Part shown: piece after piece, positions 1 through 64,000 of the stretch
Position numbering within the stretch: position 1 is the stretch's first letter
Layout of the letters: every line of letters begins with the position of its first letter
Origin: Clonostachys chloroleuca
Lineage: Eukaryota > Ascomycota > Sordariomycetes > Hypocreales > Bionectriaceae
Length of the DNA: 64,000 nucleotides
Assembly (NCBI GenBank): GCA_037952775.1
Contig: JBANAY010000003.1
Coordinates: 11,966,001 to 12,030,000 of the forward strand
Reading direction: 5' to 3'
The notes under the pieces: model-generated
Told to the model about the DNA's origin: nothing
Databases searched by the model: none
What the model saw: only the letters and a program-made list of their open reading frames with translations
Translations under genes and position numbers: made by a program

Positions 1-548
1 GCTCACGGTGAAGGTTAAGACAGATATGTCTCATGGTGTCTATTGATTTGACTTGGTCCGAAATGGCTTGAATTTAGACGGATAGGTTCACAAGGATGGC
101 GTTTGCTTTTTTCCCTTGCGACGTTCAGCACAACATCTGCTTCTTGGTCTGGACTTACTGTAGTTGTCCAGACATTTGAGAGTCCGACAGTATTAATAGT
201 GCAAGGTCTAGCTGTGTCTTGAAACATCCGCGGATATATTCTGTGGCCATCTTCGGGTTGGAGGGCGGCGGGACTCAAGGGATCTTGAGGCTTGATATGG
301 CTCAATTTCCCCTCCCGCTTTATTCCTCGGCGCGTGATGAAAGTATGAGTGCACGAACTATTGATGAATAAATGAGAGAGAACCTGAACCAAGAACGCTC
401 CATTCCCACCGCTTGTTCCCACAATGTGTGGGCATGCTTATCGTTTTGACTCCAGATACGGATTTCGGTTAAGACATCCCCGGACTCGGCCCCAGATATT
501 CGGGACCCCTTCTCTTCCCTCCAAACAGACAAATATAATTATCTCACA
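1..548. other. 5' flank of the first gene, no gene seen
   Basis: This stretch precedes the first recognisable start codon at 549. The open frames on the minus strand have no recognisable domain and unlikely composition. It probably holds the promoter and 5' leader of the dehydrogenase gene, and possibly the flank of a gene outside the window. Confidence 0.5.
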
Positions 549-1981
549 ATGTCGATGAGACCCGTCGTAAAGCTCGGGCGCAGGCTGCCCCCTAGGTTCC
601 AGAGAGCTTCATTCAGCTCCTCGAGTATAAACCAAGCCGATTTCACCCACACGGTAAGTTACCAATCCATCGGCTCCCAAGCACCCGGACCACGCACTCG
701 GGCGGTTTCGGAGCATCGCCGTCTACCAAACAAAGCGGGTTGTATCTCATGCTGCTGCTGTTATTGTTGTTATTTCACTTACTCCCAATTCTCGTCTGAA
801 TTGTTGCGATAGTACCCAATCGCTAATATGTCCCCGGCTAGGTCATCGGCGCCGGGGTGGTCGGCCTCGCCGTCGCCCGCCAGCTCACCAGGCGGCCCGG
901 CAACTCAGTCCTGCTGATCGAGCGACACCCCGCCGTCGGCACGGAGACGAGCTCGCGCAACAGCGAGGTCATCCACGCGGGCATCTACTACGGCGCCGAC
1001 ACCCTCAAGGCAAAACTCTGCATCCGCGGCAAGGAGCTGCTGTACGACCTCTGCTCGCGGCACGGCATCGGCCACCGCCGTACGGGTAAGTGGATCGTCG
1101 CGCAGAACGACGCGCAGCGGGAGGCCCTCGAGAGGATCCACGGGTTCTGCGAGAGGGAGATTGGCGTGCCGACGAGGTGGGTTGGGCAGCAGGAGATTGA
1201 GCGTGACGGGGAAGGGGTGGGGGCCTTGAAAGGGGCGCTCGAGAGCCCGACGACGGGGATCGTCGATTCGCACGGGCTCATGGTGACGCTCCAGGGTTTG
1301 TTCGAGGAGGGCGGCGGCATCGTCGCGCTGGGATCGCCGGTGCGGAGCATCACGCCCCTGAACGGCGGCGCTGCCGGGTGGGAGCTCGAGGTCAGGGACG
1401 CTCAGACGGGGGAGCTGTCGAGCATCACCTCGGAGACCATCGTAAACTCGGCTGGGCTCGGCGCCGTAGAGATCCACAACATGATTGTGGAGGAGAAAGA
1501 CAGGATGGAGCTCTTCTTCGCCAAGGGGAACTACTTCTCGTACACGGCGTCCCGGCCGAGGATATCCAGGCTGATCTACCCGGCTCCGGAGCCTGGCGCT
1601 GGCGGCCTGGGGACTCACCTCACCATGGACCTGGGTGGGCGTCTGAAGTTCGGCCCGGATGTCGAGTGGGTGGACTCTCCGGATGACTTGACTGTCAGCG
1701 GCGACCGGCTGCAGACGGCCATAGCAGAGATCAAGCGCTACCTGCCGGGGATCGACGAGACGTGCCTGGAGCCCGACTATGCCGGCATACGGCCAAAGCT
1801 GGGGAAGGGAGGTTCTGTGGCCCTGGGGAAAGGAAGCATCAATGATTTCATCATCCGAAAGGAGGATGGGTACTCCGGATGGGTCAATTTACTAGGCATT
1901 GAGAGCCCTGGACTGACGAGCAGTCTTGCCATCGCCGAGATGGTGGAGGAGTTGCTCTATGGAAATGTCACGAAAGGATGA
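549..1981 (+). CDS. L2HGDH: L-2-hydroxyglutarate dehydrogenase-like FAD oxidoreductase, mitochondrial (2 exons)
   Basis: The exons are 549-653 and 842-1981, giving 414 aa. The intron has a GTAAGT donor and a CTAG acceptor. Splicing completes the dinucleotide-binding motif VIGAGVVGLAVARQL at residues 36-50, which neither exon carries alone. The first 35 residues are rich in Arg and Ser with no acid before residue 31, as in a mitochondrial presequence. The segments SRNSEVIHAGIYY and NSAGLGA and the overall length fit the DAO-type family that includes L-2-hydroxyglutarate dehydrogenase. That enzyme is known to oxidise L-2-hydroxyglutarate to 2-oxoglutarate with FAD in the mitochondrion. The substrate is inferred from family resemblance; a related 2-hydroxyacid oxidase is the alternative. 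The gene converges with the WD protein downstream. Confidence 0.88.
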
Positions 1982-2670
1982 ATGGATGAAATTTTACATA
2001 GGAAAGAATCATTCGCATGCATAAGCATAGTTGTTCGTTGAGCACATTCGTGGCATTGTTGAGGAAGGGGGGCAGAGGAAGCGAATATACAAATCTTTCA
2101 CCCTATAGCATCTAGGCAGCAACCTGTCTATCTCATTGTTAGAAATACTAAAATAATAACGAATGACCAAATATGACAATGACGATGAGCTAAAGTAAAG
2201 CGAGATGTTAGTTCGCCAGGTTGCTGCTTCTGCTACTCCCAAGACTAGAGCCCTTATTATTAGAACGTCTCGCAATGAGTTGGGCATTCTGCTCCATTTG
2301 AAGGCAAAAATCAGACAAAAACAAAGAGCACTCGGTGTTAGATTTCACTCAGGGTTTTGCACTCTGCATCTTTTAGTACGTCGAAACTTGAGAACCCCAC
2401 CCTTACCAAACTTCAAGCATGTACACAACTTTTTATCTGAGGAAGACATATTTCTAGAGCATCAAGTCACTGGGTTGGAACTTGGAGAAGGCATTTGTGT
2501 GCACTATATACATGCACCATTGCTTTGACAATTTTGAGTGAGCTCAACAGAGCAAGAATCCTCATATAGTGTTGTCATGGAAGACAACATTTGCCCAGAA
2601 AATAAAAGATGTTTCGTTAAGCCCGATCATTCCACATTATTCTTATCATGCCAATAGCTTACACATTGCC
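1982..2670. other. convergent 3' spacer, no gene seen
   Basis: This AT-rich spacer lies between two convergent genes and probably holds both 3' untranslated regions and terminators. I see no further coding segment once the last exon of the minus-strand gene (2755-2671) is assigned. Confidence 0.5.
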
Positions 2671-4914
2671 CTAACGAAGCTGGATGCTAGGGGAAAATTT
2701 TCTTCCCAGAGTGTTGATTTTGAATTCGTAAATCCCGTTTTGGGCACCGACAAAACTATACATGGCTTGTCAGAAATTTCAGGCGCAAATATGAGATCAA
2801 AAATCGGAAGGCGACTTACAGAGTTCGACCGTCTTCACTCCAAGCCAAACCCGCCGTGTTATCGTCAGAAGGAGGATAGTCGAAGAAACCGGTATCCTGT
2901 ACCAAGGTGCCTCGGACTGCACTCTCCTCCCAGCGTGTCACCACTTGGTTGACAAGTGGCACGAGAAGGTCGGGATCTCCGTCGTAAGGCTCCCGGGCCT
3001 GCAGTATTTCGAGAACGTTTAAGTAGGACGAGTCCTGCCGGTCCCTTTGATCTCTCATTGCTGCCATCTGTTCCCCCAGCCTATCTATCCATCGGTGATC
3101 AGTACGTCGGGGTCCCATTGATGGTCGTTCGCTTGCGTCCCGCAGTAGCTGCCTGGCACTGCGGGCTCGTTCGTGAGCACGGTCCCGCTGGTCTCTGTAG
3201 TTCCCCAACAAATCCCCTATGGCACGGCTGGTATTGCTATCTCGCTCTTGTTCCTGCGAAGATTCTCCTTCGCTAGGGAAAATAGGGACTCTCCCAGACC
3301 GAAACAGACTTCCTGATTCGCTACGGAAGAATCCCCCACTCACTGTTCTGGGAGACATATTGTCCCTGGTACGGGCATTCAGTCTTTCTCGGCGTCGACG
3401 ATCCTCCTGTATGGCTTCCAGCACCAGGGTCTCGTTCGTAGTCAGCGGGTGGTTCAGGCCATCAATCGTCCGCCGGCGGTTTTCTGATGAGTTTGATTCT
3501 TCTAGGACAGCACCCTCAATATTTCGTTCCGCGCGGCGATCCAGAAGTCTCGGATCCACCATATTTCGATCCAACACATCGAAGTGTTCAAAGTCGGCTT
3601 CTGAGCTAATATCAACGATTTGTCGGATGGCAAAGTTACTACGGACATCGGCGAGTCCTATATGGCCACGATCCTCAGTCCATGCTAGGATATCGTAAGG
3701 GCCCGGGCAAAAAGCCATATCTCGAATCGCCCCGGAACCGCTCTTTGGCCGTGATGATGTAAAAGTAGTGATAAGTGGATCGACCTCAGGATCGGTCAAT
3801 CGATCAGCGTCGAAGATAGAGATAGTACCATGCTGTGTTCCAATAGCAAGGTACGCTCCAGACATAGAAAAGGAGGCAGCAAAGCTTCCCCTGCTTTCTG
3901 ATATATCCCCAGCCTTCTGGCTTTTGAGCAAAATCGTCTGTTTCAGCTCCCAGCTGCAATTTTTCTCGTTCCTAGCTTGTGACGTGCCGGGCTTAGGGGT
4001 TTGCTCCACCCGTTCATGAATATAGAGGTATGGGTCGTCAAGGATAGCGATCAGGAGGCGGCCATCGGGTGAGATTATGGCACGGTTGACATAGTCCGGG
4101 TACGTGATCACATCCATGGCCTCCAGCTTATCCGGGTCCTCATGCTCGTCGAGATGAACTAATGCCACGGTTTTATCATTGTTGGCCAAAACAGCTACTG
4201 GGAAAGTGTATGCATTGGGATGTAGCACTGCATGTTGTGTCGGAGGGAACCACAGGGTTATGCAATTTACCCTCTCTTTTGCCAGGCGGATGTTCTTGGC
4301 GATAAGACTCTTGTTTCCACGCCGCGCACGCGCTATCAGGCCCAAGAGTGCATCGCTGGGGCCTGACTCTGTACCACCCGCGCCGAATGGAACTGTGTTC
4401 AAGGTATAATCCAAGTCAAGAGAAGCTTCACTAGCGTCATGTCCTGATGTATTGCGGTTTGCCGACTCGGAAATGGCATCTTCGTTCAACCGAATGGCGA
4501 CAAAATCACCCTGTTCGCTTCCACAACATAGCCATCCTCCCTTAGCAACCAAACATCTCGGCGCGAATGTCAGTAGCTTTATCGTTTCGCACTCGCGAGT
4601 CCTCGTATTGAGACGCTGGACGTGGTTGCTACCATGTCCTCCGGGGAGATAGACAATGTGCTGTTTCTCGGCGCTAATCAACGATCGCAGTTGCCAGTGC
4701 CTAGACCGGGCTCAGTTAGATGTTGGAGGGAATGGAGTTTTGACAAGTAATCGCGTGACGCACTGGGAGCGGACTGGAACACGGAAATGCTTTCGTGGCT
4801 TCTTGGAAACGATCGTTTCCGTTGGAAAATGCCTAAACGGTGCAGAAACTTAGTTAGAGGTGGCGAGATGCAGGCCAGGATAAGAACTAACAGACTATCG
4901 TCCTTCACTGCCAT
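2671..4914 (-). CDS. WD40-like protein of the fungal DUF2415 type (4 exons)
   Basis: The exons, in transcription order, are 4914-4892, 4832-4764, 4700-2820 and 2755-2671, giving 685 aa. Junctions were chosen because they restore continuous protein: exon 2 ends ...FRVPVRSQ and joins HWQLRSLISAEKQHIVYLPG. The large exon appears to stop at 2816, but a GTAAGT donor overlaps that stop. The next exon encodes FVGAQNGIYEF, which continues the beta-propeller pattern WSEDGRTL. WD-like blades lie in the first 350 residues and the last 50. A long charged, Arg/Ser-rich segment between them looks disordered. The family occurs in fungi with no function I can name. The N-terminal micro-exon is the least certain part. 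Confidence 0.82.
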
Positions 4915-5839
4915 TCTGACATATCCCGAAGATTTCTGCCTCGCCTAGCTGGATAAAGCGCGCGACAGGATACAAGCGTGATTCAGTGTGGATGATGGTA
5001 GAAAACGGCGGGTTCGTTCGTGGCCGATGCCTGGCCACTGAGGAACAGGCCAACCTAGGAGCTAGGCTGTGCAACCTCTCGCAGAATGCTGTGCCAGGGT
5101 GACATGAGGTTTGTCACGCACTTTCGGGAGGGAGAATATGGTTTGTAAATGTCGTTTATCGAGCGAAGGCAGCGCGCAAAGCGAGTATTCAATTTAGCGA
5201 TGGGATGATGAGAGATGACGACGTTGAGCTCATGACGTCCTGGAGGGGGCGAATTCCTTCACGTGTATGCTGGCTAACCTACACCTCTAGGCGGGCGACA
5301 AAAAGCGTGGCACAGGTCGCCTCCTGCGTATTTGAAACAATGTCAAAGCAAGTAGTAAAATGAGCAAAAAAAAACTCTTTCGGGATAATGCACAATTCCA
5401 GTGTTTGTTTTATCCTGTTGCATTTCTTTTCAAAAATACCACCTTAACCATGCCCATACCTACTTACCTAGTAAAACGGAAGTTATAGACTAGGTATATT
5501 GACGCACACATGTATGCCACTCAAATTTCCCATCGGTTGGAGCAGATTGGGTTTTCCAATGTAACGCCAACTCGGTACATGCAACTTAGTGTCTCGCCAC
5601 GCATAAATTTGGAGTTCTTTTAGGTGCATATGCTTGTGTTTGTTCCGATTGCTTGCTCTCCAAACCACATTTCAATAGTTGCGCTTTGATGACGAACGCC
5701 AAAAGATAGCACCAGACCAGACCCTAGTTTTCCCCAGGTAGGTCCCGCTACCGTTCTTACGGTACAGCCACTAGTATCTTTTCTATTCATAAGTAAGGGT
5801 GATAATAAAAATAGCTCGATTAAGGGAGTAAAGCTTAGC
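4915..5839. other. upstream spacer of the WD gene, no gene seen
   Basis: This should include the promoter of the minus-strand WD gene. The short open frames show no domain and I recognise no repeat. Confidence 0.45.
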
Positions 5840-6400
5840 TACACCTCAAAGTAAATTGAACACTCGTAGTCCTTGGGTCGAACTCGTGCATAGCACGCAT
5901 CAGCTCTAATCTCGCCTGTCTCTTCTTCTCTGGAAGCTCTAGTAGCGGCTCTTTCTCGCCTGTCCTCCTGAATGAACTCCTCAAAGGTGACCTCTAAGGG
6001 TGACCATGGATCTCTCTCATCTGGATTGTGCCTTCTCAGCTTCTACTTGTTTCCGTTACTTGACTTGAGAGCCACCCAATCCTTCCACGATCGCCAGGGA
6101 AGATCCCAGAACAACCACTTACTGGGCGACAATTTCATCCTCAGTTTCCAACTGACTGAAGATAAATTTAATCGCGCGATCTCCCAGATAATCGTGCCTA
6201 GGCTCCATATATTAAGATACCTAGGCATTGTAACGGGCTAGCCAAATGGTCGAGTTACCACCGAACCCTAGTCTATCTATCACACAATAATGACCGTGGA
6301 TAATATCTCCAATCATCACATATATAATAGCACTCGTCGTATTGATACATATTTGCTCAATTTCGTTTGTCTAATCATGATCGATGAATGAGTAAGGGCA
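5840..6400 (-). pseudogene. relic of a eukaryotic-type protein kinase (SRPK-like), internally deleted and frameshifted
   Basis: Read on the minus strand, 6318-6233 encodes MIGDIIHG...VIDRLGFGGNSTIWLAR, a kinase start with its glycine-rich loop (GxGGxST). An in-frame stop at 6223-6221 follows. In another frame 6228-6043 gives YLNIWSLGTIIWEIA, the kinase subdomain IX pattern (normally D-x-W-S-L-G). Then come pieces such as ETEDEIVAQ and LPWRSWKDW in changing frames. About 6015-5850 yields DPWSPLEVTFEEF and LELMRAMHEFDPR, resembling the end of the C-lobe. The catalytic HRD and DFG region is absent because subdomain I runs straight into subdomain IX. The piece-by-piece homology is my recognition of motifs, not a database match. 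It cannot encode an active kinase. Confidence 0.72.
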
Positions 6401-7531
6401 TAGTCAATAGGTTCGTGCACCCTGGAACATATGCTTTAGCATGTGTTGAAGGATAAATGGATGAAGCGAAATAGTGCAAGATGGCCTGGTTTCTATATGT
6501 AGCAATGTTTTCTGGCAAACTGATCTGCCCCATAACATGGTACCCGCGTGAGGTATGCTAGTATTAATTATTTGAGGACCTAGAAGCGGAGGCAGAATAA
6601 AGAGAGTCGAAATAAATAAATTGATGAGACGCCAAGTGGTTCCGTCTTGCTAAGTATTCCTTTAATTCTGGAGTTGGGGTACTGATCGGAACGAACTTGG
6701 ATTGGAGCTAAAGAGGACAAACTTTTTTGGTGTCGCATTGCACTAAAAGCACCAGGTCTGTTGCCGAGGTAGAAATCTATACTTCCATATCGCCAAAGCT
6801 AAGTGGCTGACACCCGAATTTAAGAACGAGTTTAGGATTAATGGATGAGAGGGATAGGCCCAAGTATTATTCACAGGGCAGAAAACGGTGAGCTCACGGA
6901 GCCGATCACAGAGTCAGGATCTCTAAGGCTAGCTTGCTATTGGCAGTAGTAGCTGAACCGGATGTCATCAAGACCGGTTATCGGGTAGCCATCCGACTAG
7001 GGCTTGCGGTAAGCCGTTCTGAAGCGACTCAAGAACAACATAACTGGATCCCAGCAGACCGGAAACCCTTGTTCAGTCCGTTATCTCTCAATTCAATTGC
7101 TCACTTCCTCAGTTTTCCTCCTAGGTGTGCATGAAGGGAGGGTGAAGCCATATCATGATGGTGACCTCACAAAGTGTGAGGTATGGCAATTGCCATGATT
7201 CATTCGAGTAGAAAAGTGGTGGTTCTTAAGCGGAAGCTTGCCAGGAACTGCTAAGCCGGGGCGATAATAATCCGCGAAGGCAAAAGAACCCCACATATAT
7301 GGGTCCTGGTGGAGCAAAGGCTCTTTCCTTCGGCTTCCATGGTCGGGGACAGCAATTTTCCTCGGGCTAAGAAAATCTTGCTGTTCCTTTTCAACCGCCG
7401 TCTTCCGCACACCTCTAAATCTTCCATCTTTTTCTCCATCATCCACCTGTACAATACCTCCTACTCAATCCGTGCGCCTTCATCGATTTCTTTCTTTTGC
7501 TTTAATAATACCCCCAAAGAATCGCACAAAG
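6401..7531. other. spacer and promoter region of the Hsp70 gene
   Basis: The first half is AT-rich with no recognisable coding sequence. The last 300 bases should be the promoter and leader of the Hsp70 gene. GAA and TTC triplets are scattered at 7223-7335 but do not form a clean alternating heat-shock element. Confidence 0.45.
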
Positions 7532-9624
7532 ATGTTGGCTTCGCGATTTTCCAGAGCTGTAAGTCCTCTATCCTCCTTGCCGAGCAGGTGGATGAATTAG
7601 TTGCTAACATGAGAATATAGCTTCCCCGAGCGACCCCCATCACCGCCCGCTCCGCAGCTTTCGCCAGAGCTCCTCTGGCATCCAGATTCGCTCGCTATGA
7701 GTCGACAGCTGCCGATGGCGACAAGGTGCAGGGTGCCGTGATCGGTATTGATCTGGGTACCACCAACTCTGCCGTTGCCATCATGGAGGGCAAGACTCCC
7801 AAGATCATTGAGAACTCAGAAGGTGCACGCACCACCCCCTCAGTCGTCGCTTTCGCTGAGGATGGTGAGCGACTGGTCGGTGTCGCCGCCAAGCGACAGG
7901 CTGTTGTTAACCCTGAGAACACTCTCTTCGCCACGAAGCGTTTAATCGGTCGCAAGTTCACCGACGCTGAGGTTCAGCGTGATATCAAGGAGGTCCCCTA
8001 CAAGATCGTCCAGCACACCAACGGCGATGCCTGGGTATCTGCCCGTGACCAAAAATACTCTCCTTCCCAAATCGGTGGATTCGTCCTCAACAAAATGAAG
8101 GAGACTGCTGAGGCCTACCTCTCCAAGCCTGTCAAGAACGTTGTTGTCACTGTCCCTGCCTACTTCAACGACTCTCAGCGCCAGAGCACCAAGGATGCTG
8201 GTCAAATTGCTGGCCTGAACGTTCTCCGTGTCGTTAACGAGCCTACCGCCGCCGCTCTGGCCTATGGTCTTGAGAAGGAGGCTGACCGCATTGTCGCTGT
8301 CTACGATCTCGGTGGTGGTACTTTCGATATCTCCATCCTTGAGATCCAGAACGGTGTCTTCGAGGTCAAGGCTACCAACGGTGACACACACCTTGGAGGA
8401 GAAGATTTTGACATCCACTTGGTCCGCCACATCGTCCAAGACTTCAAGAAGACCTCCGGACTTGACCTCTCCGGCGACCGCATGGCTATCCAGCGTATCC
8501 GTGAGGCCGCTGAGAAGGCCAAGATCGAGCTGTCTTCTTCTCTCCAGACTGACATCAACCTGCCCTTCATCACTGCTGATGCTTCCGGCCCTAAGCACAT
8601 CAACGTCAAGCTCACCCGTTCTCAGCTGGAGAAGATGGTTGACCCTCTTATCACCCGCACCATTGAGCCCGTCCGCAAGGCTCTGAAGGATGCCAACCTC
8701 CAGGCCAAGGAGATCCAGGAGGTTATCCTCGTTGGTGGTATGACCCGTATGCCCAAGGTCGCCGAGTCCGTCAAGAGCATCTTCGGCCGTGATCCCGCCA
8801 AGTCTGTCAACCCTGACGAGGCTGTTGCTATTGGTGCTGCCATCCAGGGTGCTGTTCTCTCCGGTGAGGTCAAGGACCTCCTTCTGCTCGATGTCACTCC
8901 CCTCTCTCTGGGTATTGAGACACTGGGTGGTGTCTTCACCCGTCTCATCAACCGCAACACCACCATCCCCACCAAGAAGTCTCAGGTCTTCTCGACTGCT
9001 GCCGATTTCCAGACTGCCGTCGAGATCAAGGTCTACCAGGGTGAGCGTGAGCTCGTAAAGGATAACAAGCTCCTCGGAAACTTCCAGCTTGTTGGTATCC
9101 CACCTGCTCACCGTGGTGTTCCTCAGGTCGAGGTCACCTTCGACATCGATGCTGACTCCATTGTCCACGTCCACGCCAAGGACAAGTCCACCAACAAGGA
9201 CCAGTCTATTACCATTGCCTCTGGCTCTGGTCTCTCTGACTCTGAGATCCAACAGATGGTTGAGGACTCTGAGAAGTACGCTGAGGCTGACAAAGACCGC
9301 AAGTCTGCTATCGAGGCTGCCAACCGTGCTGACAGCGTTCTCAACGACACTGAGCGTGCCTTGAACGAGTACTCTGACAAGCTCGACAAGACCGAGGCCG
9401 ACGGTATCAAGGAGAAGATCACCGCCCTGCGTGAGTTTATCGCCACCAGCCAGTCTGGTGAGGGTACCGCCACCGCCGAGGAGATCAAGGAGAAGACCGA
9501 CGAGCTCCAGGTCGCCAGCTTGAACCTCTTCGACAAGATGCACAAGGCCCGCAACGAGAGCAACAACGCTGAGCAGCAGTCCACCCCCAACGAGGGTGAG
9601 AAGAAGGATGAGTCCAAGCCTTAA
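7532..9624 (+). CDS. SSC1: mitochondrial Hsp70 chaperone (2 exons)
   Basis: The exons are 7532-7558 (nine codons) and 7621-9624, giving 676 aa. The intron starts GTAAGT and ends ATATAG. The N-terminus [19 protein letters not shown] is basic and lacks acids, a good mitochondrial presequence. The ATPase domain shows [18 protein letters not shown] and GGMTRMPKV. The substrate-binding domain follows and the tail is [11 protein letters not shown], without the EEVD of cytosolic Hsp70 or an HDEL signal. The protein is expected to drive matrix protein import (in the TIM23 motor with Tim44 and a GrpE-type exchange factor) and folding, and possibly Fe-S assembly. Codon choice is strongly biased to C-ending codons, typical of high expression. 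Confidence 0.97.
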
Positions 9625-10365
9625 GATTCCTCATAATCTATAAAGCTAAGATCAAAACCTTTCGAAAAATAAAATCACAAAAATATCCATCGGTCTGTGA
9701 GGACCTGATCTGGATATCATAGTGGCCGTCGGCAAACAGCCTTTGTAATAATTATGTATTCTTACCTCCGCCTTCAGCCGCTTTGCCATTTTACGCTTAT
9801 GTAACCTTGTTTCAATACTATAGTTGGCGGGACGGCGTTGGAGCATCAAAACTTTGTTATGGAATCTTCTCACGTATCATGATTTAATGGTCTGGGACCA
9901 GGTATTGGGGAGTGTTTGGCTTGTCTGTAACAGAAAAGAAAAGCCCTATATGGGCGACTTAGAATTTAGCACACATCCCCTCTCATCAAACGTCCTCATC
10001 ATAAACGCACCCTCCAGTGAATGTGAACTCAAATTGCAACATAATTCGGGCCGAGCCTCAATTTAAAACGAGTCGACCCGAAAAGCTCCCATCCGATTAC
10101 GCTCGAGTCTAACAATGATACCCCGCCATGCATTGATTCCATTGTCACCCATTCTTTCGTACTGTGTCCCTGATGACTCAGCTAACCTGTGCACAGGATA
10201 GCTGAGTCAGCAGTCAGCGCAAGGGAAGTCTTGTATATATCGACAACATTGCCGTATCATGTGTCGGCGATTAAACGAATATCTTAGTGGAGCAAACACA
10301 AAGTTTTGATGGAAAAGACACTGTGGCATCATTATTTTATTTAATTTTAATCTAACGGGCCAAAG
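9625..10365. other. convergent spacer between SSC1 and SRP68, holding one palindromic repeat
   Basis: This holds the 3' ends of two convergent genes. The only structured element I see is the palindrome at 10163-10218, listed separately. The rest is AT-rich without coding signal. Confidence 0.5.
10163..10218. repeat. palindromic repeat, copy 1
   Basis: This copy of 56 bases matches 12564-12619 at 52 positions. Its core is a near-perfect inverted repeat: CTGATGACTCAGCTA on the left, TAGCTGAGTCAGCAG on the right, and a perfect CCTGTGCACAGG palindrome at the centre. Each arm carries TGACTCA, the consensus for Gcn4/CPC1-type bZIP proteins. It lies about 150 bases beyond the stop codon of SRP68. 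Confidence 0.9.
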
Positions 10366-12342
10366 TTACGACCGGCCGAATCCAAACCATCCCTTCTTGG
10401 CAGGCTGTGGCTCCGCTGGCTTGTTAGGAGCGGGAGCAGCCTGAGCAGGAGTGGCGGCAGCTGCTTGGGTCGTCTTGCCCGGATATTCGATGTAATTCCA
10501 TGCAACGTCCAGGAAGATGGGCTTGACGGGGATTGCCGCTTTCTTGGGTGGGAATTCGACAATGCTTGACAAATTGATACCACCGCTGGGATATTCGTGG
10601 AGGCGCTCTATAAGAGGGGCGGTGGGCGAGTCCTTGGAGTTCTCCTTTCGGAGGTTCTCAATGTGGACAATGGCACGATGGCGTTGGAGTTCGCCAGTAA
10701 GGAGTTCTATGAGAAACGCGATATCGTCGTTTGAGAGGTCAACGTGGAGCGGTGCGGAATCGTCAGAATCCGTTAACCCGGCGCCTTCCCCGGCTGCATC
10801 CTTGCTTAGGTTGAGTGCGTGCTGGATAAGAGCTAGCGCGTTGGACACGTTGCCAATGATGGCGTGCGAGCGAGCTACTGCGAGTGAACTGTTGGGAAGC
10901 GGGTGGATTAGTATGCTATATCATTCGATGGGGAAATTATGTATTACTCACGTGAGGGCTTGGAAGTACTTGACCGAGACATCCAGCTTAGTAGCAAGAC
11001 CAACGTCAGCGGCAACACCAGGGAGTTCCCTGATGGTCTGCAGGTTTTGTAGAGTTCCATCGTAGAGGGCCGCCTTTTCCTTGAGCTTGGCAAGCTTCCC
11101 GCTTGACGGCAGTTCCCTCGATCCGTCAGCCGCGGATTGATCCTTGAGCTGTGTTCTCCGCCGGTGCTTGGAAAGGCTGTACTCTTCCGTTGCGCCGTCG
11201 TGAGGCCCGGTCAGCACTCTGTTTCGCCCAATTCTCCAGCTAATCATTTCGTAATTGACGGCAGTGCGAGTAATTTGGAGGCTCTGCATTCGGGGATCCC
11301 CCTGGCTTACACCCTCTCCCCGCAACTCATCAATGGCTGTCTTTGTCGCATCAACTGCATCTTGTGTCGCCGTAAGGATTTTGTCGTAAGCTGCGGCCAC
11401 TTCGCCGGGGTTGCTCTGATCCAGGTCCTCATATGTCTCCGCCAAGACTGATTTGGCACTTTGAACTGCACCCCACGCTGTGGAAATCTGAGAGTCTTCG
11501 ATTGTCACCTCGCGTGATCGCCACGTGAGCGTTCTAGGAGCACCGCCAACCTCGGGAACCCCCTTTTCGGTCTCCACGTCATCCTCGAGTGCCTTGGGGT
11601 TGATTTTGTTGATGTCAGCTACCAGAGCTTCGTCTGATGTAGGAAACTTCTTTTTCGAAATTGCCGGAATCGCGACTGTTCGCGGAATGTTTAGGCGATA
11701 GGCAGCAAACCGAATTGAGGGGTCGATGATTTCCGAGATTAAGTCTTTGTAGATGTCATCTTGAGCCTTTGCGCCCAAGGCGCTGTAAATGACCCGGACG
11801 GTAGAGAAGCTCTCTAGACAAGGCTCCCATGCCTTTTTCTCAAAATTGATTGTGCCATGCATCATAGCAGCATATCCCTTAACCTCGAGAAGATCGGTAG
11901 CAGAACCCGTTTCGGAGAGTGCCTCGACGAGATTGTCCGCATTTTGCGCCGCCTTGCGGAGTCTAGATACGATATGCTTTCGTGTGCTTCGCACAAGGCC
12001 CTTCTGATCGTTTGTATGGGAAGCCTTCATGCTCATAGCTTGAGCCCAGGCATGTTCGCTGGTAAGTAGGGCAAGGTAGATGTATCTATGAAGCAAAATG
12101 TTAGCAAGAAGTAATTGAGACATGTGCAAATTTGGACCAAGAGCAGCGCACCCATCATTTTGCGTAATCTCCTCGGAGGTGATCTTGGCCTTGTTAGAGA
12201 ACTTCCCGCGGTTCCTTGTCGCAATACCAAGCTTCTGTCGTGATTTAAGAAGTCGCCGAGCCAGCTGGGACTGGTATGTCGAGTAGTCGCCGTCGAGGAG
12301 TGCCTTGTCCCGGCCCTGGATAATGAAGCTCGTAATCTCCAT
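10366..12342 (-). CDS. SRP68: signal recognition particle subunit SRP68 (3 exons)
   Basis: The exons are 12342-12152, 12085-10952 and 10888-10366, giving 615 aa. The start MEITSFIIQGRDKALL matches the family's N-terminal pattern; the frame is open further upstream but only with a TTG. Intron 1 (66 bases) is a multiple of three and stop-free, so an unspliced reading also stays open. Removing it gives QNDGYIYLALLTSEHAWAQAM, a typical SRP68 stretch. Intron 2 has a TACTAAT branch site. The N-terminal half is the RNA-binding, TPR-like helical domain. The C-terminal part should bind SRP72. The protein belongs to the cytosolic ribonucleoprotein that targets secretory ribosomes to the ER. The very end is Ala/Pro-rich followed by KKGWFGFGRS. 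Confidence 0.93.
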
Positions 12343-12563
12343 GCTGCGCGAGTACAGACGCAGCAAGATCAATGTTGTATTGTGGCGATGTGGTCTCGTG
12401 GTAGCTAGGCTAAATCAACCACCCTGCAAGTCGGGCTACAACCATCTTGAATTTTCCCCTCCACAAACGGCTAAGCCACGGTAGAATCAAGCGACACCCC
12501 ACTAAACCCTCACATCCCACCTAAAGCACCTACGCCATCAGCAAGAGCATCCCGCTACCTCAT

Positions 12564-12619
12564 TGTGTTCCTGATGACTCAGCTAACCTGTGCACAGATT
12601 AGCTGAGTCATCAGTCAGC
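12564..12619. repeat. palindromic repeat, copy 2
   Basis: This is the partner of 10163-10218. Here the 15-base arms CTGATGACTCAGCTA and TAGCTGAGTCATCAG are perfectly complementary around a 14-base centre containing TGTGCACA. It lies about 220 bases upstream of the SRP68 start, so the two copies bracket that gene in the same orientation. Confidence 0.9.
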
Positions 12620-12683
12620 AAGCACAGCTATTCGTCTCATGAGTATGGAAGTTGGGCAGAATGCAAGCTAGCAAAACTTCTGA

Positions 12684-12998
12684 ATGACGACAAGTTGTAG
12701 CACCAAACCGCTTGATTTCAATATGGCGCTTCATGATTATGATGAGCAGCTAGACGGAGAATTACACATGGACATTAAGGAGCCATTCTGGATTTTGGAA
12801 CGATGTGGCATCTGCTATTTCAAGCTACACCCAGGTGAAGACATCATTCTAGGTCATGACAATGTTGCCCATATTCCATTGACGTCGGAGACGTTCAAGG
12901 GCACGCATGGTACTGTTTGTATATTATGTACCGCTTCCTGTGATCATGACCGCCAGGTCACTCCTCCTATCTCAGTTGTGTCAAATCAGTGCAGTTGA
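12684..12998 (+). pseudogene. fragment of an unnamed fungal cysteine-motif protein
   Basis: The frame encodes 104 aa with FWILERCGICYFKLHPGED and TFKGTHGTVCILCTASCDHD. The CxxC and CxxCxxxC spacing suggests a zinc-binding N-terminal module that I associate with large families of unnamed fungal proteins. The frame loses this character after residue 90, and I found no continuation. It could be a small real gene with a missed 3' exon (a GTCACT donor-like site lies near 12957) or, more likely, a relic. I can assign no function. Confidence 0.4.
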
Positions 12999-13406
12999 AG
13001 TCATGTGGACGCTTACTTGACATTGCTAAACTTGCGTTCGAACATGTAACTCGAGAGAGTTCGCTTGGGTATAATCTTCTCACAACCTTAAAATCAACCT
13101 GCTAGCCGGATTACGAGGGGGATAACCCAATAACTTCTTCAACACTGCATCGGTCCATGGATGGTGAGCTGTGAACCGGGAGTATCATGGTGTTTAGGCC
13201 TACCTTCCCTAACTGATAGATAGTGCATAAGTGGGCCCTATCGGCCAATTACCACTCGGCGCCCGCCGTATGAATCACCCTTGACTCCGTTCCCGGCGGA
13301 CATTGATGGTAATTGATATATTTCCATGCCCTTACTCCGAAGTCTTCACCACGATATTCTAGTATCCAGACACACCTAACACATTCGTCAATTCATTTCT
13401 TCCGAC

Positions 13407-14324
13407 ATGGCTACTTCAAATGGCCTGGGGCCTAAGAAGCCCGTCCTATTCTTGTATGCTCAAGTTTGCCGATCATTCCAGAGGCTTTTCTTACTGGACC
13501 CTTGCAAATGCTAACGGGATTAAAGTGATATCGACAACTGTCTGTATTCAAGAAGTACGTTGGACTGCAGATTCCGAAGTGGATGTACTCTGACTGAACA
13601 AACCTGCAGGCACCAAGGTCCACGATCTCATGGCTGACCTCATTGACCAATATTTCGCCACTCATCTGGGAGTTCCCTATGAGGAGGCCGTGAGGCTTCA
13701 CAAGGACTACTATACCAACTATGGTCTGGCCATTGAGGGGTTGGTCCGTCATCATCAGATCGACCCCCTCGACTACAACGCAAAAGTCGATGACGCCCTG
13801 CCGCTGGAGGATATCATCAAGCCCGACCCCGAGCTCCGCGCTCTGCTTCAAGACATTGACAAAAGCAAGGTCACCATGTGGCTACTCACCAATGCATACA
13901 GTACCCACGGTAAACGAGTAGTACGTCTGTTGGGAATTGACGACCTGTTTGATGGCCTGACCTTCTGCGACTACGCCGAGGAACCCCTGCTCTGCAAGCC
14001 TCACCCGGACATGTTCAAGAAGGCTATGCGCCAGGCTGGTGTTGAGGAGTATAGCGACTGCTACTTTGTCGGTATGTGTTTTCCCTCTCCCACTGACAGC
14101 GTTTCTCCTCACTGCTAGACGGCGCAGTACCGGTGTCTGACAAACTCTGCTCAGATGATTCGTACTCGAACTGTGCAAAGGCAAGCGAGCTTGGCTGGCA
14201 CGTTGCCCACCTAGTAGAAGAAGGCCTCAAGGTCCCAGAAACGCCGGCCTCGCAATATCAGATTAAGCACGTGCGAGAGCTGAGGACGATCTTCCCCCAA
14301 TTTTTCAAGTCTACGTCCCAGTAA
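13407..14324 (+). CDS. SDT1: HAD-family pyrimidine 5'-nucleotidase, Sdt1-like (4 exons)
   Basis: The exons are 13407-13453, 13526-13554, 13610-14071 and 14155-14324, giving 235 aa. The first two exons carry the catalytic HAD motif I: the junction rebuilds PVLFFDIDNCLYSR, with nucleophile Asp17 and general acid Asp19. LLTNAYSTHGKRV is motif II, CKPHPDMFKKAM supplies the conserved Lys, and CYFVDDSYSNCAKA is motif IV, again made only by splicing. The length and the CLY signature fit yeast Sdt1/Phm8, which dephosphorylate pyrimidine nucleotides (UMP and CMP) in the cytosol. Substrate choice between Sdt1-like and Phm8-like activity cannot be read from the sequence. The gene is convergent with MED21. 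Confidence 0.9.
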
Positions 14325-14657
14325 TCTAGGCTGAACGAGGTAAGGATAGAAGATATGATGGACGAAAGTTCCTACAGATTCATGAGACTTTGATACATTC
14401 ACGGTTATTTCGTTTGAAATAGAGTAACAAAACAATCCCGCAATAGAATTTGTTGATATCCTTGCAGAACGTTATGACCTATGGACACCAGTAGTACTCT
14501 AGTACCTCGGGAGAACAGTCACAGTCTCCTGTATGCCACATGTAGACCCAACTCCTCGCTTTAAATGCACACTTGGGGGAGAAAAAATCAGATAAACAAA
14601 GGAACCCGTTAAGGATGAAGAAGAAACACGCCTGTGTGCGGAACGCCCTGGCACGTG
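14325..14657. other. convergent spacer, no gene seen
   Basis: This is short sequence between the stop codons of the nucleotidase gene and MED21. It probably holds both 3' untranslated regions; I see nothing else. Confidence 0.5.
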
Positions 14658-15217
14658 CTATGGTCGCCGAATACTCCTGATGACTTGATCGAGTTCGGCG
14701 AGGATTTGATCGCGCTCTTTGAGAGCCTCCCGACGTTGACTTTCCGCCGCCTTAAGGTCCTCCTCGAGTTCTTTGATGGCGCGCTCCTGGTCCTGTTCGC
14801 TGTTCTGCAAGCCAGGAAGCATCGAGATGAGGTATTCGATCTGCTGCTCCTTCGTGATCAGGTCTCGCGACAATTCGGTTAAACCGGCGCGGAAGTCGTC
14901 GACCGGTAGTGAATCAACTAAACCAAACCAATGTCAGCTCTAGCGCTCGATAAATAGTCGCCAATGTCACAACTAACCTTCTGAGGGAGGCGCCTGACCA
15001 TCCTGCTTAGGGGTAAAGATCTTATCCTTGGGTCCCAGAGTTTCAAGATCATGTCGCCTTTGGACGAAATACAGCGCAGCAACAAATTGTTGCGCGAGCT
15101 ACCCGGCCATATTAGCAGTCGACTCTTGCTCCTGCGCATGTGATGCATATGGAGCTGCGATTTGCTACGACGCACCTGGTCTACAGCATCCTGCACTTGG
15201 GTGAGCCTGTCGCCCAT
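14658..15217 (-). CDS. MED21: Mediator complex subunit 21 (3 exons)
   Basis: The exons are 15217-15176, 15098-14978 and 14917-14658, giving 140 aa, the usual MED21/Srb7 size. The N-terminus [14 protein letters not shown] joins [19 protein letters not shown] after splicing. That is the conserved MED21 helix, which is hidden because the first intron begins GTGCGT right after the DQ codons. The C-terminal 90 residues, from [22 protein letters not shown] onward, form a long heptad-rich helix ending SIRRP. MED21 pairs with MED7 in the hinge of the Mediator middle module and is essential for RNA polymerase II transcription. The gene is divergent from SEC62, with starts 582 bases apart. Confidence 0.93.
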
Positions 15218-15798
15218 GGCGGCGCGTATGGTGTAGGGAATACTGTGCTAAGCTGGGAGGATGGCGCTGCCATTCGAGGAGCCTCTGCGGGCCTCCTATG
15301 TTGCTGTTCTTAGCAAGGTGAGTTCCTCGACGACGTTGAGATAGTGGTCGCCCTCAGCCGAAAGTCCAGAATAGCTCCCGACGCAATCCGCAGGCAGAGC
15401 TCTACATGGGTAGCGCTGTGCGGGTCTCGGGCGCGGGCAGCAGCGAATCAGCGATCCGGGCACAGGCCACGGATTTTTTTTTAGCAGCGAAGTGAACACC
15501 TTGTTGTTAACGTGTGTGCGACCCGAATGGAATGACATCGCTCTATTATTCCAGGTCTCGTCATATTTCTTCTTTGGCCTGCTTACCCTTCTTCTCTTCC
15601 ATAAACCAGCCAGTTCTTCGCCCCTTTTTCGTTTCTTCTAATCCCCATTGCTCGCCAGGTACGCTCCGATTTTCTAGAGGACTACTCTCGTTCCAATTCC
15701 TCGACGCCGTTCTTCTTAATTCAATCTTCCCACCTTTTGGCACACTACGCCACCATCACCACATACGCGCACGATAGACCACACAGACAGCCTCAACA
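15218..15798. promoter_or_regulatory. divergent promoter region of MED21 and SEC62
   Basis: These 581 bases separate two divergent start codons and must hold both promoters and leaders. The SEC62 side is pyrimidine-rich (CT tracts near 15590-15640), a common feature of filamentous fungal promoters. I see no TATA box or known factor site worth naming. Confidence 0.6.
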
Positions 15799-17124
15799 AT
15801 GGAGAACGATAGCCCGCCAAACAACCCCCCGCCCCAGCAGGAGGAGCAGATCCTGCCCAACATCCGGTTCCCTCCCGGCCAGCAGCCCACGCCGGAGCAG
15901 ATCCAGCAGGTCCAGCGCAAGATCGCAGAGGACGCCCGCAAGGCCGGGATGACCATCCCCGAGTTCCTCGAGCACCTCAAGAAGCAGGCGATACAGATGC
16001 GCATGGCCCAGCAGCAGCAGGCGCAGCAGGCGGGCCACCCCGGTGCCGGCCCGCCGGGACACGCCCACCCCCATCCCGAGCAGCAGCAGTCCCAAGGCGT
16101 TCGACAGCCCGTTACTCCCGGGCCACCGAAACCCGAGGCTCTGGCCGTCGCCAAGTTCCTCCGCAGCCAGAACCTGAAGCCCCGGACTTGCATTCTTAAT
16201 GGTGAACGCAAGGACATGTTCAAAGGTAGGATTCTCCTTGACCAATGCCCCAGAACTACAAGCGGGTGAACTAGCAAGCTACTTGTCTAGATATCTGAGC
16301 TAACTTATACGCAACAGTCAAGCGTGCTCTGCGAGCCCTCGAGTCCCCCGCCTACGAGAAGGCCCGCAAGAAGAACCCGCTCCTGCCCGCCATCACGGAC
16401 CGGGCGTCCCTCGAGAACACGTTCAAGCTCCTGCCCCTCAGCATGCTTGCCCTCCGGGTCAGCAAGGTCGAGCAGGACCCCTCCAGCGGCGGCAAGAAGG
16501 CAAAGCGGGTCAAGGGACAGTGGACCGTCAAGATCGAGCAGCACCAGGAGGCCAAGGAGGAGCTCTACTACGCCTGGCTCTGGGAGGGCAGCCAGTTCCA
16601 GCGTCAGCTGTACGCCGCTCTGGCCCTGGTCCTGATCTTCACCGTCGTCCTGTACCCCCTCTGGCCACTCGTCCTCCGACAGGGCGTCTACTACCTGAGC
16701 TGGGGTCTCCTGGGTCTGCTCGGCCTGTTCTTCCTGATGGCCATCTTCCGTGTTATTCTCTTCTGCGCCACCTACTTCATTGTCCCTCCTGGTCTCTGGC
16801 TGTACCCCAACCTCTGGGAGGATGTGTCATTCATGGACAGCTTCAGGCCCGTTTGGGCATGGCACGAGGTAAGCCCATCTCATAATCGTAGCTGCTCTGA
16901 GTGCTTGGAATGTACTAACCACGGACTAGACTGAGAAGCCCAAGAAGAAGAAGAAGGCCAAGGCCGTCAAGGGAAGCACGAACGCCTCCGTTGCCGCCGC
17001 CACAGGCCAAGTCTCGCCAGCTACTGCACAGACAACTGGCACCGATACGCAGGTCAACACCGAGGGTGTCCACCAGCGACAGTATGTAGCACCCAAGGTC
17101 GAGGAGCTTGGCGATGACGAGTAA
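15799..17124 (+). CDS. SEC62: ER protein translocation subunit Sec62 (3 exons)
   Basis: The exons are 15799-16225, 16318-16868 and 16930-17124, giving 390 aa. After a Pro/Gln-rich N-terminus (residues 1-110, with a Gln/Ala run) the cytosolic domain contains LAVAKFLRSQNLKPRTCILNG, typical of Sec62. Two close hydrophobic segments follow: about residues 233-255 (LALVLIFTVVLYPLWPLVL) and 260-285. A short conserved stretch, CATYFIVPPGLWLYPNL, then leads to a Lys-rich cytosolic tail (KPKKKKKAK). Sec62 works with Sec63 and the Sec61 channel in post-translational import into the ER. A 70-base pyrimidine tract (about 17217-17290) lies in the probable 3' untranslated region. Confidence 0.95.
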
Positions 17125-20100
17125 AAAAATTGGTTGTTGGGAGCGGATGAAGCGGACGTCCCGGTGTCGGCGTTGGATGGTTGTCTTCGGGAATATACAA
17201 ACGGGAAATCACTAGTTTTCCTCCCTGGTTTTCTTTACTTTTCCCTTTTCCCTTTTCCCTCTTCTCTTTTCTCTCTTCTTCATCTGTGTTCTTTTCCCCC
17301 CATGCCCTTTTTGGTGACCTCTGGTGGATTATCAGCATTGAAATTCTGCCGTAAACAAAATTACAAACATTGGGATCAGATCATTGAGAAAAAGGAAAAT
17401 AAAGTGATATTTTTTGGACGAAACTAGTACAAAAACCTCGTGACGCCACTTACCCAGTCCCAAGGCTCTGGTCATTTCTCGGAAAACTCCATTCCCAACT
17501 AACACGTGTGGCTTTTCATAGGCTCTCTGCCCAGCTGTGGCTAGCCTTGCGTTGGTACCGCCAAAATGGTTCGATTTTAATTTACATGTCAATTACGACG
17601 TTCGATGTGTACGTTCTCACCGTCCGCGCGCGAAGCACGCTACGCCTCGCTCGCAAGCTTGCTCAAGTTATCCCGCATGGCGGGCGGTCTCGACCCAATG
17701 GCTCTGCCGCCAAAGACGGAGAGGCTGGCGGCAAGACAAACTAGATATTCCTGGTGAGGTGGTTGAGGGCTGGGCCGGCGTCCCGGGAGCACATGCTTGT
17801 TCGGCCGGCCCTCGACTTGCGTCAATCTCGGGACCGCCACAGCTGATGGCGAACGGTGGCTTGCCGAAACGGTTTCTCGGGCCCCCGTTAGATACTAAAG
17901 AGAAGTGTTACAGACGGTGCTGGGACCTTAATCCGGACGCCCTTGAGCGGGATGGTATGATGGCGACAGACGGTTCGTGTCAGTGTTTCAAACAGGCCCA
18001 TGGTAGCTGGGAAACCGGCGGCTTGGGATGACGAGAAATCAGCATCAAGTGGGATCCGATCGGAAGGACAGGGGAATTGCCGAAACAAAAGAGTGACAGA
18101 GAGCACTAAACGGGCCCTAAAGCAGGTGACTGCGAACTCAAACGCGCTCTGTCAGGAACGTGGAGAAGCACAAGGCGGGTTCGAGTCCAGATGGGCAAGT
18201 TGCCCGTCCTCCCTAGCGACAACGGGGCTCTCGTCGGCCTTTCCGTTAGGTCCTGTCGATACGCTCACCACCCACCCTCACCGGAGTCGTCGGACGGCCC
18301 TGGGGTGCCATTGGCGGTGCTAGTCGTGGCCTTGCAAAGTGGCTTGAGGTATATTGGGGGCTATCCTCGTGGTTAATTCTCTTAGTGTCGGTTCTTATCC
18401 CTTTTCCATTAGTTCATCCGGTGGAACCACCGCCAAAGCAACGATCGGTGCTAGTGAGAGGAGGATCACGGCTAACTTCAAGTCTGGGCTGGATGCTGGC
18501 TCCCGTACACACCCACAATCGTTGGCGTGCACGAGCCGCATCTACACCAAGTAATGTATGCATCTGGGGATTAGGGAAATAGGGGGGCGGAAGAATTACT
18601 TATAACGCTGCAGATATGCTTGGAAGTAATCCTGATTCATCTCAAGCTGAGGAGCACCTAACTTATTTCGGAAATGTTCTCATCTCGCGTATCGATTCTT
18701 CATCTTCGTGTTTCATACAATATACGCAAGGGTTTTCTGGTATGGGATGGGTTCGCTCCAGGCTGGATTGGTGGGTTGGGGCTACGAATCGGCTGTCCAG
18801 GTCGGGGTGGAAATCGGCCCTGCTTGAGGAACCAGTAGTCATGCTCGTTGAAGGTGGCCAGACCTGACTGTGGAGCTGGCTTGAATGCCACCGAAGTGGC
18901 TTTAGCTTGCCTCCTCATCTGCCACTGTTGTAAGTTAGAGCACCCTGTATGCGTACTGCAGACTGTCGGCTGTCCAGGATCTCGGTGAGCAGGTGCCGAA
19001 TTACAAGGTCGACTACCGCGATGAACGAACTAGTTCCTCGTCCCAAGTCGCGAATCGTGTATCCATGAGCTTCTTGGGACACCTCTGTGGCACTTCTCTG
19101 CTTATACCAGTGGCCTCTCGGTATGAAAGGCTGGGCTGTAATGGTCTCCAAAGAACGATTGCTGGACTACAAGCAAAAGTCTATCGTAAGGCGATGTCCA
19201 GGCAGAGATCAGCGGTCGTGAACCTGGTGAAGACCAAAGCGACTCACCGGTCATTTCATGAACTAGCTTGCTTATGGATTTCTCAACACAGGCCAGATCG
19301 GCAGTCTGTGGTGTTTGGGTGTGTTTTAGGAGATGTCATCAGGAGCAGCATGAAGAAAGGGGTATGATCACTCACTCCCCGTCTTCGCTCCTCTGCTGAT
19401 AATTCTCCCTTAAAAAGTTGTGTGTTTAGGTCAGAGCCCTGGCATTGTTTTAGTGGGCTCATAGAGATAACGTCGTGTAGTCGTTTGAGAATATGAAGAT
19501 TATAATCTTGGGTACGTTAGATGAATCGCGCCAGAGTAGCAACTATGAAGCCCATACGAGCCTCTCCAGGGACGTTTGTGATGGTTTGCTCTTGGGTTTT
19601 CCGAAAGGGGGTAAGGTGACTTCAGGTATGTGTCAGGTTATTGTCTGGAAAGCGTTATGAGGCTCAGTGTGCTTCTAGAGCTTGAGACGAGCGGAGGAAA
19701 CGAGGTGACGAAGGCGTTCCTAGTTTGGCCTATTAACTGGCCACCTCCTCAACAGTTTGTCCGTCCGTTTCACCTGCCACGATGATGGTTACCCTGCAAC
19801 TAGTGTGCTCAAGGCCTCCTCCTCTCGACTTCCCCATTTGTTATTGCTTTTTTGCCCTATGGGTTTGGGTTCACAGCGCTGGCCAAGCTCGGCTCGGCTC
19901 GAAAGGAATGTAACGATCAGCGACGGGTCGTGACATCTAAGTTCCCGAACAGAAAAAAGCAAAAATTTGTCCATTCATTGATTAAACAATCAACCCCTTC
20001 CACTTCGTAGCCTTGCTCTCGCTCTGGTCTATAACGCCCTCGAATTTGATGAACGTCCATTTAAGGTTACTGTATATTGGTTGGATACATTGCATCGGTC

Positions 20101-23100
20101 CTTGTGGCACGAGATCTGGGATCTAGCGAAATATTCAATCTTGCAGGCCATCTCATGGTGTTCGCAGAGATCTCCTCGATCTGCCAAAAGCAAAACGAAT
20201 TAGGTGAACCATGCAATCAAAGTTATATGAGGGAGGGGTCTCGATCCTTCCTGCGAACAGGTTTTTCTTACCGCCACTCATGTACGCTTAGATTATAAAT
20301 TCCCCTTTTATTGATATTATGCAGTGTGCGTGCTTCTTACCTTCCACAACGTTTGTAGGTTGCCTAGAGCCATAAATATCCCGACCTGCCATATCTGATC
20401 ATGAAGATGGAGAGAGCAGGTCCTTCCTCCAGCTAGGACGAGCACCTGGACTGAGCTGCACACCGGGCCGGGACTAGGCTGTCATGAAAGTAGCGGAGCG
20501 TCACTTGAGCTGACTGACAAGCAGAGCTGAACGGAATTTGAAATTAGGCGCGGGGAATCCCCCGCCAGTCGATGTCGCGGAAGATCCCCTGGCTGGGCCT
20601 TGCAGCGGATCTGCTTTAGCACTTGACTGGCTGTACTATCTGACCCCTGCTCAGCTTAGCAGTAGGGTGTTGTTAGCATTTGGCTGGAGGCTTACCTAAA
20701 TCTCTTGATGCTACCGCTTGGCTAGCTGCCCTGGGCATAGTTTCACTTGTTGGCCTTGAGGCTGCCAACGTTGAACGGAGAGCAAAGCTGTCGTTAATGC
20801 CGCCGCTTTCCCCACCTTCTCTGTTTCTCCTATCCCCTCCAAAAATAAGCCTTGCTAGCATGCATCCCTTGTCTCAGCTCTGGTGGTGCGGCGTTGCCAG
20901 CTCCTGTTCTTGCCTGACCACCTATAAACGAAAGCGACGGATTGCTTCCTTTGATTAGATCAACGACAGGTCATTGGATAGCAGCTTCAGGCCAATTTCG
21001 GTGTTTTTTGTGAGGTGTTGGACGTCGTTCATTGCGTGATAGGCCACTGCCTGGAATCACCCTTCGGTTCTTGGCAGCTTTTGGCTCCTAACCCTAAGCC
21101 GAGGCGCAGATGTCAAGGTCCACAAGAGATACGGATGCCAGTCTAAGATGGGAATCCTGCTCATGAAACTGGTTGAAAATATCGAGATCAGTCCCGTGCT
21201 AAGAGTGATGGTAGATTGCCAGCTCATCATCTTTGCAAACATTCTTGGTAAATCGGACTTAACATCAAACCGCTTCCCAAGTATCAGACGCACCAGGAGG
21301 AGAAAGGCCGACCCGATGCAACCGCGATATGCATGTACCCTGCATGGTTGAGGCGAAAATTGGTATCTGTGCACATGGCTTGATTGTGACCAGTCAGAAA
21401 TATAACCGATCATGGCGCGGACCCATGCGTCGGATGCTCTCTTGCGCCACAATGCAGTTGACGAGGTGATTCTCTGGTTGCTTTCCGGTGGTGATTTGCC
21501 CAAGCACACACGAACCTGCGCGCGGGTCAGTGTCTCGACTTGGTTTTCTCCTCAGAGACTGCCTGCAAGAGCTGGAGCACCCAACAGCAATTCCGCACTC
21601 ACCAGGCCAGTCACGCACTAGCGCTGGTGACTAGCTGGCGGCGGAAGCTATGGTCATTTTAAATCGTGCAAGATGTGAATCCTATAGCCAGACGCTATCG
21701 AGGCGCATCGATAGAACGTCACCGTCCACGCAGGCCGCTGGAGATTCAAGGTTGCAACCCGCCCGAATCCCATCACGCCTCGATCCCAACGGAGTGGGCG
21801 ACCGGACCCATACCTTGTATCTCGAACCGGTCATGGGTGGACGATTGGACGACTCTAGTGGGGCGGTTGAATTTCGAGTCACACAGCCCGAGACAATGTT
21901 GACCTAGTGTCGACTTTGAGTCAAGATGAATCCTAGGGAGTGGCTCCGGTGTATCCGCGCACCTGCTGGAAGCTATCCCCTCCTGCGCTATTGATGGAGT
22001 TAAGTTCTTTGCGCCTGAATTCCCATCGAGGAGGGATCGATCAATCTGGGTCGGGATGCTGGATAACAACGCGTATGGTCGAGCCGCTTTGATCAGATCA
22101 TCAAAGCGCCTCCCATCTCCACAATCTCTCTGGTCGATGGACCGCGGGTCCTTGCCTTCGCTCGGTCCACACTCCGAACCTAGAAACGGCACTCGGAGAA
22201 TGTTGAGCATGAAAACCCCCGCTGCCATGCGGTATTCGAAACCACGGTATTCCCTGCTCGCCCCTGGTTGAAAGGAGGTGGGCCACTGGCTCTGGACAGC
22301 TTACATGCGTAAGGAGCGAGATGTCCAATATTGTCTTGCATTGGCGAAAGCGCTTCGTACGCAATGAGCAGTCTCCTCAAGCGTGAGCATGGACAGACGA
22401 GTCGAGCATCACGGTGTGGCTCGGTGACCCGGTTTAGGATGAACCAAGTTAGATTCGCGCAGTTTCGATTCAGGGCAGTCTTTCACCGGAACTACTTTCT
22501 CACGCTCCCTCCTGCAATTGTAGCAGACGGCTGATGCCTGGTGGTTCTAACCCTTCTCCGTAGCAGTGGCGACAGCGGTACCTGCTTCTGGTGCTAACTA
22601 AGAGAAATCCCCAGACCCCACCACCACCACGAGAGCACCGTGCTAGTTTCATGTGTGCCTGCCTATGATCGGGCTGAAGTAATGCAGTCGGTGGATTGGT
22701 GTACACACCTAAGGTGTGGTACTACTCCGTACCTGCCATCCAGAACAGCGCCCCAAAGCCACACGCGCATACATATGATGAAGGGTACGTAACAGACATG
22801 CACGCGTGCATATCTCCTGCCCCAGCCTGCATATGCTTGGCTGGACTAAACTACAGGGCCCCTACTCTAGACTACGTGTTGTTCGAGAGATAATGCAAGA
22901 ACTTTGGTGGACAATGACATGCTTTCAGCTCTCTATTTGTGCGCCCGTCATGCGTGGCTGCAAGCTCGTGCCAGGCATAATGTACGCACGCAGATAGGGA
23001 GCTAGGTAGGTACCTCGATCTCAGCATGCGAGTACTTCGGCCGCAGGTTTCTCCGTACTGGCATCTTCCGTTGTCTGTTAAAAAATAGGCAGATGGAGGC

Positions 23101-24416
23101 GACGGACAGTGGACGATGCGGCAAGCGCTAGGCAGAGACTCTCGAGAGAGGCAGGTGCCCGATCCGCTGATGGCTCCTTCCTGCTAGTCTGCTGGACGTT
23201 CTGAGGGCGTACGAGTAAGTGCTGCAGGCAAAACTTCATTGGGTGCTGGGGTTTGGGCTAAGGTGGGCAGTGACTTATCAACCGGACTAAACGAATTGAG
23301 TGTTACGGGCCACCCCTCCCGAGATGGATCTGCAGCTTTACTGCAAGATCAACTTCCCTCTCCCATTCCGCCCCGTTCTTCTCGAAAGCTGTCTCTCTTC
23401 TTCAGCCAGTGTCACATCCTGAGGCCGCCACTGGGGCCTGTACAGCTTGCAGGAGGGCTAGAATGTGTCAGTTTTCAGTTTCGCTTGCCGTCTCGTATGG
23501 CCCAGAGACGCCGGTTTCTAAGCGAGCTCTTGCAGCCAACAACATTGGCAGCCCTCCAACTCCACCCGCTTGTAACATGTTGCTGGGAAAGCATGTCGAG
23601 GGAATTAACCCCGGAGCTTGCGCCATGGCCACCCTCCAGTCTGTCCTCATAGGCAGAGACGGGAAGTCGCTCTCCGCCACCACAGCACCGATGAGACGAT
23701 CTAATTTTTCCTGTCAATGTTGATGTGGAGGACGCTGGTGCAGGCGCATGGTTTCCGCTGTTCCAGCTCTGCCACACGTAGCACGGTACGAGCCTGAGCG
23801 GGTTCAATAGCCCAGGGTCAAGACGCTAGTTGGTCCTACTGGATCTCTGCCAGGGTGGATGCCCGCTCAACTTCGCAGCAGGCACATTACTCGCAACCTC
23901 GAGACCACCCGCCAATGGCCGATCACTATCACGACCTCTGTTCCTTCGGGGCTTTGGACCCCTTCATTGGTCTTAGTCGGCGAGCCTTGGGTCTGTCCCC
24001 AGCAGGCAGCTTAACCAGAGACGGCCATGACAACGGTGACACCTATCAGTGAATCACATACTGCATCCACTGGACAAGGCTCGCTAGCCTGCCAGGCCAT
24101 GGGACCAGTTGCTCAACTACGCATGCTTCATGGGGTCCGAGGGCGTCTGTGCTGAGATCAGCCTGGACGTGTATATAGCGAAATGGATGGCCACGCTAGA
24201 TGTGTAGGTCCGGATAGTAGCCATGCCGTATGACCCTACAGTACCAGAGTCCCTCATCGATCGAGACCCTTCAGCCCATTCTGTGGCTAACTCTTAAGGA
24301 GCCAAAGAAGAAAAGAGCTGGTCGGGTCATCTGCACCTTTCCATTGGCTATAAGAGTTGTGAGTCCGCTGCGGCGTCGTTGTCCCCTCCCGAGGAGAGGT
24401 CCAACCGTTTCCTGAT
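17125..24416. other. 7.3-kb region without a recognisable gene
   Basis: I see no exon chain with domain character in this region on either strand. The longest open frame (17537-18031, 164 aa) has no motif and an unlikely composition. Base composition is moderate, so it does not look like classic AT-rich RIP-degraded sequence. I see no long terminal repeats. It may be unusually long promoter sequence of the ankyrin gene, noncoding transcription units, or old transposon remains too decayed to read. The first ~100 bases should be the SEC62 3' untranslated region. Confidence 0.4.
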
Positions 24417-27400
24417 ATGATGGCCGCCCCAGCTGGCCCTCCCCCCACAGGCCAGACAAAGAGTACTCTTTTCTTGAAGCTCTCAGCATCGGGCCTACAA
24501 GCGAGTTGTCCCTCGTATCCCAAGAGAAACTTGGCCTTTCACCAACTCCCAAATCTCCTGCTAAGACCGTGAGGTCACCACCTCTACCTCCTTTGCCCTC
24601 TCATCCCACCCCCAGTCCCGTCGGATCGGACTTCAACGTTACCACACCGACCAAATCCGAGCTTGCCAGCCCCAAGCAAAATCTGGCGACTCCTCGGCCA
24701 ACCGGGCATCACTCTTTGTTCCCACATACTAATACTCACGGCAAGAACGTCGGCGAAGTCAAAGGCGCCAGCACCAGCAAAGGCGCCAGCACCAGCAAAG
24801 GCGCCAACACCAGCAAAGGCGACAGTACCATCAACAGTGTTAAGCCTATCACTGAGACCGCTGCCATGGCTCCTTCCATCAAGGCTCAGGCGCAATGCCT
24901 CGAGTCCTGCAGCAAAGTCACCAAGGCCGGTGACAGAATTTCTGTTCGAATGCTCGAGTACCTCACATCGATTAAGCAGACTCACATGCCCCATGGGCTC
25001 GACGATCTTGCACACGGCTTCCTCTCGACATGCCAAGTTCTTTTAACCATCGAGGCTGGCCTGGAAGAATGCACACGTACACATCAATTCTTCCCCGGAG
25101 AGCTCCTTGCAGAGTTGGACAAGAAGTTCCGCGTGTGCTTCGCTGATTTCCAGGTCTTGGAGAACATGCTCTCGAGAGTCCTCGAGTCGGAGCGTAAGAG
25201 TCACGGCGCGATGGGCAAGATGAAGCGTGGATTGAGAAACCTGTTTGGAGATACAGATTTCAGCAAGATTTCCTTGGCGCTTGAGCAAACGAGAGAGAGC
25301 CTGAGGGTCAGCGCTCTGATGTTCCAGTGGAGCCTAGGCGATGACAAGATCGAGAGCGGAGCTGGCATTGGCTACACTGGTCTTGCAGCTGCGTTAGATA
25401 GACTGGACCAGAAGAGATCGAGCACTCGCTCAAGATCTGAGACGAATGGCTCGCACCATAACCTGCCTGCTCTTCGTCAACAAGAGCAGCCTCCGCTGCC
25501 TCCTATCCCTGCCTTGCAGTGGGCCGAGCGTTCAACCTCCCTCCAGAATGATAACATGATGTCGTCCGACATTCGATCACCAATCAGTGATATGCGCCAG
25601 TGGAGCGCAACGGCCAGTTCCATTCATTCTGGCGACCGCAATAACCATCAAGCCGCCTTTGATCGTCTCAGTTCTTTCGACGAGACGATGTCGCACCATA
25701 CCGGAAGCGACTCGGCTGTCAATGACGCTATCAACGAGGAACTTGCTACCCTCGACTTGGGCTCAGACAAGGTCGTCCGGTTAAAGACTGACCCTTTCAC
25801 GATGCCTCGATGGAATCCTCGTGCTAGCACAGGAAGCACGGATGGCGCTACATTGAAGAGTGCCCTCACCTCCGCGATCCGTGCCAGGAACCACAAGCTC
25901 GTCGAGCAACTCCTGGATAGAGGTGCTCCCGCCAACAGCCCTGATATTCACGCCCTCATCGAAGCTGTCAAGGTGCAGGATGTCGAAAGCGTTCGCCTGC
26001 TTCTCCTATTCGGAGCGGATCCTAACGAAACCGACCGAGAGGGTATGACTCCTCTGGCCCTTGCCGTTGAGAGGACACTGCTGGGCGCCGCGGTGACCCT
26101 GCTCAAGTACGGAGCGGACCCTAACATGAAGGCTGGCATGGATCAGGACAGCCCCGTCGCTCGTGCGATCAAGAGCAACAAAGTCAGCCTTGCTCATTTG
26201 CTGCTAATGTACGGTGGCGATGTCACCCAAATGAACTCGGAGGGCAACACAATGCTGATAAGCGCGGTCAACAAGAAGACGCCTCGCCAATTCATTGCAC
26301 TCCTCTTGGGATACGGGGCAAACCCTAACGAGAAGAGCCGAGAGGGGAAGACGGTGCTCTTCGAGGCCATTACAAGCGCTCGCGACGACATCGTCTCTTG
26401 TCTCCTGGAGAATAAGGCTAATCCCAACCTGCCAGGTCCCAAGCACATGTTGTGGCCTGCCACCTACCAGTCTCCTTGCCTCCAACTGTTGTTGAAACAT
26501 GGCGCTGATTACAAAAAGGCTCCTGGTATTATGGAGCTCGCAGCTAGTGTCAATAACATCGAGTCGGTTCGCATCCTGCTCAAGGCCGGGGTTGACCCCA
26601 ACGCAAAGAAGGATGGAGTTTATACTCCTCTCTGTACTTCTATCCGAGACAACCGTCCCGATATCTTCCACCTGCTTCTGAATAGCGGTGCAGACCCCAA
26701 CACACCAGCATCTGAATACCCCTGCTTCAAGTGCATTACACACAATCGGCTTCAGTTCTTGCCGGCCTTGGTTGCGGCAGGCGGAAACCTAAACAACCCG
26801 AAGGGTATCTTGGAGACTGCTGTTGCTCAAGATTACATGGAAGCTGTTCTTTGGCTTTTGGACCAGGGCTTGGACCCGAATGAGCGAAACGCCAAGGGCC
26901 ATTCACCCCTGACGACGGCCATTCGCGAAAACCGTATTGAACTCGTTGATCTCTTGATCATGCGTGGCGCCGACCCCAACAAGCGGGGCGAGGACTGGCC
27001 AGTCTGCATGGCTGTCCGAAACCCACATATTTTAAAGCGCGTTCTTAACGTCCTGGCTGAGCCCCGCGCTTTCAAGGGTGTTATTGAGCGGGCCGTAGCT
27101 GCCGACCAGCTTGAGTCAGTGAAGCTGCTCCTTGCTGCCGGCGTTTCAGTTGAAGATAAGAATGGTGGTGTCTTCTCTCCTCTTACCACTGCTTTGCGCG
27201 AAAATCGCCGAGAAATTGTCAGATTCCTCGTTGACCCCAATGGCGGTGGTGCCGATGTTAATGCCCCTGGTGAACATCTGCCTGTTGTTAAGGCTCTTCG
27301 ACGATTCCATGGCGAGGATACGGCTATGCTTGAAGTGCTTTTGGAGCATGGTGCTGACCCTAACAAGATGTACCGCGGATGGAACGGTATCTTCCAGGCC

Positions 27401-27565
27401 GTCGAGAATGGCGAGTTGGAGGTGCTCCAGATCTTGAAGGACAAGGGAGGAGGTTTTGACCTCGACGCCAAGGACGAGATGGGCCGCACTGCCATTGAGA
27501 TGGCAAGCCAGCGAGGATGGGATGAGGGAGTGCAGATACTCCGCGAAGGTCGACGGAAGCAGTAG
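24417..27565 (+). CDS. large ankyrin-repeat protein, start interrupted by a frame break
   Basis: The main frame runs uninterrupted to the stop at 27565 but contains no ATG until residue 117. An ATGATG at 24417 opens the fitting N-terminus MMAAPAGPPP in another frame. One more C in the C6 run at 24441-24446 would join the two and give 1049 aa. Residues 1-110 are Pro/Ser-rich and disordered. About 145-320 form a helical domain reminiscent of fungal HeLo-like signalling domains (an inference). From about 460 to the end there are roughly fifteen ankyrin repeats with motifs such as LLLLFGADPNETDREGMTPL. No NACHT or kinase domain is present. The role is unknown; ankyrin arrays bind proteins. No introns are needed. 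Confidence 0.85.
24761..24823 (+). repeat. in-frame 18-base minisatellite in the ankyrin gene
   Basis: The unit AAAGGCGCCAGCACCAGC occurs twice exactly, a third time with one change, and starts a fourth time. It encodes KGASTS repeats. The 18-base period keeps the frame, so copy number can vary without breaking the protein. Confidence 0.85.
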
Positions 27566-27948
27566 ACATGCTGCAAGGTTTACACACGAAAAGTTTAAAC
27601 GAGATGAAGAAGAGGTGTATATACCCAACTAATGAGACTTCTCATATAATAGTGTTGTTGTAATAACATTGGAGGAGCACACACGGGACAATCATTTGTC
27701 AATGTCGAATGGAGACATGATACTTTTCCTTTTTGTCAGATTATCTACTCTACGTTTGGTTTCATAGCTTCGCTTCGTGGTATATATATTCGCCATACCC
27801 GATGAGATATTAGTCTGCGGGCAGAAGTTCACACTCTCGATACACAAGCTTAAATGAGCAGAATTTTTCAGCCAGTCTAGTTGCCTGTATTGCTTTTAGT
27901 CTATTCTTTTCCTTTTGTGAGATCTTAATTGTTCTCTAACCCTTTGGG
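27566..27948. other. convergent spacer, no gene seen
   Basis: This AT-rich spacer between the stops of the ankyrin gene and the acetyltransferase gene is likely the 3' untranslated region of both. Confidence 0.5.
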
Positions 27949-28643
27949 TCAAGTTTCAAGAGACTTGTAGAAGAATGTGACGTCTTTGAACTCCCCTGAC
28001 GGACTGAGCCCATACTTTGGTATTCTGCCGACTTCGGTATACCCGAGTTTGCTGAAGACAGACTCGGCCAGGCTGCCAGACTCTGTATCCAGGGTCTGAG
28101 TCCGCTACAATGTTAGCCATGCTCTGTGCGCAGTCGAGTTCGTCGCTTGAAAAAAAAAAAGCATCCACTTACCAGCATGGTTCTCCCTCGCTTGATGGCC
28201 TCTCTCTCTAGGGCGTCGACCAGGGCGGTGGCGCCGCCGCGGGCGCGATAGGAAGGGTGGATAAGCAGCTTCTCGACGACGGCGCGGAAGGAGCTAGTCT
28301 CGGAGGGCGGCATGTCCAGCATGACGATGCCCACGAGGTTGGTGCCCTTGGGGACGGCGGGGTGGTGGTGGTTATCCAGCAGGCCGTTGGCGGAGGTGGT
28401 GGTGGCGGGGTCGTTTTCGTCGGCGCGGACGAGGAGGAGGAGCAGGCGGGTGCCGGCCGAGACCTCGGCGATGCGGTCCTTCCAGTAGACGAGGAGCTTC
28501 TCGTGGGAGAGCGGGGGGATGAAGCTGGCGATGGTGCGGTCGTGGGTGATGCAGGAGGCGTGGATGGCGGCGAGGTAAGGGATGAGCGGGGTGTGCTGGC
28601 CTGGGGCGAAGAGTATGACGGAGGAGGAGGAAGAGGAGGCCAT
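27949..28643 (-). CDS. GNAT-family N-acetyltransferase (2 exons)
   Basis: The exons are 28643-28173 and 28104-27949, giving 208 aa. The intron starts GTAAGT and ends TTGTAG. Its start contains a 10-base T run in the sense direction. The central part has GTNLVGIVMLDMP (beta strands 4-5) and VEKLLIHPSYRARGGATALVDALE. The latter is the acetyl-CoA-binding motif A, although the usual Gln/Arg-x-x-Gly-x-Gly/Ala appears as RARGGA. Exon 2 supplies the last motif, TESGSLAESVFSKLGYTEVG, ending with FFYKSLET. The substrate cannot be told from sequence; many such fungal proteins resemble bacterial aminoglycoside or phosphinothricin acetyltransferases. A start-proximal Ser run is probably disordered. Confidence 0.88.
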
Positions 28644-30002
28644 GGTTTAAGGATTATGAGGCGGAGCGGGTGGCTGTTTGAGTTGCATGGGGGTGTTGAT
28701 GGAAGGTTGTCTCTGTCGTTGGGTGTTGTATGAGATGGACGGTTGTGTGTCTGTTTGTGTTACTGGGCGCGGTGATGATGCGCAAGCTACCGAAGAGGGA
28801 CTTGGCTTGAGGGCAATTCCGCTCTGCGAGTTTGTCTCTTACTTTCCCTTTTATTAATTAGAGGAAAAGAAACAAATGGTTGAAGAGCGGAAAAGGAAAT
28901 TAGATTGGTAAGGGGGTGTTGGAGTTAGAAGTGTGACTGGTAAGCAAAATGTTAGCAATGGGGAGGTATTTGCGCCTAAAAAGGCGACGAATATCAGGTT
29001 GTTGTAGCTCCGAAAACCTAGATGGATGTGCGACCGTCTGCTTCCGAGACTAAATGAACAAATTATAAGGAGGCAGGTGAAACTCAATTCGAAATATGTA
29101 AATGATGGTCGCTGATAATCCCGCCATGGATTTATCATTTGCGACTCTCTGGTGAGGCCAGCAGCCTTGGTTCAATTCACAGCAGAGATCTATCTAGTTG
29201 ACTAACTTTAATGAAGTGAGTGAGACAGACACACAAATCCCACACCCTATGACCTGTATGAGTGATTAGGTTTACAAAATATTGCGCTAGAATGTCAGAT
29301 GTCAATTTGTGAATAAATAACAATGAGCCATCCTGGAGCTCTCAGTCGCTTGAAGATACTCCGCCATGGCTCATACGTCTGTCAGCGATGCTTACTGCCA
29401 TCCATGAGTTGAAGGGAGGACACCAAACACTTCGGGTGCAATCCGAACCATTGGCAACAATAGAGAGAATGAGTAATCATTAGTTGGCCTCCCAGGCAGT
29501 GTGATTTAGGCGATTGACTGCTCTGTAGGGTCAACGTAACCCAATTGCTGGCGTGGGCATGTTGATACCATGCTGCATTGCCTCACTCGTCTCCCAATTG
29601 GCGATGGCTCTGTAATAAGCCTAAAGGAATGGCAATGTAAGCCGTGGAATACCGGGAACTGCTGTCATCAACCAACCATGCATAGACGCCCATGAACTTT
29701 GGTACAGCAGGTGGCACAAGCAGCTGCTTGAGCAAGACAAACGAATCCGCCCCCACTTCTGGCTCGTCTCATCTCAGCTCACATCTCTCGTTTCGGCGCG
29801 ACCGCTGCTGCGTCTCCCACCAACAGTAGAGAACGCCAATTCTCGATTTCATCCTACTCGCCCGCAATCCAATATCCCTTTCCCGACTCATCCGGCCTCT
29901 CGGGTGACGAGATAGGCATCTCTGTAGCAGTAGAACGAGGACAAGATTGAGCAGCCCAGTGAAGATCAAGGCACACGACACGCTTAACTACAGGTCAACA
30001 AC
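28644..30002. other. divergent spacer, no gene seen
   Basis: This separates the divergent acetyltransferase and phospholipase D genes and should include both promoters. The open frame at 28854-29138 (minus) is hydrophobic without a domain. No repeat or RNA gene is seen. Confidence 0.45.
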
Positions 30003-33000
30003 ATGGAGTCGATCTTTAAGAAGGTCGAAGAAGGGGTTGACGCTGTTTTTGGCAATGAGAAGCACTCTCATTCCCACTTCGGCTACGAGTGCGAGCACCT
30101 TCATCCTGACGAGGAGACAGTCAATCGCTATCACTCCTTTGCCCCTCCCTCAAGCGGGAACGCAAAGTGGTATGTCGATGGATGCTCATACTTCTGGGCC
30201 GTTTCGGAAGCTCTTGAACGCAAGTCAAACCCCCTCTGAGCCGCAGCTCCACCCGAAACTGACCATATCCGACCACTTCTTAGGAGCCCAGGAGGAGATC
30301 TTGATTCTGGACTGGTGGTTGAGCCCCGAGCTGTATCTACGCCGCCCGCCATCCCTGAACGAGAAGTATCGTCTTGACAACATGCTCAAGGCTGCTGCCG
30401 AGCGTGGAGTGAAAGTCAACGTCATCGTTTACAGGGAGGTCGAGGCTGCCCTCACCTGTAACTCTCAAGTATGAGGCCACTCTAACCCGGGTCCAACCCA
30501 GTAACTGGTACCAGGCCTCACAACGCTCATACTTTGTTTATTATCATTTAGCATACTAGAAAGGCATTGGAAGCCTTGCACCCGAATATCTCCGTCTTCC
30601 GACATCCAGACCACACACCTACCGGCTATGATCTCGTCTCTGAGCTCGGGTCTAGTCTTGCCCACCTCACCAACTTTGATCTCGCCAAGGCATCAGATGA
30701 GGCTTTGAAGGCCCTTTATGGAACTGCTGATGGCATGGTTCTGTTTTGGGCCCACCATGAGAAACTCATCGTGATAGATCGCAAACTGTCGTTTATGGGT
30801 GGCCTCGACCTTTGTAAATAACACCCCTTGTTTCCTTCGTTCCTCAGAGTATCGGTACCTAACACTATTTCTAGGCTTCGGACGATGGGATACTAGTTGT
30901 GAGACTCTCTTGATCTGGCATATGATCCCTTGGGCTTACTAACTGGTTGAATCTGCGATGTAGCTCACCCTATCGCTGATGCTCATCCCGGAAATTTGGA
31001 TGCTATCGTGTTTCCTGGACAGGACTACAACAATGCCCGAGTGTATGATTTCCATGACGTCGGAAACTGGAACCAGAACAAACGTAAGATTTATATCTTG
31101 ATACCCTGTCTTCCACCCGGCTAATCGCAGTTTGCCGCCACCAGTTGACCGCACTAAGAGCTCAAGAATGGGATGGTCAGACGTTGCTCTGAGCATGACC
31201 GGCCCCATCGTGGACAGCCTTGTGGCTCACTTCGCCGATAGATGGTATGTGAGGCCGGCGAGGCAGGGGAGCCCTAATGAGGGGAGTCTAGCTGTACTTA
31301 CACATCATCTAGGAACTTCATCTGGCAGGAAAAGTACAAGTCTAAAAACGCAGGAAAGTACAGCCTTCTCACTGTTAAAGGCATTAACCAAGAAGAGGAC
31401 GACTCTACCCTCGATCACCTCACCAATAAGTTCAATCGTGGCATGAGTAGACTGATGCACTTTGGAGGTGATGATAACGACGATGAAGATCGCCCGTCAC
31501 GCGGTCCTGACGGCCAGACTACCAAAATCCAACTCACTCGAAGGTACGTAAACATTATTTGCAAAGAAATCTGCAGGCCCTGAGACACTCGTGGAAAACG
31601 CAGCTAATTCAAATCGACAGCTCCTGCAAGTGGTCCTCCGGACACAAGGTTGAGCACTCGATCGCAAACGCTTATATCGAGGCCATCACCAATGCCGAGC
31701 ATTTCGTATACATCGAGAACCAGGTAATGTGAATAGCTCCAGGCTCTACAAACAAACCACTCTACTCACAACGGCAAACCAGTTCTTCATCACAGCAACC
31801 TGCGATAAACAGCTCCCCGTAGCCAATAAGATCGGCGCCGCCATGGTTGATCGCATCATCCGGGCCAATGAGGAGGGCAAGCCGTTCAGGATCTGGGTCG
31901 TCATGCCCGCCGTGCCCGCCTTCGCGGGAGACCTCGAGTCCGAGGGCGCGCTGGGAACCCGCGCCATCATGGAGTTCCAGTACTTCTCCATCAGCCGTGG
32001 GGGCAACAGCATATTCGAGAAGCTGCGTGAGGCGGGGATCAACCCGGGCGACTACATCGGCTTCTACAACCTGCGCAACTTTGATCGCATCAACACCTCC
32101 AGGACCATGCACGAGGCCGAGGAGCGCGCCGGCGTCGCGTACGAAGACGCCCGCAGAGGCCACGACAGGTACGTGGGCGGCGGGTACGGCGAGGGCGAGG
32201 GCGAGCACGCGGACGAGTACAGGAGGTACCAGCGCGAGGCCGCCGCCGTCGGGGACACGACCCTCGACACCATCAGCTCCTGCTACATGGACAGCGGCGC
32301 CCGCGTCTCGGAGCTGCGCTGGGACGGCAACCCCGAGGACGAGATCGGCGCCTTCGTCAGCGAGGAGCTCTACGTCCACAGCAAGCTCCTCATCGCCGAC
32401 GACCGCCTCGTCATCTGCGGCTCCGCCAACCTCAACGACCGCTCCCAGCTGGGCACCCACGACTCCGAGATCGCCGTCGTCATCGAGGATCCCACCCCTG
32501 TCGAGAGCCAGATGGCCGGCCAGCCTTTCACCGCCTCCGCCTTCGCCGCCTCCCTGCGCAGGCACATCTTCCGCAAGCACCTCGGCCTCCTGCCCGATCA
32601 GCGCTGGGACCGCCCGGACGACAACTGGCGGCCCGTCGATTCGGCACCCAACCATTATGATTGGGGGTCCATAAGTGACAAGCTCGTCCAGGATCCCCTC
32701 CACCCCAACTTCCAGCGCCTGTGGGCGGGCACCGCAAAGGTGAACACCGAGACCTTCAGCAGGGCCTTCCACCCGGTTCCCAACGACCACGTGCGCACCT
32801 GGGAGGACTACAAGGAGTTCTTCACCAAGCACTTCATCATCCCCGGTGTGGACAAGGAGGGCGAGAAGGCGAACAACAGCGAGGGCAAGGTCGAGTACGG
32901 CCACATCGTGCAGGAGGAGTTCCCGGGCGGCGTGCAGGAGGTCAAGGAGTGGCTCGACCAGATCCACGGGACTCTGGTGGAGATGCCCCTCGACTTCCTG

Positions 33001-33069
33001 GTCGACGTTGACGATATTGCCAAGGAGGGGTTGGCACTGAACAGCTTGACGGAGGAGTTGTATACTTAA
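30003..33069 (+). CDS. phospholipase D (9 exons)
   Basis: The exons are 30003-30219, 30284-30468, 30552-30813, 30875-30898, 30964-31083, 31145-31244, 31313-31543, 31621-31723 and 31783-33069, giving 842 aa. Intron 1 is GC-AG (donor GCAAGT); splicing there rebuilds SEALERAQEEILILDWW. Exon 4 has only 24 bases. The two catalytic HxKxxxxD motifs are HEKLIVID near residue 203 and HSKLLIADD near 613, each followed by the conserved G-G/S context (CGSANLNDRS). No PX or PH domain precedes the catalytic core, unlike yeast Spo14, so this is the shorter fungal PLD type. It should hydrolyse phosphatidylcholine to phosphatidic acid on membranes. The GC-rich last exon contrasts with the AT-richer first exons. 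Confidence 0.94.
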
Positions 33070-33749
33070 TGAAGTTCATCGTATCAGCTTACTTCCGCGG
33101 CAGCGAGGGACCGTTCTGATCAAGTGTCCAACCATTTAGTCACCATGTGCTGGTATCTCGAGTTTCGATCCTGAATATTGAGTTTCTTCTGGTCGTTATG
33201 ATTGGATAGCAGGATAAACGCAGCAACTATCGAAACAGGTTTTTACAAAACAAGTGCTTCTTTCTGTCCTATCTCTAATAACGTGTAAAAAAAAAAGTAA
33301 CGTTGCGCATCTCACAAGATAACCCATGCAGAATCTCCAAGAGCAACCCACTCTTGGGCCAGACTAAAAATAGTATGCCAAAAAAAAATAAATAACAAGA
33401 ACTTGCCTCTTACACGGGAATGTATTGTATTATACATATGGAAAATACTCCGATCCCCTTGCCCAAACCCTGCAACTCCAGATATGCCTTCGGATGTTCT
33501 CAAATGCTGTGGATGGAGACGAAGCGCAGAATACAAGCTCCAAATCCAATGCAAGTACATCGCATCAAGCGACGGGGAGCTTTCCAGATGCATCATGTTG
33601 CGTGTCAGGGTGGTGGGCGTCGTTACCCAGGCCTGACTTTTGATCCCCTCGGGAATCCGTTGACTCCCTTTCTCGCTTTTGAAAGAGCAAACATAAAGGC
33701 CGTCAAAGACAAAAAGATCCGGTTCGGATCCTCAAGTCTTTTTCAAGGA
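33070..33749. other. convergent spacer, no gene seen
   Basis: This is the 3' sequence of the phospholipase D gene and the Eps1-like gene. It has short A runs near 33289 and 33382. The small open frames look fortuitous. Confidence 0.5.
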
Positions 33750-36158
33750 TCAATCCGCTTTGGTATATCCGTTTTGACCCAGAATACCATCCTTGAAAGA
33801 TCCCTTGGGTTCGTCGAGCTTGAAGTATCCGGCCCTACGACGGAAGCGGCCCTTGAAAATAGTGAAGAGGCCAAAGAGAACACCAACGACACATCCGGAG
33901 CTTAGGTACGGATGCTCAACAAACGTGACACGAATATCAAGAAGTGCCTTTTCGAAGATGGAGACAGCCAGCTTGGGCTTGATCACATTGCGCCCGTAGA
34001 TGATCTTGTCGAGGGATTCCGAGATGGCAGTACGGCTGACCATGATGTAGTTTCCAGTGACAGTGTTGTCCCAGTATTGGCGGCTCTGGAATCACGTTAG
34101 TTTAGTTCTCTATTACTCATGGCGCTCACTCATCATTCGAGCATTGGGCACACTTACATCCTGGTCATTAATGATGACACGGTCACCGAGAGTAGAATCA
34201 ATACCGAAAGTAGTGCGGATCCATCTCTGCCAGAAGACGCCATCGACCCAAGCAAATGCGACTTCCTTCTTCCCAGAGTTGTTCATATCGATGCGAATCG
34301 TCTTGGCGGACCTCAGAGCGCGCTCATCATCGCGATCCTCGGCTTCTTCAATTCTCATCTGCTTGGCATCTCGGAGCTTCTTCCTCTCAAGTTGAAATTC
34401 TTGGATCTGCCGATCCATCCACTCGTTGGCAGCGCTCTTCAGTTCTCTGAGAGCACCTTGGAATCCATCTGCGTTCTTGCGATTCAAGATGCCCAGAACG
34501 ACAATCTTGCCGTCCATGATCTGGCGAGCATTCATGGCAGTAAGTTCAGGAACAAGAGGAAGCCAGACAGACTTCATCCAGTCGAGAACACGGGGCACGT
34601 CTCTCATCTCATTAGGCGTCAAAGGTGTGAAGTACGTTGGGCGGCCCTCTCGGGACACTAGCAACCTGGGCCAGGTACTAATCTTGAATCTCTTGTAAAG
34701 GGCAGGATCTTGAGTCTTGACCAACTTGGCATGGCCAATGAGGCTGAGAGGAATCCGCTCCAAGGCCACGAAATCCTCAGTCGTTGTCGCATGATCGTAG
34801 AAGTAGACGAAGACGACTTCCTCCTTCTTTTCGAGGGCCTCGAATTCTTCGGCAGTCACGTCGGGTACACCCCCAGCAAGATCAATAGCGTTGTCAGCAT
34901 ATTGGACGAAGTCTCCCAAGCCTCGGAGACCTTGGTACTCGGATCGCTCGCCGCCCTTGAAGAACAGAATGGTAGGGTAGGCCCGAGCCTTTACGTCCTT
35001 GCATAATGATCTCTCAACATCGCAGTTGACTTCTCCGATGTTGAGTTTGCCTTGCATACTCTTGGCAAGCGAGCTCCAAGTTGGGGCCAGTGCTTGGCAA
35101 TGGTGGCACCAGGGGGCGTAGAACTTGACGAACCAAGGGTCCTGAGTCATGGTTACCAGTCTCTGGAAACTCTCTGCGGTAAGAGGGACTGAGGCCCCAT
35201 TTTCATTGGGGGGATTCAATGGCTTCTTTGGCTTCCTGATATTGAACACCTCAGCGGCAGTCACTCCTTTCCACTTTTGGGGCCACTCCCGCCCAGTAGA
35301 TTTAGTCTCGTCGGACACCTTCTTGGGCTTCTCACTCAGAATATCGTCCAGTGTATCGGAAAGGTCTTCCAGGTGCTCGTCTGAAATACTCTCCATATCG
35401 TCCTTGTGGATCACGCTTGTATCATGTTTCTTGGAGTCTTCCTCGGTGGAATCGTCATCCTCTTCCGTGGTAGAAGTCTTGCTGGAGCTCTTGGTAGTGG
35501 AGTCTTCCTCGTCTTCCTTTGAAGGTGCCCTCTTTGGGAACTCCTTGTCACCAGGCTCAGGGAGTTTGACAGTGGTAGGACGAGACCCAGGCTTGGCCTC
35601 CTCCAAGGCCTTCTCGACCAACTCGCTGATGACCCCTATTTGCTTGGCACCTCGGATACGAGTGAACTCCTTGCCATTCTCAAATATGATTGTCTGAGGG
35701 TAGGTATTGACATCGTGGCTAAGGCAGAGGTCCTGGTAGGCAATACAATTGAGCATGGCAAATCTGAGATCGTAGTAGTCGGTAAAGCTAGAACTGCCGG
35801 CAGCTTTGGGTTTCGAGGTGTAGTAGTATTCGTAGAGGGTCTGGAAGGTTGGGGCGAAATCGATACAGTGAGGGCAGTAAGGGCTGACCATGTGTTAGCT
35901 GAAAATGAGAGATTGGAGGAAATCATGCCCATCTTACCTATAATGCTTGATGACAAGATATTTGCTTTTCGCAATCTCGTCCTTATAGTTGGATGGATCC
36001 AATTCCAACATGGGAGGGACAGTGACTCCATTGAACACTGTTGGTACCAATGGCTCCTGCTCCTCCCAATCATCTGATTCTCTGGTGACTAACGTTTCGC
36101 CCGATGCCTTCACCAGGGCGGATAGGCCCATAAGGAGGGCGAAGGGAGACAGCCTCAT
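33750..36158 (-). CDS. EPS1: ER membrane protein disulfide isomerase, Eps1-like (3 exons)
   Basis: The exons are 36158-35938, 35883-34158 and 34085-33750, giving 760 aa. A signal peptide (MRLSPFALLMGLSALVKASG) precedes a thioredoxin domain whose active site SPYCPHC (Cys77/Cys80) is completed by splicing. An acidic Ser/Glu/Lys segment follows (about residues 170-270). A second thioredoxin domain has FYAPWCHHC (Cys333/Cys336). Exon 3 carries the single membrane helix (CVVGVLFGLFTIFKG, near 714-729) and a short tail without KDEL. Two redox sites, one of them CPHC, plus a C-terminal anchor match the layout of yeast Eps1, an ER isomerase linked to quality control. Orthology is inferred. The gene is divergent from TDP1. 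Confidence 0.88.
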
Positions 36159-37308
36159 GATGGGCGATCAAATCTGTCGCAAGCCGATGACCAACAGTCG
36201 CAGAAGGAAGCCTAGAAATATGGTGCAAAAAATAGGGGTCGCCGGAGACCCTATAAGCGCAATATCAATGATACAATGCGGTACGTGTAGACATGCGAGC
36301 GTTGAAACGTGCTCCCCGTTGTCGAACAAGGTCTGTGCAGAACGGGTTTTCAGGGCGAGCCGGGATAGTGTCGCAGCTGAAGCAAGTAAGAATGAAGCGG
36401 TCGGCGACAGAAGAGCGAGGGAACCGAAGGTGACCAAAATACCAAATCGTCGTGACGGGATGAGGAGGCGCAACGGTTGGCGAAGCGTCGGGTCAGGAGA
36501 ACAGATAACGCGAATGCAAGGGCAGAGGCGATTAGATGGACAACGGTCGCTCCAAATTGACTTTGGTGGGAACGATGCGCTAATCAACCAATCGATCGGG
36601 GTCTGAGGGGCGATGCCAAACAGAGGCACCGGCTCGGAGTTGAAGCGAAGCAAGAGAAGGGCGAGAAGCGGCTCGATCCTGGCACCAAAACACCAGCAGA
36701 AGGACACCTTCAGGAGTTTGGTCTTACTACAAACCAGCAAACAATCTGGTGGAGTGGCAGGGACAAACCAGATTTGGGGGCGGTACTTGGGCCTGTTAGC
36801 CAGTAGCAGGCGATGGCCCCAGTTCAATAGCTGGCTCCAGGTACCCTCACAATCTGCCACGCCACCAACGCGCTTACTTCTTCAGGCGGGACACCCCTAA
36901 TATCTAAGAATAACTTTGCTGGCACCGAATACCAGAGACCCTGTGCAAGGGGCTACAAGAGGATGCCTGATAACATTTACAGGTAGGCCAATGGATAAAT
37001 AGAGATAGAACAAATGCTCACACCCGTCATTTGATTCGACCGAAAGCCATACAAGTGCTTGCTATTGACATGGAATGAATAATAATTGATCCTATTCGGG
37101 TGGCATTCGCTGCCTGGTTGGTACCACTTTCCCAGTAAAGGGCGGCGTCAGCGACAGACGAATCAAGTGTGCATTCTCCATCACCACCGTCTAAAGAAAG
37201 TACACCAGCTCTAAGATCGCATTTCAGATAGGCAAAGTCAAGGGACCTAATATCGAGTCTTTCATCTTACCCCGCCTTACCCTTACGCATCGTTTCCAAT
37301 GCAAGAGC
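36159..37308. promoter_or_regulatory. divergent promoter region of the Eps1-like gene and TDP1
   Basis: These 1150 bases separate two divergent start codons. A 230-codon minus-strand frame (36168-36860) is hydrophobic and Cys/Pro-rich without a domain, and is judged fortuitous. No specific factor site is claimed. Confidence 0.5.
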
Positions 37309-38991
37309 ATGGAACAGTCACGAAAGCGCCCCCCGGAGGAAGATCCCCAAACTGCCATTGAAGGCCCCAAGTCGCTCTCACGTCCCATCAGCCCGCCACG
37401 CAAGAAAGCCCGCGCACCTCCTCCCACCTTAGCTTCTCCATGGCATCTCACATGGATTCGAGATCTCTCCGAAGATCTCAACAAGGATGCCGTGACATTG
37501 ACAGATCTTCTAGGGGACCCTCTGATATCAGAATGCTGGGAATTCAACTACCTTCATGACATCCCCTTCCTTATGGATGCATTTGATAATGACACACGGC
37601 ACATGGTCAAAGTCCATGTAGTACATGGCTTTTGGAAGCAGGAGGACCGGAATCGTCAGCGACTCATGGTATGCCCACTGATTTGCCCAGGGCCTCATGC
37701 AACCACCCACTAATAGTCCACAGCATGATGCCTCCAGATACAGCAATGTACAGCTCCATGTAGCACCGATGCCTGAGATGTTTGGGACGCATCATTGCAA
37801 AATGATGATTTTGTTTCGGCATGATGAGACTGCACAAGTCATCATCCACACAGCGAATCTGATACCTAAAGATTGGACCAACATGACCAATGCTGTGTGG
37901 AAGTCTCCGATCCTTTCCAAGCTTGCTGACTCGGTGGAACATGCCGATAGCACATCCAGCACCGCCTTTCTGGGAACGGGGGCGAGATTCAAAAGAGACC
38001 TGTTGAACTATCTGAAGAAATATGACCAAAGGAGGACCACCCTAAAGCCTCTTGTCGACCAGCTCGGGCAATATGATTTCTCTCCTGTTCGCGCTGCGTT
38101 GATTGCTAGTGTCCCGGGCACACACAAAATCAACGACAGCCAACAGACATTATGGGGCTGGCCAGCTTTGAAACAACAACTTCAATTTGTGCCGTGTGCT
38201 GAAGGCCCAGCGGATATCGTAGTTCAGATATCCTCTATCGCTACTCTTGGGGCTAAAGACGAATGGCTCAAAAGAGTTCTCTTTGATTCCCTCGCCCAGT
38301 GTCAAAATCCCAAACCAAATCAGAGTACAAAATTCAAAGTGGTGTTTCCGACAGCCGACGAGATTAGGAGGTCCATCGATGGGTATGCATCAGGCGCCTC
38401 TATTCACACCAAGACTCAATCAAAGCAGCAGGAGAAGCAGCTGCACTACCTCCGGCCTCATTTCTATCACTGGGCGAACGATAGCGTAAATGGTCAAGGT
38501 ACGTTGATTTCACCTCTCAGCAGGGAAGATCCAGAGCCCATAGTCCAACTAAGACGCAACTAGTCCTACCAGATGATGTGCCGACCCTGGATGGTGGACG
38601 CGCGCGGGCAGCACCTCACATCAAGACGTATATTCGATACAATTCAAACTCGATGGATTGGGCAATGTTAACATCGGCGAACCTCTCCAAGCAGGCATGG
38701 GGAGAGGCTTGTCGGCCAGCTTCGGGCGAGGTGCGCATTGCATCGTGGGAAATTGGAGTATTGGTTTGGCCTGAATTGATCGAAGAAAGCTCTAAAATGG
38801 TCCCAACCTTTAAGACCGATCTTCCCACATTGAGCGAGCTAGATAATGACCAGACGCAGCCACTCGTTGGGATACGCGTTCCGTACAATCTGCCTCTACA
38901 AAAGTACGGCTCTCAAGAAGTCCCCTGGGTGGCAACTATGACACACAAAGAACCAGATCAACGGGGGCAAATATGGGTGGTGGACGAATAA
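37309..38991 (+). CDS. TDP1: tyrosyl-DNA phosphodiesterase 1 (3 exons)
   Basis: The exons are 37309-37668, 37724-38498 and 38564-38991, giving 520 aa. The N-terminal 40 residues are basic and disordered with RPISPPRKKAR, a likely nuclear signal. Two HKN-type catalytic motifs are visible: HCKMMILF (His144, Lys146) and HIKTYIRYNSNSMDW (His397, Lys399), followed by LTSANLSKQAWG. These two histidine-lysine pairs, rather than full HKD motifs, mark the Tdp1 branch of the phospholipase D superfamily. The enzyme removes topoisomerase I peptides and other 3' blocks from DNA in the nucleus. The junction at 38498/38564 rebuilds VLPDDVPTLDGGRARAAPH. Confidence 0.94.
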
Positions 38992-39565
38992 GACACTCAA
39001 CAATTGCTCCACTTGCTCTAGTCTCTCAGCTATTTGAGAGTTGTAACATGCAGCATCTCGATAGTCGAATATGATGTCTCAGAGAGCGGCCCTTTGTTCG
39101 AACACACGCATGCATGTCTCCCTGGGCCGAGGAGATCGCAGCCTCAAAGTTCCGAATAGGAGCATGTACAGGTCATGAGGCTGGGACCGGATCGTGAACC
39201 TCTCCACAGATGTGTGACTCACGCCGTTCCGAACGCCGTGAATGGATCATTGGAGGATGGCAAAAGCAAGGATTGTCGGTTGCACAGATAACGCTAAACT
39301 CATAAGAGTTTTCGCGCCGTCCAACCTCGAGCGGCGGATTGTCATCTAGTGTCGATTTCTCCAAATGCCAAAGTTCTTAACGGCCGCAATTAATTTTATT
39401 TAGATCCGGCTGCTTGATCAGCACCATCACCACTCCCGCTATTCGCTACTCTGCATCCCCGTGCCTGTATTTCTCCAATTGATTAATACTCTCTTCGTCT
39501 GGCCAGGTCCACTTTCGTGATCCCACTGGAAAATACCCAGCCTTCGCTTCAAGAATTGCGGTGTC
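38992..39565. other. spacer and promoter of the MATE gene
   Basis: This holds the 3' end of TDP1 and the upstream region of the transporter gene. No coding signal is seen. Confidence 0.5.
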
Positions 39566-41731
39566 ATGGGCCGAGATCGATCCATTGGGGCGTCCAACCG
39601 CGATTTTCATTCTGCGCTTTCATCCTCATTCAGATCCTCGTCGCCGCTCGCGGAACAGTACCTCGCCCAGGATATCGCTGCCTGCTCGGACGACGATGTG
39701 GAATCAAATCACGATGATGGATTGTCCGAGGTAGACCACCATGGCAATGCTGGTCATTTCACATACCGGCGCCCCAGCGGCGTCACTTATGGCGGCTTCC
39801 GCCCAGTCCTCAACCCCCAGGCCGCAGAGGATCCCGGCCTGAGCCCTCTGGAGAGGAAGCAGTCTCGTGATGCAGAGCGAAGTCTGCTTAGGGATAATCA
39901 CATTCTGCCTCCCAAGCATGGCGAGAGAAAGCACGATGGTCTCGCCTCCCGCGCATATCATCGCCTGTTCAGCACCAAAGTGCCCTCTCACGATGAGGAC
40001 TCCCCGCGGATCGTCGTGGATTCTCCCGACGAGCAGTCTCCCCTCCTTGGGGGCTCGGCGAGAGGTGCAGCTCCTCCACCTGGCAGTCCTGAAGAAGACA
40101 TATGTGAAGATGTCGAGGATCAATGGATACAGGCGGTCGCTGAAGGGCGAATCCGCACCACTTGGCAACGGGAAGCCAAGACGCTCTCACAGTACGCTAC
40201 ACCTCTGATCGCCACCTTTTTCCTGCAGTACTCTATCAACGCAGCGAGTATATTTGCTGTCGGACGCATTGGGAGCATCGAGCTTGGCGCCGTGTCCTGT
40301 AAGTCGAAACTAAGCAGTGATAAACAGCTCTTCCATCCATCCAGTGCTAACGATCCCGTCAAATTAAACAGTAGCGAACATGACAGCGGCCATCACATGT
40401 CTGGCTCCTTTCCAAGGACTGGCAACCAGTCTTGACACCCTGTGTGCTCAAGCCTACGGCTCAGGACACAAGCACCTCGTCGGGCTTCAATGCCAGCGCA
40501 TGGTATGCTTCCTCTTCACGCTCACTCCCCCCGTTGCCGTTATCTGGTACTTCTCCGAGCACATCCTCAGTCTCATCCTTCCAGAGCCTGAATCTGCTCG
40601 GCTCGCCGGCTTGTACCTAAAAGTGATGATCTTCGGCGTGCCTGGGATAGTATTATTCGAGTGCGGCAAGCGCTTCACCCAAGCCCAGGGCATATTCCAC
40701 GCAACCACGTATGTTCTGTTCATTGTAGCACCCCTCAATATCTTCATCTGCTGGCTCCTTGTCTGGAAGCTCGAGTATGGATTTATAGGCGCCCCCATCT
40801 CCGTCGTAATCACCGAGAACCTGCTGCCCCTGCTCCTCTTCCTCTTTGTGCGATTTGTCGACGGGTCCCAGTGCTGGGGCGGGTTCAGCAAGAGGGCCTT
40901 CTCCAACTGGTGGGTCATGATCCGCCTCGCTCTGCCTGGTATGATCATGGTCGAGGCCGAGTGGCTAGCCTTTGAGATCATGACGTTGCTGGCGAGTCGT
41001 TTCGGCTCCAATGTGCTCGCGGCCCAGAGCATCCTGTCCACGTTGGCCTCCATTTCGTACCAAATCCCCTTCCCGGTGTCCATCGCTGCATCCACCCGAA
41101 TCGCCAATCTGATCGGTGCCGGTCTCGTTGATGCCGCGAAAACTGCGTCCAAAGTCGTAAGTTCCCCTCTCCCAATGCCATTGTTGCAGGCTTCTCAGTT
41201 AACCATGGATCTGACCACCAAACATAGGCTTTCATCACCGCCTGTATCATCGGGATGTTCAATCTCACACTATTCACCTCCCTTCGATACTACCTACCCC
41301 TACTCCTCACCAAGGATCCAGAGGTCATCGAGCTCGTAGCCCATGTTCTACCAGTCGTAGCCGTGATGCAGGTATTCGACGGAGTATCAGCCGGCGCCCA
41401 CGGCATCCTGCGCGGCATCGGAAGACAATCCATCGGCGGCCCGGCAAACATCATTGCCTACTACGTCATTTCTCTACCAATCTCCCTTGGTCTAGCTTTT
41501 GGCCTTGGCTGGCAGCTTCAGGGGATGTGGCTCGGCGTTACAGTCGGGTTAATAGTGTAAGTGTAGCCCCCTTTGCTTTTCTTTCCTCACCTGCCTTTGG
41601 TTCTACTTGCCCCTGTTTAGCTTGCTTATCTAACTCCTCTCAGTGTCTCGTTGATCGAATACACATATCTTTTGAAAACAAACTGGCACTCGGCGGCGCG
41701 AGAAGCCCAATCCAGGAACGAGGCCAACTAA
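39566..41731 (+). CDS. MATE-family efflux transporter (4 exons)
   Basis: The exons are 39566-40298, 40372-41156, 41228-41556 and 41644-41731, giving 644 aa. A long hydrophilic N-terminus (residues 1-205, with SPDEQSPLLGG resembling acidic dileucine sorting signals) precedes about twelve membrane segments. Typical MATE stretches are LGAVSLANMTAAITCLAPFQG (the splice lies inside it), LDTLCAQAYGSG and GILRGIGRQSIGGPANI. Exon 4 gives the final helix and the tail REAQSRNEAN. MATE proteins exchange organic cations or drugs for H+ or Na+. The substrate is unknown; the sorting-like motif hints at a vacuolar location, which is inference only. No biosynthetic gene lies beside it. Confidence 0.93.
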
Positions 41732-42512
41732 GCCTAGTTGCATTTATCATCGTTTTTCAACATTTGTCAAGCCAGGATAGTCATGTGCTTTTGGAGATTG
41801 CGGAGCAAAGTTTCTTGGTCAAATCTTTAGCCAAAGTTTGGGTTTTTTTTTAAAGTTGGATTGCTACTTAACATGGTAATGGTAGGAGAAAGTTGGTCAA
41901 AGTTGGTCATATAATGGTTAAGGGTGAGGGAACAATAGAATCACGAATTTGACCGCGTACTTTAACATAAGGAATGACAAGCCAAGAGTCTCACGTGAAG
42001 AGCCTCACGTGTTCTTAAAGGATGTTTATAATGAATGCCCTGACAATAACTTCACCAAGGCGAATCATGGCGTGCGCCCTACTGGCTATCTGTAACAATG
42101 GGCAACCCTACGAACAACGGTGCTCAACATGAAGAATCTGGCGGCCTTCTAAGCTATCCTCTGTACATACTGTGGTCTGTATTGTAAAGTCGAGATAAGG
42201 AAGCACATTGACGGTCCCTATTTCGCTGGTCTACCTCGACTTGTTGACGGCAAACGGACGTAATGAACCCTAGGACATTTTTTATATAAACTAAACTACC
42301 GTCTTATTTTGGCGCTACTAAGTCGAAATCCCCCTGTTTTTGTCTTTGACTCGAAGAAAATCAGAAGACGTCCCATGGTCTGCGGCTCTTTAAAATAGTC
42401 CTCTTCCCGCCCGCAAGAAACTCCGAGAAAAGCAAAAAGATATCATCATATGGGCAATACACCTCGAACTAGAAGAAGAAGCCAGATCTATTCCTCCCCC
42501 ATTTGCGATCTA
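41732..42512. other. convergent spacer, no gene seen
   Basis: This AT-rich spacer between the MATE and ARP9 stop codons contains two nearby TCACGTG sites (41991-42010). I see no gene. Confidence 0.5.
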
Positions 42513-45399
42513 TCAACTTAGCATCGAGTGAGTGCGGATCCCCTTTGGTCCCAGTTCGCTGTAATAAAAAGGCATCAGTCAGCGCGAGTCCTCATTATGA
42601 CAAAATTACAGAAAGGGGGGCTTAACTTACTTATAATCAATACGACTCAGATTCGCTTGCCTCTGCGCTTCAACACTCTGGATATCCATGTTTGAATGGA
42701 GGCAAAAGACAATCCTAGCGGCAACCTGGGCTCCCAGGAACATGGATTCTTCGAAGCCATTCTTGGTCCATTCCTGAAGATACGTTGGCAGCCCAACGGT
42801 CTTGATGCTCGTTGGAGTCTGACTGTGGAAGTGGTGCGTCGTCGTGGGCCCAGCGGCGTCCGATCCTGGCTGGGGGTGCCGACAGCAGCAACGCCCAGGG
42901 TGCTAGCTGTAGTGGCAGCCTGTAGAAGAGGGTTCACGCCGCTTGAGGGCAGCTGATGAGGAGCACCAGTGAATGATCCTGTTGGCGTCTGAGACCCGGT
43001 ACCCGTAGGCGTGGCCATGTTGGATGGGAGTTCTGAAGTGAACATGGTAGCGGTCGAAGGAGACACCAGGTGGCGGGCATTGAGGGTCTGCAGGATGTTT
43101 TCCTTGAGTCCGCGAAGACGAGAACCGTTTCCGACAAAGACAAGATTGTCCCAGCAGGCTGGACGCATGTACATATCATCAACCCCCTGGATAGTGCGGT
43201 AGATGGTAGTAACGATGCGGTCGATCTCGGAGCGCTCAGCAAATGTGAACCGCTCGAGCCCGATGTCGATGTCTCGACGAACACGCTTGGGCCTATACTC
43301 AGGGGTATCATTAGGCACAGCAGGTTCTGGCTGAGCTTCAGGCTTGCTCTCGGCGGCAGCTTCAGGTATAGATTCCGCCGCAGCCTCGGGCTTGGGTTCT
43401 GCCACAACTTCGGGATTAGGTTCCGCCTCGCCCTCAGTCTTGGGCTCTACAGCACCTTCAGGCTTGGACTCTGCAGCGGCTTCGGGCTTCGCAGCCTCAG
43501 GGGCAGTTTCCGCTGCCGGGGCGTCAGCAGGGGCAGCTGCTTTGGAATCAACATCCATAGCATCCTCGGTGGTGGTGGCCGCAGGTGCGGTTGCAGGTGC
43601 GGTTTGGCCATCAGTAGTCTGGCCAGCAGGGGTAGGTTCGCTTGGCTTCTCCGCTGAACCGTTTGTGGCCGGCTTCTCCTTGGGCTCTGGGTTCACAATT
43701 TCTTGAACCACCTCCTCGTAGAAAAATGTGTTGTGCGTCCTCTTGGAGTTGGGCAGACGGGGGGCTTTGCTGGGGGCCGCATCACCCTCCTTGTCCTTGG
43801 GCTTCCTCCCGGGCTTGCTCTTCTCCTTTTCCTTCTTGGCCAGGAACTCTCTGGTCTGGCCGCTGGTCACTATGCTCGCCACATCCAACACACCATCGTC
43901 GTCTCCATTCTGTTCCCCATTCTCGGCTTCTGTAGAGTTTGTAGCTGCGGGGGCTTCGGCGCCTCATTGGATTCTGGAACTTCTACAAGCTTCTCTGGTT
44001 CCGCGACAGGCTGGGCCACGCCGGTTTCCTTGGGAAGATCAACCAGAGATTTGGCATTTGGCGCATACGGCAGGACTTCGCAGATGGGGCTCCTCTTGAG
44101 CTGCTCGGCCATGTCGCGGTTGAAATTCTTCCCCTCCAAGAGCTTCATCAGCTTCCGTGTGAAAACTTCGCCACCGCTGATCTGGTCGTCGAACCGAGGG
44201 GGGCCCAAGTCCAGGTGGTTGACCACCCTTCCGTCGTAAATGGCAGTGACATCCACCTTCTCGTAACCGATATCGACGACCGTCATGTTGGGGAACTTGA
44301 GACCGTATTGGGTCGCAATTGCGCTATTGATCATGCACAGCGCAGGCGTCCGCGTCTTCTCGAAGATGTACTGGGCAATCGCTTCGCAGTCGGGTCGCGT
44401 CCACTGGGGCGAGGCCATCAGCATGATGGGGGTGTTGTGGTACGTCGTCGTGAGCATGCTGTGGACGTGGTCGAGGAAAGCTAGGAAGGCGTCCATGTTG
44501 ACAATCTGACCACCTAGATTCATTCCCAAATTAGTCTCCAATTGATTGGCCAGTCTTTCTCAGAATTGAGGCGCCATCCATTGTCTCCCCCAAGAAGCAA
44601 GAGCTCTAGGATCCAGACCATATGCGCGCGCTGACGTACCTTGAATAGGCCAAGTGGCTCCCTCATCTTCGTCTACATCCTCCACCCACTCCTCCTTCTC
44701 GACGCCGTCAACCACCCTCTTGCGCTGGTAGGTGTAGTACGGCCTCCACTCGTCGCCGTCCTTGAACATGCGCGTGGGGAAGCGGTGCGTAGGCGGCGTC
44801 AGCTCGCTGCAGCCCAGCTGCGCCATGGTCGTCCGACTGCCAGGGCAGATGATCAGGATCTGCTCCTCGCGCCATTTGCCGCCTGCGCTCGCCATGGCCG
44901 TGGTAGTGGTGGTGGTGGTGTTGCTGGCGGTGGTGTTGGTGCGTTTGAGGCTCCTGCCGCTGCAGTTGAACAATTTTTCCCTGACGGCGAAGAAATTGAG
45001 CGTTCTCACTCCTTCGATAACAATAGCGCCCTGCTCTAGCGAGTTGTGGCGGCGGTGATGCTTGGAGGCGGGCTCGGGGCTGTCGTCTTCGACGGCGTGG
45101 CGAGTCTTGCGGTTGGACCTGTCGCGCCTGCTACTGCTGCGTCGCGAGGGTGTTGAATCTCTGCGCGCCCGGAGCCTGTAGCGGTGTGGCTGGCCTGGTG
45201 TGGCTGGTGTCGTGGCGGCTGCGCCAGACCTAGCTCTCCGGACGTCTGAAGTCACGTGGCTTCCATGTTGTCGTCTGTTGCCCTCATCTGAATACTGTTG
45301 GTATTCGTTCAAAAGACTGGACTGGGGAGTGTGTTGGAAATGGGGAAATGATTTTGTTTGTCCTTTTTGGGGCGTTTTTATTGTTGCTTGTTTCGCCAT
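42513..45399 (-). CDS. ARP9: actin-related protein Arp9 of SWI/SNF-RSC remodelers (3 exons, two frame breaks)
   Basis: The exons are 45399-44640, 44513-42631 and 42558-42513. A basic, Ser/Thr-rich N-terminus precedes actin-fold segments: LEQGAIVIEGVRTLNFF, LIICPGSRTTMAQLG, FDDQISGGEVFTRKLMKLL and, later, NLVFVGNGSRLRGLKENI. The end, YLQEWTKNGFEESMFLGAQVAAR...RIDYNELGPKGIR, is characteristic of Arp9. Two breaks interrupt exon 2, at the G runs 43949-43953 and 42872-42876 (C runs in the sense direction). One extra base at each restores an 896-codon frame in which both neighbouring segments look coding. Between the actin parts is a long Glu/Pro/Ala-rich insert (about 43310-43600). Arp9 is known to pair with Arp7 or similar on the HSA helix of the remodeler ATPase. 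Confidence 0.88.
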
Positions 45400-46330
45400 C
45401 GCTTTCCCTCAATGCTGTGTCGCTACTCCGGGGGAAGCAACAGCCACTAGAAGCCTCAGTCGACACGATAGAACAAGGAGAACGACGTTCTTTGAAGATG
45501 AAGTTGAAGAAAGAAATGAACGAAAAGAACGAAAAGAAAAAGCATCAGTATGGTTAGTTAAAGGAAGAATTGAAATGGGGAAAAAAAAAACATTTGCTGG
45601 TGGCCGTGAACGCGTTTGCGGGTATCCGCAGCTGTTCAGCAGCCGTCACCAACTGCTCACCTTACTCTCACTTTCACCAAATGCAACTTAACTGGTAATT
45701 CATGGCTGTCCAGTTGACATTTTCATTCCAAATTCATGATCAAATCGCACCGAGATCATTTTTTATGGCATTTGAGGCCCCTTCTTCGTCCTATGTTTAT
45801 CCCAGGCGATTATATGTAATATCCCATGATAATGCCAAAAAAAAAAAAAAAAAAAGATAAAAAACATCCATCTCATCATATCCTGCCCAACATACGACTA
45901 CAGTGTCCTGGTAATTGCATCCCGTTCCCCATCCATCCATCATTAAGTAAGTAAATACGCAAATAATATGACCAATCCATGACGCCCGAAATCCTCATGG
46001 ACATGTCCATCCATGTTTCTTCATCAGGATGGGCGAAACGCCCAATATACACCATCTCCCAGTTTGGGAGGAAGAAGAGGAGTAAACAATCATTCTCGAA
46101 CGCCGAAACCCTTGTATATGACCAATAAACACCTCGCCACCCATTTTCGACCCAGAGAAATGAATTTGTGGCCGCTGCCAACAAAACGATAAATAAGATC
46201 AGAATCAGACTCAGATGCATTACCGTAGGTAAAGCGATGGCGCCTGTAAGCAAATAGGTCTTTCCACCTGGCGCTCGTCTAGTGTAATGTTACATTTGAT
46301 ATTGATGAATTGTATGATGATCGACCCCGC
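45400..46330. other. spacer with a 19-base A run
   Basis: This is the upstream region of ARP9 and the 3' side of the SYLF gene. A run of 19 A lies at 45837-45855 (in the minus-strand direction a T run). No coding signal is seen. Confidence 0.5.
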
Positions 46331-48997
46331 CTATGAGGCAGAGACAGTGGTGACAGTCGGCTTCTCTACTGGTAGAGAGCTCTCGTTTGTCTTCTCAGAA
46401 AGCAGTCTCTCTACCGTAGCCTCAGACTTTTTCGGCGTGTCAATGACCGCCGGAGGCTCAGCCAGATACGTCTCAGGCTTCTTGGGGGTGTTGTCGCTTA
46501 CATTCTCGCCGAATGAAAATCGTTGCTCGGAAGTGGGGGTCGTATATGAAGACTCCTCAATGCTGGACCTGTCGTCAGTGACGCCTGTCACTCCGGTGTC
46601 GACTGAGAGTCGGCTCTTGCCGATCGAATCCGACTTGTCGGTCTGCATCATCTAATGATCGTGCACTCTTAATGGACTCCTGGTCCTTAATCTGAGACTC
46701 ATTCTGGTCCACGGTTGAGGTCTCCAGGACTGCGTCGTCCTTCAAAGATGTGCGAACAGTAGCTGCTTGAGGAAACACTTCGAAAACCTTGGGCGTCCTC
46801 AGAGAAGACTCATCGGCCTTTGAGACATTGATCGTAAGTCCTTCTGGCTCAGCGCTCCGCCTACGTGAAACTGTGCGCTCAGGGTCGAGAGAGGAGGTGT
46901 CCTTATTCTCGTCTTCACCGGCTGCTAGCTCTGCATCGCTGAAGTTTTTCCGAAGAGGGCTATGGGGATAAGGGCTCATTGCATCTCCGCCAATGTCGCT
47001 TCTGCTAGCCGTTGACGCTCGCGCGGGATTTCGTGTAGGCAGAGGCGGGGGATTCTCTTGGGGATCGTCACCACATTTCCCTTCGCCTGAACAACACGAG
47101 ACGCCACAACTTGTGTACGCGCAGGTTGCACAGTTGCAACCTCAAAAATCACAGGTTCTTCCTCGTCGTCATCTTCGTCATCCTCGTCCTCATCAAGCTC
47201 GTCATCATCTTCTTCCTCTACCTTCGAGCTCGGAACAGGAGTATCCTTTTCAAGCTCGTTCTCATCCGCATCTCCGTAGTTGCTAGATGCTTTCGACGCG
47301 GTCTCGAAATCGCTAGCAGCAGCATGCAATGGGCCAAGCTTAGAAGAGTCGACTGTGGCTGCGCTCTCGTCAACCAAAGGTTGGCGGATTCTATCCAACG
47401 CTGACATGTCAATAACAGTGAAATCGATCTCCTCCTCGTGTTCGACATCATCTGCCGCATTCTTTGCAATCTCTCGTCCTTGACCATCCTCACTTCGACC
47501 AGGGCTGGGGCTTGTCTCAGACGTGTTACCAGTATCAGTTTGTGTTGCAACATCTGTCGTTTGACTTTTCACAGTTCGTGTCGACATCAAGCTACCACGG
47601 TTACTCCTGTTGTTTGACGTCTCTATGCTCTGGCGTTGAACCTTGGACAGAGAGCTCATCCGCTGAGGATGGAAGTCGAGCTGGCTGCTGGTCGGCCGAG
47701 CGCGTGAGCCTGCTTCTCGGATTTCCATACCGGCCATTTCTAAGGCAAGAATGCCAAACGGATCAGGATCTTCTGAGTTGAGTAAGCCGAAGGCACGGGG
47801 AGCTGGAGATAGCGGCGCCGCCGAGAATTTTGGTGATACGATAATCGCGTCTGACGGTGCTGGCTCGGCGGCAATTTTCCCAATCATTGAGGCATCGAAA
47901 TCTGTCCGACCCTCCGCCATCTTGATCACCTCGAATAGTGGTTGAGTCTCTTCCACATACCGGGCCACGGCACCGGAGAGAACCTCCATTTGTGACACGG
48001 CGGATCCATAGAAACGCTCGTTTTCGTTGGCTCGCTCTGTGAGAATAGAGCCGTGCAGGTTTACCTTCTGCTCCTGGCCCCGAGCCTTCATGTAGGTCAT
48101 GACTGTGTTGCCCAGGTCTCGCACGTTGATCTCGATGTCGCGAGCCTCCATCGAAACAGAGGCACCGTATGCAAGACCAACATCTTCACCCAGAGTGACC
48201 TTGGGGCGGGTCATAGATTCGAGAGCGGCGAGGCTGTTGACCACCAGAACGCAATCATACACATCGACTCCGATGATAAAGCTGAGGGTAGGGGTATGAA
48301 GCATGATACCGGATGGTGGTGACCAGGTCCCGTCTGACTTTCTCGCTATTAAGATTCCAGAGCCACCGGAGCCAGTCATCCACAAGCCATTGCGCATGCA
48401 GGAGAATACGGCGATGCCGGCTGCATTCTGAATGATTTGTTTCGGAATCTTCTTATAGATTTTGACGGGCGTCTTGGGTGGTTCATCGTTCGTAGGTGAG
48501 ACTACCGGGCTCGATTCGTCGTCGATGGGCCCGAGATATCCATCGGCTGGGTACAAACTATGTTAGCCAGGGGAACAGCGACAATAACGGTGAACCAAGC
48601 CAATTTCGAGGCCGTGGACGGGGGGCTAGGGGGAATACGAGGTGTGGCGATGCATACCGCAAAATGACTTGATGATCCGAGCAGCCTTTTCGCATTCGAG
48701 GTCAAGACTGGTGGGCCAAAAGGTTTCCCCGTGGACGCGAGTGGTGCTCCTGACGCTGAGACTGCTGTTTCTGTTGGCCGCGGCTGTGTTGATCTTGGAC
48801 AAGCTGTTCGTCTTCGTACTAGTGCTGGATCGCTTAGACCATCCCCAGAATCCGCCTCCAGCAGCACTGCTGGTGCTGCTGGCGCTGGTCACTCTCTGGG
48901 GCGATGTCACTGTGTCGGCGGCATCGGTCGAGGCAATGGCGGATCCCGAGGAGGTCCTCTTCTCCCACGAGGGTAAAAGAGAGGAGACACGCTGCAT
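46331..48997 (-). CDS. SYLF (Ysc84-type) lipid-binding domain protein (2 exons, one or two frame breaks)
   Basis: The exons are 48997-48658 and 48546-46331. Exon 1 encodes a Ser/Thr-rich lead ending LDLECEKAARIIKSFC. Exon 2 continues with the SYLF domain: KKIPKQIIQNAAGIAVFSCMR, GLWMTGSGGSGILIARK and FIIGVDVYDCVLVVNS, ending near residue 320. A long acidic, Ser-rich tail follows, with a Glu/Asp block at about 47220-47155 (sense ...DDELDEDEDDEDDDEEEP). The frame breaks at 47047-47051 (one C short in the sense direction) and apparently again near 46640 (one base too many or two too few). If only the first is repaired the protein ends at 46575; if both, at 46331, with 851 aa. SYLF proteins bind phosphoinositides and actin at endocytic sites. 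Confidence 0.82.
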
Positions 48998-51900
48998 GAT
49001 TGCGACGGTCTATTCGAAAGAATGGGAAACCTCTCCGTCGTCGCCGTCGTCGCCAGGCGGGGTACGACAGAGAGTTGGAAAAGGATATCGGGGCTTGGGC
49101 GGGAGGTGCTTAACTGGACTGGCCAGCAAGCCGTCGTGGCGGTGATGACGAAAGTCGAAGTCGAGGTCGAAGTCGAAGCAGTGGAAGTCGCTGCGACTGG
49201 GGGGTGCGGGCTGCATATGGTCTTGTTGATCGCTGTTGGCCCGGGCTGGTCACGACGATACGTAATTGATTTGCCGGGCTCCAGCAGAAGCACGGAGCAG
49301 AACAGCAGCAGTAATATAAGGTTCCAGGACCTTCCTGCCAGGTATGATTAAGGGATCTTGTGCTGGGCACAGCACCACTTGGAGCCGAGTGGATTCTCCC
49401 GGGGGAGCCCAGTGGTGGAGCTGAGGGGGCCTGGAGGGACAATCCGCTGTTCGTCAAAAGCTGAGATTGGGCCCGCAGCCGTCTGCCTGGGTAAAATAGG
49501 TTCCAGAGCCAGGTAGCCGGTGTGTATGGAGGTGCCAGGAAGGCAGGGCGAGCAATAAGAGCCGGACAACGAGTGATGGCCGCAGCGCAGCATGTAAGAT
49601 GGAAGACGAAAAGCAAGTACAGAGCATCGGCCGCTGGAGACGGGGCTACTATTGGCGAGCAGCGGGTCTGGCCCGGGGACCCAGAACAGGGCGGTGCAGG
49701 TGTCGGTAACTTGGGCTAGTGCAGCGCAGTGTAGATGGAGGCCCTCAATCCAGTAAGTCGTGGAACACGGGGACAGGGGCACGAGATGCACATCTAACGG
49801 CCAAAGCCGCTGGTAATAATAACTCTGACCTGGTCTGGTCTGGTCTGGAGTCCGCGGAGGGCACGGTGAGGTGGATTGGAAGATATGGTCAGTTCTGGTC
49901 TGGTATGAAACCATGGGAAGAAGTCAGGATTTTCTCCCCCACCACGAAACGAGGAGCGGCGACGTCAACGCTATGTGCCGGGTGGGAGGTGTCCTTACGG
50001 GCAATAAGTAGGCATGTCAAATGCAGTTCAAGACAGGCTTTTGAGCTGGGGGGTTGCACGGCAGGACGGGTCCATGTCATCGTGCCAATCACTCTTGGCC
50101 CCTGCTTCCCACCCACCTACTACTACACATCATATACGGATGGCTAGTCAGTCGTTGCCATTGCGAGGACGGATGACATTTGTCACCGGCATCTCGCGCA
50201 GCAAGTCGTGCTAGCCGATCGATGGAGCACGAGAAGAGAGTTTGGGGAGGGGCCCGTGCCGCCAGTCCAACACACACAAAATCCGTTCGTTAGTTGACAG
50301 ACAAGGATCATCCCATTTGCCTTCAATAGTCTGCCTGGGAAGCTGTCTAGCAATTTACCTCGCATCCCCCATCGTCGCCTCGCTCTGCGGATCATGTAGC
50401 AATGTGCTCGCTCCTTCTATACGCAGAGACGGGAATGGGAAAAGAGGGCCGACAAATGAGCCATCACTTATCCATAGTCTTGCATACGCACTGCGCCTGC
50501 TGGTCTCATCACATCCTCAGACAACTGTGGGCAGGCAGACAAACACTAATCGATGCCCTCCACACTCAGTGCCACTTGCAACCTGATATCGCTACGGTCT
50601 ACCAAGTAGGGTCAGCATCAGAAAGCTCGATACAGCCAGCACGGAACTATAGTCCATGTTTGCCACGAGCGACCTGAGGGCCGTGAAAATACTAGCGACG
50701 AACGTGACCTGGCCTCGCACGAGGTCCTGGGTGTCAAGCTACTAGGCAAGGTATGTAACCGGAGTGCCGGATCAAGCCAAGCTGAGCCGTTGAGAGAGAA
50801 TAGAGACAAGAAAAAAAGCAACTTCCGCACGAGCCGTTCTCGTTCACCTCGCCTTCCGAAGGCGGCGTCCCCCGAGCCATAGCGCTGAAGAGGGTTTGGT
50901 CAAGATGACCAAAAAATCTCAGCAACTTAGTGGCTACCTTAACTGCTTCTTCCACCTCTCTGTGATTGATGTGCCAGACGGCAGAGTCGAGGCCCCCATC
51001 TCACTCCTCCCTTCCTCCCTCCGTGCTTTTTCTCTACTTAATCCTACCGGCTCCCCCCCCTCCCCCTACATAATGTATGCGATGCCACTTGAAGTCGCAC
51101 GTAGGAGAGCCGGCTGTCCTAAATTGGCAATCAAATGCAGGGGCAGACAGGTTTCCAGGCACACAGCGCTTTGGGCGATCTAGGATAAATGCGTGTGGGC
51201 ACCGTCGCTGCACCTACCTCCGCCCAAGTAGGCTCAAAATTAATGATTATTTGATGGAGCTAGCAAAGTCACTCCTTCGTGTGGCTCAAATTAATGCCAT
51301 TATACGATGCTACAGGTAATATAGTATACACCATGTGGCGTTTAGCTAAGGCACCCGACCCCTGCAACCAGAGCTCTATCAATAATCAACCTCTGAAAGG
51401 CTGACGGACACCAACATGGCCCGTTCGAGCTGGGCATGAGACGAACCAATGGTTCCAACTTGGTTCAAAAAGGTGACGGATGATCGCCCAGGCTACATGA
51501 TCTAATGGTAGAGCATTGGCTGACTCGCAACAAGGCTTCCTCTCTCAACTCCACTCACATCAAATCCGACAGAATATGACCCTGCTTGGAATATGCAGAA
51601 TCAGCATTACCATCCCTCTGTTACATTCCTGGCCTAGCCTTGGATCTCTGCGCCACTTAGATCTTTTCTCGCTCCCCCTTGCTCCCCTGGAGTTGCATGC
51701 TTTTTCCATCGCAACCGTCCAATACTTGTGAAAGTTCATCCTTACATTCCATCCGAAACAGATGCCAAGCCTTCCTCTCCTTCTGAACAGGCACATGGAC
51801 TCCTTGGCGATAGCGGATCATGAGCCCCTGCATACGCCAGAGCCTCCAGCCGCTGCCGGCCAATCCAGATTGTCCGGCAAGCATTCCCTCATATCCACAC

Positions 51901-53728
51901 ACTAACACGTATGCTCCCTCACATAACACCTAATACTCATGTCCATAGACACTTCACTATCATGCATCTTCATTCGCGCCCAACGCTGGATTACCAAATG
52001 CAGCATTATTCTTGGAGGGGGCAAGCCCCATCCCTGACTGAAGCTTGCAAGTCGGAACACGTATCCCTCCATCGTAATCATACCATTGCCAGGCGCCGAT
52101 ACACCAGAACTCAAAGAACCTTACCGCCTCTACGTTCCTCTCCCAGAGCTAATCAAATTGGAAATGGGTTTGAGACACCCGTCTTTATTCAAAAAATGCA
52201 GACATCTCCAATTGCTTCCCAAAAGAGCCCTGCAGTAATCAATGACCCATGCTAATACAGCAAGCCCGTTGGTCCTGTCTCACTCTCCAATATAAACTGC
52301 CTTCTTTATTCTTCGCATGCCCGCGCTCAGGCCTCACACATGCCAGTCGGTGAGCTTCTTCCTCCCATCTCTTGGACTTGGCTTCCGGCGCGGGTCTCAC
52401 ATGTCCTCCCCTTCTTTTTTTTTTTCCGCCCTCGCCCCTCCTCCACTGGCCCCCTCTGGATGTCTCTCTTTCTCTCCCCTCGTGTTAGACGAGATGCTAC
52501 TTGGGACCTGGTCGTGACCGGTGGGACTAATACATATTTGCCAGCGCGTCTCACCGTGCCCAACGTGCTCGCTCGACAATGGGAACGCCGTTCTCCCCGT
52601 CCCGGATGTCTTACAATGATTTCTCCTCCGCCCTGTCATGAGGGAGAAATGGCCCCCTTCTTGATTGTACACTAATTGCCCAGGCATATCACGATCAGCA
52701 TGATTCAAGTGTGACAAGATTAGATACTAATCCACAGATGGGAGGAACTGGACGAAAGGGCGGCTTCGCACAGTAGTGCAAATGACATGTCCACCGATCG
52801 GGCATCCACGATTTCCGCCATCTAATCATGGCCCTCATCATCCCCTCCCAGAGGGTCAAAGCCCAGCTCAGCCGCAAACCGAATATGCAGGCCACAAATA
52901 GTCCAAGTGGTGGCGTTGCTGATGAGCGACTGTCATTCCTTCTTTCGTCTCTCCCATTCCCTAAGCATAAGAGGAGAACCCCCTTTCTAGTTTCTCCAGC
53001 CGTTCTCTCTGCCTAAATTGGCAACCTCAGGGAGAGGCTCGGCGCGAGAGAAAAAAGCAAAGCCCACTGAGACACGGGTTGCCTCCTGTCCCTTCTGGAT
53101 GCCTTCTATGCCGTAGGTCTCATCCTTCGAGGATGCATGTCTCACTCCGCCCCCGACTTGTGTGATCTATGCCTGCGCCAATGCCCATCTGTCAGTGTCG
53201 TGTTACTCGTGCAGGGAATCCAATCTCGCGCCATCTTTTTGCGCCTCGTTGCCCGTCATTACGCAACTCGTAAGGGGGTCTAACAAGAGGGTTCTTAGGT
53301 TTCCTTTGTCCCCATATAAACAAACACGATAGGCTCTGGCTCCGATGTAGCAATAGACACAAGTTGTGGTTAATGGTCCTCGATAATCCGTCAAGCAGAT
53401 ATCATGAACATCGATATGCAAAACTATACCATTTTGCCATTGACTTTGAGTAACCAAGAAAAAGAGAAACAAGAGAAACGTTTATCTTATATCCACTATA
53501 GAGCATTATATACTATTGCTGTTGATCTTGTTGTTCCTATCAACGCATATTTACGCATTGAATTGGAGTTTCGATTTCGTAGTCAGCCCATCAGCCAGCC
53601 AAAGAATTCAAAAAACCAGTACGAAACCTATCTTGAATTAAGAACCCCATCACAACTCTTATCATATTCAAGTCTTGGTGTCTCTCCATCCCACCCAATA
53701 TTCAACAATCTGTCTCTCACTTACTCTA
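48998..53728. other. 4.7-kb region without a recognisable gene
   Basis: It begins with the promoter of the SYLF gene, including a GTCGAA/GTCGAG-rich stretch near 49152-49185. I recognise no domain or exon chain beyond it. A pyrimidine-rich block lies at 52330-52500. Small open frames have atypical composition. Confidence 0.4.
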
Positions 53729-54628
53729 CTACATCAGACTCTCCATCTTGCCCATCAACATCGTCAGAGCCGCCTCCCTCGCCTCCTCGTTCTCATCCCT
53801 AAGATTGGCCATCTCGACCTTCAGATCCCTCAGAGAAGTCAACGCCCTATTCGCAGGCACGGCCTCAAGACCAGCCAAGTCCTCCCCCGTCAAGAGGAAC
53901 CCATCAACCCGCAGCCTCTCCAACGGCACATCCAGCACCCACAGCGAGCGCACAAACTCCCGCTGGACCTCCCTGGCGCTATGCTTCTGCAGCCTCACCG
54001 ACTCGTCCGGGTCAAACACCGTCGCCACGTCCTCGTTCCACGGACACTCCATCCACGTCAGCGTCAGGCTCCTCAGGTTCGGCAACCCCGCCAATGCCTG
54101 GCCCACGAGCTCAACCGAGAACGGCAGGCACAACGTCCTCGTGGTGGTCACAGCCCTGGTCCTCACCTCCGCCGCCTCCTGCTTCGTGATGGTGCTGAGG
54201 ATCCGCCTAGCCGCCCTCTGCGTCTCCTGGTAGCTCGTCCACACGTTCACGAGCCGCTCCGTACGCACCTCCGGCTCGTAGCCGAACATGTGAGAGAAGG
54301 AATCGTGATACGCCCGGTACTCGTCCAGCGCGGCGAACACGAACTTGACGTCGCGGATCCGCGCGCCGCACTCGGGCATACTCGAGCTGCTGAGGCTGTG
54401 CAGCCGCGCCATGTCCCGGCGCCAGGGCAAGCCGAAGAAGCTCGGCTGCGAGAGGAACGGCCGGGCCTCCCGCGCCAGGTGCCGGCTCGCCAGCCTGAGG
54501 TTCTTGAAGTCGCTCAGGCTGAGCTGCTCGACTATGACGCTGAAGAGCTCGGCAGGCAGGGAACCCAGCGATGGGGGCGCTGGGGCCGGAGCCATGCTGC
54601 TGTCTGATGCGTCTGAAACGGTATTCAT
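53729..54628 (-). CDS. F-box domain protein
   Basis: This single exon gives 299 aa from the ATG at 54628. In-frame ATGs at 54643 and 54673 would add 5 or 15 residues of poor character, so the start is uncertain. The F-box is LGSLPAELFSVIVEQLSLSDFKNLRLASRHLAREARPFL (about residues 18-56, quoted here only by its first and last motif: LPAELF and REARPFL). The rest is helical with a leucine-rich stretch (LAGLPNLRSLTLTWMECP), as in many fungal F-box proteins whose C-terminal part selects a ubiquitination target for an SCF ligase. No partner or target can be named. High GC and C-ending codons differ from the AT-rich flanks, and the gene stands alone in a long spacer. Confidence 0.85.
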   Translation of the reverse strand: MNTVSDASDSSMAPAPAPPSLGSLPAELFSVIVEQLSLSDFKNLRLASRHLAREARPFLSQPSFFGLPWRRDMARLHSLSSSSMPECGARIRDVKFVFAALDEYRAYHDSFSHMFGYEPEVRTERLVNVWTSYQETQRAARRILSTITKQEAAEVRTRAVTTTRTLCLPFSVELVGQALAGLPNLRSLTLTWMECPWNEDVATVFDPDESVRLQKHSAREVQREFVRSLWVLDVPLERLRVDGFLLTGEDLAGLEAVPANRALTSLRDLKVEMANLRDENEEAREAALTMLMGKMESLM

Positions 54629-54992
54629 TTTTCTACGTCTCATTAATGAAAGGGGGTTGAACAAGATGAACAACGGCTGAGGAGAGAGTTATGATATTGA
54701 CTCAATAGTGACTGTAGTTAGCCTATCCGTCGTTCCCCACGTTGCATATGGTAGATATTCTTAAATTCACCAATCAGCACAAGCCTAAAGTGGGCCATCT
54801 CGAGGTTCATCAGGGTCTTGTTATTTTCACTTCGTTTGAACACCAGAGATCGTTCGCCCGATCGGACATATCGGCCGCCCAACCCGTCGGAAAGACAGGC
54901 TATGTAACTCTGTTTGAATTAAAACTATCGTTATATCATACACGGCAGCCTCGTCTTCGAATACATCAAAAACTGCACCGCCGTCTTCAACA

Positions 54993-55264
54993 ATGTTTCG
55001 GTACGTTCATGAGCACTTCTAACTATAACCCTCCAGCTCGCTGACCGAAGGTGGTTCTTCTTCCTCTTTAGGGCTTATAAGAATCTTTCACCAAAGACCC
55101 GGATGGGCGTGGGTGCTGCAGTCATCGCCTGGGGTGGCGCAGGGCTCTACTTGTCAGACCAGGCTGAGAAGCGATTCGGCTACACCCCGACAGAAAAGGA
55201 TCATGAAGAACTTCGCAAGATGACGCCTCGCATCACCACAGTGGATCGGAATGAGAATCGATGA
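54993..55264 (+). CDS. 66-aa single-helix protein, conserved type, function unknown (2 exons)
   Basis: The exons are 54993-55000 (eight bases, ATGTTTCG) and 55072-55264. The intron starts GTACGT, carries a CTGAC branch site and ends TTTAG. The product starts MFRAYKNLSPKTRMGVGAAV and has one membrane segment (GVGAAVIAWGGAGLYLS, residues 15-31). A polar tail follows, with EKRFGYTPTEKDHEELRKM and TVDRNENR. A short basic N-terminus, one helix and a charged tail resemble small mitochondrial inner-membrane proteins, which is inference. It is too short for usual gene finders and its first exon is easily missed. Without the intron no ATG-initiated frame of this sequence begins before residue 14. Confidence 0.75.
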
Positions 55265-56598
55265 GCCAACTCAACCAGTTCTGCATCAGAGGACCAACAA
55301 ACCATGTGTATTTACTACAAATATTAAGCAATATACTGGGCTATTTTAATGTCACACGGAGTTACGAAATGGCAATCACATCATGCGGAAGGGATCGAGA
55401 TATACAGCTAGATAGTTTCAATTCATCTCAACTAAACACACGCAAAACCCATCGTCAGACGTCGGTAGCATTTCCCATGAAACTATGCTGGTCACAGTAA
55501 ACTGCGAAAGATAAGGCACAAGAGATTCATTAGGTACCTTCATCAAAACCCAGCCAGTCGTCAAAGTCGTCATGATCCACCTTCAGACCACCGCAGCCGA
55601 TAAAATCCCCTGTCTATCTTGATTTGAAAGTCTAATGCAATCTCAACTCCGCTTTCCGTCTATCTTCTCCAAATGCAGTGCGAAGAAACAAAACAAGGAA
55701 AAAACTAAGCCGCCGCCGGTGCCTTTTTTTATTGCATGAGAAGAGCGGAATGCATGCTTCGCTTTTTCAGGTCATTCATGTAATGTACCACTCCCTCCTA
55801 GAGCCCCGGTTTTGAGCATAGCAGAGAAACGAAGCAACTTCAAAACAAACAAACAAACAAGCAAACAATTAAAGAGAAAAAGAACATCCTCGTTCGTGAC
55901 CGAATGCAACGCCTCTGAATGCAACCACCTCCAGTGCTTTTTGATGAATCGAGACAATGCTAGCCGCCCAATGTACCAAGGTGGCCTTGACAGACACCAT
56001 TCAAGCGTTCCCAAATTCCCAATCAAGGGAGTTTCGAGGAGCGTTCCACGCCGGAAAGAGGATCCACCGATCCCCTCCCGACTCTCATGTAATCCTTTCT
56101 TTTAATTTTTTTTTTGCCTTTCACAAGGTTTCCGTGTTTGTCATTCCATGGGTGAGAACAACAGTCGCCAAATACCCAATGCCAATTTACCGATGCGACA
56201 TCTCAATGACTGAGTTGACTGGTAAGCCTCAAAAGCCAGCAGAACCAACATAACCAGGCCGAGCAACAACGCCGGGAACAAACCCCACCTGGCTCCGAGT
56301 ATGGTCTTGCGGGGGTCCGCAAACCCTGCCTCGGCGGGGCGGCCCAGTAAACCTTTGGCTAAACAATTCGGCAATCGATAAAACTCAGTGATGCAAGAGC
56401 GCAAGGGGGATAGCGGATGGAGTATAAGGAGAAATGCATCCGGCGGTACTATACGAACTCGTATGGTAGAGACAGAACAAATTCAAACGTATTCAGGGTT
56501 GTGATTTTTTGGGGATTATGAATGTTGGAAGGTATTCCCATTGTTGAGGAATAAGGACACGCCAGAGCTAGAGTCTGCTTCGCCATGGCACGCTAAGT
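55265..56598. other. spacer, no gene seen
   Basis: This holds the 3' sides of the small membrane-protein gene and the zinc-finger gene. It includes an AGGTACCT palindrome at 55532 and a CAAACAAACAAGCAAAC tract near 55848. I see no gene. Confidence 0.45.
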
Positions 56599-57997
56599 TC
56601 AGGCCCTACCTTGATTGCGGTCTACAACAGCAACAAGAAACTGTTAGCGGACCAGGCAGATAGAATAGATTATAGTCGATTTACTGACCAGGCTGGAACA
56701 TCTGAGACCAATCAAGGCCAGATTGTTGGTTAGAGTTAGAGTTGCCGTACATGGGCACACCATTCTGAGTGGGGGGCATGCTGTAACCTGACATCTGCTG
56801 GCCCATGTCGTTACTTCCGTAGGGTTGAGAAGCGCCCATGGGGGCCATGGTCCTCCTGTCAGCGCCATTGCCATTATCAAGGCGGCTGATGCTGCCGGAT
56901 CGCGACAGCTGATTTTGGTCATTAGCCAAGTTGTTCATGCCGTCGGAAACGGGAACCATTCCGAAGGGGTGGCCCATGCCGTCCTGAGGCATGTTGTTCA
57001 GCCCGTTCAGCTGGTTGAGATCTCCCTCGTTGCCAAGAGGAGGACCCTTCTGGGCCTGGGCATTCTTCTTGACGTGGGCCTGGGGGTGGGACAGATGGCT
57101 GACGCCTGTGGGGTTACCCCGGCGAATGGAGCACTTTTGGAAGTGGCGCTTCAGGATATCACTTCGCGAGAAGGTGTCGCGGCAGAGCACGCACATGTAC
57201 GGGCGGTCGCCAGTGTCTGTTCGCGAGTTAGCGCTAATTCAGTCGCGTGTCGTGAGATGGTGATTTTGAGGGGTTTACTTACGGCGAAGAAGATGGCGCT
57301 TCAAGTGCTTGGCGTGCAAATACGTCTTTGTACAGTGAGGGCAAGGAAACTTTCCGTCTGCATCCTTCACAGGAATGACCGTGCTCTTAGCACCGGTAGT
57401 TCCTGCTGCAGGAGCTGCGGGCCGGCCTGGGGCACTGGGCAAGATGCCGCGACGACCCTGTGAGCCAACAACGTGGGTTGGCTGCTCGCTCTCGGGAAGA
57501 ACGCCACCGGGCTGCATCATAGGAGGGCCGTAGGGCGACGCGGTGCCTGGCTGCTGCGACATGATACCGCCGGGAGGCATTGGGCGGAGAACTGGCGGTC
57601 CGCGATTTCCACCAGCAGGCGCAATGGGTTGCGGGCCAGACGACGCGGTCGTCGACTGCGGCATCATGGGAGCGGAGGTCGCATATCCTTGAGGGGGCGG
57701 ATACTGGCTCTGCTGGGTCATTGAGTAGATGCCACGGCTGCTCGTCGGCTGCGACGTTTGCTGATAGCTCGGCAGTTGCTGCGAGTTTGGCGTGTTGGGC
57801 GTGCCAGGCGTCCGCGGTGTGTGCGGGTTGCTTCCGTAGAGAGGCTGCATGGCTGAGGCGGGCGGCTGCAGAGGAGGAAGGGTTTGAGGCAGAGGAGAGC
57901 CCGATTGAAGCTGGTGGGGAGAAATCGCGGTTGGAGATGGATACGTCTGGGCGGAGGAAGTCGCGTTTATACCATTGGGGTATTGGGGGCCGTCCAT
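56599..57997 (-). CDS. C2H2 zinc-finger transcription factor with two fingers (3 exons)
   Basis: The exons are 57997-57283, 57216-56689 and 56621-56599, giving 421 aa. The first 200 residues are Pro/Gln/Ser-rich, as in activation regions. Finger 1 (CPHCTKTYLHAKHLKRHLLRH) is split by intron 1 just before its last His. Finger 2 is CVLCRDTFSRSDILKRHFQKC (C2HC form), followed by SIRRGNPTG. The tail is Asn/Gln/Met-rich. The frame appears to stop at 56681, but GTCAGT, a GCTAAC branch site and TTGTAG define a last intron that replaces the end with DRNQGRA. The finger pair is familiar from conserved regulators of filamentous fungi; I do not name an orthologue. The frame is open upstream of the chosen ATG, probably leader sequence. 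Confidence 0.88.
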
Positions 57998-60900
57998 AAT
58001 CTTGTATAGAGAGACGCGGCGCGAGCGTGTAGTTCGGAGCGGAGGCGGTGGGCCAAACAAGGGGAGAAGAATACTACTAGGACTCGTCGAGCGATCGAGA
58101 TTGACCGTCAGAGAAGCCAGGAAAACAATTGATTTCGAGGCTTGAACGAAGTCGCACTGAAAGGTGACGCGCACTTGACAGTAGAAGCACGAGAGAGAAG
58201 GCTGGTGAGACTGACGAGTGGATGCAACAAAGCGTCAAAGTCCCAATAAGGTGGATGAGGCTCGTGGCAGGTCCCTCTTGGTGGTGGTGTTGGGGGGGGG
58301 AGGCTTTGAGGTGGAGAAACGGGTCTGGAAGCTTTTTATTTCTTCTGTCCGACAGAGGGGGCGCGAAGAACCTAAGCCTGGTCGCCGGTGCTCACGGGTA
58401 CGTATCTGCGCAAAGAAAAAGCCGGAGGGTGGTGGGATGCACGCAGGGCCGTTTAAGATGGTGGCAGCTGGGCAATGGTCGAAGGTGGCAAGTGGGCCTT
58501 TCGGGTGTTGTTGAGAACCACAAAAAGAATGGGTTTGATGGAGACCCAGTTGCAAGAGTCATGTAAAAGAAATGTCAGATGGATAGCGCAGAGCAAGGAA
58601 CAATTTTTTTCCCTTCGCTCGAACTTCGGACAACCGAGACGGGGCAATCAAGACTTCTTCAGGGACGGGCAGTTGGGAGCCGAGGAGAATGATGGTGGAG
58701 GAACAGTAAAATTCGAGAGGAGGAAAAGTTTGGGAGGAGAGAAGGGGGAAAGAAAACCAGGAGTGAGCGCAGCTGACGGTGCCTGCCCGCTGCAAAAATG
58801 GAAGTGCGTAGCGCACCAAACTTGCTCTCTCTCTCTCGCGTGCACACACACTCGCACTCACACACCACTACAGACATTCTACACACCTACATAGCACACA
58901 CACGTAAGGGCAAATTGCCGAAAAAAATACGGCCAGAGCTAGAAAGAGAGCAGTTGGCGTACTAAGTTCGTCGGCGGCAGGCAGGCAGAGGTACCTCGCC
59001 AGTACCGGTACTTCCGAGTCACGCGCATTAGTGGATTGAGAAATTCCTCATCATGGCCCATGGCCACCTAGCAGACAAGGTCCCAGTAATGCCCACTAGT
59101 GCAGGGTACTCCATACCTGGGTCACCCCTGCCAATTGACTTGTCTTCTCACCCGCTAGTACGTACCGGTAGTATGTACTTTTTTTTTGGTCAGGTGGCAT
59201 GAAGAGCAGCTTGAGACAAGAGCTTTTTCTCATGTAATATTAGCACCGGAAGGGAAAATCGCTGAGCGAGAGGAGTCGTGTCCCTTTTGGCCGCCTCCTG
59301 CGACGCACGACTCGAGGAGGCAGAGCACAGGAGCCGAAAGCAATCCGCTAGGCAAGCTGTAGAGGTTGGCTGCTAACACCGATAAGAAACTGGTCCCTCG
59401 GCCGAGCACACCAAACTTTTCGAGGAGATTTTTGTCCAACTCCTCCGCCTGGGATTGGTCATCGTGAACATGCCCTAGCTACCCCTGCAAGCAACGTCAA
59501 AATTTCTTGGCACTGGCGGTCGCTGCACCTCACCTCATGCCTGGTCGTACCGTGGGGGCAGAGAGGGACATTCAGGCCCGCCGATATTACCTTACCTCTC
59601 GGATGGGAAAGGTCCAGCTCGCTCATCACTACTCCAAACCTAGTAATAGCTTCACGATACTTGTTGCTAAAGTTTTGTTGCTCGGACTTGGTTGCCCCCG
59701 CCAGTCAAGTTTCCCCCAGCCTACATCTTTAGGTACCTATGCGGAAATGTGAGATGGGATCTGTCTTGAGAGGGGCGCACATGCGCCTTCATAGAGCTGA
59801 AAATAAAAAGTGAGAGCGCCCATGTACCCTTAACCGCGGCAAAAGGAAGTTCATTGTTGGTGACTACACGGTGCCAAGACATACGACCTAGTATTATGTA
59901 TACGAGTAGGGTCGAATCACGGTTCGTATGTAAGGACATTACCTCATATACCGCTGTATATCCGTGATGAGGGACTTTATGGAGGGTTTACTTGAACAGC
60001 AATGTCTCGTGAAACAAGCAACACGCCTTAGCATGGTCTACCAACCTCTTGATTGCGGCGAACACGTCCTGGCGCATAAATAGATGATTTTATAACTCAT
60101 AGCCAACAGCTAGCGCATTCCTTTTCCCCAAGCTGTAGTAAGACACGCAGCTGGGCGTAAATTCTTGGGCTTTCGAATTGCGTCCCTGCGGCCAGCGGCT
60201 TGTGATTGGTAATTCTGTGCCCAATTGCCTCGAATGTATCTGGTTGTTTCCACGATATGCAGCTTCAGTGTGTTGTAGAGCATCCCAAAAAAGCCAAGGC
60301 ATCAAGACAGGGTATAGGTACAACCCAGTAAAGCCACCCGTGATGCGTGTGGCCAATGTTTGCAACAGCAGGGGTCGGTAGCCTCTACGTACTTGTCTGG
60401 TCTTGGAACCTTGACCCCTACCGTCTTTATTCTCCCTTTTTTGCTTGGTGAGACCACCCAAGCTAAGACAACGGCTAGGGCTTCTCCGACAACCTTCCAG
60501 ACCGTTGTGCAATTCCGTCATGATTCATGAGAACGTCCTGGGCTTAGATTTCCCATAGTCTAGTCTTGAGGAATGCAGACTTGCCTGGGGAGAAAGGAGT
60601 GAGTCAAAAGAAGGACAAAGAAAGCAAAGGAAGAGAAAAATCTTCTTCCCGCCGGAGCGCGACCCGACCGGAAGTAGACATGCCACCGCTACGCGTTCAG
60701 AAGAAAAAAACACCAAGCCGAAGCCGCTGGCGCATATCACGGCAAACCTTCTCCTGGTACATAAGCACAGTGGTTGTTCCAGAGTTACAGTGCATACCCC
60801 TACCATTTTAGGAACTAAAACACTCATAGTTGTGAGTGATCGCGTTTCTTCATTTCCCATGCTTCTCCGATACCCACGCAACCACGGCATTGCGTAATGT

Positions 60901-63900
60901 TGTCGAGCATCTGGGACCAAAGGGGCAGAATGCTCCCAACCGGGGTTCCATTCCAATGGAAAGGCACGCGATGGAGCGGATGGTGTGGCAGGTACTTGGA
61001 GGGAAATAATAGCACATCGCGTCGGATCTACTAAGCCGAACTGTCGGGGCTTTAGCGACGCTTGCGTCTGAGCGACGGCGTTGCTTCTTCTCCTGCCGAC
61101 GCACAGAGGGCGATAAGACCCTTTGGATGGTGTGTAGGCGCTTTGCCCCTGCTATTCCCGCGTTTTGCCTCCCATCGAGTTACGTGCATTACCTCCCTGC
61201 GTCTGACTTGGCTGCTGCCTGCCCACCCACCCGCCTGCACGCTCGCTCGCCTGCATTTGCGTCAACGCAACGCCAGGGCAAACTTCTTTGACCAAAGTGA
61301 GCTGTAGCACATCAATTGGACGGTGTCTGTTTATCTGATCTACTTTGGAAAGCACACACCCGAGCTGCCACTGCTGTGGATGTAGCGGTTCCACTGAGGG
61401 AAAGGGATATTAAGACCAGTTCACTTTAGAGCGTTCCATCATGAACCCCTCTCCTCCCGCTGTCCCGCTGTCTGGAGCCCGGATGAGATGAGGGGTTCGA
61501 CGGGAAGGGATCCAGTGAATCTAGAGTTTAGAGGGGCCAGAAAAAGCTTCGAGATTGCTCCCAGAAGGAAGTGTGTAGGAGTGGAGATTCCGTGTGGGAG
61601 CATGAAAAAAAAAGGGCAACGCGATGGGCCATCATGGGTAAATAGATGAGAGATGTCAGATCCACTCGATCTATTCAAAACTCGACTGTTGTCTCACCAG
61701 AATCGAAGGGAAAGAAAAGAGCCCAGGAAAACAAACTCCGCAAGAGGCAAATATCAAGAAGCGCTGCAAGCGTCATTTCAGACCTAGCTGAACAGGCATT
61801 ATCACATCATGGCTAGACACGGCGCTTGGTTAGGCGCGAACAACCAAAAGAAGAGAGCAACAGCGCAATGTCGACCCAAGGATCATGACGACAAGCCGCT
61901 TAATCCCGAACCTCCACCGACTTTTTCTTTTTTTATGTAGAGAGAGAGCGACTTCGGCCAACGCAAAGCCATGTCGGGCTCGTGAGCGCACAGTTCCCCG
62001 ACGGATATCACTCCAATAATCTTAGTATTGTATCATTACCGCCTGCGACGGTCAACTCATATCGGCTTATTGACCACTAGAAGCTAGGCCATTGATCATC
62101 GAGGGCCAATCGCAGGATTGGGACAGTTCCTTAGCTGGCCGGTGGGGCGTGGCAACTTTGAGACTAGTCTCGGAACTAACAGCGTGGGCAAATGAAGGTG
62201 CCAAGATCTGAATCGGAATTATGTCCGCTCGCGACTTTGGACTTGCCGGAGGCAGACAGGACGAGGTCGCTACCTGTGCAGTAATTACAAATCCGCACCA
62301 GAGAGCACTACTGATGAAAGGGTTGTGGCGGGATCGAAACAGGTCTAACTTGAAGCTCTTGGAACGCCGTGTCGTTACGTATGGTGGGTTGGAATCATGC
62401 ATCCGTTCGTAACTGACGACCGTCCAGGTCTAGCCCGGTTGCATGCTTTTAGTCTGGGGTGAAGTATGGATTGTTTCGATTGTCTGTGTTGATGGATGTT
62501 TGCTTCTGTCCATTCACAGGTCGCTGCCTGCCACCAACAAGAAGCGCAATTACATACGCCGAGCAGCTCGGAACTGCTCATTCAGGAATTCCGAGTGTCT
62601 CGCAATGCGGTGATATGACTGCCAATGTCACCCCCTACCCCCTGTACGAGATAAAATACGGACAGGTACAGGCTGTACAGCGCTGTGACGGCGTAGCAGC
62701 GCATGCGCGATCAATAAGCAAACACAGAGGTATCGTGCCTTTTTGGCACAGAGGGCCTCCACCAGGGTGCATGATCTCGCCAGCCATGTCTATGGTGTGG
62801 TCTAGCTGTGTCCGCTCCATCCATCGCGGTTGCTGTGATTAAGTTTGTCTCCAGCCTCTGGCCCGCTGAAGAACCTTGTCACTCCTCCTGAGGGAACCCA
62901 ACCCACACATCCACGAGGAGCCGGAGCCCTCGAGCGAGAGTATGACGCCGCATCGCACATCCACGATATCCACTCAACCGGCACTGACGTTGTGTGCCTG
63001 GCTACTCCGTACGTTGCTGGAGTCGGAGCGGGACCTCGACAAGAGCCTCAAAGTGGAGAGAAAGCAGAATTGCCGTGCCGTGTGTGTGTGTGCAATACAA
63101 AGACAAGTCTCCATCTAGGCCCCATGCCCTCCGCCATGGAGACATGAACCCACGGGAGAGGAAAGCATATGTTCGAACCCACGCCCGTAGGATATAATTC
63201 AATCCCTCCCCCTCCTCTTCGCCTTCCCGAGATATTTCCATAAACCTCTCCAATGTATGATTCGGGCTCACCTGCCTTGTCCGCCAGAGGGAAAATCAGC
63301 CCAGGCCTCGCGCTATTTGTCGGACAAATGCCGAACAAGGCCACGCAAGTCCATGTACCTTCTCGCCGACATGGACAGGCAGGACGGACATGATCAAACA
63401 ACGTCCAGCCCAACCCCAACCCCAACCCCCATCTTTCGCGTCGGATCCGTCTCCAGCACTCAGAATTGTACCTGGGCTTATTGTGGCCAATGAGCAGCCT
63501 CACGAGCGCACAGACAAACGTGATTCCAACCGAGTTAGCATCGTCGACGAGTCATTATTGCTCAATCCGGATGGTTCCTAGGATTCCAAACATGGAAACG
63601 CCAGCGTCATGTGCTTGTTGTCCAACACCTTCCTCTACGAGCACATGAGAGAGAGGCGTGAAATGAATGTCACTCGTCTCGCGCGGGATTTCGGAGCTGG
63701 TTTCACCCCAGCCCGGGACATACGTAGTACCTAATACCAAAGGTACACTAGGCACACGCGCCTCGAGACGAGTCTCTCCCTCCCTCCAAAGTCCAGCCAT
63801 CCCGTCCATATGGCCGCATTGATGTGATAGAGAAAAATGTATACATACCGTGGCGACCTGATTAGGTACCTACGGGCCGACGTGTTTGTTTGTGTTGTTG

Positions 63901-64000
63901 TTGTTGTGAGTCCCAGCCGCCAAGTCAATTGAGCCACCGCCATCTCCAGGGCACAGCGCAAGAATGATCGCCTCTGGCTCTGGCTCTGGGCAATGATTCA
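57998..64000. other. 6-kb region without a recognisable gene
   Basis: It begins with the leader and promoter of the zinc-finger gene, including CT and CA tracts near 58825-58865. I see no domain or exon chain in the remainder. AGGTACCT palindromes lie at 58989, 59731 and 63864. A CCCAAC-rich stretch lies at 63409-63430. A long regulated promoter for the transcription factor would fit, but this is inference. Confidence 0.4.

Follow-up and report, generated by a model that had tools for sequence, protein, structure and literature searches.

Short palindromes with nearly perfect arms are expected to be unstable. MITEs, or non-autonomous DNA transposons, are short, non-coding, inverted-repeat sequences dispersed between genes, and the usual MITEs are longer than the 42-bp unit described here. 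Mitochondrial repetitive hairpin elements have been described as short, palindromic, dispersed and mainly intergenic (PMC2800124, PMC7218506), and the double-hairpin elements of Allomyces are reportedly without flanking duplications (PMC2800124). As for binding sites, Yap1 is reported to be able to recognise TGACTAA (PMC7261193). The 64-kb window (the whole stretch of Clonostachys chloroleuca DNA that was analysed, 64,000 nucleotides) carries two palindromes around the gene SRP68, arranged as follows.

7726..9624, plus strand: Hsp70 open reading frame, presumably SSB-like as read from its sequence; adjoins copy 1, outside the element
10163..10218, plus strand: first copy of the 56-bp unit, i.e. 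the palindrome with 8 bp on its left and 6 bp on its right that are common to both window copies
10171..10212, no strand: copy 1 of the 42-bp palindrome, with the 36-mer TGACTCA...TGAGTCA at 10174-10209
10366..12342, minus strand: SRP68 gene with introns, stop at 10366 and ATG at 12342; adjoins both copies, outside the element
12564..12619, plus strand: second copy of the 56-bp unit, 52/56 identical to the first
12572..12613, no strand: copy 2 of the 42-bp palindrome, with the 36-mer at 12575-12610, upstream of SRP68

The two 56-bp repeats (10163-10218 and 12564-12619), which a sequence-only reading had pointed out, are real, with 52 of 56 positions (93%) identical, and were also reported as inverted repeats. 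That reading was right in giving CCTGTGCACAGG as the centre of copy 1, in finding TGACTCA, read inwards, in each arm of both copies, and in placing copy 1 past the stop and copy 2 upstream of the start of SRP68, the identity of which is borne out by PF16969 and by the names of related proteins. Two of its details need adjustment: the arms of copy 2 do pair perfectly, over the outer 16 bases per arm instead of 15, and the same orientation of the two copies holds for their short common flanks, which run the same way, and means little for a palindrome. Hsp70 (+) and SRP68 (-) are convergent genes with copy 1 between them, its 36-mer lying 156 bp beyond the SRP68 stop, and the 36-mer of copy 2 is about 230 bp upstream of the SRP68 ATG. 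When palindromes were searched in the window with one mismatch allowed and a loop of at most 8, these two ranked best, with arms of 22 and 18 bases and a runner-up of 13; the longest arms in six first-order Markov shuffles of the window were 10–13 bases. The window also contains a tandem repeat with an 18-bp period at 24742-24831 (four overlapping 36-mers).

The window palindromes belong to a nine-copy family of near-identical 42-bp palindromes between genes. They are located on the contigs C1 (6.5 Mb), C3 (37.5 Mb) and C4 (15.3 Mb), and are given here together with the results of a Pfam search of ten neighbouring open frames of the family loci.

C1:1527991, L029: family copy; neighbour MCM
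C3:11976182, L030: family copy, copy 1 of the window
C3:11978583, L031: family copy, copy 2 of the window
C3:12080899, L024: family copy; neighbours gamma-tubulin complex C-terminus and a second frame without Pfam match
C3:12087209, L025: family copy; neighbours PBP-like protein and GTPase with AARP2CN domain
C3:36233770, L026: family copy; neighbour G-patch
C4:10045552, L027: family copy; neighbour ankyrin
C4:10106776, L028: family copy; neighbours APH and a second frame without Pfam match
C4:12792219, L032: family copy; sole Pfam match of the neighbour Suf, below the curated cut-off

All nine copies are nuclear, because contigs of 6.5-37 Mb carry them. The 20-bp core CTAACCTGYGCRCAGGTTAG, searched with up to three mismatches in the 59.4-Mb genome, matched 12 places, five without mismatch, four with one, none with two and three with three (control, three), and the family is set at nine since nine places have 0–1 mismatches and none has two. 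The three places with three mismatches are chance-like; two of them, viewed with their flanks, are without TGASTCA arms, and the third is C3:11987511. Across the whole genome, the 36-mer with up to three mismatches was found at six places (control, 0), and a search allowing one mismatch in the inner arm GASTCAKCTAWCCTGYG gave 20 matches, namely the 18 family arms and two elsewhere, each carrying one mismatch (control, three). Moreover, CTAACCTG and CAGGTTAG at a distance of 0–30 bp occur genome-wide in five family copies alone (control, 0). The pattern of TGACTCAGC then TGASTCA, with the heptamers 6–36 bp apart, is blind to L024, L025, L026 and L028 and yielded 11 rows (control, one), nine of which come from five family copies, all at 22 bp, and the two others at 11 and 19 bp. 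The extended motif TGCTGASTCAGC, which we take to be Maf-element-like, gave 27 strand-rows genome-wide (some places counted on both strands) versus 6 for the reversed control, including five family arms and a remnant in the L024 duplicate. The single motif also occurs outside the family, whereas the composite, within the reach of the patterns used, is confined to it. With seven further copies elsewhere, adjoining other genes, the SRP68-specific role that had been suggested for the bracketing pair is not supported; SRP68 is bracketed because two copies with a common 56-bp unit happen to lie close together.

A viral or bacterial source was also considered and rejected, as the bare 20-mer occurs in two IMG/VR and three bacterial stretches, all without TGASTCA arms, at three places in each of the two IMG/VR stretches. 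A 160-residue piece of SRP68 gave 10 pattern matches in viral contigs, none of which was confirmed. In the IMG/VR contigs (L064:13953-14582 and L065:872-1501), CTAACCTGCGCGCAGGTTAG is present three times each within about 650 bp, and each occurrence adjoins a similar stretch with CACTTGAC or GTCAAGTG and has no AP-1 arms; these may be repeats of a phage operator or promoter.

The common unit of about 42 bp is made up of two arms, TG(C/A)TGASTCA-K-CTAACCTGYG, joined tail to tail. From the heptamer to the centre, 12 of the 18 positions are invariant in all 18 arms and six vary. Two of these six lie in the heptamer, at its middle (C 13, G 5) and sixth (C 15, A 3) positions, and one directly follows it (G 13, T 5); of the remaining three, two are inner bases (A 15, T 3; C 17, T 1) and one is the penultimate base at the centre (T 12, C 6). 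The middle base and the base following the heptamer are perfectly linked: C goes with G in 13 of the 18 arms and G with T in the other 5. Outward of the heptamer, conservation fades within three bases in the nine copies. TGASTCA is the heptamer in 15 of the 18 arms and TGACTAA in the other three, which may represent one event. The heptamers are inverted in six copies and direct repeats in L024, L026 and L027, where two stem pairs are broken and both heptamers are still readable in the duplex. The number of symmetric positions out of 22 is 19 in L029, 20 in L030, 21 in L031, 17 in L024, 21 in L025, 15 in L026, 17 in L027, 18 in L028 and 20 in L032, or 168 of 198 overall. With nine copies and few substitution events, statements about constraint are weak.

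No copy is plausibly coding, because open frames across the 36-mer are absent in six of nine copies and, in the other three, are short minus-strand frames (26, 41 and 65 residues). The copies plausibly lie in non-coding sequence, which may include introns or untranslated regions. From their translations, we take neighbour genes to be SPC98, BMS1, MCM2, RRP5 and ASK1, and no common position relative to genes was seen among the nine copies. Beside the ankyrin frame, about 130 bp from the palindrome, L027:1663-1820 is a separate repeat with 23 other places in the genome (79–100% identity); the stretch of C3 from 13.07 to 14.80 Mb holds 12 of these.

Pairwise comparison of the nine 3-kb loci showed that L024 and L026 have 130 bp in common and L030 and L031 56 bp, followed by stretches of 48–52 bp in L024/L027, L026/L027, L029/L031 and L028/L032, and of at most 46 bp in the remaining pairs. 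Over the 42 bp, the distances are 1–5 in the group L029-L030-L031-L032 and 1–5 in the group L024-L025-L026-L027, and L028 has 6–9 differences from every other copy. A one-arm A-to-T change is common to L029, L030 and L032, which are on three contigs and differ from one another at 1–2 of 42 positions. L024 and L026 have 11 differences in 130 aligned positions, none within the 36-mer, and L030 and L031 have two differences inside it. Furthermore, four of the nine copies lie within 111.1 kb of C3, as happened in 5 of 2,000,000 random placements over C1, C3 and C4; if the window pair is treated as one, three of eight copies are clustered (P 5.9e-4, or 3.1e-5 with a further close pair), all these tests being chosen post hoc with the data already seen. 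The one-sided substitution on three contigs, the subfamilies and the local cluster appear to be signs of copying as a unit.

The account we favour, at slightly better than even chances, is a nine-copy, ultra-short (about 42 bp) nuclear palindromic family that is copied as a unit and is also a paired bZIP-type site, with no special tie to SRP68. The whole unit would have been copied to new non-coding places, as is suggested by the one-sided substitutions common to copies, the subfamilies, the clusters, the near-absence of half-units and the mostly unrelated flanks. It may have spread by DNA repair or template switching at hairpin-prone sequence, or by ectopic gene conversion, and such repair-type copying would be preferred to cut-and-paste transposition because there is no constant target-site duplication. 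Each copy would be a composite duplex site of two AP-1/Yap1-type heptamers 22 bp apart around the conserved 20-bp palindrome; a bZIP dimer could bind the heptamers, and this putative binding might help to keep the arms intact. The intact copies would also fit a conserved site that has not moved recently.

A target-site duplication of constant length was not found in the nine copies with symmetric boundaries, 20 offsets and lengths of 2–10. The best score (5/9) belongs to a 2-mer, the GC that adjoins the heptamer on its outer side and is part of the motif anyway, the next (3/9) to a 3-mer inside the heptamer, and the other offsets and lengths scored 0–1. The earlier suggestion of a dispersed miniature palindrome is upheld in part: it is favoured by the spread of nine copies over three contigs, by their mostly unrelated flanks and by signs of common descent, and the missing constant duplication speaks against it. 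A model in which TGACTCA is the duplicated target of a 22-bp insert has its appeal in the direct-repeat heptamers, exact in L027 and with one mismatch in L024 and L026. It was rejected, since the 7-mer duplication around the insert is exact in one of nine copies (L027) and the heptamers are inverted in six; it is also disfavoured by the linkage of the middle base with the following base, which is expected where the heptamer belongs to the element. A circle junction or paired transposon ends were discarded as well, the free inner arms not being above control. In the own genome, a search for empty paralogues of the L027 and L028 surroundings gave, over the site, matches to palindrome copies alone.

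Among the alternatives, the one that survives best, and that we consider rather unlikely, is a composite regulatory element in which CTAACCTGYGCRCAGGTTAG is occupied by another factor with a bZIP dimer (Gcn4/CPC1- or Yap1-like) on either side, the copies being selected, immobile enhancers or boundaries. It would account for TGASTCA or TGACTAA in all 18 arms even where hairpin pairing is lost, for the constant heptamer gap of 22 bp, for the absence of degraded core copies with two mismatches and for the 36-mer being free of all 11 differences between L024 and L026. However, the placement relative to genes varies, the neighbours form no evident regulon, the half-units that an evolving binding site should leave are all but missing, and the one-sided substitution found on three contigs speaks for copying.

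It is unlikely that the copies are remnants of a larger decayed transposon, of which the palindromic part is best preserved. The 130 bp common to L024 and L026 fits this idea, as does the tandem second copy of a longer unit, without palindrome, in L024; however, the longer unit is present at at least three places (the query's own included, palindrome matches aside), the other seven copies have none of it past about 48 bp, and partnerless inner arms are not above control. No larger or autonomous relative was seen in the own genome with the inner arms at up to one mismatch (two outside the family, control three). The longer unit, some 200–400 bp, is in tandem at L024:1350-2010 (C3 near 12.081 Mb), where one of the two copies lacks the palindrome, and recurs 24 Mb away at L026:1380-1600, with at least three places genome-wide, the query's own included. 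In the duplicate without palindrome, AAAGGATAGC is directly followed by TGACTCAGCAACA, and the other copy has 29 more bases, these 29 bp being the stretch between direct TGACT repeats. This paralogue fits an empty site as well as a hairpin-driven deletion between short direct repeats, and decides neither because both predict the same product.

A transcribed hairpin, acting as an RNA processing signal or small-RNA precursor, is quite improbable. Single-strand folding with DNA parameters, run on five of the nine copies, is strong (z between -3.6 and -9.1), but three of nine copies, two of them relatives (L024 and L026), have both linked variable stem pairs broken, one has them doubly changed, and symmetry is limited to 168/198 arm positions, so the transcript hairpin proposed earlier is disfavoured. 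Rfam gave three matches on the nine loci at E ≤1, of which the tRNA in L026 alone reaches the gathering score, mir-3473 on the L025 palindrome scoring 42.2 versus 71.8 bits; nothing reached it in the 64-kb window, and no family relevant to the palindrome did so in loci or window. A chance repeat or an assembly artefact is very improbable, given nine places in differing contexts and controls of 0 to 3.

Returning to the favoured account, nine nuclear copies that seem to have multiplied as whole units would be a tractable case for the spread of very short elements and for the ready-made seeding of binding sites. It is directly testable, since the database includes proteins from four more Clonostachys species, whose genomes should offer orthologous places. 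More tentatively, and at well under even chances, the family may be the nuclear equivalent of the ultra-short mobile palindromes of mitochondria, 42 bp long, protein-free, spreading whole and without target duplication, and with paired putative bZIP sites; if this is true, each new copy seeds a ready-made transcription-factor site of fixed spacing between genes.

Compared with known systems, the family is like MITEs in being short, non-coding, inverted-repeat and between genes, and unlike them in having no constant target-site duplication, internal part or longer partner seen in its own genome. The GC-flanked form of its heptamer is, we assume, similar to Maf elements. Its arms match the consensus TGASTCA of AP-1, Gcn4-CPC1 and Yap1 response elements in 15 of 18 cases, the rest being TGACTAA, described as recognised by Yap1 (PMC7261193). 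Unlike those elements, the family pairs its heptamers 22 bp apart around a 20-bp palindrome and is apparently copied as a unit. The closest kind found in print is the mitochondrial repetitive hairpin elements (PMC2800124, PMC7218506), and the Allomyces double-hairpin elements, yeast GC clusters, Neurospora palindromes and sponge RHE are described there, like the family, as short dispersed palindromes. The family shares with the mitochondrial hairpin elements the form of a short dispersed palindrome with mostly unrelated flanks. In one open-access library, titles and abstract openings among the matches listed named no nuclear equivalent of the 42-bp palindrome. Mitochondrial hairpin elements sit in mitochondria, whereas the Clonostachys copies are nuclear, amount to just nine and carry a bZIP-type motif in each arm, and the best reading of the unit is a nuclear ultra-short, low-copy palindrome that doubles as a putative paired bZIP-type site.
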